34,589 bases of DNA from a virus. The stretch covers positions 1 to 34,589 of the IMG/VR virus record IMGVR_UViG_3300014933_000057, one strand, 5' to 3'. This document shows positions 1 to 34,589 of this stretch, piece by piece. Under the pieces are notes generated by a model, which was given only the letters and a program-made list of their open reading frames with translations, was not told the DNA's origin and ran no database searches. The translations under genes were made by a program, and so were the position numbers. Positions within the stretch are counted from its first letter, which is position 1. The number at the start of each line of letters is the position of its first letter.

Positions 1-119
1 CCACAATCAAACCTTGAAAGATTTGGGATTACCGGAAGTATCGAAGGCAGAGTACCAGGCGGCCTTATCGAAAATGCCGGAACAATCCACCGAGGAAGCG
101 ATAAGCTTGATATTGCGAG
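1..119. repeat. Left copy of 119-bp terminal direct repeat
   Basis: Identical over all 119 bases to 34471-34589 at the other end of the window. The open reading frame continues in phase when the ends are joined through this overlap. The length equals a common assembler k-mer size (119), so the simplest reading is the overlap left on a circular contig, not a biological terminal repeat. Confidence 0.95.
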
Positions 120-1431
120 AACTACGGAACAAATCAAAAGCGGCCTAAACGATCCTGAATTTAACCAAGCGTTGGCTTTAGCTATTAAACATAACCCTGA
201 ATTTACTATTAAAGCCATTCAGGATATGCCGGGATCATCTATTGAAAAGCAACATTCAATTGCCCAGGCGTACAAAATATTGTCACAAGATGAAGTGCCG
301 CCGCAGTTAAAACAGGCCATTTTTGATGACTATAAAGCTAAATTCCCTGAACTGATAAGTAAAGAAGGGATTACTAATTACGATGATTTGGTCAATAAAT
401 CCTATGGTCAATTAAGAAAAGAAGTTGATAAGCAATTTGATGACATGGTTAAGGGTGGCATGAAAATGTCATTTCACCAAGGCGATGCTAATTATGAAAA
501 TTCCGCTGAAATGCTACGGGATGCCCTGGTAAACAAGCATCTATATACCTATCGTGGCGGTGACGTTCATCCATATTTGAATGAAGTTGATCCATATTAC
601 GGATTAAACACCAATGAGAAGTTTAGAGCCGTGCATGATTATTTAGGCCACGGCACAACCGGATCAAGTTTTGGGCGCATGGGTGAAGAATTGGCTTATG
701 GTGCCCATTCTGAAACATTAAGCCCATTAGCAAGAATAGCGGCGGCCGCTGAAACTAGGGGCCAAAACAGTTTTGTTAACTATTCCGGTATCAATGCTGA
801 TCTGCAAAAAAAGATGGCGGCAGTTAACTTTGAAAAACAACGTGCAATTAATGCCGGTCAAAGCCCTGATAAATACGATGAAATGTTGCGTGACCTGGGT
901 GGCCAATGGCAATACGCTAAACAAACGGGCCTGGCATTGCCGCCTGAAATGCTGGAATTAGGCTACAAAGGCAACGTGCCCGACTACATCAAAGCCCATC
1001 TATATCCTGAACATGGCATTACCGGTAAGGGCTATCACTATTCCAATCTATCTGACCTTGAAGAAACTGATCCTACAAAATACGGGTTTGGCATCCGGGG
1101 CGCAGAAGCTAAAAGACTTGCATTGCCGGGCGCAGTCAAAGAACGCACCTATTTTTACAACCAACCAGGTATGCGTGAGCCAGGCCTTGGCAAACATCAA
1201 TATGAAGCCGATTTAGAGCATTTATACGATACTGAAAACGATCCGGCAAACATTATTAAAATGGCTGACACGTTTAACCGTGACAAATACGGAAACCTGG
1301 ATGTAGCTGGCCGGGCCAATGATATTGAACGAATGATGAAGCAATCCGGCTATCACGGATATTTCAATCAAAACACCGGTGTTGGTATATCTTTTGAACC
1401 GCAACGTGTACGTGAATTTTCTACCGATTAA
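1..1431 (+). CDS. Large polyvalent-type protein, C-terminal part (gene wraps across the contig ends)
   Basis: This is the 3' part of a gene that begins at 33148 and crosses the circular junction; base 1 is codon position 1 of residue 442, and the whole protein is 917 residues. A TTG at 172 is in frame but is internal, not a true start. The visible block FRAVHDYLGHG (residues about 649-659) is a His/Asp-rich motif seen in large phage polyvalent proteins. The last ~130 residues, with HYSNLSDLEETDPTKYG followed by an LYD and a GYHGYF segment, resemble the ADP-ribosyltransferase-like C-terminal module of such proteins, but I cannot verify the catalytic residues. Polyvalent proteins are generally thought to be injected with the phage DNA and act on the host early; that role is inferred here. 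A promoter-like sequence and a new small gene follow the stop. Confidence 0.7.
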   Translation, partial: PQSNLERFGITGSIEGRVPGGLIENAGTIHRGSDKLDIARTTEQIKSGLNDPEFNQALALAIKHNPEFTIKAIQDMPGSSIEKQHSIAQAYKILSQDEVPPQLKQAIFDDYKAKFPELISKEGITNYDDLVNKSYGQLRKEVDKQFDDMVKGGMKMSFHQGDANYENSAEMLRDALVNKHLYTYRGGDVHPYLNEVDPYYGLNTNEKFRAVHDYLGHGTTGSSFGRMGEELAYGAHSETLSPLARIAAAAETRGQNSFVNYSGINADLQKKMAAVNFEKQRAINAGQSPDKYDEMLRDLGGQWQYAKQTGLALPPEMLELGYKGNVPDYIKAHLYPEHGITGKGYHYSNLSDLEETDPTKYGFGIRGAEAKRLALPGAVKERTYFYNQPGMREPGLGKHQYEADLEHLYDTENDPANIIKMADTFNRDKYGNLDVAGRANDIERMMKQSGYHGYFNQNTGVGISFEPQRVREFSTD

Positions 1432-1433
1432 GA

Positions 1434-1461
1434 TTGACAAGGTAGTAAAATAGCTTAAAAA
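1434..1461 (+). promoter_or_regulatory. Candidate promoter upstream of the 77-residue protein gene
   Basis: A perfect TTGACA (1434-1439) begins three bases after the stop of the polyvalent gene, and 16 bases later comes TAAAAA (1456-1461), a weak -10. It would start a transcript about 35 bases before the AUG at 1500 and could open the late region. The -10 is poor, so this is tentative. Confidence 0.4.
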
Positions 1462-1499
1462 TGTAGTTTGTAGTTCCCCATAACTTAGGAGAAATCAAC

Positions 1500-1733
1500 A
1501 TGGGCAAAATGGATTCTATGAAGGGCATCCCTTTATCAACTGGCGATAAACTGCCAAAAGGCGCAGATGCGGCTGATACTAAAGGCGAACGCCATGAAAA
1601 GCTTAACGGCGGCGTAGCAATGGGTAAAATGGACGGATACGGCCCTGACCACCAGTTCAATACTGGCCGCACTAGCGGTGTTTGCTACACCCACGACCGT
1701 AGCGCATATAAAATGGAAGATAAAGACGATTAA
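1500..1733 (+). CDS. Hypothetical small hydrophilic protein
   Basis: A 77-residue protein with a strong ribosome binding site (AGGAG, 1488-1492) well placed before the ATG. It is Gly-, Lys- and Asp-rich with no membrane segment. It contains two GKMD repeats (residues 2-5 and 42-45), and the C-terminus is acidic. I do not recognise the family. It stands alone between a candidate promoter and a weak hairpin, ahead of the GroES-like gene, so it may be the first gene of the rightward structural transcript. Small proteins of this type often sit at the start of phage morphogenesis modules, but nothing in the sequence assigns a role. Confidence 0.75.
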   Translation: MGKMDSMKGIPLSTGDKLPKGADAADTKGERHEKLNGGVAMGKMDGYGPDHQFNTGRTSGVCYTHDRSAYKMEDKDD

Positions 1734-1755
1734 TTGTCTTTGTTAAAAGCGAAAA

Positions 1756-1790
1756 GCCCTAGCACGTGAAGGTAAACTAGGGCCTTTCTA
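1756..1790 (+). terminator. Weak hairpin / possible terminator
   Basis: GCCCTAG (1756-1762) pairs with CTAGGGC (1777-1783) across a 14-base loop, followed by CTTTCTAACC. The T-run is poor, so it may only partly terminate or may act as a leader structure for the co-chaperonin gene. Confidence 0.4.
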
Positions 1791-1818
1791 ACCTTTACAA
1801 CCAATCGGAGTAGTTGCA

Positions 1819-2139
1819 ATGGCTGATGTAGATTTTATATTAAAACCCCTGGGGGACAAAATAGTTGTTCGCCCGGATAAACGCATTTTAAGTTCCGTCA
1901 TCATTGTTAATAACAAAGAGGTGGACAACATGGGCGTAGTAGTTGCCGTAGGCCCCGGCAAGAAGGTTAACGGCCGCCGTGAAGCAATGCCAGTAGAAGT
2001 AGGCCAGCACGTCAGATTTGGCACGATGAACGATAACCAAAAAGACGAATACCTTAAATATCAAGAATACTTTACTAACGGTGAACGTTATCTGATAATG
2101 TCATGGCAAGACGTTTGTTTCGTACAGGAAACCGCATGA
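1819..2139 (+). CDS. GroES-like co-chaperonin (Cpn10 fold)
   Basis: A 106-residue protein with the Cpn10 layout. It opens with LKPLGDKIVVRPD (residues 8-20), matching the GroES start. Then comes a mobile-loop region with a hydrophobic VIIV stretch, then GVVVAVGPGKK (residues 39-49, the conserved G-x-V-x-A-V-G-x-G strand), VEVGQHVRFGT and the closing LIMSWQDVCFV, like GroES LIMSESDILAIV. GroES is about 97 residues and T4 gp31 is 111. Phage co-chaperonins replace GroES as the lid of host GroEL, usually to fold the coat protein; here the major capsid gene lies in the same late module. No GroEL gene is present, so it must use the host's. A GGAG site precedes the ATG, and its stop overlaps the next start (ATGA). 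Confidence 0.85.
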   Translation: MADVDFILKPLGDKIVVRPDKRILSSVIIVNNKEVDNMGVVVAVGPGKKVNGRREAMPVEVGQHVRFGTMNDNQKDEYLKYQEYFTNGERYLIMSWQDVCFVQETA

Positions 2140-2561
2140 CCGATGAAACCAAAATTCTATTAGTAATGGGTAGCTTTGCCATATTGCTATGTGGCTGGGC
2201 TTACTATCATTGCTTTGAACGCCAACGTGAAAAATATGAAGCGTTAAAAAAAGCTTTTGCTGAAGATTTTCCTAATTCATGGGGAATTGATCCAAAAGAA
2301 AAGAAAAAGCCATTTAAAACAATATTCCCTATTGATGCGCCTATACCTGGCGTTGAAAAGCCAAAAAAACGCCCTTATGTACGTAAAGCAACCACTCGAA
2401 AGGTAACAACCATGCCATTAAAGAAATCCACAAGTGCTAAAGCATTTAAAGAAAACATTAAAGCCGAAGTAAAAGCCGGTAAACCAGTAAAACAAGCCGT
2501 AGCCATTGCTTATTCAGAAAAGCGTGAAGCGGCCAAGAAAACAACGAAAGGTAAGAAATGA
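2136..2561 (+). CDS. Membrane-anchored basic protein with C-terminal Lys-rich phage domain
   Basis: A 141-residue protein started at 2136, where ATGA overlaps the stop of the co-chaperonin gene and AGGA lies just upstream; an earlier in-frame start is less likely. Residues about 6-27 form one hydrophobic membrane segment (ILLVMGSFAILLCGWAYY). A Lys/Pro-rich linker follows. The last ~49 residues (from MPLKKSTSAKAFKENIK to the end, including KPVKQAVAIAY) match a short basic module that is usually a stand-alone protein in many phages. An internal ATG at 2412 with its own AAGGT site could release that module separately. The function is unknown; a membrane-tethered nucleic-acid-binding role is only a guess. 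Confidence 0.7.
   Translation: MTDETKILLVMGSFAILLCGWAYYHCFERQREKYEALKKAFAEDFPNSWGIDPKEKKKPFKTIFPIDAPIPGVEKPKKRPYVRKATTRKVTTMPLKKSTSAKAFKENIKAEVKAGKPVKQAVAIAYSEKREAAKKTTKGKK
2412..2561 (+). CDS. Possible internal-start product: 49-residue basic protein
   Basis: In the same frame as the preceding entry. The ATG at 2412 is preceded by AAAGGTAACAACC, an acceptable ribosome binding site, and starts exactly at the module (MPLKKSTSAKAFKEN) that other phages encode as an independent gene. It would be a very basic cytosolic peptide. Expression from this start is inferred, not proven. Confidence 0.35.
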   Translation: MPLKKSTSAKAFKENIKAEVKAGKPVKQAVAIAYSEKREAAKKTTKGKK

Positions 2562-2782
2562 TCATTAATTTTGGTGACTTTACTATTCAAGAAGCCCAAG
2601 TAATCCTAGCGGCACTCAAAAAGCTTCCAATGGAAGTAGTAGAACAATTGCATAATCGTATGTTAGCAACCGCTAACGAGCAATTCCTTGCCCAGCAACC
2701 ACAAGTAAATCCGGAAGATATTACAATTACTAAAAAGGCCGGCGAAGAAACCCCACCGGAAACACCTAATGACAACGCCTAA
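2558..2782 (+). CDS. Hypothetical small phage protein
   Basis: A 74-residue protein starting at an ATGA overlap with the previous stop. The first ~45 residues form an amphipathic helical pair (FTIQEAQVILAALKKLPMEVVEQLHNRM). Similar short proteins sit just upstream of terminase genes in many phages. The tail is acidic and Pro/Thr-rich. No catalytic motif or membrane segment is visible, and I cannot assign a function. Confidence 0.7.
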   Translation: MIINFGDFTIQEAQVILAALKKLPMEVVEQLHNRMLATANEQFLAQQPQVNPEDITITKKAGEETPPETPNDNA

Positions 2783-2969
2783 CGTATATCTGCCATACCC
2801 AATCCCACAAACCAATGCGGAATTGGAAGCGGATATTAACGCCCTAGTAAGCCAGCCTGGAGTACCAACGGACTTAACTAATACTGTATATGCAGTAGAA
2901 GAAAGCCCAACTACCCAAGCTGACGTAGATCAAGCACAAGCTAATAGCGATTCGATGAGCAATGAGTAA
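2769..2969 (+). CDS. Hypothetical small acidic protein
   Basis: A 66-residue protein that overlaps the preceding gene by 14 bases and TerS by 8 bases. GGAA lies 8 bases before the ATG. It is Pro-, Gln-, Asp- and Asn-rich with almost no basic residues, so likely disordered or a small structural accessory. The overlaps on both sides support translational coupling into the terminase genes. The family is not recognised. Confidence 0.6.
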   Translation: MTTPNVYLPYPIPQTNAELEADINALVSQPGVPTDLTNTVYAVEESPTTQADVDQAQANSDSMSNE

Positions 2970-3441
2970 TCCCGTTGGCCGCCCATCCCTATTCAAAGAG
3001 GAATACACAGAGAAGCTTATAGAGTTCTTTGACGTAGAAGCGTATTACGAAATGCCGGTACTAGATAAAGAAGGCAACACGTTAGCGATTAAGGCGGTTC
3101 CAAACAAGTTCCCTACATTGGCTAGATTTGCTACTAGGTGTGGAGTAACAAGGGACACGTTATACGAATGGGCAACTGCTGAAAAGGAAGATGGCACTTT
3201 AAAACACCCTGAATTTTCTTACGCCTATAAAAGAGCCAAGGAATTTCAAGAAGCAATTCTTGTTGAAGGGGCTATGTCAGGGGCGTTTGCGGCTAACTTT
3301 TCAATCTTTACTGCCAAAAACGTATTGGGATGGCGTGATAAGGTAGAACAAGAACTATCCGGCCCAGGCGGTGCAGAACTAAAAGCTGGCTTTACGCTAG
3401 TCTTTGAAGAACCAAACAATGGCAACGATTCAGGAAGTTAA
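2962..3441 (+). CDS. terS: Terminase small subunit
   Basis: A 159-residue protein directly upstream of the large subunit, overlapping it by about 20 bases. It begins GRPSLFKEEYTEKLIEFF, as in many small terminases, and carries a helix-turn-helix at about residues 51-70 (TLARFATRCGVTRDTLYEWA), the expected DNA-recognition element. The segment SGAFAANFSIFTAKNVLGWRD is the conserved C-terminal feature of this family, followed by a flexible acidic tail. Small terminase oligomers select the packaging site on concatemeric DNA and stimulate the ATPase of the large subunit. Assignment is by motif and context. Confidence 0.88.
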   Translation: MSNPVGRPSLFKEEYTEKLIEFFDVEAYYEMPVLDKEGNTLAIKAVPNKFPTLARFATRCGVTRDTLYEWATAEKEDGTLKHPEFSYAYKRAKEFQEAILVEGAMSGAFAANFSIFTAKNVLGWRDKVEQELSGPGGAELKAGFTLVFEEPNNGNDSGS

Positions 3442-4699
3442 AGCCAAGGTACGGTTCCCGGCCAAGCTTAAATGCTTATTTGTACCCGAAAAATCACGTT
3501 ATAGGATTCTTTACGGTGGGCGTGGTGGTTCTAAATCATGGAACATAGCCAGGGCACTACTGCTTAAAGGGTGCGAAAACACGATACGGGTATTATGCGC
3601 CCGTGAATTTCAAACATCCATTAAGGATTCGGTGCATAAATTGCTATCGGATCAGATTCAATTGATGGAACTAACCGCCCATTATGAGGTAACACAAACC
3701 ACAATTAGGGGCATAAACGGCACGGAATTTATCTTTGCCGGCATTAAAAACAATACCAACAATATCAAATCTATTGAAGGTATTGATGTTTGCTGGGTAG
3801 AAGAAGCCCAATCCGTAAGCCCTAATAGCTGGAACGTACTGGTGCCAACTATCCGTAAAGCCGATTCTGAAATATGGATTAGCTTTAACCCTGAACTACC
3901 GACCGATGAAACCTGGAAGCGATTTGTATTAAATCCACCGGAAAACGCCGTAGTTCAGAAGATTAACTGGTCAGATAACCCTTGGTTCCCTGAAGTATTA
4001 GATTTAGAACGCAGAAACCTACAAGCACGTGATACGGAAGCTTATAACAACGTTTGGGAAGGTATTCCACGTCAAACGATTGATGGTGCCATCTTTGCAA
4101 AAGAAATGACTATGGCCGAATTAGAAGGCCGTATATGTAATGTTCCGTACGATGCAACCAAGCCAGTTCATGCTATTTTTGACCTTGGATGGGCTGATCA
4201 AACTGCCGTGTGGATTTTGCAATTTGTTGGCCAAGAAACCAGGTTATTGCGCTATTTTGAAGATAGCCAGCAAACGATTAGTTATTACATGGCCAAGCTT
4301 CAATCATTCGGTTACGTATATGACACGATATGGCTACCGCACGATGCCAAGGCTAAATCATTAGGCACCGGCAAATCCATTGAAGAAATTGTCAGGGCAA
4401 CCGGAATGAAGGTGCAAATCCTTGATCGGGTGCCAGTTGTAGATTCAATAAATGCCGCTAGAACCATATTTAGCAAATGCTATTTTGATAGGCAAAATAC
4501 TGAAGAAGGCTTACAATGTTTACGTCACTACCGGTATGACGTTGATCCTGATACGAAAATGTTTAGTGCCAAGCCACTACATGATGAATATTCGCACGGG
4601 GCTGATGCTTTCCGGTACATAGGATTAATGATTAATGAGCCGAGAAAAGCCCAGCCACAAAAGGCTAATTATCGGCAACCTGGAAGCTGGATGGGATAA
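3419..4699 (+). CDS. terL: Terminase large subunit (packaging ATPase/nuclease)
   Basis: A 426-residue protein from the ATG at 3419; a TTG five codons earlier is in frame but less likely. The Walker A motif is GGRGGSKS (residues 33-40), and Walker B with its catalytic glutamate is in IDVCWVEEAQ. The coupling region follows at WISFNPE. The nuclease half shows an RNase H-like acidic set: FDLGWAD, then IWLPHDAKAK, then the closing HDEYSHGADAFRY. Together with TerS it cuts DNA and drives it through the portal into the procapsid. The length fits the Terminase_3/PBSX-like group. It is followed after 2 bases by the portal gene. Confidence 0.95.
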   Translation: MATIQEVKAKVRFPAKLKCLFVPEKSRYRILYGGRGGSKSWNIARALLLKGCENTIRVLCAREFQTSIKDSVHKLLSDQIQLMELTAHYEVTQTTIRGINGTEFIFAGIKNNTNNIKSIEGIDVCWVEEAQSVSPNSWNVLVPTIRKADSEIWISFNPELPTDETWKRFVLNPPENAVVQKINWSDNPWFPEVLDLERRNLQARDTEAYNNVWEGIPRQTIDGAIFAKEMTMAELEGRICNVPYDATKPVHAIFDLGWADQTAVWILQFVGQETRLLRYFEDSQQTISYYMAKLQSFGYVYDTIWLPHDAKAKSLGTGKSIEEIVRATGMKVQILDRVPVVDSINAARTIFSKCYFDRQNTEEGLQCLRHYRYDVDPDTKMFSAKPLHDEYSHGADAFRYIGLMINEPRKAQPQKANYRQPGSWMG

Positions 4700-4701
4700 A
4701 T

Positions 4702-6900
4702 ATGGCCGATACGTACCAAGAAAAAGTTTATTACGGTGATTCAGACGGTGATCCAAGAATTTCAGAAGCTATTGAGTTCTTACGCCAAGCCGCCGAATCA
4801 GATTCAACGAATCGTGCCGAAGCCCTTGATGACGTAAAGTTTGCCGCTGGCGATCAATGGCCAGTAGAAATCCAAAATAGCCGCAATTTAGAAGCCCGTC
4901 CTTGCCTGACCATCAATAAAGTTGATGCGTATTGCCGCCAAATTACCAATCAGCAACGCCAACAACGCCCACGTATGAGGGCTGAAGGCATGAATAATGA
5001 AACAGATGCCAAGCTTGCCAAACTGGTTACTGGTATCTGCCGTCACGTTGAAGTTAATTCCAATGCGGATCATGCGTACGATACTGCGTACGATTTTGCC
5101 GTTCGCATGGGCTGGGGCTATTGGCGTGTAACTACTGATTACGTGCGCCCCGATAGTTTTGAGCAAGAAATTTACATTAAGCCAATTGATAACCCATTTA
5201 CCGTATATTTTGATCCAAATAGCCAGGCACCGGACGGTTCTGATGCTGAAAAATGCTTAATTACCGTAGTAATGAGCAAGGAAAGTTTTAAGAAAATGTA
5301 TCCTGATGCTGATGATGGTGGCAGTTTTGCCGCCCGTGGCACCGGTGACAGTAATAGCGATTGGGTTACAAAGCACGATATTCGTATTGCTGAATACTTT
5401 TACACCAAGATTGAAAGCAAATACCTGGTACTTCTATCTGACGGCATTACTGCTTATGAAGATGAATTGCCAAGCAAAGAAGCAATGGAATCGGCTGGCG
5501 TATATGAAGTAAGCCGCCGTAAAACATTCAAAAAATCCATTAAATGGTGCAAATTGACTTCTATGCAAGTGCTAGAAGAAGGCACTTGGGCCGGTAAATA
5601 TATTCCAGTTGTGCCAACTTATGGCCAGCAATGCATTGTTGATAACAAACGTAAGCGTTTTGGCCTGGTTCGCATGGCTAAAGACCCACAACGTATGTAT
5701 AACTTTTGGCAAACTTCCATGACTGAATCAGTAGCCCTAGCACCACGGGCTAAATGGATCATGGCAGAAGGTCAAGATGAAGGCCACGAAACAGAATGGG
5801 CTAATGCTAACAATACGTCCTATGCTTATCTGCGTTACAAGCAAACAGATATTAACGGTCAGCCAGCACCGCCCCCAATACGCCAGGCACCGGAACAACC
5901 GCCTACTGCAATCATGGCGGCGGCGGCAAGCATTACATCCGACTTACAGTCAGTAGTAGGCATTTTTGACCCTAATCAGCTACCGCAAGGCAATATCAGC
6001 GGTAAAGCATTGCAAGGCCAAATGTCACAAATGGATATGACCAACTTCCATTACTACGACAATTTAACCCGTTCTATTGCCCATACTGGCCGCATCATCC
6101 TTGATTTGATCCCTAAAATTTATAGCGCAGAACGTGTTATGCGTATTGTTGGGGATGACGGAAAACCTGAATTAGTTACTGTTAATCAGCCAACCGGCCA
6201 AAAAGACGAAAACGGCATTGAAATTCTATTGAATGACGTAACCGTAGGTGAATATGACATTGTTATGGACACCGGCCCAGGCTACAACACTAAACGCCAA
6301 GAAGCCGTTGATTCAATGATGCAAATGCTGGGTGCTGATCCGGCCTTAATGCAACAAGCCGGTGATTTGATCTTCCGTAATATGGACTTCCCAGGCGCAG
6401 AAGTTATTGCTGATCGTCTAGCGGCCGTAAACCCATTGGCACAAATTGATGAGAAATCACCAATTCCACCACAAGTTCAAATGCAATTGGCGGCTAGTCA
6501 GAAACAAATCCAAGAAATGGGCCAAGTTATCCAGCAATTGCAAATGATGCTGAAGAATCGTCAAGACGTTGAAAGTATGCGTCAAATCGGCGAAAACGAA
6601 CGTGCAGTATTGAACGCAGAAGTGAAGATGCGTGATCAAAATACCCGTTCTATTACTAGCCAAAACAAAACTGAAATTGATGCATTGGTACGTTTAATCC
6701 TAGATAACATGGATACCAACCGTTTAGAACGTGAAATTGCATCAAGAAATCGTGAGCAATACGGCGTTATCAATGATGCAAACCAATCCATTATGGACAA
6801 TATGCAAACAATGATGCCGCAACCGCAACAACAACAAATGCCACAAGGTCAACCAATGGAACAACCAATGGGCCAGCCGATGGAACAACCGATGCAATAG
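4702..6900 (+). CDS. Portal protein, P22 gp1-like
   Basis: A 732-residue protein immediately after TerL. The N-terminal block (FLRQAAESDSTNRAEALDDV, then GDQWP and RPCLTINKVDAYCRQITNQQRQQRP) is the signature of P22-type portals. YFDPNSQAPDGSDAEKC and the later helical barrel region (KQIQEMGQVIQQLQMMLKN) also fit. P22 gp1 is 725 residues and has a long C-terminal helical barrel. The last ~30 residues are a low-complexity Gln/Met/Pro tail with repeated QPM units. The portal forms the dodecameric ring at the capsid vertex through which DNA passes and to which gp4- and gp10-like proteins attach. Confidence 0.93.
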   Translation: MADTYQEKVYYGDSDGDPRISEAIEFLRQAAESDSTNRAEALDDVKFAAGDQWPVEIQNSRNLEARPCLTINKVDAYCRQITNQQRQQRPRMRAEGMNNETDAKLAKLVTGICRHVEVNSNADHAYDTAYDFAVRMGWGYWRVTTDYVRPDSFEQEIYIKPIDNPFTVYFDPNSQAPDGSDAEKCLITVVMSKESFKKMYPDADDGGSFAARGTGDSNSDWVTKHDIRIAEYFYTKIESKYLVLLSDGITAYEDELPSKEAMESAGVYEVSRRKTFKKSIKWCKLTSMQVLEEGTWAGKYIPVVPTYGQQCIVDNKRKRFGLVRMAKDPQRMYNFWQTSMTESVALAPRAKWIMAEGQDEGHETEWANANNTSYAYLRYKQTDINGQPAPPPIRQAPEQPPTAIMAAAASITSDLQSVVGIFDPNQLPQGNISGKALQGQMSQMDMTNFHYYDNLTRSIAHTGRIILDLIPKIYSAERVMRIVGDDGKPELVTVNQPTGQKDENGIEILLNDVTVGEYDIVMDTGPGYNTKRQEAVDSMMQMLGADPALMQQAGDLIFRNMDFPGAEVIADRLAAVNPLAQIDEKSPIPPQVQMQLAASQKQIQEMGQVIQQLQMMLKNRQDVESMRQIGENERAVLNAEVKMRDQNTRSITSQNKTEIDALVRLILDNMDTNRLEREIASRNREQYGVINDANQSIMDNMQTMMPQPQQQQMPQGQPMEQPMGQPMEQPMQ

Positions 6901-6961
6901 TTGCAAAACACTAGATATAGTATTAAGATTACTTAACAACACTACCTATGGTGTGCATAGG
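6901..6961 (+). promoter_or_regulatory. Intergenic leader with candidate promoter and 6-bp hairpin
   Basis: Between portal and scaffold genes, TTGCAA (6901-6906) and TAAGAT (6924-6929) are 17 bases apart, a weak promoter match. Downstream, CCTATG (6945-6950) pairs perfectly with CATAGG (6956-6961) around a 5-base loop, without a T-run. The hairpin may protect or punctuate the scaffold/coat message. Confidence 0.3.
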
Positions 6962-6984
6962 GCAAAATCCTTGGGATCAAAACC

Positions 6985-7923
6985 ATGTCAGAAGCACAAG
7001 TAGTAGATCAGCCTAAACAGGCTGGAACAGTAGTAACAAGTGAAAATTTAGCTGACTTTAATGCTAATAAATTAGGTTTAGCTACCGAACCAAGCCCAAC
7101 TGCGGCTGATACTGTTGATACAAAATCCAGTTCAGAGCCAGCGGCACCGGAAGGTAAGAGTGAACCAGGATTAGCTGATGATGAAGCGACCGGAACAGAT
7201 GAAAACAAGCGAATACCCAAGATTGAAAGGCGTTTTGACAAACTGACTAAAGCAAAATCTGAAGCGGAAGCACAAGCCGCAGAAGAAAGAGCAAAACGGG
7301 AAGATTTGGAAAGACGGTTAGCGGAACTTGAAGGTCAACGGACACCGGCGCAAGCCAATGCCCAAGAAGATAGAGAACCACAACCGGACGATTTTAAAGA
7401 TGCTTTTGATTATGCAAGGGCACTTTCAAAATGGTCAGCCGAACAAGCATTAGCAAGACGTGAACAAGAAGTTAAGCAAAAAGAAGCCGAAGCCGAGCAA
7501 CAAAAGGTCATTCAGACCTGGCAACAAAAGCTAGAGGTAACTAAAGCAGAACTACCTGATTACGAAGATATGGTGGCATCTAGTACGTTGAAGGTTAACG
7601 ACACCGTGCGTGATGCAATCGTGGAAAGCGATGTAGGCCCAAGAATCCTATATGAACTTGCAAGCGATGATGATTTAGCTGAAAAGCTGGGTACCATGTC
7701 AACCGCTGGTGCTTTGAAATTGATTGGGAAGCTGGAAGCGAGGTTTGAAAAGACTGATGCCCCGGCCAAAGCTGAAAAGAAAACTGTTGCGGCGAAGTCT
7801 AACGCACCTGAACCTATTCGACCTATACGTTCGTCTAGTGGTTTAGCTGATGTAACGATTGATCCGGAAGGATTGTCATATCAGCAATTTAAAGCCGCTA
7901 GAAAAGCTGGGAAGATTAGATAA
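6985..7923 (+). CDS. Scaffolding-like protein
   Basis: A 312-residue, highly charged Glu/Ala/Lys-rich protein lying between portal and coat, the position of the P22 scaffold gene gp8 (303 residues). Residues about 75-115 and 145-185 are predicted coiled coil (TKAKSEAEAQAAEERAKREDL). The C-terminus ends in a short basic segment (FKAARKAGKIR), comparable to the coat-binding helix-turn-helix of P22 scaffold. Scaffold guides procapsid assembly and then leaves. The assignment rests on position, size and composition, since scaffolds are poorly conserved. Confidence 0.75.
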   Translation: MSEAQVVDQPKQAGTVVTSENLADFNANKLGLATEPSPTAADTVDTKSSSEPAAPEGKSEPGLADDEATGTDENKRIPKIERRFDKLTKAKSEAEAQAAEERAKREDLERRLAELEGQRTPAQANAQEDREPQPDDFKDAFDYARALSKWSAEQALARREQEVKQKEAEAEQQKVIQTWQQKLEVTKAELPDYEDMVASSTLKVNDTVRDAIVESDVGPRILYELASDDDLAEKLGTMSTAGALKLIGKLEARFEKTDAPAKAEKKTVAAKSNAPEPIRPIRSSSGLADVTIDPEGLSYQQFKAARKAGKIR

Positions 7924-7956
7924 GGTTAAACCCTAATTTAATTGGAGCATTGAAAA

Positions 7957-9195
7957 ATGAGTAATAATTTATTAACCATTAGCAAGATCACCAACGAAGC
8001 GTTGATGGTTTTGGAAAACGAACTAACATTTACTGGCGAAGTAGATCGTAACTATGATGATCAATTTGCCGTAGTTGGCGCAAAAATTGGTCAAACTGTT
8101 AACGTACGCCGTCCTGGCCGCTTTATCGGTACAACTGGCCCAGCATTGAACGTTGAAGATTTTAACGAAACTTCTGTACCAGTAACTTTGTCAACACAGT
8201 TCCACGTTGATACACAGTTCACTACACAAGATTTGGCATTGTCTTTAGATATGTTCTCTGACCGTGTATTGAAGCCAGCCGTTGCCGCTATTGCTAACAA
8301 AATTGACCGTGATGGCTTGACTACTGCCAAGAACAACACCGCCAATATCGTTGGTACTGCTGGTGCGGCTCCAACTTCATTGTTGACATACCTTACTGCT
8401 GGCGCATACCTTGATTCTGAAGGCGCACCACGTGATGGCCGCCGTTCTGTAATCGTTGACCAATGGGCTTCTGCTTCTATCGTTGATAACCTTAAAGGTT
8501 TGTTTAACCCACAAACTACTATCAGCGATCAGTACCGCAAAGGCTTGATGGGCCGTGATTCAGGTGGTATGAACTGGTATATGGATCAGAACGTTGTGAA
8601 CCAAACTTTCGGTTCTTATGCTTCTGCAACATTGTCATGCAACGTATCTACTGCAACTGGCTTCCTAACTAGCGGCTGGGCTTATTCAAGCACAATCACT
8701 ATTGGTGCGGCTTCTGCGGCGGCTACATTGAACCAAGGCGATACATTCACAATCGCTGGCGTTTATGCAGTTAACCCACAAAACCGTCAGTCTTATGGCA
8801 AATTGCGTTCATTCGTAGTTCAGTCAACGACTTCTATCAGTTCAGGTGGTACTGCTTCTGTTACTGTTGTTCCAGCCGTTATTACTGCTGGCCAGTTCCA
8901 AAACGTTAGCATTACTTCATCCGGTTCACAAACTGTTACTCCATTCAACAACACAGGCGCAGTCAGCCCACAGAACATTCTCATGCACCGCAATGCCTTT
9001 ACATTGGCTTGTGCTGACTTGGAATTGCCTGAAGGCGTTCATTTTGCTGGCCGTGCTTCTGATAAAGAAATCGGTTTGTCAATGCGTGTGGTTCGTCAAT
9101 ACACGATTAATAACGATTCCATCCCAACACGTCTTGACGTGCTTTATGGCTGGGCACCGTTATATCCTGAATTGGCTTGCCGTATCGCTGGTTAA
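7957..9195 (+). CDS. Major capsid protein, P22 coat-like
   Basis: A 412-residue protein (P22 gp5 is 430). It begins MSNNLLTISKITNEALMVLE and continues with GQTVNVRRPGRF, ALSLDMFSDRVLKPAVAAIANKID and, late, TFTIAGVYAVNPQ, all characteristic of P22-type coat proteins. This is an HK97-fold core with an inserted surface domain, probably the ~residues 205-325 Ser/Thr/Gly-rich region. It is followed at once by a strong intrinsic terminator, a common arrangement for raising coat messenger level. Codon use is rich in pyrimidine-ending codons compared with neighbours, as expected for a highly expressed gene. Confidence 0.95.
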   Translation: MSNNLLTISKITNEALMVLENELTFTGEVDRNYDDQFAVVGAKIGQTVNVRRPGRFIGTTGPALNVEDFNETSVPVTLSTQFHVDTQFTTQDLALSLDMFSDRVLKPAVAAIANKIDRDGLTTAKNNTANIVGTAGAAPTSLLTYLTAGAYLDSEGAPRDGRRSVIVDQWASASIVDNLKGLFNPQTTISDQYRKGLMGRDSGGMNWYMDQNVVNQTFGSYASATLSCNVSTATGFLTSGWAYSSTITIGAASAAATLNQGDTFTIAGVYAVNPQNRQSYGKLRSFVVQSTTSISSGGTASVTVVPAVITAGQFQNVSITSSGSQTVTPFNNTGAVSPQNILMHRNAFTLACADLELPEGVHFAGRASDKEIGLSMRVVRQYTINNDSIPTRLDVLYGWAPLYPELACRIAG

Positions 9196-9204
9196 TAACC
9201 AATC

Positions 9205-9230
9205 GTGGGGGCTAAAAACCCCCACTTTTT
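9205..9230 (+). terminator. Strong intrinsic terminator after coat gene
   Basis: GTGGGGG (9205-9211) pairs perfectly with CCCCCAC (9219-9225) around a 7-base loop, followed by five Ts (9226-9230). It starts ten bases after the coat stop codon. Confidence 0.92.
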
Positions 9231-9255
9231 GAACACTAAATTTAAGGAATAAATC

Positions 9256-9678
9256 ATGGCGAATCCAGGCCCAGCAACAACCGTATCGAATCACCCACAG
9301 AACCTAGCTTCTAACCAGGCGATTCGTTTACTAGCTTCTTACCAATCCGTGAACCTAAACGCCGCTGGCGATACAGTTCTTCCATTAATTGACACTAGCC
9401 GTTATTCAGTATCAAACGTTATCGTAACTAATGCTTCTATTAGTTTGACAACTGCTACTGCTGGTTTGTTTACAGGCCCAGGCGGTACCGGTACTGCAAT
9501 CGTAGCTGATGCGGCTTTATCTGCTTGCACAAGTGCTGGCGTAGTTAGCCAACGTACTGTTGCTTCTACTGCGGCACAAGCTGGTCAAAACTTATACTTT
9601 GCAGTTGGTACACCACAAGGTGCCGCCGCTACTGCTGACGTATTTGTTTACGGTTACGACCTAACCTTCCTACCTTAA
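9256..9678 (+). CDS. Putative head decoration or small structural protein
   Basis: A 140-residue protein rich in Ala, Thr, Ser and Val, with a beta-strand pattern and no membrane segment. AAGGA precedes the ATG. It follows the coat gene but is separated from it by a strong terminator and is closed by a second terminator, so its expression depends on read-through or on a promoter I cannot see. The position after the coat gene and the composition suggest a capsid decoration or head-fibre protein. No specific motif supports this. Confidence 0.6.
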   Translation: MANPGPATTVSNHPQNLASNQAIRLLASYQSVNLNAAGDTVLPLIDTSRYSVSNVIVTNASISLTTATAGLFTGPGGTGTAIVADAALSACTSAGVVSQRTVASTAAQAGQNLYFAVGTPQGAAATADVFVYGYDLTFLP

Positions 9679-9704
9679 TAGGGAATAGGAAACATTGAGG
9701 AAAG

Positions 9705-9730
9705 CCACCCCCACAAAGGGTGGTTTTTTT
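9705..9730 (+). terminator. Strong intrinsic terminator after putative decoration gene
   Basis: CCACCC (9705-9710) pairs with GGGTGG (9718-9723) around a 7-base loop. AAAG before the stem can extend pairing into the following seven Ts (9724-9730). Confidence 0.92.
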
Positions 9731-9748
9731 CATTTTTAAGCTTATAAT
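9721..9748 (+). promoter_or_regulatory. Candidate promoter overlapping the terminator
   Basis: A perfect TATAAT (9743-9748) lies 27 bases before the ATG at 9776. The best -35 at a 16-base distance is TGGTTT (9721-9726), inside the terminator, so the -35 match is weak. This would restart transcription for the fibre block. Confidence 0.4.
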
Positions 9749-9775
9749 TAATCAATCCAATTCAGAGGAATAATC

Positions 9776-10123
9776 ATGGCAATTACTACTGTATTTCGCC
9801 CCATTGGCCCTACAACTGCCATAACCACTTCAACAAGTTCATCTACTGCCGTGACTATTTCTGCATCCGGCAACAATCAGATGGATTTTTGCGCTTTCCT
9901 AAATACCGGTTCTACTCCAATTGCAATCAATATTGCCGCAGTAGTTGACGGTGTAGGTTCTGCCGGTGCCGCAGTATTGCCAAGCGGATCAACAAATAAC
10001 AATATCGTTTTGGGTATTGCAATGCAACAACCAATGGTTATTGCCGTTCCCCAAGTATTTTCGTTAACTGCTATCGGTTCTGCCGCTGGCGTACTGTACG
10101 TAACACCAGTAGATAATCAATAA
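9776..10123 (+). CDS. Hypothetical small structural protein
   Basis: A 115-residue Thr/Ser/Ala/Ile-rich protein with alternating beta-strand pattern and a good AGAGGA site before the ATG. It is the first gene after the second terminator and the perfect TATAAT. It resembles the preceding 140-residue protein in composition and ends in a strand-rich segment (VLYVTPVDN). It is probably a virion decoration or fibre-associated protein, based on context only. Confidence 0.6.
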   Translation: MAITTVFRPIGPTTAITTSTSSSTAVTISASGNNQMDFCAFLNTGSTPIAINIAAVVDGVGSAGAAVLPSGSTNNNIVLGIAMQQPMVIAVPQVFSLTAIGSAAGVLYVTPVDNQ

Positions 10124-10132
10124 GGATTTAAT

Positions 10133-10693
10133 ATGTCAAACACCAATCAAGTAGCAAGCACAAGTTCAACAAATATTGTTCCCGTTCAGGCAGTCTTTAA
10201 TGATGCTGGACAATGTTTGGGCTTGATTGGCCCTGGTGGCGCATATTTTTCACCACCTTTAAGTTCAGATACCATAACAGGCGCAACTGTAACAAGTTCA
10301 ACTATTGATAGTTCTGCAATTGGGGCAACAACGCCATCAACTGTAAATACAACTGATTTGTCAATTGGTAGTAAATTAATTGCAACATCAAGCACTTTGC
10401 CAACTATTGCTTCAGGTTTTGGCACAAGCCCAATTATTACTGCATTTAATACATTTTGTTTCAAAGTTGTTGTGGGTACTGGTGGTGCCGCAAATGGAAC
10501 AATTACATTGCCAGCCGCACCAAATGGATGGTTAGCTTTTGCCGCTGATGTAACAGGTGGAAATTCTGTATTTTTGCAATTAACTGCAAGCACAACAACT
10601 TCTGTAACATTTACAAGCTATTCAATAACAACTGGCTTAGCCGCAAATATGTCAGCTAGTGACGTAGTTTTAATTAATTGCATAGCTTATTAA
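10133..10693 (+). CDS. Tail-fibre-related protein
   Basis: A 186-residue Ser/Thr/Ala-rich beta protein. Its N-terminus (NIVPVQAVFNDAGQCLGLIG) parallels that of the following 744-residue fibre (NLLPVQAYFDAQNNFITFIG), and both then carry a TxxSTI-type repeat. The two genes therefore probably share an attachment domain, with different distal parts. It could be an alternative or shorter fibre, or a base adaptor for the long fibre. An AAGGA site precedes the ATG. The segment GTITLPAAPNGWLAFAADVTGG fits a distal fibre domain. Confidence 0.65.
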   Translation: MSNTNQVASTSSTNIVPVQAVFNDAGQCLGLIGPGGAYFSPPLSSDTITGATVTSSTIDSSAIGATTPSTVNTTDLSIGSKLIATSSTLPTIASGFGTSPIITAFNTFCFKVVVGTGGAANGTITLPAAPNGWLAFAADVTGGNSVFLQLTASTTTSVTFTSYSITTGLAANMSASDVVLINCIAY

Positions 10694-10702
10694 GGGTTTT
10701 TT

Positions 10703-12937
10703 ATGACCAATCCAGCTAATTCTGCGGTACAGAATTTACTGCCAGTTCAGGCGTATTTTGATGCCCAAAACAACTTTATTACCTTTATTGGTCAAGGCCA
10801 GCCGTTCTATGCAAGCATTGATCCTAGCCAAACAGGGCTAAACATTACCAATAGCGTAATCAATAGCACCACTATCGGCTTAACAGTTCCATCGGCGGCG
10901 GCGTTTACTAACGTAGCCATGAATACTGGAACCATTGCTACACAACCTAGTGGCGCAAACGATATTGTCAATTTACTGGCGTTGCAGTCTTATGCCGCTG
11001 GAATTAGCTGGAAACAACCTTGTGTTTGTGCAACATTAGCACCTATTACTTTGTTTGGACTACAAACAATTGATGGATATACAACATTAGTTGGTGATCG
11101 TGTTTTAGTTAAAGATCAAGCAACTGCATCACAAAATGGTATTTATATTGCTTCTGCAACTGCATGGATCCGTGCATTAGATGCAAACACTTGGAATGAA
11201 TTAATTTCAGCCATTAGTTTTATTGAATATGGAACACAAGCTGGTGGTGCATGGTTTTGTACCGCACAACCAGGTGGAACTATTGATGTAACTCCTGTAA
11301 ATTGGTCGCAATTTACAACTTCAGCGACTTACACCGCTGGAACTGGCCTTACATTAACCGGTTTTGAGTTCAAAATTACCAATACTGGCGCAACTGCTGG
11401 TACATACGGTTCTGCATCAAGAACTGTTACCCAAGTAGTAAACGCCCAAGGTCAAATTACTAATATTTTTGATCAGCCGATTGATATTGCCGCATCACAA
11501 ATTGGTAGCGGAACAATTGATACTGCACGTATTAGCGGCTCTTATACCGGCATTACAGGCGTTGGAACACTAACTGCTGGTACTTGGAACGCTGGAACGA
11601 TTGGTGTTGCCTACGGCGGTACTGGAGCCGCTACATTGACCGGTTACGTTAAAGCTTCCGGAACAAGCGCATTTACTGCTACAACAACCATTCCAACAAC
11701 TGATTTAAGCGGCACAATCAGCAATGCACAATTAGCCAATAGCACTATTTCAGGCGTGGCATTGGGTGGTAATCTATTTAATTTAACTGCCGGAACAAAC
11801 ATTACATTTAGTAGTGGCACAACCTATAACGGATCAGCCGCAATCACAATTAATGCAACCGTACCAGCCCAGGTTTATCCTGGTGCCGGCATCCCCAATT
11901 CAACTGGTAGCGCATGGGGAACTTCATATTCCACTACTGGTAGCGGCACCGTTGTTGCATTGGCCACAAGCCCTAGCTTTACAACGCCTATCCTTGGTAC
12001 CCCACAATCAGGTAATTTTTCAACTGGAACATTTACTTGGCCAACGTTTAACCAAAATACAACCGGTACTGCAAGCAACGTAACTGGAACCGTAGCCGTA
12101 GCTAATGGCGGTACAGGCGTTACAACGTTAACTGGCCTGGCTTATGGCAATGGCACTAGCCCATTTACTGCCGCCACCGGAGCACAAGTAGTGGCGGTTA
12201 TTGGTTCAACTGCGGTAACAAACGCAACCAATGCAACTAATTCAGTAAACATTGGAATTACAGACGATACAACTACCAACGCAACTGTTTATCCATTATG
12301 GGTAACAACAACTACTGGTAATTTGCCGGCTAAAACTGCATCCACTAAATTTAGCTTTAATCCATCTACTGGAACATTAAGCGCAACAATATTTAGTGGT
12401 TCAGGTGCATCATTAACTAGCTTAAACGCATCAAACCTATCAAGCGGAACCGTAGGAACTGCACGTTTAGCTAGTGGAACTGCTAATTCAACTACATTCT
12501 TGCGTGGCGATCAAACTTGGGCGGTACCTACCGTAGCGGCCGCTGGTTCAAACACACAAGTTCAATACAATTCTTCCGGTTCTTTTGCTGGTTCTGCAAA
12601 CTTAACGTTTGATGGAACAAACCTATCATGTGGTGGAACTGTAACTGCATCTTCTGATGAAAGATTAAAAACTAATTGGCAATCAGTTATTCCTAATTTT
12701 GTTGAAAAATTGGCACAAGTTAAATCGGGTATTTATGATAGAACTGACATAAAATCTACACAAGCTGGCGTTTCTGCACAATCTTTACAAGAATTATTGC
12801 CACAAACTGTTATGGCAGATGAAGAAGGAATGTTAAAAGTAGCTTATGGAAATGCGGCAATGGTTTCTGTAATTGAATTAGCTAAAATGGTTATTGAATT
12901 AAAGCAAGAAATTGCAAATTTGAAAGGAAATAAATAA
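10703..12937 (+). CDS. Tail fibre with C-terminal S74 intramolecular chaperone
   Basis: A 744-residue fibre. Residues 1-80 share the N-terminal domain of the preceding gene. The middle is a long Gly/Thr/Ser/Ala repeat region with recurring GTGxxTLTG and GTISxAQLANS units, typical of extended trimeric shafts. Residues about 648-744 form a Peptidase_S74 / endosialidase-type chaperone: SSDERLK (650-656) carries the autocleavage Ser-Asp, followed by GVSAQSLQELLP and a terminal leucine-rich coiled coil (VSVIELAKMVIELKQEIANL). In this family the chaperone drives trimerisation and then cuts itself off. The chaperone-coding part is visibly more AT-rich than the shaft. Its stop overlaps the next start by 1 base. 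Confidence 0.88.
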   Translation: MTNPANSAVQNLLPVQAYFDAQNNFITFIGQGQPFYASIDPSQTGLNITNSVINSTTIGLTVPSAAAFTNVAMNTGTIATQPSGANDIVNLLALQSYAAGISWKQPCVCATLAPITLFGLQTIDGYTTLVGDRVLVKDQATASQNGIYIASATAWIRALDANTWNELISAISFIEYGTQAGGAWFCTAQPGGTIDVTPVNWSQFTTSATYTAGTGLTLTGFEFKITNTGATAGTYGSASRTVTQVVNAQGQITNIFDQPIDIAASQIGSGTIDTARISGSYTGITGVGTLTAGTWNAGTIGVAYGGTGAATLTGYVKASGTSAFTATTTIPTTDLSGTISNAQLANSTISGVALGGNLFNLTAGTNITFSSGTTYNGSAAITINATVPAQVYPGAGIPNSTGSAWGTSYSTTGSGTVVALATSPSFTTPILGTPQSGNFSTGTFTWPTFNQNTTGTASNVTGTVAVANGGTGVTTLTGLAYGNGTSPFTAATGAQVVAVIGSTAVTNATNATNSVNIGITDDTTTNATVYPLWVTTTTGNLPAKTASTKFSFNPSTGTLSATIFSGSGASLTSLNASNLSSGTVGTARLASGTANSTTFLRGDQTWAVPTVAAAGSNTQVQYNSSGSFAGSANLTFDGTNLSCGGTVTASSDERLKTNWQSVIPNFVEKLAQVKSGIYDRTDIKSTQAGVSAQSLQELLPQTVMADEEGMLKVAYGNAAMVSVIELAKMVIELKQEIANLKGNK

Positions 12938-13317
12938 TGGCATCTTCATTAAATGGAACTGGAGTAGCTTTTTCTGATTCCACAACACAAGCTAGTGGTA
13001 AACAAGCGGCTAAAGTATGGTGTTTATGGAACGCATCCGGCACAATCGCTGGGTCTTATAATGTAAGTTCTGTTACTGTAAATAGCACAGGAAATTACAC
13101 AATTAACTTTACTAATGCTTTAGCTAATTCAAATTATGCTTTTGTTGGATGCTCACAACAAAGCATTTCAAATTACACGGGTATAGTAACCCTTGCTTCT
13201 CCAGCTTCACAAACTCCAACACAATTTAACACCACCGGTATTTGTGTTTCAGTTAGCGAATCAAGTAATGGTTCGCCTAAATCAATCCCAGTTCAAACAA
13301 TAGTTATATATAACTAA
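12937..13317 (+). CDS. Small fibre-tip or receptor-binding-like protein
   Basis: A 126-residue protein starting at a TAATG overlap with the S74 fibre stop. The opening SSLNGTGVAFSDSTTQ is a linker seen within and at the ends of phage tail fibres. The following residues (KVWCLWNASGTIAGSYNVSSVTV, split by beta turns) form a compact beta-rich domain with three cysteines. It is coupled to the fibre gene, so it is likely a tip or accessory protein of that fibre. The family assignment is uncertain. Confidence 0.6.
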   Translation: MASSLNGTGVAFSDSTTQASGKQAAKVWCLWNASGTIAGSYNVSSVTVNSTGNYTINFTNALANSNYAFVGCSQQSISNYTGIVTLASPASQTPTQFNTTGICVSVSESSNGSPKSIPVQTIVIYN

Positions 13318-13330
13318 TAGAAAGAAAATA

Positions 13331-13735
13331 ATGACACAAATTATTATTTATGAAAATTCTAATGGCGGTGTTTCTGTAACAAAACCGTCAGGCGAAATAT
13401 CTATTGAAGAAGTATTGGCTAAAGACTGCCCTGATCATGCATTTATTGTTGATGATTCAATTTTGCCAAAAGGTGCCGATGCAGAATTTTTTAACGCCTG
13501 GGAGTTGTCAGGGTCAATAATCACAGTAAATCTTGATAAAGCAAAAAAATATAAATTAGATCAATTTAATTCTGAAGCCGTTTTTATTGCACAAAAAAGA
13601 CAATTAAATGTTTTAGCTGGATTAGAAAATACTCCTGATGATGCTACATGGTCAGCTAATTTATCTTCAGGCCGAAGTGCTATTGCTTCCGCTACATCAA
13701 CAGAACAATTATTAACAATTGAAAATCCAAAATGA
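13331..13735 (+). CDS. Putative tail-fibre assembly or accessory protein
   Basis: A 134-residue protein, AT-rich in codon use like its neighbours. It opens TQIIIYENSNGGVSVTKPSG, a short beta-hairpin start common to small proteins encoded next to tail fibres. The region KAKKYKLDQFNSEAVFIAQKRQLNVL is helical. It may be a fibre assembly factor by position between fibre genes and the connector genes, but no diagnostic motif is visible. Confidence 0.5.
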   Translation: MTQIIIYENSNGGVSVTKPSGEISIEEVLAKDCPDHAFIVDDSILPKGADAEFFNAWELSGSIITVNLDKAKKYKLDQFNSEAVFIAQKRQLNVLAGLENTPDDATWSANLSSGRSAIASATSTEQLLTIENPK

Positions 13736-14046
13736 TTAATTTTACTTGGAAGTTTTTAGAACTGTATGCAAATGAAGGTGAATTAACTTCAGTACGTTAT
13801 TTGCTTACTGGAACTGATGGCACAAGTATAGTTGAATCAGAAGGAAAACATTTTTTTAAAAATAAAACAGTAAATAAATCTTTAGATCAAATAATTGAAT
13901 CAGACATTGTGCAATGGATTGAAAAAGACACTACCGTTGATAATGTAAACGCTATAAAATTAGCAATAGAAAATCAATTAAATAACTTAAATATACAAAA
14001 TAAAGTAGATTTTCCTTGGTTATCCGGCACTTTTACTATTGAATAA
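13732..14046 (+). CDS. Hypothetical phage protein, DUF7936-like
   Basis: A 104-residue protein starting at an ATGA overlap. The pattern is an N-terminal strand with tryptophan (INFTWKFLELYA), a middle strand YLLTGTDGTSIVESEG, then SLDQIIESDIVQWIEKD and a C-terminal helix. This resembles a small conserved phage family of unknown function found near tail genes. Strongly AT-rich codons match the preceding two genes and differ from the gp4-like gene after it. The family name is from memory and should be treated as tentative. Confidence 0.5.
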   Translation: MINFTWKFLELYANEGELTSVRYLLTGTDGTSIVESEGKHFFKNKTVNKSLDQIIESDIVQWIEKDTTVDNVNAIKLAIENQLNNLNIQNKVDFPWLSGTFTIE

Positions 14047-14055
14047 GGAACAAAA

Positions 14056-15045
14056 ATGCCAACACCATTCGATATTATTAGTGGCGCACTAAAGGATATT
14101 GGCGCACTAGAAGCTGGTGAAGTGCCAACGGCAGATGCGGCGCAAGATGCTCTAGAAATGATGAATGGAATTATTGACCAATGGTCAAACGAAAACATGA
14201 TGGTTTTCAATATTTCTGAAATTATTTTTACCGTTACACCGGGTCAAATTCAATACACCGTAGGCCCGTATCCTGAAAGCGTTAACTTTGTTGGCGCAAG
14301 CTTTACTGGATCAATTTCAGGCAATATTTTGACTGTTACTTCCATTCAATCCGGCGCAGTATTGCAAAACCAATATTTAAGCGGAACCGGAATTACTGCT
14401 GGTACTCAAATTGTTCAGGGAATTACTGGCGGTGGCGGTAACGTAGTAGAAGCTGGTACATATAAAATAAACCGAACTTATGCAACACCAGTAACTTCTA
14501 CTGCCATTACTGCAAACTATCAACGTCCATTAATTATTAATTCTGCGTTTGTAAGGGTAAACACTAGCCAATCAGGTCAACCAATTTTAAACGGCGGTAT
14601 TGATTACCCCGTATCAGTAATTAATTACGATAACTACAATTCAATCGGCCTTAAAACTCTAAATGGCCCTTGGCCAAAAGCTTTGTATTACAACCCAGGT
14701 GAAATATCAGGTAATCTTTTTTTATGGCCTAATCCAAGCCAAGGCGAAATGCATATTTTTGCTGAAACCATTTTTGATAATTTTACTGGCCTTTATGATG
14801 AAATCGTATTGCCGCAAGGTTATACATTAGCTTTACGTTGGTGTTTGGCAGAACGCCTAATGCCTATGTATGGCAAAACAAATCCAGTATTGTTAGCACA
14901 AATTAGTCAATTTGCCGCACAAGCAAAATCTACGTTAAAACGTACCAATATGTCACCAATGCAAGTTTCACGTTATCAGGATGCTTTGTTGATGAGCAAA
15001 GCCAAGGATGCCGGCTGGATTCTTACCGGCGGCTTTACACAATAA
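14056..15045 (+). CDS. Head-tail connector / DNA stabilisation protein, P22 gp4-like
   Basis: A 329-residue protein. The core is P22 gp4-like: the N-terminal helices DIISGALKDIGALEAGEVPTA and DALEMMNGIIDQWSNENMMVF, then YTVGPYP, and later YPVSVINYDNYNSIGLK and LPQGYTLALRWCLAERLMP. P22 gp4 is 166 residues; this one is about twice that because a ~72-residue beta module (codons at 14299-14514) interrupts it after NFVGA. The same module type occurs twice in the gp10-like protein downstream. gp4 binds the portal ring after packaging, plugs it and recruits gp10. A good AAGGA site precedes the ATG. Confidence 0.82.
   Translation: MPTPFDIISGALKDIGALEAGEVPTADAAQDALEMMNGIIDQWSNENMMVFNISEIIFTVTPGQIQYTVGPYPESVNFVGASFTGSISGNILTVTSIQSGAVLQNQYLSGTGITAGTQIVQGITGGGGNVVEAGTYKINRTYATPVTSTAITANYQRPLIINSAFVRVNTSQSGQPILNGGIDYPVSVINYDNYNSIGLKTLNGPWPKALYYNPGEISGNLFLWPNPSQGEMHIFAETIFDNFTGLYDEIVLPQGYTLALRWCLAERLMPMYGKTNPVLLAQISQFAAQAKSTLKRTNMSPMQVSRYQDALLMSKAKDAGWILTGGFTQ
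14299..14514 (+). repeat. Inserted beta module, copy 1 (in gp4-like gene)
   Basis: Codes for a module beginning FTGSISGNILTVTSI, followed by GTGITAGTQIV and GGGGNVVEAGTYKIN, ending in a STAITA strand. It aligns with the modules at 15790-15990 and 16000-16449, and interrupts the connector core. Confidence 0.7.
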
Positions 15046-15054
15046 GGAATATTT

Positions 15055-15387
15055 ATGGCATCTACTACTTTTATTGATCAGCAAACAATTATTTATGCCG
15101 CATGGCTTAATGATGTAAACAATGCCGTTTATAACGGAATTTTTCCTAATGGTGTGTTAAATCCCACAACTGTTAACACAACAAATTTAACCGCAACAAA
15201 TGCAACAATTACAAATTTAACGGTTACTAATTTTTTACCATCTTCTGTTTCGTTGCCTTACAACTGGTCAATTAATGTAACTGCTTCTAAAATGTATTTT
15301 ACGTATAACGGTACAAATGTCGCTTCATTAGACACAAGCGGAAACTTTACTTCTCTTGCTAATACAACCGCTGGTGGAACTCCATAA
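15055..15387 (+). CDS. Small fibre- or needle-like tail protein
   Basis: A 110-residue protein. It begins STTFIDQQTIIYAAWLNDVNNAVYN; the WLNDVN signature is frequent at the N-terminus of podovirus tail fibres. A Thr/Asn-rich shaft (TTVNTTNLTATNATITNLTV) and a short C-terminal beta domain follow. It lies between the gp4- and gp10-like genes, so it probably belongs to the tail hub or is a short fibre attached to it. Confidence 0.6.
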   Translation: MASTTFIDQQTIIYAAWLNDVNNAVYNGIFPNGVLNPTTVNTTNLTATNATITNLTVTNFLPSSVSLPYNWSINVTASKMYFTYNGTNVASLDTSGNFTSLANTTAGGTP

Positions 15388-15396
15388 GGATAAAAA

Positions 15397-17592
15397 ATGC
15401 CTGATTTTGGATTTGTAGGGCCATCTTATGAAGCCCCATCTATTTATCAGGACGATCAAGAGTGTATTAATTTTCGTCCTGAAATTGACCCATTAAAACA
15501 ACCTGGGCAATATGGAGTAATTGCGCTTTATCCAACACCTGGATTAGTTACTAAAGTAACTTTAAATCCAGCGGAAGTGCGTGGAATGTGCAATTTGACC
15601 GGCGGTCAATACATGGTGGTGGTTTGCGGTGGCTATGTTTATCTTTTAACTGCAAATTTAACGCCTACATTAATTGGACAATTAAATACCAGTACGGGTT
15701 TAGTTGGCATTAAAGATAATAGCCAAAACGTAATGATTACGGATGGTGCATATCGCTATACATGGCGTATTTCTAATCCATCTTCAGCACAATTTATTGG
15801 AACTGTTTCAGGCACTACGTTAACTGTAACGTTGATGAAATCAGGAACAATTGCGGCCGGCCAGCAATTATTTGGTGCTGGTGTTGCGCCTGAAACAGTT
15901 ATTACCGCACTAGGTAGCGGAACCGGTGGAGTAGGTACTTACACTATCAATAATAGCCAAACCATATCTTCTGAAACCTTTAATTCGGCGGCCGTAGCGG
16001 CACAAATTACTGGATCAATTTCAGGAACCGTATTAACGGTAACTGCCGTAGCCAATGGCACTTTATACCCAGGACAAACTATTCAAGGTGTTGGCGTAAC
16101 CGCTGGAACAGTTATAACTGCCCTTGGTGGCTCTGCCGCTATTAGTTATAGCATTACTGCGGCTGGCACCGGATATGCCGTTGGTGACACGATTACCGTA
16201 GTTGGTGGTATTTATAACCAACAAACAACTTATACAGTAGCTTCAATTGGTGGTAGCGGTGCCGTAACCGGATTGACCGTGGTTAATTATGGTGTTTATA
16301 CAGTAGTTCCAGGAACTCCATCATCCACGACAACTAGCGGTAATGGTACAGGGCTAACACTTACGTTAACTTTTGGTACTGGTACAGGCGGTACTGGAAC
16401 TTATGTAGTTAGCGCATCCCAAACAGTTTCTTCTAAAACCCTTTATGCGCTGAATTTTAGCGTTTTGCCATCTTCTGATGGCGCATTTAGTGGTGCAGAC
16501 GTAGTTGACGTTGTTGATAACTATTTTGTTTATAACCGCCCTGGAACCCAACAATGGGGTTCTTCTAACATTCTTTCGCCTATTTCTTCACAATTGGCTT
16601 TCAGTTCAAAGGATGGCGCACCGGATAACCTAGTTTCTATGATTGTTGATCATAGGGAAGTATATTTATTGGGTGAAACTTCTTCCGAGGTATGGGTAGA
16701 TTCAGGGCTTTTCCCATTCGCCTTTCAACGTATCCCTGGAACTTCAACCCAGCATGGTATTGCGGCCAAGTTTTCAATAGCCCGTTTAGGCAATTCTTTT
16801 GCTTATTTAAGTAAAAATATCCGTGGTGACGGCCAAGTAATGATGATGCAAGGGTACATTCCTACCCGCATTTCAAACCATGCCGTAGAACAAAGCATTG
16901 AAGGCGCACCAATTGAGGATGCACGGGCATGGACTTACCTTATTGAAGGCCATGAAGTTTATGTAATTAGCTTCCCAGGGCTTGATTTAACCTGGGCTTA
17001 TGATATTGCTAGTGGTATGTGGCATAAATGGCTTTGGATTGATAATCAAAACGTTTTCCATCGTCATCGTGGCAATTGCCATGCTCACTTTCAAAACATG
17101 AATTTGGTAGGCGATTGGGAAAATGGTCAAATTTATATGCTTGATCCCAACACTTACACAGATAGTGGCCAAGAAATCCGTAGGGTTCGCCGTGCGCCGC
17201 ACTTGGTAAGCGACTTCCAACGTCAATATTTTTCAGAATTGCAAATTTTATTTCAGCCTGGCGTTGGTTTAGAAGGCAATATTACTGGATCAACTAGCCC
17301 TACAAATGCCGTAGCTGGAATAGCTATTGCTGGCGTAGCGGTGGCTGGAAAAGCAACAATTGCTACTTTAGGAGCAAATCCACAAGCCATGTTGCGTTGG
17401 TCAAATGATGGCGGTTCTACATGGTCAAATGAGCATTGGACAAGTATTGGCGTTCAAGGCCGATACAAAAATCGTGCAATTTGGCGTAGATTAGGCATGG
17501 CACGTGACCGCATTTTTGAAGTAGTGGTTACTGATCCAATTAAGGCCGTTATTGTGGCCGCAAACCTTAAAGCTGAAGCTGGGGATAATTAA
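15397..17592 (+). CDS. Tail hub protein / DNA stabilisation protein, P22 gp10-like
   Basis: A 731-residue protein (P22 gp10 is 472). The core opens DFGFVGPSYEAPSIYQDDQECINF and continues with LYPTPGL, then HREVYLLGETSSEVWVDSG, IARLGNSFAYLSKNIRGDG and GMWHKWLWIDN, matching the gp10 beta-propeller-like family. About 220 extra residues lie in a block at residues ~132-351. This is two copies of a GTVSGTTLTVT-type beta module, the second itself interrupted by another domain. gp10 forms the hexameric tail hub below gp4 and carries the receptor-binding spikes. Its stop overlaps the next start by one base. Confidence 0.85.
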   Translation: MPDFGFVGPSYEAPSIYQDDQECINFRPEIDPLKQPGQYGVIALYPTPGLVTKVTLNPAEVRGMCNLTGGQYMVVVCGGYVYLLTANLTPTLIGQLNTSTGLVGIKDNSQNVMITDGAYRYTWRISNPSSAQFIGTVSGTTLTVTLMKSGTIAAGQQLFGAGVAPETVITALGSGTGGVGTYTINNSQTISSETFNSAAVAAQITGSISGTVLTVTAVANGTLYPGQTIQGVGVTAGTVITALGGSAAISYSITAAGTGYAVGDTITVVGGIYNQQTTYTVASIGGSGAVTGLTVVNYGVYTVVPGTPSSTTTSGNGTGLTLTLTFGTGTGGTGTYVVSASQTVSSKTLYALNFSVLPSSDGAFSGADVVDVVDNYFVYNRPGTQQWGSSNILSPISSQLAFSSKDGAPDNLVSMIVDHREVYLLGETSSEVWVDSGLFPFAFQRIPGTSTQHGIAAKFSIARLGNSFAYLSKNIRGDGQVMMMQGYIPTRISNHAVEQSIEGAPIEDARAWTYLIEGHEVYVISFPGLDLTWAYDIASGMWHKWLWIDNQNVFHRHRGNCHAHFQNMNLVGDWENGQIYMLDPNTYTDSGQEIRRVRRAPHLVSDFQRQYFSELQILFQPGVGLEGNITGSTSPTNAVAGIAIAGVAVAGKATIATLGANPQAMLRWSNDGGSTWSNEHWTSIGVQGRYKNRAIWRRLGMARDRIFEVVVTDPIKAVIVAANLKAEAGDN
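15790..15990 (+). repeat. Inserted beta module, copy 2 (in gp10-like gene)
   Basis: Encodes FIGTVSGTTLTVTLMKSGTI, then GAGVAPETVITALGSGTGG and VGTYTINNSQTISSETF. It is a complete uninterrupted copy and the reference for the split third copy that follows. Confidence 0.75.
16000..16449 (+). repeat. Inserted beta module, copy 3, split by a nested domain
   Basis: The first half (16000-16128) encodes ITGSISGTVLTVTAVANGTL to TVITALG. The second half (16375-16449) encodes GTGTGGTGTYVVSASQTVSS and KTLYA. Between them, 16129-16374 encodes a different ~82-residue domain containing GTGYAVGDTITVVGG and GGSGAVTGLTVVNYGVYT. Confidence 0.75.
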
Positions 17593-17846
17593 TGGCAAAC
17601 GCACCAGGATCACAGGGTGGAATTTGGACTTCTAGTCAAAATAATCCATATCCACAATCAGAATTTTTAGATGGTCAAACTAAACGACCAACTAGGGCGT
17701 GGCAACAATATTTGTTAAATTTGCTAAACTTTACTTCAGCTACTACTGCGACTAAAGGTGCGGCAACTTTGCCAGCTAATCCAGTAGGATTTATTAACAT
17801 TACCGTTAATGGCCAACCTTACAAAGTACCCTATTACAACCCATGA
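17592..17846 (+). CDS. Hypothetical small tail or virion protein
   Basis: An 84-residue protein starting at a TAATG overlap with the gp10-like stop. The visible segments are an N-terminal Gly/Asn/Gln-rich stretch, a helical block with RAWQQYLLNLLNF, and a C-terminal strand FINITVNGQPYKVPYYNP. The same layout occurs in small proteins following gp10-like genes. It occupies the position of the P22 tail needle gp26, but is far too short and lacks heptads, so I do not call it a needle. Confidence 0.6.
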   Translation: MANAPGSQGGIWTSSQNNPYPQSEFLDGQTKRPTRAWQQYLLNLLNFTSATTATKGAATLPANPVGFINITVNGQPYKVPYYNP

Positions 17847-18319
17847 GTGAAATTATTGAACAATTGGCAAAAAGTATTCCTGACCGAAATCAAATTGACC
17901 GGTTACAGGCTGAAATATCAGATATGCTACAAGCTGACGGCATGATTACTGATCATTTTTTTGCTGATGGAATGTATAGCCGCCGGGTGTTTAGAAAAGC
18001 TGGAACATTAATAGTTGGAAAAGTGCATAAAAAGGATCATTTTTTTATTTGCACAAAAGGTGAAATTATTGCTTGGACAGAAAAGGGTATGAAAAAGCTA
18101 TCTGCCGGCGATATAATTGAGTGCAAACAAGGTACAAAAAGGGTTACTTTGGCTACTATGGATTCTATTGGGACAACCGTACATAGGACGGATAAAACTG
18201 ATTTAGATGATATTGAAGTCGAATTAATTGAACCTGACGAAAAAGCCCTTTTTGATTCCGGTAATAAGCTGAAAGATTGGGCATTAGAACTTCAGCAAAA
18301 TTTATTAAAAGGGAGTTGA
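17843..18319 (+). CDS. Cupin-fold-like phage protein
   Basis: A 158-residue protein starting at an ATGA overlap. Residues about 40-115 (RRVFRKAGTLIVGKVHKKDH, then FFICTKGEIIAWTEKGMKKLSAGD and GTKRVTLATMDSIG) follow the beta-barrel rhythm of a small cupin / RmlC-like jelly roll, with His-rich positions in the first cupin-like motif. The N-terminus is helical and the C-terminus ends in a helix. Similar cupin proteins lie among podovirus tail and ejection genes with unknown role. Metal binding is possible but not established. Confidence 0.65.
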   Translation: MSEIIEQLAKSIPDRNQIDRLQAEISDMLQADGMITDHFFADGMYSRRVFRKAGTLIVGKVHKKDHFFICTKGEIIAWTEKGMKKLSAGDIIECKQGTKRVTLATMDSIGTTVHRTDKTDLDDIEVELIEPDEKALFDSGNKLKDWALELQQNLLKGS

Positions 18320-18320
18320 T

Positions 18321-18983
18321 ATGTCATTCGTAGCCGCCGCCGTAGTTGTTGGGGGAGCAACCCTAGCTGGGGCATATATGTCATCCCAGGCCGCTGGAAA
18401 AGCTGGCCAACAATATGCTGATTCCGCTGGTCAAGGACTTGCTTATAACCGTGAAATGTTTAATACGGTTAATGAACAAAATGCGCCATATAGAACATTA
18501 GGTGAAGCTGGGGCAAAAAGTTATCAGCAATTATTAGATAGTGGCTATTTAACTGCCCAACCTTCAATGAATGATTTAACGTCATTAATGCCAAACTATA
18601 AATTTGGACTGCAACAAGGAATGGGCCAATTTAATGCCGGAATTAATGCTGGTGGTGGCGCAGTAAGCGGTAATGCTATTCAAGGTGGCCAACAATTTGC
18701 CCAAGATTATGCACAAAATTCATTATTAAATGCTTTTAATATGTATCAAACTAACCGTTCTAATGTTGCAAGTAACGTTGGTGCCGCTACTGGATTTGGA
18801 TTAAATGCCAATCAAATTGGTGCCGGGGCCGCAAGCGGAACTGCTTCAAATGCTTCTAATTTGTTATCAAGCATTGGTAATGCACAAGCACAAGCAACAA
18901 TGGGCCAAGCAAATGCTTGGACTAGCGGATTAAACAATATTAGTAACTATGCCATGTTATATGGCTTGAAAAAGATGGGTTAA
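18321..18983 (+). CDS. DNA ejection protein, P22 gp7-like
   Basis: A 220-residue protein, the first of three consecutive virion ejection-protein candidates. The N-terminus is a hydrophobic Ala/Gly-rich segment (FVAAAVVVGGATLAGAYMSS), able to insert into membranes. It is followed by NAPYRTLGEAGAKSYQQLLDSG and PNYKFGLQQGMGQFNAGINAGGG, a pattern shared by many gp7-like DNA transfer proteins. The C-terminus is Ala/Asn/Gln-rich. In P22, gp7, gp20 and gp16 leave the capsid before DNA and build a conduit across the cell envelope. Assigned from pattern, size and order. Confidence 0.75.
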   Translation: MSFVAAAVVVGGATLAGAYMSSQAAGKAGQQYADSAGQGLAYNREMFNTVNEQNAPYRTLGEAGAKSYQQLLDSGYLTAQPSMNDLTSLMPNYKFGLQQGMGQFNAGINAGGGAVSGNAIQGGQQFAQDYAQNSLLNAFNMYQTNRSNVASNVGAATGFGLNANQIGAGAASGTASNASNLLSSIGNAQAQATMGQANAWTSGLNNISNYAMLYGLKKMG

Positions 18984-18985
18984 TT

Positions 18986-20425
18986 ATGGCCGCACAATTT
19001 ACCGCAGATTTAAACCCTAAAAGTCAGGGAACAAGTTTAGCTGATATGCTAAAAATGTCTTATATGGCATCCCAAGGTGATGTTGCCGCCGCTGAAGCGC
19101 AAAAAGCAAGGCAAGCCGCAACAGAACAAAAAGTTTATCAAGGGTTTATGAGTGACCCTAAAAATTGGCAAACACCTGATGGCGATATTGATATTGATAA
19201 GGTAAATTCCGTATTGCCGGTTATTGCCCCATTAACTGGTGCCGAATATGCTGGAAAGCTTAATGCATTGCACAAAAACAATACTGAAGCCCGTGATGCA
19301 AAATTAGGATTTGATCAAAAAGAACGTGGCGTAGTAGGTTCCGTTTATTCTTCATTGGCTTATGCTGGCGTTCAAGACCCAGGCGTTTATGCACAAGCTT
19401 TGAATAATCTTAAAGATCAATTCCCAAATAGCAAAAATATTCATCGCTATGCTGATGCCGCTATTGGCAATCTATCTATGTCACCGGCCGGCCCTAATCT
19501 GCCTAAAATTGCATTGCAAACGGCTAATCAATTGTTGACCCCAGCCCAGCAATATGAACAATTTGCGCCAAAAGCTTCTATGTCAGAAATTGGCGGTCAA
19601 AAAGTTGGCGTTATCACCCAGCCATCCGTTGCCGGAAGTCAGCCATCCGTATCAACTACTCCATTAGGTGGCGGTCAACCTGGATCAGCCCCAGGAAGTG
19701 CGGCACCGGCTACTGAAAAACCAATGCCTAAATTAATTCAGGAAGATACTGGATTAAGCTACACCGGGCCAATGAACCCAATGAACTTGAATAAGTTCCA
19801 AGAAGAAGCTTACGCAAAAGGAAAAACAAACGTAACTGAAGCCAATATGACTGTTAAAGGCGTAAAAGACCTTCAACAAGCCGTGCGTAAAGTTGAAGAT
19901 TACTTGACAAGCGCAAGCGGATCAAAAGGCTTCCAAATGATTCAACAGGGTGGCAAATGGATTTTGCCTAACCCTGAATTGGATTCTTTGGTTAAGAACT
20001 TGGCACAAGTGCAAGCACGTAATGCTTCTATTATGGGATTGGATAAGACTGATTCTTCACGTGAACTTAATGCCAAACTTTCCGGTAGCGAAAAAATTGC
20101 ACCGGATGCACTTGCTGGCGTTATGCAACAAGTTAAAGCTGAAGCTAATGCGGCAGAACTTTACACCGCTGGACTTAATAAGTTTGTTGAAAAACGTGGT
20201 GACGTTAACGGTTACATTCAACAACAAAAATTCCAAAACAAATGGGCAGAACATTACGACCCACGTATTTTCCAAATTGATAATATTGCTCAATCCAAGT
20301 TGCCTGAACCTGAAAAACAAGCGAAAATTGATCAAATTACTGGGAAAATGTCGGAATCAGAGTTTAAGAAATATAAACAAGATGCCGTCACTATCCATCG
20401 TTTAGCTAAAGGTTTATATCAATAA
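18986..20425 (+). CDS. DNA ejection protein, P22 gp20-like
   Basis: A 479-residue protein (P22 gp20 is 471) in the second ejection position, 2 bases after the first. It is helical and Gln/Ala/Lys-rich: N-terminal MLKMSYMASQGDVAAAEAQKA, a central Pro/Gly/Ser-rich linker around residues 205-255, and a helical C-terminal half containing LAQVQARNASIMGLDKTDSS. No enzyme motif is visible. Its stop overlaps the next start by one base (TAATG), suggesting coupled synthesis of ejection components in fixed ratio. Confidence 0.65.
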   Translation: MAAQFTADLNPKSQGTSLADMLKMSYMASQGDVAAAEAQKARQAATEQKVYQGFMSDPKNWQTPDGDIDIDKVNSVLPVIAPLTGAEYAGKLNALHKNNTEARDAKLGFDQKERGVVGSVYSSLAYAGVQDPGVYAQALNNLKDQFPNSKNIHRYADAAIGNLSMSPAGPNLPKIALQTANQLLTPAQQYEQFAPKASMSEIGGQKVGVITQPSVAGSQPSVSTTPLGGGQPGSAPGSAAPATEKPMPKLIQEDTGLSYTGPMNPMNLNKFQEEAYAKGKTNVTEANMTVKGVKDLQQAVRKVEDYLTSASGSKGFQMIQQGGKWILPNPELDSLVKNLAQVQARNASIMGLDKTDSSRELNAKLSGSEKIAPDALAGVMQQVKAEANAAELYTAGLNKFVEKRGDVNGYIQQQKFQNKWAEHYDPRIFQIDNIAQSKLPEPEKQAKIDQITGKMSESEFKKYKQDAVTIHRLAKGLYQ

Positions 20426-22818
20426 TGGCCGACACTACTTATGATGAGGAATTAGACCTTGTTCCAGGGCTTAAATACCTAAAGAATAAGTTTGTCAGCG
20501 TTATGGCCGCACCAAAAGAATTGGATAATGCGCCGGCTATCCCATTGGGAAAAATAGATACAGAACGTTTAAATCCCGATCTTAAAGAACGAATTGATTT
20601 GGCGGCACGTGATTGGCTTGCTAATAAGGAATTAAACCCAAAAGGCGAAGCTTTTCCTATTACTAGCGGATTTAGAACAACGCCAGCACAAGCAAACCTG
20701 TTTGCTAATCGTGCCAGCAACCCTAATTTAGTAGCCCCACCTGGTTATAGTACGCACGAAAAAGGCATGGGCGTTGATATTCTTGGCCACGTTCCCGACA
20801 CGTTTTTGGCCAATTATGGTTTGCATCGTCCTTATGGTTCAAAAGACCCAGTTCACGTAGAAATTAATCCAAAAGCATCTTGGGCACGTCCTGATATGGA
20901 TTTTACTGATGATCAAGGCGTGGACGTTCCAGGATCGCAATATACAAGCCGCCAAGGCGTTTATACGCCAACTACACGTGAAACTATCAACCAACAATTT
21001 ACTGGCCTTGGGCGTGATTTAGGCAGTTCTGATTACTGGACTAAAACATTACCTAAACAAGCCGCCGCATTGGCTGACGTAACTTATGGCACTTTGCCAG
21101 CGGCCGCTAAATTTGTAGGCGAACCGTTTGCCAAACTGATTGATAAAGTAGGTGGAACAACTGCCGCTACTGAAGCCTTGGATAAGATTACCCAGTTTGC
21201 TGATCGTCCTATTGGTAAAGCTTTTGGCATTACTAATGATCCAGCCTATAACGCAGAAGCCGCTAATCGTTTTATGAATTTTGTTGGCGAAAACATGGAT
21301 AAAGGCGCAGATTACATTGCCAAGGAAACTGGCTTACCTAAATCTGATGTAGCCTGGTTTATGAACGCCGCCGCTATTAAGGCCGCACCAACCGTAGCCC
21401 GTGGCGTTAAAGCTGGTGTAGAAGCTGGCGCACAAATATTGCCTAAAGCTGGTGAACAGTTAAAAGGTCAATTTGAAGCGGCTAAAGGTGCTATTCAAGA
21501 AAAAATTCCTTCACTTAAATCTGAAGAAAATCCTAATCTGCGTAGCGTAGGTGCCGCTGAATTAAGTGCCGGTCAACTGCGCCAGGCTAAAGCACGTGAA
21601 TTGCTTGATCCGATTGAATTATCCCGTGATCAATACACCCGTAATTTTAAAGACGTTAATTGGGCACGTGAAAAAGCCAAGGATGCTGAAACTGGCGAAC
21701 CATTACGTCAAAAGTACGCCCAAGACAATGCCAAGCTTATTAACAATCTTGATCTTGAAATTCAATCCACCGGTGCCCAAAAAACAGGCATTGAACGTGG
21801 TCAACTTGGCCAAGAACTTAATGACGTTGTTGCAAACTACCAAAAGAATCGTTATCAGCAAGTTAAAGATGCATATACTGCCGCTGATACCGCCGGCGAA
21901 ACATTACAAACCGTGCCGTACAAGCCAGTATTAGATTACATTGAAAACATTAAGGCAAAACGCCCTACTCAATACGATCAGAACCCTATTTTGAAGATGG
22001 TGGAAGAAGATTTGAAGGCAAATGATCCTGGTAAAACTGGTGCCATCAATCTACGTCAATACGAAGATATTAAGCAACTTATTAATGCTGAAACTGAATA
22101 CGGCACTTCTAATGGTTTTCACGGTAGCAAGATTCGTTCTACTATTGAAGAAGCCACTAAAGATGCCGGCGGTCAACTGTATAAAGAAGCCCGTTCACTC
22201 AATAGCCAATACATGAAACAGTTTGAGGAAAATCCAGCTATTCGTGATATTACTGCTATCAAAAAAGGTACAACTGAACGAAAAATAGCTATTGAAGAAT
22301 TAGTTGAAAATTCAATGCTAAAAGGCCCTAAATCTAGGGTAGAAGAATTATTTAAGACTTTGGATGAAGCTGGCCCTGAAGGTCAAGCTATGATCAATGA
22401 ATTGCGTGGTGTTGTTGCTGAACAAATCCGTAATGAAGCCGTAAAAGGTGTTGGCCGTGATATTAATGGCAATCCTATTGTTAGCCCTACTGGCCTAAAT
22501 AACATCGTTCAAAAACTGGATAAATCCGGCAAGCTTGATCTTATTTTTGGCAAAAAAGGCGCAGAACGTTACAGAACATTAAATGATGTAGTAATTGACG
22601 TTAAAACCGTGCCCGAAGGTTCAGTAAACTATTCCGGTACTGCGGCTGGTTTAAAGAATATGGCGGCGCAAATAGCGACTGATGTGGCAACTTCTGCACT
22701 TACTGGCGTTCCAGCACCAATTACAACCGTTGGTACTTTACTTTATAAGCACCGCAAAAACAAACAAGAACTAAATAAAATTAGTGAATTTATTAATTAC
22801 GGCAAGGAAAAACCATAA
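20425..22818 (+). CDS. DNA ejection protein (gp16 position) with N-terminal M15 murein peptidase domain
   Basis: A 797-residue protein in the third ejection position (P22 gp16 is 609). Residues about 45-150 form a VanY/peptidase M15-type domain: SGFRTTPAQANLF (81-93), STHEKGMGVD (109-118) giving the zinc ligands His111 and Asp118, and KDPVHVE (140-146) giving His144 with Asp141 in the place of the catalytic Glu of ExxH. These enzymes cut peptidoglycan peptide stems. The rest is long alpha-helical (for example DLEIQSTGAQKTGIERGQLG), and a hydrophobic patch occurs near residues 740-770. It probably makes a hole in the murein during DNA entry. The fusion of this domain to an ejection protein is inferred from order. 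Confidence 0.78.
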   Translation: MADTTYDEELDLVPGLKYLKNKFVSVMAAPKELDNAPAIPLGKIDTERLNPDLKERIDLAARDWLANKELNPKGEAFPITSGFRTTPAQANLFANRASNPNLVAPPGYSTHEKGMGVDILGHVPDTFLANYGLHRPYGSKDPVHVEINPKASWARPDMDFTDDQGVDVPGSQYTSRQGVYTPTTRETINQQFTGLGRDLGSSDYWTKTLPKQAAALADVTYGTLPAAAKFVGEPFAKLIDKVGGTTAATEALDKITQFADRPIGKAFGITNDPAYNAEAANRFMNFVGENMDKGADYIAKETGLPKSDVAWFMNAAAIKAAPTVARGVKAGVEAGAQILPKAGEQLKGQFEAAKGAIQEKIPSLKSEENPNLRSVGAAELSAGQLRQAKARELLDPIELSRDQYTRNFKDVNWAREKAKDAETGEPLRQKYAQDNAKLINNLDLEIQSTGAQKTGIERGQLGQELNDVVANYQKNRYQQVKDAYTAADTAGETLQTVPYKPVLDYIENIKAKRPTQYDQNPILKMVEEDLKANDPGKTGAINLRQYEDIKQLINAETEYGTSNGFHGSKIRSTIEEATKDAGGQLYKEARSLNSQYMKQFEENPAIRDITAIKKGTTERKIAIEELVENSMLKGPKSRVEELFKTLDEAGPEGQAMINELRGVVAEQIRNEAVKGVGRDINGNPIVSPTGLNNIVQKLDKSGKLDLIFGKKGAERYRTLNDVVIDVKTVPEGSVNYSGTAAGLKNMAAQIATDVATSALTGVPAPITTVGTLLYKHRKNKQELNKISEFINYGKEKP

Positions 22819-23528
22819 TGGCATCCGTTCTTCTATCCCCAGTTGGCAACGGCCAACAATTTTTTGACAATAGCGGTGCGCCATTATCAGGTGGTTTGAT
22901 TTATACATATCAAGCCGGTTCTAGCACTCCATTGACTACTTACACGGATGTAAACGGTTTAATTGCCAATACCAATCCGATTGTTTTAGATTCTGCTGGC
23001 CGTTCTGCTAATGAAATTTGGATGCAAACTGGTTATACCTACAAGTTTGTCATTTTGACTTCTACCGGTACTATTTTGCAAAGTTTAGATAATCTTTATC
23101 CTATTTTGCAAAATCCTAATGGATCGGGCGCAACCATTCCGGCTGGCTTAATTGCTATTTGGTCAGGTTCTACTGGTTCTATTCCGGCTGGCTGGACTTT
23201 ATGTAACGGCACAAACGGAACCCCTGATTTACGTAATAGCTTTATTTTAGGTGCCGGATCAACTTATTCAGTAGGTCAAACTGGCGGTTCTGCTGATGCA
23301 ATTGTTGTTAGCCATACTCATAGCGTTACTGATCCTGGCCACGTTCATAATGCAACTTCTAGTGGAACCGGTACATTAATTAATGATGCCGCCAGCGGCG
23401 CAACTGGCGCAAGCACTTCAACAACTGCTTCTGCCGTAACTGGTATCAGTATTCAATCTGCTGGTACTAGCGGTACAAACGCAAATCTGCCACCATACTA
23501 CGCATTAGCGTTCATTATGAAAACTTAA
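22818..23528 (+). CDS. Tail fibre/spike protein with head-binding-like N-terminus and collar domain
   Basis: A 236-residue protein. Residues 5-65 (SPVGNGQQFFDNSGAPLSGG, then IYTYQAGSSTPLTTYTD and NPIVLDSAGRSANEIWM) match the N-terminal attachment domain of P22-type tailspikes. Residues about 108-155 (IPAGLIAIWSGSTGSIPAGW, TLCNGTNGTPDLRNSFILGAG) are a phage tail collar domain. The end, with HTHSVTDPGHVHN and NLPPYYALAFIMKT, completes the collar-type receptor-binding fold, where paired histidines bind metal in related fibres. It is probably mounted on the tail hub. It overlaps both neighbours by one base. Confidence 0.82.
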   Translation: MASVLLSPVGNGQQFFDNSGAPLSGGLIYTYQAGSSTPLTTYTDVNGLIANTNPIVLDSAGRSANEIWMQTGYTYKFVILTSTGTILQSLDNLYPILQNPNGSGATIPAGLIAIWSGSTGSIPAGWTLCNGTNGTPDLRNSFILGAGSTYSVGQTGGSADAIVVSHTHSVTDPGHVHNATSSGTGTLINDAASGATGASTSTTASAVTGISIQSAGTSGTNANLPPYYALAFIMKT

Positions 23529-23539
23529 TGGGAATGATT

Positions 23540-23770
23540 ATGGCGTTTGAAATTGATCCGGTGAAATACGGCGTACTTTGGCAAAAAGTTGAAGATTACG
23601 AAAAAAAATTTGATTCAATGGAAAAAAAGATTGACAAAATGGAAGCCCAGCTTGAAAAGCTTGTTGGCCTTGCAGATCAATCTAGAGGTGGCTTTTGGGC
23701 TGGAATGATGATTGTTTCAGCATTAAGCACTTTGGTAGGCTGGGCAGTTCATTGGTTTAACGGAAAATAA
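23540..23770 (+). CDS. Coiled-coil membrane protein, possible holin or lysis regulator
   Basis: A 76-residue protein. I choose the ATG at 23540 (AFEIDPVKYG) because GGGA is 6 bases upstream; two in-frame ATGs at 23528 and 23534 add four residues. Residues ~10-45 are a heptad-rich coiled coil (WQKVEDYEKKFDSMEKKIDK), and residues ~52-73 are one transmembrane helix (GGFWAGMMIVSALSTLVGWAV). This layout resembles XhlA-type holin partners. It opens the lysis cassette. Confidence 0.65.
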   Translation: MAFEIDPVKYGVLWQKVEDYEKKFDSMEKKIDKMEAQLEKLVGLADQSRGGFWAGMMIVSALSTLVGWAVHWFNGK

Positions 23771-23771
23771 T

Positions 23772-24131
23772 ATGGAACAACAAACATATATTGAATCGGC
23801 AAAAGAAGTAGCCGGTAAAGCTATTGGCCGTCATGGCCTTATTTATATAACCATTATTGTAGCTATGGGTGTTGGGGCTTCAGTAGTGTTAGAAGAAGGC
23901 AAAATGGCCGCAGTAATGGGTTTATTAGGCGCATCATTGACTGCTCTTATATCTATGCTTAATGGTGTAGCCGGTGCCAATCCAAAGCAAGAAAAGCCTG
24001 AATTTGAAATTATGAAAGAACTTATTCACCGTTTAGATGGTATGGCTGACCGTGATCCAATGAGTGTTCAAGTTGAAGGCGATAAAGTAATTGTCAAAAA
24101 AGGCGAACATCAAACTACGGTAGACAGATGA
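23772..24131 (+). CDS. Two-helix membrane protein of the lysis cassette
   Basis: A 119-residue protein with two adjacent hydrophobic segments (GLIYITIIVAMGVGASVVL and MAAVMGLLGASLTALISML), then a charged cytoplasmic-type tail. It could be a class II holin or an antiholin. It lies 1 base after the previous gene and shares ATGA with the next. The assignment is from topology and context only. Confidence 0.6.
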   Translation: MEQQTYIESAKEVAGKAIGRHGLIYITIIVAMGVGASVVLEEGKMAAVMGLLGASLTALISMLNGVAGANPKQEKPEFEIMKELIHRLDGMADRDPMSVQVEGDKVIVKKGEHQTTVDR

Positions 24132-24670
24132 TTTACTTAATTTATCCTTTTTTAGCCATAATTAATGTATTAATTACATTAGTTGCTTACGTTATTGCGC
24201 CAATCCTTCCATTATTTTCCGTTCAAAAAGATGGCTGGCTTGATAATCATAATGTTTGGGGTATAGGGCCAAGACTGCCAACTTGGCTTAACTGGTTTAT
24301 GACACCGGACAATTCGTTAGATGGTGACGCTACTTTTGAACGTTTAAATGGCCGTTCATATTGGTCAAAAGTTAAATGGCTTTGGCGCAATCCAGCTTAT
24401 TCCGTTTGGATTAAATATATCAGCACTATTCAAAATCAAACCTTTGTAAAAGGTGATGATTCAATTAGGGATAATGACAATGCAAAAGCTGGGTGGGTAT
24501 TTGTACGTTGTGCTGGACTTTTTCAGTTTACTTGGATTGCTCCTATTGGGAACAATCGGTGCTTTTATCTTAATCTTGGCTGGAACATTAGAGGTACTTT
24601 GCATACTGTTCCAGTTGAAGCTTATCAAGCCACTTTTGCGTTTTCACCACGAATTTCGGGATTCAGATAA
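24128..24670 (+). CDS. Membrane protein, DUF7338-like
   Basis: A 180-residue protein. The N-terminal ~30 residues are hydrophobic (IYLIYPFLAIINVLITLVAY, then VIAPILPLF). After that come DNHNVWGIGPRLPTWLNWFM, TPDNSLDGD and KWLWRNPAYSVW, motifs of a phage family of unknown function common in and near lysis modules. A proposed role in the lysis cassette is inferred from location. It begins at an ATGA overlap and ends in TAATG with the next gene. Confidence 0.65.
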   Translation: MIYLIYPFLAIINVLITLVAYVIAPILPLFSVQKDGWLDNHNVWGIGPRLPTWLNWFMTPDNSLDGDATFERLNGRSYWSKVKWLWRNPAYSVWIKYISTIQNQTFVKGDDSIRDNDNAKAGWVFVRCAGLFQFTWIAPIGNNRCFYLNLGWNIRGTLHTVPVEAYQATFAFSPRISGFR

Positions 24671-25077
24671 TGTTCGGAATAGATGACATCATTGGCGTAG
24701 GAATGAAGCTTGTTGATAAGCTGATTCCTGATCCAGCCGCTAAAGCACAAGCCCAGTTAGACCTGGCTAAATTAGCCCAAGAAGGTAAATTGGCTGACAT
24801 TCAAGCAGATATGAATGAAGCCCAAGAACTTACTAAACGCCAGCAAGCCGATATGGCCAGCGATTCTTGGTTAAGTAAAAATATTCGTCCTATGACACTT
24901 ATAGCGATCTTGGCCGGCTACTTTGTATTTGCCATGATGAGTGCATTTAACATGGACACCAATACCAAATACGTAGAACTGCTAGGTCAATGGGGTATGT
25001 TGATCATGTCGTTTTACTTTGGCGGCCGTACTCTTGAAAAAATCATTGATATGAAATCTAAAAAAGATGGAACTTGA
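24670..25077 (+). CDS. Holin, 3-TM (GTA-holin-like) family
   Basis: A 135-residue protein. The N-terminus has a short helix (MFGIDDIIGVGMKLVDKLIP), then an amphipathic DPAAKAQAQLDLAKLAQEG stretch. The core shows KNIRPMTLIAILAGYFVFAM and a second hydrophobic segment LLGQWGMLIMSFYFGGRTLEK, the hallmark of the 3-TM holin family (W..K..RP and FGGR). Holins permeabilise the inner membrane at a set time so the endolysin can act. It overlaps the endolysin gene by 11 bases. Confidence 0.85.
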   Translation: MFGIDDIIGVGMKLVDKLIPDPAAKAQAQLDLAKLAQEGKLADIQADMNEAQELTKRQQADMASDSWLSKNIRPMTLIAILAGYFVFAMMSAFNMDTNTKYVELLGQWGMLIMSFYFGGRTLEKIIDMKSKKDGT

Positions 25078-25675
25078 TCAATTAAAAGCCCTTGGCATTG
25101 ATGAAAAATGGTTAGAACCATTAAACGAAACGTTTGCTAAATACGAAATAAACACTCCTAAACGCCAGGCGTGTTTCCTTGGTCAAACAAGCCACGAATC
25201 AGGCAATTACAAATTCGTGCGTGAAAACCTAAATTATTCTGCCAGGGCATTGATGAACACTTGGCCAAGCCGATTCCCTGATATTGGCATTGCTAGTCAA
25301 TATGAACGCCAGCCTGAAAAAATAGCCAGTAAAGTGTACGTAGGACGATTAGGCAATCAAACGCCTGAAGAAGCGGCCAAATTCATCGGTAGGGGCTTGA
25401 TTCAGGTTACGGGCAAAGAGAACTACCAACATTGCGGCGAAGCCCTTGGCATTGATTTAATCGCTAATCCTGAACTATTAGAACAACCTAAATATGCCGC
25501 ATTATCTGCTGGCTGGTTTTGGAACAAAAAAGGCCTTAACGCCTTGGCTGATGAAGGCACAAAAGATGCGTTTGAAGTAATGACTAAACGCATTAATGGC
25601 GGTTTGCTGGGACTTGATGATCGCAAATCAAAGATGATTGAAGCACTTAAAACACTAGGGGATCAAAATGGCTGA
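25067..25675 (+). CDS. Endolysin, glycoside hydrolase family 19
   Basis: A 202-residue protein with the GH19 (chitinase-like) fold. Q40-TSHESG (residues 40-46) carries the catalytic acid Glu44, and FIGRGLIQVTGKENY (residues ~106-120) is the most conserved family block. ALSAGWFWNKKGLN and TKRINGG complete the substrate cleft. Phage GH19 enzymes cut the glycan strand of peptidoglycan as muramidases. No signal peptide is present, so release depends on the holin. It overlaps the next small gene by 8 bases. Confidence 0.93.
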   Translation: MELDQLKALGIDEKWLEPLNETFAKYEINTPKRQACFLGQTSHESGNYKFVRENLNYSARALMNTWPSRFPDIGIASQYERQPEKIASKVYVGRLGNQTPEEAAKFIGRGLIQVTGKENYQHCGEALGIDLIANPELLEQPKYAALSAGWFWNKKGLNALADEGTKDAFEVMTKRINGGLLGLDDRKSKMIEALKTLGDQNG

Positions 25676-25820
25676 TAAATTTTTCAAAGAAACTAAAAAG
25701 CATGAAAAAGCCGAGCATAAAGAAATGATGACTTTACGCAACGGCGTTTATGAATTAAAGCGTGAATTGAAAAAACATGAAAAAGAGCCTATGAATAAGG
25801 CTCATCCCGTTAAGAAATAG
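25668..25820 (+). CDS. Small charged coiled-coil protein at the end of the lysis cassette
   Basis: A 50-residue protein, preceded by AGGGG 7 bases before the ATG and overlapping the endolysin stop by 8 bases. It is extremely charged (Lys/Glu/His), with heptads in FKETKKHEKAEHKEMMTL and ELKRELKKHEKE; there is no membrane segment or lipobox, so it is not an obvious spanin. The distal end overlaps the 3' end of the convergent minus-strand gene by 11 bases and contains the terminator of that leftward operon. Confidence 0.6.
   Translation: MADKFFKETKKHEKAEHKEMMTLRNGVYELKRELKKHEKEPMNKAHPVKK
25780..25803 (-). terminator. Intrinsic terminator of the leftward operon, inside the convergent lysis gene
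   Basis: Read on the minus strand, GAGCCT pairs with AGGCTC (25785-25790 and 25798-25803) around a 7-base loop, then five Ts (25784-25780) and a further T-rich stretch. It lies 7 bases beyond the stop of the minus-strand gene and within the coding sequence of the 50-residue plus-strand protein. Confidence 0.8.
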
Positions 25821-26061
25821 TTTTAATTAGCGGCTTTTCTGCTTCTTTGGTTTCACGGGATAGTTCCCATGCCATGCGCCAAATGGTCAGCGCAGTTGAT
25901 CCTTCATAAGAAAAATCAGGGAATTGTTTGATAAAACAATCGTCACAAATGTTTTTATCTTTTTCAATCCATTTACGTTCATCAACTTTTGCCACGTTAT
26001 TTACCTTTCCAGTTTTAGTAATGCGCCCAGGGCCTTTTTTAGTATAGCTAATGGTTTTCAT
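25810..26061 (-). CDS. Hypothetical small protein
   Basis: An 83-residue protein; I choose the ATG at 26061 because it forms ATGA with the upstream stop and GGGA precedes it. The N-terminus is basic (KTISYTKKGPGRITKTGK), followed by WIEKDKNICDDCFIKQFPDF, with a CxxC-like DDC pair, and then a helix with tryptophans. The two cysteines could bind metal, but only two are present. It is the last gene of the short leftward operon. Family not recognised. Confidence 0.6.
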   Translation of the reverse strand: MKTISYTKKGPGRITKTGKVNNVAKVDERKWIEKDKNICDDCFIKQFPDFSYEGSTALTIWRMAWELSRETKEAEKPLIKTIS

Positions 26062-26351
26062 AAATTTTCCCGAACCCATCCGTTTAATATTTTAAGCAAT
26101 TCCCAATTAATAGAATTGCCGGTTAATTCAGATGCTTTTTTTGCAATAGTTGTCCATTCGTTTAAAACGTCTATTGTTATTTCAGGGTTATTGATACGAA
26201 ATGCTCTTTCAGGCGTAAATCCATTAATTGTTCTAATTACTTCACGAACTTTGCCGCCAGCATAATCATCAAATTTTTGATAAAAAAAGTTTTCATTTTT
26301 ATCTTTATCAATTAAAGCAATGTTTATTTGGTAAGTTATTGGTTCTATCAT
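26058..26351 (-). CDS. Hypothetical protein
   Basis: A 97-residue acidic protein, coupled by ATGA overlaps at both ends. Two strands (IEPITYQINIALIDKDKNEN) precede a helical part (ITIDVLNEWTTIAKKASELT). No motif or membrane segment is seen. It is a member of the operon started by the promoter at 27047-27094. Confidence 0.6.
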   Translation of the reverse strand: MIEPITYQINIALIDKDKNENFFYQKFDDYAGGKVREVIRTINGFTPERAFRINNPEITIDVLNEWTTIAKKASELTGNSINWELLKILNGWVRENL

Positions 26352-26551
26352 TTAATCCTCGCTACTTTAGCTTTACGTAAAACTTGTTCGTATTGTTCTT
26401 TAGCCGCATCGTCAAGACTGCGTAACGGAAGGTTTTGGTAATACTTCCATTTATCCCGGTATTCCTGAAGTTCTGACGGGGGCACCCAGCCAGCAATACG
26501 CCAGCGAATAGTTATATCAGTACCGGCGGCCGTCCAAATATGTTCGTTCAT
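26348..26551 (-). CDS. Hypothetical small phage protein
   Basis: A 67-residue protein with a strong AAGGGG site before the ATG. The pattern HIWTAAGTDITIRWRIAGWV followed by PPSELQEYRDKWKYYQNLPL recurs in small early proteins of several phages; the first half is beta, the second a helix rich in Tyr/Lys. The role is unknown. It lies 9 bases after the stop of the upstream membrane protein gene. Confidence 0.6.
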   Translation of the reverse strand: MNEHIWTAAGTDITIRWRIAGWVPPSELQEYRDKWKYYQNLPLRSLDDAAKEQYEQVLRKAKVARIK

Positions 26552-26560
26552 GTTTTCCCC

Positions 26561-27010
26561 TTAATATTTATGGCGTGGCATACAAGTAACTTCCACCGGA
26601 ATATCTGCGGTGTAGCCATTTATGGAACGTTTAGTGGTTACTACATGGGCACGTAATCCGGCCCCCTCGCACTCTGTAACGCCGTGAATAACTTCATTAC
26701 GGGTTAGGCTGGCAACTTGTTTATCAAGCACTAATTGCTGGGTAGGGGCTTGGTTATAAACGGTGCCAGGTGTTGAACATCCGGTAGTTAATAAAGCCAT
26801 AAAAGCTACAAAAGCCACAAACATAATGCCGGCAAATATTTCATTGGCTAATTTTTTGTATTTGCGAATTTTTTCACGTTTAATTTCTTCTTCACGTAAT
26901 TTGTTGTACGCCACCGTATCGCCCCAACCTTTATCAATCATGCGTTGACGGTTTTCCATTTTTGCTTGATAAGCCCAATAAGCTTGTTCTTGTTTTGCTT
27001 CATCATTCAT
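26561..27010 (-). CDS. Membrane protein with lipobox-like segment
   Basis: A 149-residue protein, first gene of the leftward operon, with AAGGA before the ATG. Residues 1-57 are highly charged and helical (KYKKLANEIF at the end), then comes a membrane segment (AGIMFVAFVAFMALLTT) running directly into GCSTPG, a lipobox-like cysteine. The distal part (NQAPTQQLVLDKQVASLTRN, then HGVTECEG and VEVTCMPRHK) looks like a small periplasmic phage lipoprotein. If the cysteine is lipidated, the 57-residue charged leader is unusually long. It could equally be a type II membrane protein. Confidence 0.65.
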   Translation of the reverse strand: MNDEAKQEQAYWAYQAKMENRQRMIDKGWGDTVAYNKLREEEIKREKIRKYKKLANEIFAGIMFVAFVAFMALLTTGCSTPGTVYNQAPTQQLVLDKQVASLTRNEVIHGVTECEGAGLRAHVVTTKRSINGYTADIPVEVTCMPRHKY

Positions 27011-27030
27011 GTCAATTCCTTTTATTTATC

Positions 27031-27046
27031 ACCGCAACATTGCGGT
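27031..27046 (-). promoter_or_regulatory. 5'-end hairpin, copy A of three
   Basis: On the minus strand ACCGCAATGTTGCGGT forms a 6-7 bp hairpin. It begins 7 bases after the -10 of the adjoining promoter, so it would sit at the extreme 5' end of the mRNA, 36 bases before the AUG at 27010. Its arms differ from copies B and C by paired changes. Confidence 0.75.
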
Positions 27047-27094
27047 ATTGGTTAATTTACTAAAGATAACTTTAGAAGTAAAGCAATATTTAGC
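27047..27094 (-). promoter_or_regulatory. Early promoter, copy A (leftward)
   Basis: On the minus strand: AT-rich element GCTAAATATTGC (27094-27083), -35 TTTACT (27082-27077), 17-base spacer, -10 TAAATT (27059-27054). The spacer contains the inverted repeat CTAAAG-TTAT-CTTTAG. It shares architecture and most bases with the promoters at 29359-29406 and 30046-30092. Confidence 0.75.
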
Positions 27095-27281
27095 ATAAAA
27101 ACAACGGGCAGTATTTGGCAGTTAAATCAAATAGGGCAGAAAGCCGCAAAATTCCCTAATTACTGCATCCTACTTTGACGGCTTAACGCCCGTATTTGGG
27201 TGGGGCTACTCGCTACGTCTTGGTGATCATCGGCCACGAATCCGCAACCCTTGCCAAGCATCCGCTTTTGCCCCATAAGAC
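27095..27281. other. Non-coding block, GC-richer than surroundings
   Basis: No reading frame with a ribosome site is visible. On the minus strand (the direction of flanking transcription) there are several possible helices: TGGGGC with GCCCCA, CTTGG with CCAAG, GACG with CGTC around an ACGG/CCGT hairpin, and TAGGG with CCCTA followed by a T-rich stretch that could be a weak terminator. It may be a structured 3' or intercistronic RNA region, but none of these pairings is decisive. Confidence 0.35.
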
Positions 27282-27413
27282 TTAACCGCCGCAACCGCAA
27301 ACCATTTTGCCGTTATAGCCTGGCGTACAACGGTACGGGGCATAAACTGGGCAAGATGCAATGGCCTGGCCTACTGCAAACATTAAGACTACTGCCGCTA
27401 GTGCTTTTTTCAT
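27282..27413 (-). CDS. Secreted cysteine-rich mini-protein
   Basis: A 43-residue protein with a strong AAGGGA site before the ATG, 11 bases after the exonuclease stop. Residues 1-20 are a textbook signal peptide (MKKALAAVVLMFAVGQAIAS), with an A-x-A cleavage site after Ala19. The mature ~24 residues contain four cysteines (21, 29, 39, 41) and end in CGCGG, so it may be disulphide-bonded in the periplasm. Alternatively IAS-Cys21 is a weak lipobox. It is the last gene of the leftward operon started at 29359-29406. Possible roles include envelope modification or superinfection exclusion; neither is shown by the sequence. Confidence 0.7.
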   Translation of the reverse strand: MKKALAAVVLMFAVGQAIASCPVYAPYRCTPGYNGKMVCGCGG

Positions 27414-27424
27414 GGTAATTCCCT

Positions 27425-28213
27425 TCACTTGTGATTATTTTTTAACTGCCAAAATTCAAGCAACTTGGTAAACATTAGCCAATATCTATCCAAATCTGCT
27501 GGATCATGTTCAACGACCTTCACCCCGGTGAACACAATGCTTCCGTTGACCATTTTGTAGCCAACAAATACGTTTGCACAACGTGCGGTAGGCATATCAA
27601 AACCTTGACGATAAGCCGCTAATTGCATCCCATGTTCCGGGTACACGTCAGCGGTGGATATATCGTTAGTTTCTTTGGTTTTAATATCAATAGATATGCC
27701 AGCAAAATTATGCCGTGCTTTAGCGGTCAAATCCGATTTACCGCCAAATCCCAATGTATGAGCAAAACTTAATTCAGGCAACCATAATTGTTCGCCAAAA
27801 TGGGCTTTAATCGCTTCTTCAACGGGCCGGCAGATTGGCATAGCTTCAGGTATCAACGCACCTTCAAAGAACGCCTGGATCGTTGCGTGGATCGCCGTAC
27901 CCCTATCAGCGGCAATACGCCCAGTTGTTTTGGAATCTAACATGACCCTTTCAAGCCATGATTGTTCCGGTTCGTTAGGTTCCCTTGGTAGGGTTAAGGC
28001 GGCTAATAAGACTTGTTGTTGTTTCCATGTATCAAGGCCTGGTTTTGCCGCAACTCCAATGATTGTCGTAACGCTAGGGCAAAGGTTATGCGTTCTTGCA
28101 TCCCGTAACGTTGTTGGCCGTAATTTCCCGTTTTTGCCGACAACACTATATGCGGTGTTCCCTTCACGATCATACCAATGCCCACTTTCCGATTGACGTT
28201 CTTTAATCAACAT
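27425..28213 (-). CDS. PD-(D/E)XK exonuclease, Cas4/RecB-like phage family
   Basis: A 262-residue protein from the ATG at 28213, which has GGAAG upstream; a GTG at 28231 would add six residues but has no site. Motifs: RGTAIHATIQ (104-113, conserved His109), PELSF (Glu147), GKSDL (Asp161) and SIDIKTK (Asp176, Lys178), the full PD-(D/E)XK catalytic set. A late Gln/Tyr helix is visible in QLAAYRQGF. Such phage exonucleases resect DNA ends for recombination or replication restart. It is encoded with an SSB-like protein in the same leftward operon, forming a small recombination module. Confidence 0.85.
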   Translation of the reverse strand: MLIKERQSESGHWYDREGNTAYSVVGKNGKLRPTTLRDARTHNLCPSVTTIIGVAAKPGLDTWKQQQVLLAALTLPREPNEPEQSWLERVMLDSKTTGRIAADRGTAIHATIQAFFEGALIPEAMPICRPVEEAIKAHFGEQLWLPELSFAHTLGFGGKSDLTAKARHNFAGISIDIKTKETNDISTADVYPEHGMQLAAYRQGFDMPTARCANVFVGYKMVNGSIVFTGVKVVEHDPADLDRYWLMFTKLLEFWQLKNNHK

Positions 28214-28433
28214 TTTTTGGTTTTCTTCCACGTTTTACTACGGTTTGATCAGTATTAATATCGTATTGCGCTGGTTCTTCAAATTTAATTTCAATCTTTT
28301 GAACAACCGGTTTTTCTGTAAATTCACCGCAAAAATCTGACTTGGTTTTGTTTTGATTTGTTGGGTAACGTTTACAAATACCGTAGTGATCGTTGATATT
28401 GATTACAAACCATTTACATTCATCGCATTGCAT
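28203..28433 (-). CDS. Small zinc-ribbon-like protein
   Basis: A 76-residue protein; start at the ATG 28433 (QCDECKWFV). Cys3 and Cys6 (CxxC), with two further cysteines in YGICKRYP and SDFCGEF, give a four-cysteine pattern typical of small zinc-binding proteins. The tail is basic (VKRGRKPKN). It overlaps the exonuclease start. It may be a DNA- or protein-binding accessory for the neighbouring SSB/exonuclease pair; the function is unknown. Confidence 0.65.
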   Translation of the reverse strand: MQCDECKWFVININDHYGICKRYPTNQNKTKSDFCGEFTEKPVVQKIEIKFEEPAQYDINTDQTVVKRGRKPKNVD

Positions 28434-28450
28434 AATTTTCTTTCGTTGAG

Positions 28451-28467
28451 GGGGGCACAAGGCCCCC
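28451..28467 (-). other. Intercistronic GC hairpin
   Basis: GGGGGC (28451-28456) pairs with GCCCCC (28462-28467) around a 5-base loop, between the SSB-like stop and the zinc-ribbon gene. In the direction of transcription no T-run follows, so it is likely a processing or stabilising hairpin. In the plus direction GTTTT follows, which could weakly block antisense transcription. Confidence 0.45.
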
Positions 28468-28474
28468 GTTTTAA

Positions 28475-29116
28475 TTAGAACGGAATGTCATCATCCGGCA
28501 TATCATTGCCGGCCGGTGCATGGCTTACTGAATTAGGTTCAAACGTATTACGGTATTCCGCAGACTTTTTGATGATATTTTGCATACCTTCAGATAGCTT
28601 TGAAAACTTATCTGCATCCCACGGATCAATTGAAAACATAAACGGTTCGTTTACGCCAACTGGTTCGCCAAGCTTTTTCAATGCCGCTGGAACCTGGCTA
28701 ATACTTGAAATGTTTGCGTAAGTTTTGCCGTCATAATCCGCATGAGTAATATTTACCATGCAGAACTTGCCCAGCAATGCATCTAAGCTAAAACCTTCTA
28801 GTTCTTCAGGGGTAAATTCTTTGCCACGCCAGGCCTGTAAATCTTTTAGCAACGTAGCTTTTTCGTCAAGGGATAGCGTATAGCGTTTAGATACAATCAA
28901 TGGCTTGCCATCTTCCGTAGTCAATGCGTTGCCGTCATTATCTTCACCGTGCAATTCAAACATAGTGATGATTTTGCGTTGCATCTTCTTTTTACCCATC
29001 CATTCGGTGGTTTGGGTGCCAATGTCAATAATGCGATATAGACGGGCTAGGTAGCTTCCTGGTGGCGGTAATTTGAAATCGCCCGTGCCGGTACTGTTTC
29101 TTTTTGCAATAATCAT
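28475..29116 (-). CDS. Single-stranded-DNA-binding-like protein with DDDIPF tail
   Basis: A 213-residue protein from the ATG at 29116. The N-terminal part (IIAKRNSTGTGDFKLPPPGS then YLARLYRIIDIGTQTTEW and RKIITMFELHGED) follows the beta pattern of an OB-fold ssDNA-binding protein as found in phages, and GKFCMVNITHADYDGKTYAN continues it. The decisive feature is the C-terminus: a disordered stretch ending MPDDDIPF, the same acidic tip that bacterial SSB uses to recruit RecQ, RecO, PriA, Exo I and other host enzymes. It probably coats ssDNA during replication and recombination and docks host proteins. Its operon partner is the PD-(D/E)XK exonuclease. Confidence 0.8.
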   Translation of the reverse strand: MIIAKRNSTGTGDFKLPPPGSYLARLYRIIDIGTQTTEWMGKKKMQRKIITMFELHGEDNDGNALTTEDGKPLIVSKRYTLSLDEKATLLKDLQAWRGKEFTPEELEGFSLDALLGKFCMVNITHADYDGKTYANISSISQVPAALKKLGEPVGVNEPFMFSIDPWDADKFSKLSEGMQNIIKKSAEYRNTFEPNSVSHAPAGNDMPDDDIPF

Positions 29117-29123
29117 TTTCTTT

Positions 29124-29324
29124 TCACTTTCCAAAAATTTGACCAAAATCATTAAATAATGCGGTCAGGGTTTCATTAGGTTTATTACGTGGTTTGCCAC
29201 AAGCTTGACGGATGCAGTCAACTTGTTCTTGGGATAGGAACTCATTGCTAAATTCCATGTCATTGAGTGCTTGTTCAAGAAATTCTTCATGTTCAAGCAT
29301 TAATTGGCTTAATTCATTTTGCAT
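29124..29324 (-). CDS. Hypothetical small acidic protein, first gene of leftward operon
   Basis: A 66-residue protein; the ATG at 29324 has AAGGAGC immediately upstream. It is acidic and helical (LSQLMLEHEEFLEQALNDME), then EQVDCIRQACGKPRNK and LFNDFGQIFGK. It follows the 34-base leader with 5' hairpin copy B. Being the first product of the early leftward operon it may act early on host functions, but no motif supports a specific role. Confidence 0.65.
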   Translation of the reverse strand: MQNELSQLMLEHEEFLEQALNDMEFSNEFLSQEQVDCIRQACGKPRNKPNETLTALFNDFGQIFGK

Positions 29325-29342
29325 ATCTGCTCCTTGTTTATC

Positions 29343-29358
29343 ACGGCAACATTGCCGT
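29343..29358 (-). promoter_or_regulatory. 5'-end hairpin, copy B of three
   Basis: On the minus strand ACGGCAATGTTGCCGT. It begins 7 bases after the -10 and 34 bases before the AUG at 29324. Relative to copy A one base pair is swapped (C-G to G-C) with complementarity kept. The same DNA overlaps the possible -35 of the rightward promoter of the Cro-like gene. Confidence 0.75.
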
Positions 29359-29380
29359 ACTTTCAAATGTAAAGTAAAAT
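29352..29380 (+). promoter_or_regulatory. Candidate rightward promoter of the Cro-like gene
   Basis: TTGCCG (29352-29357), 17 bases, TAAAAT (29375-29380), with the ATG 41 bases further on. It is divergent from and fully overlaps the leftward promoter copy B, so the two could not be used at once. Confidence 0.4.
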
Positions 29381-29406
29381 TTAGTTGTTGTAAAGAAATA
29401 TTTAGC
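29359..29406 (-). promoter_or_regulatory. Early promoter, copy B (leftward)
   Basis: On the minus strand: GCTAAATATTTC (29406-29395), -35 TTTACA (29394-29389, 5 of 6 consensus bases), 17-base spacer, -10 TACATT (29371-29366). Shares its upstream element with copy A (11 of 12 bases). Confidence 0.75.
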
Positions 29407-29421
29407 AAAAAAGGAAAATAA

Positions 29422-29652
29422 ATGACGGATGCACAATTAATTGATATGTTGGGCCGGCCAGCAAAGGTAGCAAAGCTATGCGGCGTAACGGTTCAAGCGG
29501 TGTGTCAATGGCGCAACAACAACCAAATACCGGCCGCACCATTGATGCTGATAGCCGCAACCATTGAAAAGGAAAGTCACGGCCTAGTAACTAGGAAAGA
29601 CCTTTTCCCTGATACTTGGATGCTTATTTGGCCGGAGTTAAGCACGGTTTAG
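29422..29652 (+). CDS. Cro/YdaS-like helix-turn-helix regulator
   Basis: A 76-residue protein with AAGGA before the ATG. Residues 13-38 (PAKVAKLCGVTVQAVCQWRN) form a helix-turn-helix of the Cro/YdaS type, with Gln-Trp-Arg at the end of the recognition helix and IPAAPLMLIA following as in Cro-like dimers. It sits between divergent early operons, the classical position of Cro. No CI-type repressor or integrase is seen. Its DNA target is unknown: candidates are the spacer inverted repeats of promoter copies A and C, or the palindromes at copies A and B. Confidence 0.82.
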   Translation: MTDAQLIDMLGRPAKVAKLCGVTVQAVCQWRNNNQIPAAPLMLIAATIEKESHGLVTRKDLFPDTWMLIWPELSTV

Positions 29653-29657
29653 TTTTA

Positions 29658-29666
29658 TGATATAGT
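29658..29666 (+). promoter_or_regulatory. Extended -10 promoter of the small RNA
   Basis: TGA-TATAGT, an extended -10 (TGn plus 5 of 6 consensus bases), six bases after the stop of the Cro-like gene. No good -35 is present at the usual distance (best TTAAGC). A start near 29672-29674 is expected. Confidence 0.5.
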
Positions 29667-29671
29667 TCTAA

Positions 29672-29791
29672 ACATTGAGGACTTGAACACTCATGGATAG
29701 GGTTTTATTGGTGGTTTTAGGGTTTAAGAAATAAGATTAGAGGTATTTCTTAAGCCGTTCAAGCTAAAGCTACCAATAAAGCCCTTTTTTT
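29672..29791 (+). ncRNA. Candidate structured small RNA with intrinsic terminator
   Basis: About 120 nt, between an extended -10 promoter and a seven-T run (29785-29791). Bases 29699-29720 pair with 29764-29785 over 22 bp, with three G-U pairs and no bulge. Inside, 29721-29733 pair with 29744-29756 over 13 bp, one G-U, with a 10-base loop. The only unpaired bases between the two stems are the seven at 29757-29763 (GTTCAAG), perfectly complementary to CTTGAAC at 29682-29688 upstream of the first stem. That gives either a pseudoknot or an alternative fold. No reading frame is visible. A second CTTGAAC occurs at 29915-29921. This is far larger than a simple terminator for the Cro-like gene. The function is unknown; an antisense or regulatory RNA is inferred. 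Confidence 0.65.
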
Positions 29792-29794
29792 ATT

Positions 29795-30045
29795 TGTTCA
29801 CTTCCCATCGTTCTGATTGGGGATTCACCACCACCAGCGGTCAGGATAGAAGCGTTACTGGGGGATCAAAGGATGCAATAGCGCAAATGTAGGTGGCGAA
29901 GATAGTGCCTACTCCTTGAACGACTGTCGGGTTCTGTGGCTCCATATAGGGAAAACAGTTGAAGGCGAACCAGGTGGGCTAGGTTCGTCCACCAAACGGG
30001 AATTAGCATAAATACAACAGTTATTAGATATTAGGGTATATCACT
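29795..30045. other. Non-coding region, possibly structured
   Basis: 250 bases without a gene between the small RNA and the rightward promoter; no frame of useful length or ribosome site. It is richer in G and C than its flanks. Possible helices on the plus strand include TCCCATC with GATTGGGGA (29803-29823), GTAGGT with GCCTAC (29889-29894, 29907-29912), CGACTGT with ACAGTTG (29921-29927, 29955-29961), and two mutually exclusive hairpins at 29966-29993. It could be an RNA, or the replication origin, given that the replication genes follow. I see no iterons. Confidence 0.35.
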
Positions 30046-30092
30046 AGAAAATAATGCTTTACAAGTAAAGATTACTTTAGTAAATTATCAAT
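30046..30092 (+). promoter_or_regulatory. Early promoter, copy C (rightward)
   Basis: AT-rich AGAAAATAATGC, -35 TTTACA (30058-30063), 17-base spacer, -10 TAAATT (30081-30086). The spacer holds the inverted repeat TAAAG-ATTA-CTTTA. Close to copy A from the -35 element to just past the -10, although on the opposite strand. Confidence 0.78.
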
Positions 30093-30108
30093 ACGGTCAA
30101 GTGATCGT
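30093..30108 (+). promoter_or_regulatory. 5'-end hairpin, copy C of three
   Basis: ACGGTCAAGTGATCGT, starting 6 bases after the -10 and 34 bases before the AUG at 30127. The stem is kept (one G-U) although the inner arm bases differ from copies A and B. Confidence 0.72.
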
Positions 30109-30126
30109 GATTAAAAAGGATAAATA

Positions 30127-30429
30127 ATGAAATACGTAATTAATTACAAAGACCAGCAATTCAAATACCGCGCCAATGATTGGCAGTCTTTTGAAAAAGA
30201 AGCTTGGGATATTTTTACTTGGGTTTTGCATCATCCTGAACAAGAATCTGAATATCAATTTGTCATTGACGGCAAAGTTGTTTCATTAGAAGCCGCACAA
30301 AAAGCCGCCCAATTAGCCCGTAAAGAATGGGAAGAAAAACGTGCCAAAACTAAAAAACCGGTACGTATCAGCGTTGGCGCAACTAATTTGCCAAATACCT
30401 ATAAAACTGTTTGGGTAAAGATAATCTAA
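30127..30429 (+). CDS. Hypothetical protein, first gene of rightward early operon
   Basis: A 100-residue protein with AAGGA before the ATG. N-terminal beta (KYVINYKDQQFKYRANDWQS), then a tryptophan-rich helix, a hairpin (EYQFVIDGKVVSLEAA) and a basic C-terminal half (ARKEWEEKRAKTKKPVRISV). It is moderately basic overall. It directly follows the leader with hairpin copy C. The family is not recognised. Its stop overlaps the next start by one base. Confidence 0.65.
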   Translation: MKYVINYKDQQFKYRANDWQSFEKEAWDIFTWVLHHPEQESEYQFVIDGKVVSLEAAQKAAQLARKEWEEKRAKTKKPVRISVGATNLPNTYKTVWVKII

Positions 30430-30803
30430 TGTTTGAACAATTTTGGAAACATTACCCCAGGAAGGTAGCCAAACGTGCCGCCCTGGGGGCATTTAACCGG
30501 CTTACTAAAGACGAACAAGTTCAGGCCGTAGAAGCCATTGAACAACACGTTGCGTACTGGAAGTTAAAGGGCACAGAAATGGAGTTCATATGTCATGCAA
30601 CCACGTGGCTTAACCAGGGCCGCTGGGAAGATGAATTAGACATGACACCAAAAGAACTAAAGCGACCTTCATTACCTTGGTATAGTACCGATGAATTAAC
30701 TTTGGCTAAAGGCCGGGAATTGGGACTAAATGCATACGCCGGGGAATCTATGGGACAGTACCGACAACGTATCCAGCAATACATCGGAAAGATGGCGGTA
30801 TGA
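30429..30803 (+). CDS. Replication-associated phage protein domain
   Basis: A 124-residue protein from the ATG at 30429 (TAATG overlap). FEQFWKHYPRKVAKRAALGA, then FNRLTKDEQVQAVEAIEQHV and FICHATTWLNQGRWEDEL is a block usually found as the C-terminal part of phage replication initiator / helicase-loader proteins; here it stands alone with a short tail. It may recruit the host helicase, or be a remnant or split of a larger initiator. The frame of the next gene is +1 relative to this one and overlaps its end by about 70 bases. Confidence 0.55.
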   Translation: MFEQFWKHYPRKVAKRAALGAFNRLTKDEQVQAVEAIEQHVAYWKLKGTEMEFICHATTWLNQGRWEDELDMTPKELKRPSLPWYSTDELTLAKGRELGLNAYAGESMGQYRQRIQQYIGKMAV

Positions 30804-30969
30804 GTGCGAAATTAGACAGTTACTCAAATACCGTGAACAAATGGGATTGGCTATGTTCCGGGAATATTTCGCAAACCCAAATTTTGAAAAACGCCGCCAG
30901 CGTATTGCTGGTGACTTTTATGACCAATGGAAAAAAGGCAACCGTGGAAAATGGGGGGATTGGCTATGA
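30730..30969 (+). CDS. Hypothetical basic protein overlapping the replication-associated gene
   Basis: A 79-residue frame. The convincing part begins after the overlap (ECEIRQLLKYREQMGLAMFR to QWKKGNRGKWGDWL), a pattern repeated in small proteins after phage replication genes: a helical basic core with a terminal GNRG..GDW motif. The only in-frame ATG before this core is at 30730, preceded by GGGA at a short distance, which makes a 74-base overlap. The first ~22 residues look like out-of-frame translation. Either translation starts there, or this core is reached by a +1 shift at the TGA of the previous gene. Confidence 0.5.
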   Translation: MHTPGNLWDSTDNVSSNTSERWRYECEIRQLLKYREQMGLAMFREYFANPNFEKRRQRIAGDFYDQWKKGNRGKWGDWL

Positions 30970-31307
30970 AAGCTGACAGTAAAGTAGTTGACCCTAATGA
31001 TTGTGTAGATTACCTATACGAATTTGCCCCGGAATACGCTAAAGCTAAAGGCGAATTGGCTGAACTAGAAGCATATAAATCCAGCCTTAAAGCCATCAAA
31101 ATGAAGCAATCAAGCGAACAATCATTGGGTGCCCAGGAACGTGAAGCTTATGCCAGCCAAGACTATCAAGACCTTTGCAAAGCTATTGGTGCGGCAACAT
31201 ACAAAACAGAAATGTGGAAGTACCGCTTGGAAGCGGCAAAGCTACGGTTTGAAGCTTGGCGTACCCAGGAAGCCAGTAACCGCAATTTGGAAAGGTTAAC
31301 TAAATGA
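30966..31307 (+). CDS. Hypothetical helical phage protein
   Basis: A 113-residue protein starting at ATGA with the preceding stop. Almost entirely helical and charged: EYAKAKGELAELEAYKSSLK, AIKMKQSSEQSLGAQEREAY and LRFEAWRTQEASNRNLERL. The AQEREAYAS and WRTQEASNR motifs recur in small early genes next to phage replication genes. No catalytic motif is seen. A structural or DNA-associated coiled-coil role is possible but unproven. The stop overlaps the next start (ATGA). Confidence 0.65.
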   Translation: MKADSKVVDPNDCVDYLYEFAPEYAKAKGELAELEAYKSSLKAIKMKQSSEQSLGAQEREAYASQDYQDLCKAIGAATYKTEMWKYRLEAAKLRFEAWRTQEASNRNLERLTK

Positions 31308-31648
31308 ACAATGAACCAGTAGCATGGATGGATAATAAAGGTTGTTTTTACCACAACGATGATTATGAAGTTTGCAAAAAACACAATATTGCAGACGATT
31401 TAATTCCACTCTATACCCATCCAGTAAAAGAACAAGGCAATCCTGTTGCTTGGAGAAGCCAAGACCCCGATGGTTATTGGAGTGTTTATCAAGCCACAGT
31501 AGAAGGTGCTGAACCACTTTATACAGGGTTTAAGGAACTAACAGATGAGGAAATGATTAGCATTTACGAAAAAGATTGGTCAGGAATTAAATGTGGTTTA
31601 GGTAGGGCTGTTGAACAAGCAATACTAAGAAAGGCAAGCGAGAAATGA
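31304..31648 (+). CDS. Hypothetical protein with tandem PVAW/PLYT repeat
   Basis: A 114-residue protein coupled by ATGA overlaps on both sides. It contains two imperfect repeats: PVAWMDNKG...LIPLYTHP (residues 5-40) and PVAWRSQDP...EPLYTGF (residues 47-76), a beta-hairpin type element common in phage hypothetical proteins. The C-terminal third is helical (ELTDEEMISIYEKDWSG). Function unknown; a small binding protein built by domain duplication. Confidence 0.65.
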   Translation: MNNEPVAWMDNKGCFYHNDDYEVCKKHNIADDLIPLYTHPVKEQGNPVAWRSQDPDGYWSVYQATVEGAEPLYTGFKELTDEEMISIYEKDWSGIKCGLGRAVEQAILRKASEK

Positions 31649-31740
31649 TTGAAATTATTTTTGGCATTTTTATGATCACCGGAATATTGGTTTGGGGATT
31701 TATTATTTACATACTGTTGAATATATGGCTGACAAAATAA
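31645..31740 (+). CDS. 31-residue single-pass membrane peptide
   Basis: Begins at ATGA with the previous stop and ends at TAA 31738-31740. Nearly all residues are hydrophobic (IEIIFGIFMITGILVWGFII), giving one membrane helix and a short C-terminal tail. The length and coupling suggest a real small membrane protein rather than a chance frame. It overlaps the next start by 16 bases. Confidence 0.55.
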   Translation: MIEIIFGIFMITGILVWGFIIYILLNIWLTK

Positions 31741-31874
31741 CCAAAGATTTTGAAGAATGGGCACCGTTGCTATTGCATTTAGTTGAATGTAACCGGCTAA
31801 AGCAAGAAAACGAGCAATTACGCAATCAAATTAAACACCTGGAAAGCCAGGTTTACGGGGGTACTACCAAATGA
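31725..31874 (+). CDS. Small coiled-coil protein
   Basis: A 49-residue protein from the ATG at 31725, inside the end of the preceding membrane peptide; an upstream ATG at 31692 would add 11 residues. Residues 20-42 form a leucine-zipper-like coiled coil (CNRLKQENEQLRNQIKHLES). It is likely dimeric. The stop overlaps the next start (ATGA). Confidence 0.55.
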   Translation: MADKITKDFEEWAPLLLHLVECNRLKQENEQLRNQIKHLESQVYGGTTK

Positions 31875-32044
31875 CTGATTATTCAACACCATATCTTGCA
31901 TTGCACCGTTTAATTAAAGATTTTCACGATGCAACGCTAAAAGGCGAATATCAAAAAGCTTATGAAACTGCCGTAGATATTACGGACGTGGCCCAGCAAT
32001 TAGAAGATATAGCGAAAGGGCTGGCTAGTGCATATTCAGATTGA
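31871..32044 (+). CDS. Hypothetical small helical protein
   Basis: A 57-residue protein starting at ATGA with the previous gene. Helical throughout (YLALHRLIKDFHDATLKGEY, then ETAVDITDVAQQLEDIAKGL), no membrane segment. Its 3' end holds the AAGGG ribosome site and GTG start of the next gene, which overlaps it by 17 bases. Function unknown. Confidence 0.6.
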   Translation: MTDYSTPYLALHRLIKDFHDATLKGEYQKAYETAVDITDVAQQLEDIAKGLASAYSD

Positions 32045-32519
32045 GTTAACGCCGGCTGAAATACAAATGGCCGCCCTGGTGGGCACCCAACGTACGGTTC
32101 AATGCCTTCAAAACGGATCAAAGCATAGATACGGGGCTAAAGACACTAACGCCTGGCAAATGAGTATTGAAGGGGCAATGGGCGAATGTGCTTTGGCAAA
32201 GCACCTTGGCATATTTTGGTCAAAAGGAACCCCTGGCGCAACTGACGTAGGCCCCCATGACGTAAGACAAACCCATCATGTCAACGGGCAACTTATCGTT
32301 CATCCTACTGATGATGATAAACGCCGTTTTTATTTGATAACCGGTTTAATGGGCAAATACATCATTCACGGTTATATGTACGGAAAAGATGCCAAACAAC
32401 AAAAGTATTGGAGTGATCCCCAGGGCACCGGCAGATTTGCTTATTTTGTTCCACAATCTGATCTTATTTGGAATGATAATGAACGTATTCCAAACGATGA
32501 GCATTGGTTAGATGACTAA
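32028..32519 (+). CDS. Nuclease-like phage protein
   Basis: A 163-residue protein starting at GTG 32028, with AAGGG about 8 bases upstream. Features: HRYGAKDTNAWQMSIEGAMG, then GECALAKHLG and TDVGPHDVRQTHHVNGQLIV, then DDDKRRFYLITGLMGKYIIH. The order E (in EGAMGE), D/x/VR, then a K/F strand is reminiscent of a restriction-endonuclease-like fold, and related proteins are annotated as putative nucleases. This is suggestive rather than proven. It is coupled to the HNH nuclease gene by 8 bases of overlap. Confidence 0.55.
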   Translation: MHIQIELTPAEIQMAALVGTQRTVQCLQNGSKHRYGAKDTNAWQMSIEGAMGECALAKHLGIFWSKGTPGATDVGPHDVRQTHHVNGQLIVHPTDDDKRRFYLITGLMGKYIIHGYMYGKDAKQQKYWSDPQGTGRFAYFVPQSDLIWNDNERIPNDEHWLDD

Positions 32520-32805
32520 AGAACAAATTAAACATTATGGAAAACTTGCACGACTTGGATGCATATTGTGCCGTCAAATCGGAATTAGAGAAATTGAAGA
32601 TTCGCCCGTTGAAATCCATCACGTGCGCCGGTTTGGGGGCAAACGTTCCTTGGCCCCAGCAATCGGATTGTGTGCGGCGCATCATAGACTTGATTCACGT
32701 ACCAGTATTCACGGCCTTGGGCATAAAGGATTTACAAAATATTGGGGTTTCTCTGAAGAAGATTTGCTAGAAAAGACAAAAGAACTTTTAAATGACAATC
32801 ATTAA
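32512..32805 (+). CDS. HNH-type nuclease, P1 Ref-like (RecA-dependent)
   Basis: A 97-residue protein. Two metal-binding cysteines (GCILC, residues 16-20), then EIHHVRRFGG (the paired histidines of the beta-beta-alpha-metal core), LCAAHHRLDS and IHGLGHKGFTKYWGFSEEDL. This is the pattern of the Ref family, in which phage P1 Ref cuts DNA at RecA-dependent displacement loops. It stands between a nuclease-like protein and RusA, so a role in recombination or repair of phage DNA is likely. It overlaps RusA by 14 bases. Confidence 0.8.
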   Translation: MTKEQIKHYGKLARLGCILCRQIGIREIEDSPVEIHHVRRFGGKRSLAPAIGLCAAHHRLDSRTSIHGLGHKGFTKYWGFSEEDLLEKTKELLNDNH

Positions 32806-33139
32806 ACTTCCATATCCACCCAGCGTTAACACGTATTGGCGGCATTTTCGGGGCAATACCGTATTAAGCAAAGCCGGCCGTGAATTTAAAACTGCGGTAT
32901 CGGAATGTGTAATAGCCCAAAACGTGCCCAAATTTGGCACCAAACGGCTAGAGGTAACGATTTGGCTTTATCCACGTTCAAAGGTAGTTACCGATCTTGA
33001 TAATCGCCTGAAAGCGGTTTTAGACGGTTTAGAAGATGCCGGCGTTTATGACAATGACGGCCAAGTAGATATATTAATGATTCAACGTGGCGAAATTCGT
33101 AAGGGCGGTGGCGTTGATGTAATGATTGAAGTAATTTAA
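32792..33139 (+). CDS. rusA: RusA-type Holliday junction resolvase
   Basis: A 115-residue protein (RusA family about 120). It opens IKLPYPPSVNTYWRHFRG, and the catalytic block TDLDNRLKAVLDGLEDAGVY (residues 67-86) with YDNDGQVDIL (86-95) supplies the conserved aspartates (68, 70, and 87-93). RusA dimers cut four-way junctions symmetrically; phages use it to resolve recombination and replication intermediates before packaging. It overlaps the Ref-like gene and is followed after 8 bases by the polyvalent protein gene. Confidence 0.93.
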   Translation: MTIIKLPYPPSVNTYWRHFRGNTVLSKAGREFKTAVSECVIAQNVPKFGTKRLEVTIWLYPRSKVVTDLDNRLKAVLDGLEDAGVYDNDGQVDILMIQRGEIRKGGGVDVMIEVI

Positions 33140-33147
33140 AATCAATC

Positions 33148-34589
33148 ATGGCATACGAAGAACCTTCTTTAAAGCAGACGTTATATGACATTTTGAATGG
33201 CCTTCAAAGTGAAAGAAATTTGCGTGAAACAAAAGAAGGTTTGCAACGATTACGTCAATCTATCCCTGGAGTAGCCGAATCAGTTGCTAGGGGTGCAATT
33301 GCATCCGTTCCAGGATCAGTAGGCGATATTAGTGAATTTGTCCGTTCCGTGGCCCCCGAAACAATGGAATCAACGTTTGGCCGCAGAGTTGCACCAACTA
33401 CCCGTGAAATCCTAGACTATGTACCAAGGTACACCCCAACCCATGAAGGCGCAACAACGCTAGAGGATGTAGGGGCGGCAATTGCACCTGGAGTTGGTGG
33501 CGTAGCTAAAGACGTTGCATTGCTGACTAAAGGAAAACCATTGGGTTTATCTATCATGGGGCCGGAATCAAAGCTTTGGAAACCTGAAATGGCGTTTCAA
33601 GCTTCAAAAATGGAAGCTAAAGGCGTTCCGGCTGAAGAAATATTGCAAAAAACCGGCATGGTTCGTGGTTTGGATAATCAATGGCGTACAGAATTAAGCG
33701 ATCAATTTGCTAAATTAAAAGGCGAAGGTGATACTTTTGGAACTAGGCACGGCAACGTTCACCCTAGTAACGATAGATTTACAAGCAATGAACGCCGTGC
33801 CCAGGGAGTATTAGTTGAAGATATATTGCACCATCCTGATTTACTTGAAGCTTATCCTGAACTTGGAAAAATTAAAGTTGAAGCGCATGGATCAACAAGA
33901 AGTGAAAAAGGTTCATATAGCCAATCAAAAAACACCATTAGTTTAAGGGAAGATTTAAGCCCTGATGAAGCTAAATCAACCTTATTGCATGAATTAACGC
34001 ATGGAATACAGGGTAAAGAACAATTTAACCGTGGCGCAAATTACAAAGAACAAGTTGCTAAATATCAATCACAAAAAGATGAAACTATTTCAGTAATTGA
34101 GGAATTAAATCGTGAAGCCAGCAAATACTTGAAAGCTGGAAACAAAGAAAAATATGATGAATTGATGAATGTGCGTGACGATTTAGCCATGCAATACATC
34201 AAAATAAACCCTGAAAAAATGGGTTATGAAGATTATTTAAAGCATGGCGGCGAAGCGGAAGCCAGGATGGTTCAAAACCGCATGAATTTATCGCCGGAAG
34301 AATTACGTCAATACTTTCCATATCAAAAAGGCGCAATAAATTACGGTTTAGACATTAATCCTGATGAAGCAATCATTACTACAAGGCATCCAGGATTAAT
34401 AAATCAACCATCACAAAGTTTAGACATAAAAGGATTTAAAGATGAAGGAAATTATCGAAGGGTGGGCGAGCCACAATCAAACCTTGAAAGATTTGGGATT
34501 ACCGGAAGTATCGAAGGCAGAGTACCAGGCGGCCTTATCGAAAATGCCGGAACAATCCACCGAGGAAGCGATAAGCTTGATATTGCGAG
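33148..34589 (+). CDS. Large polyvalent-type protein, N-terminal part (continues at base 1)
   Basis: The ATG at 33148 follows RusA by 8 bases with no clear ribosome site, so translational coupling is likely. The frame has no stop before the window end; through the 119-bp overlap it continues at base 1 and ends at 1431 (917 residues). Residues 1-130 are a Gly/Val-rich leader as seen in similar large phage proteins. Residues ~240-300 contain YPELGKIKVEAHGS, then STLLHELTHGIQGKE: HELTH (281-285) is an HExxH zinc-metalloprotease motif, and GEAEARM (~369-375) could supply the third ligand. It lies at the boundary between early and late genes. Confidence 0.75.
   Translation, partial: MAYEEPSLKQTLYDILNGLQSERNLRETKEGLQRLRQSIPGVAESVARGAIASVPGSVGDISEFVRSVAPETMESTFGRRVAPTTREILDYVPRYTPTHEGATTLEDVGAAIAPGVGGVAKDVALLTKGKPLGLSIMGPESKLWKPEMAFQASKMEAKGVPAEEILQKTGMVRGLDNQWRTELSDQFAKLKGEGDTFGTRHGNVHPSNDRFTSNERRAQGVLVEDILHHPDLLEAYPELGKIKVEAHGSTRSEKGSYSQSKNTISLREDLSPDEAKSTLLHELTHGIQGKEQFNRGANYKEQVAKYQSQKDETISVIEELNREASKYLKAGNKEKYDELMNVRDDLAMQYIKINPEKMGYEDYLKHGGEAEARMVQNRMNLSPEELRQYFPYQKGAINYGLDINPDEAIITTRHPGLINQPSQSLDIKGFKDEGNYRRVGEPQSNLERFGITGSIEGRVPGGLIENAGTIHRGSDKLDIA
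34471..34589. repeat. Right copy of 119-bp terminal direct repeat
   Basis: Identical to 1-119. Joining the ends through this overlap keeps the reading frame open, showing that the contig is circular with 34,470 unique bases. Confidence 0.95.

Follow-up and report, generated by a model that had tools for sequence, protein, structure and literature searches.

One place where lambdoid phages settle whether replication goes ahead is the stretch that separates cro from the replication genes. Short structured RNAs that open an early operon and follow a termination/read-through logic are known from phages P1 and P7 (c4 antisense RNA), P4 (CI RNA) and Gifsy-1 (IsrK). The c4 and P4 CI RNAs act through exposed complementary segments. 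The RNA described here, called RNA1, resembles these three in kind and position, whereas the only complementary segments recognised in it appear to be paired internally and it has no Rfam match to such models. IsrK is transcribed from its own promoter and follows a terminator/read-through logic (PMC4825925).

Other known RNAs resemble RNA1 in single properties. The phi29-type prohead RNA is also a phage RNA of about 120 nt with covarying loop pairing, but RNA1 differs from it in fold, gene context and terminator. The put RNA antiterminators of HK022 are, like RNA1, structured RNAs near cro in a lambdoid-type early operon; RNA1, however, ends in a conserved terminator, so its own terminator is not suppressed. 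Like 6S RNA it is a long hairpin transcript that has a conserved bulge, but the bulge of RNA1 is one-sided, paired (in the helix K1 described below) and unlike an open-promoter bubble, and there is no Rfam match. A type III toxin-antitoxin RNA was considered and rejected, as RNA1 is present in single copy and the next genes encode a hypothetical protein and a replication protein, with no ToxN-like nuclease. The Rfam family RF02932 occurs in the same phages, on the same strand and 18 nt 3' of RNA1, and is a usual neighbour of RNA1. The two have no sequence or structural match, and each occurs without the other.

RNA1 was studied in a 34.6-kb virus record (IMGVR_UViG_3300014933_000057), which carries P22-type head genes (portal, scaffold and major head protein). 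The whole stretch of 34,589 nt is referred to as the window, and the positions of its features are given in Table 1. The original prediction, made from the window alone, was of a stand-alone small RNA beside a Cro-like gene and between divergent early operons. The neighbouring gene is indeed Cro-like, the -10 element of RNA1 beginning 9 nt past its stop codon, but the locus lies inside a rightward unit. As to standing alone, RNA1 has its own predicted promoter and terminator but it is not isolated, since a second structured RNA candidate (RNA2) follows immediately 3'.

Table 1. Positions of RNA1, its structural elements and neighbouring features in the window, with examples of the uncatalogued RNA2 from related loci.
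Feature	Position	Strand	Basis or remark
Cro-like / YdaS-like repressor gene	29422..29652	+	phrog_35 5.8e-17, PF15943 1.7e-9, PF14549 3e-7; directly 5' of RNA1
Extended -10, TGA-TATAGT	29658..29666	+	predicted RNA start about 29672-29673
Hairpin P1 (ATTGAG ... CTCAT)	29674..29695; strands 29674-29679 / 29690-29695	+	98.3% of P1 cells paired in 35 relatives, 2 double-change pairs
Kissing strand K1a, CTTGAAC, in P1 loop	29682..29688	+	covaries with 29757-29763
P2 5' strand, 22-bp terminator stem	29699..29720	+	direct reading, folding, alignment of relatives
Hairpin P3, 13 bp (29721-29733 / 29744-29756), loop 29734-29743	29721..29756	+	folding, alignment of relatives
Kissing strand K1b, GTTCAAG, bulge between P3 and P2 on the 3' side	29757..29763	+	245/245 cells paired
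P2 3' strand	29764..29785	+	folding, alignment of relatives
Seven-T run, intrinsic terminator tail	29785..29791	+	direct reading; kept in nearly all relatives
RNA2, Rfam RF02932 Betaproteobacteria-1 RNA	29810..29932	+	85.8 bits (gathering 49.4), E 1.1e-14; 18 nt past RNA1
Replication-initiation-like gene	30411..30803	+	phrog_270 1.5e-21; 3' of RNA1
Uncatalogued RNA2 of about 230 nt, example	L195:887-1126	-	replaces RF02932 3' of RNA1
Uncatalogued RNA2 of about 230 nt, example	L245:832-1071	+	replaces RF02932 3' of RNA1
Uncatalogued RNA2 of about 230 nt, example	L006:5386-5615	+	replaces RF02932 3' of RNA1

The minimum free energy of RNA1 was -47.0 kcal/mol, compared with -23.3 +/- 3.3 for 200 dinucleotide shuffles (z -7.17, no shuffle as good). 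Direct reading and folding both returned the predicted stems of 22 bp (P2) and 13 bp (P3), which together include four G-U pairs and are free of mismatches. The other predicted elements were read directly from the sequence as well: the seven-T run, the extended -10 (TGaTATAGT) and the bulge GTTCAAG with its exact complement CTTGAAC 69 nt upstream. The prediction had offered two interpretations of this complementarity, a pseudoknot, thought to be strained by a 10-base linker and the 22-bp stem, or a switch that would unwind the terminator stem. The strain argument failed, as CTTGAAC, rather than being part of a free linker, occupies the loop of a hairpin at the 5' end, P1. Most relatives have P1 as ATTGAG/CTCGAT; the version in the window is weaker, one base of CTCGAT being lost. 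Since CTTGAAC is the loop of P1, the pair is, judged from the sequence, a loop-bulge kissing pseudoknot, denoted K1. Presented in this way, CTTGAAC allows P1, P2, P3 and K1 all to coexist, and no unwinding is required. The linker strain falls away because P1 (about 7-8 bp) on K1 (7 bp), together with a linker of 3-5 nt, roughly spans 22 bp, which is two turns of A-form helix; this estimate is arithmetic only.

From two protein searches 148 viral loci were obtained; in most of them RNA1 is found directly 3' of the cro-like gene. For the alignment A2, 35 distinct RNAs of the window type (window included) were picked by promoter, P1 and T-run motifs, with K1 left unused. Over the whole structure 97.1% of the cells were paired (shuffles 89.6%, slid controls 32-52%), and 21 pairs showed double changes, compared with 12.5 in the shuffles. 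All cells of K1 were paired (245/245), with changes on both sides at five of its seven pairs; one pair shows all four Watson-Crick forms, two cells are G-U, and slid controls reached 10-39%. An independent set was obtained by scanning 2.9 million viral contigs with a P1-only pattern and applying a covariance model without the pseudoknot. It comprises 33 distinct RNAs, among them that of the window and those of a few loci collected before; some loci of the pattern scan are chance matches. K1 was complete (7/7) in 32 of the 33, in ten distinct sequence combinations, while mismatched combinations reached 7/7 in 49/854 cases. These counts, like those of the other sets, are of distinct sequences and not of independent events, the material being mostly metagenomic and some contigs near-duplicates. 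Antisense matches of the covariance model were discarded as the mirror of the hairpin. The sole exception, L203, has lost the 3' half of RNA1. At L203:3850-3972 this half is replaced by the inside of a type-B RNA2, by a deletion or in an assembly chimera.

The covariance-model search for homologues in other phages had been proposed together with the original prediction, which would have failed had homologous loci shown no compensatory change in the stems and the CTTGAAC/GTTCAAG pair. Both kinds of change are present in the homologues, and the covariation of K1 supports the pseudoknot option. On this comparative evidence we regard RNA1 as a real and new family of phage RNA with a kissing-loop fold, predicted to be independently promoted and terminated.

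Among 67 distinct relatives, a hexamer was found 6-7 nt before P1 in every case, and in 66/67 it matched TATAAT at five or more of the six positions, as against 11% in shuffles. TGA or TGG precedes the -10-like hexamer in 43/67 distinct RNAs, and all 14 RNAs of type III (see below) have TATAAT or TATACT at the promoter position. Given the usual discriminator of 6-7 nt, transcription is predicted to start at the foot of P1. At the other end, the 22-bp stem is followed at once by TTTTTTT, so that an intrinsic terminator can be predicted from the sequence. One relative (L062) has TTTGT in place of the U-run, and the distance from K1b to the U-run is 19-22 nt, being 21 or 22 in 63/69 descriptor matches. 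No conserved reading frame was seen in the RNA1 alignment. A leader peptide was tried as a candidate and rejected: the window (ATGGATAGG...) could encode 13 amino acids, but relatives stop early or are without ATG.

Two further subfamilies were recognised. Type II (P1 with GCG/CGC; alignment A3) keeps K1. Type III (L148, L245-L249, L251 and L258-L264) has a very different P1 and linker and retains K1, a 23-bp P2, the 13-bp P3 and the U-run; P2 is near 22 bp in all three subfamilies. A further long-range pairing, K2, is found in type III, where it joins the P1-P2 linker to the apical loop of P3. It occurs as CCATGCC/GGCATGG, GGCTTGGGAT/ATCCTAAGCC, GCCCTTTAT/ATAAAGGGC, AATCTAC/GTGGATT, GGTCAAC/GTTGACC and others. 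K2 was first spotted by eye, and the additional sequences on which it was subsequently tested were retrieved with a P2/P3 pattern that leaves K2 out. The own score of K2 was 8.25 compared with a cross score of 4.43, and 0/100,000 permutations were as good; for K1 in type III the scores were 7.06 and 3.03 (35/100,000 permutations). If P3 folds back, P3 and K2 together (about 20-23 bp) would match the length of P2.

In one clade, the linker GCCCTTT can pair with AAAGGGC either at the 5' end or in the apical loop (L246:880-1009, L249:1-111). The two folds exclude each other, and a local switch is possible there. This pairing in L246-L249 is what favours the earlier idea of a terminator-unwinding switch, with CTTGAAC competing for the stem, but such an alternative is confined to this small clade. 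The only partners of CTTGAAC in the main type are bulged bases, which leaves no competition, and the apical loop carries no pairing signal to the 5' region of RNA1 (own 4.01 against cross 4.04). A switch is needless where all helices are compatible, and we consider it very improbable for the family.

The neighbouring RNA2 is of more than one type. Nearly every relative with readable downstream sequence has a second structured RNA about 20-30 nt 3' of RNA1. Among the 67 distinct relatives, about 30 have RF02932 and about 35 an uncatalogued RNA of about 230 nt, while L238 differs. The uncatalogued type has no Rfam match, and its alignment A7 contains 44 pairs, 20 of them with double changes. Both types occur with the same type of RNA1, which means that the two slots assort independently. 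RNA2 is also found without RNA1 (L043, L079 and L123-L126), in some cases right after cro; as L043, L079 and L124 show this arrangement, RNA1 is dispensable for that region. By eye, no promoter-like hexamer was evident between RNA1 and RNA2. Phages without RNA1 have such a hexamer close 5' of RNA2 and no replacement terminator before it. In the window, the conserved sequence seems to continue about 80 nt beyond the RF02932 model, to about 30010 (29810-30010), and includes a conserved GGTGGGCTAGGTTCGTCCACC hairpin.

A strong terminator right after cro could simply end the cro transcript, in which case the extra pairing would be accidental. A terminator needs neither K1, which covaries in every subfamily, nor K2, which does so in one, and a terminator in this place is not replaced in phages that have RNA2 and no RNA1. 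The covariation in the alignments largely refutes such an explanation, to which we give hardly any credence.

We propose instead the following mechanism. Shortly after the cro-like gene, a promoter of the sigma70 type would give a transcript of about 118 nt, starting at the base of P1 and ending at the strong intrinsic terminator. The P1 loop would kiss the 7-nt bulge between P3 and P2, creating a three-way junction and a compact, closed fold with the 5' end in or beside P1 and the 3' end at the base of P2; in type III, the apical loop would additionally pair back to the P1-P2 linker. Once released, the RNA would be trans-acting, either as a regulator of RNAs of the phage or the host or as a protein-binding RNA, and its terminator would limit read-through into RNA2 and the replication genes. 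That RNA1 is such a trans-acting product, which also gates read-through, seems to us somewhat more probable than otherwise. With 22 bp between K1 and the U-run, termination should not depend on K1; the selection on K1, which is maintained in every subfamily, therefore suggests that the RNA has a function once it is released. As to the gate, the apparent lack of a promoter-like hexamer before RNA2 means that the RNA1 terminator should limit the RNA2 and replication mRNA made from the RNA1 promoter.

It is also conceivable that RNA1 is a gate only, a cis-acting attenuator whose pseudoknots tune folding or read-through, with no RNA acting in trans. Most transcripts from the RNA1 promoter and cro would then stop at RNA1, and a fraction, or a modified polymerase, would read through to give RNA2 and the replication mRNA. 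The order promoter-RNA1-terminator-RNA2, fixed in relatives with readable downstream sequence, is consistent with a gate of this kind, as are the position of the hexamers in phages with and without RNA1 and the phage precedents for short terminated RNAs with read-through products (IsrK, PMC4825925). K1, however, lies 22 bp from the U-run and is compatible with the terminator, so that it makes no obvious antiterminator, and the main type is without a conserved mutually exclusive fold; we hold a gate alone to be unlikely.

Kissing between molecules was considered as well, in which RNA1 would form dimers, rings or chains through the P1 loop and the bulge, like the phage prohead RNA. Covariation would be the same for contacts within one molecule and between identical copies. 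The helix lengths fit closure within one molecule, P1, K1 and the linker roughly spanning P2 by the arithmetic given above, and no packaging gene adjoins RNA1, which makes an intermolecular contact quite improbable in our view.

Going further than the trans-acting product with a gate, RNA1 might be the founding member of a class of phage RNA, a compact multi-helix bundle with a trans-acting role, whose target would be a protein or an RNA of the host or of the phage. In the bundle, P1 with K1 would lie alongside P2, joined in type III by a folded-back P3 with K2, and the helix lengths would roughly match. With RNA2 it would form an interchangeable two-slot module of noncoding RNAs between cro and the replication genes. 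We put this forward as a tentative suggestion.

RNA1 is present in roughly 100 freshwater virus contigs. A search of Rfam release 15 (4227 models) gave no match to RNA1 at gathering score, the only match being RF02932, downstream of it; the best weak match over RNA1 was MIR831, with 21.5 bits against a gathering score of 100. No DNA similarity to GenBank phages or plasmids was found, and the two closest GenBank phages, MW202674 and MW202520, are without RNA1 by the covariance model. A scan of bacterial genomes with the cro protein returned only two metagenome-bin contigs and one Pseudohongiella. In 274 genomes RNA1 was unmatched, which is uninformative because the RF02932 control was likewise unmatched. 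In the open-licence literature nothing was found on RF02932 or on a phage RNA of the shape of RNA1. Within the resources searched, the architecture of RNA1 and the two-RNA module appear to be new, structured phage small RNAs being an already known kind. A phage noncoding RNA absent from Rfam, with pseudoknots backed by natural compensatory changes and accompanied by a second uncatalogued RNA, the RNA2 of about 230 nt, opens a defined test of the roles of noncoding RNA between cro and the replication genes.

Some further observations concern the surroundings of the locus. MW202520 (L267:3700-3945) has a different candidate RNA after its cro-like gene, a terminator-ended hairpin that ends in GGTGAAACC-TTTTTTTT and is unannotated as RNA. 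In some relatives (L065, L069 and L074) the cro-like gene and the RNA region are separated by an inserted gene (ATGAAAGTTTTAGTAGCTTGTGAG...). The window contains two operator-like stretches that are 81% identical, 30049-30094 (+) and 27045-27091 (-), with CTTTAC-AA-GTAAAG palindromes, each upstream of a gene, and similar GTAAAG motifs also precede the cro-like gene.
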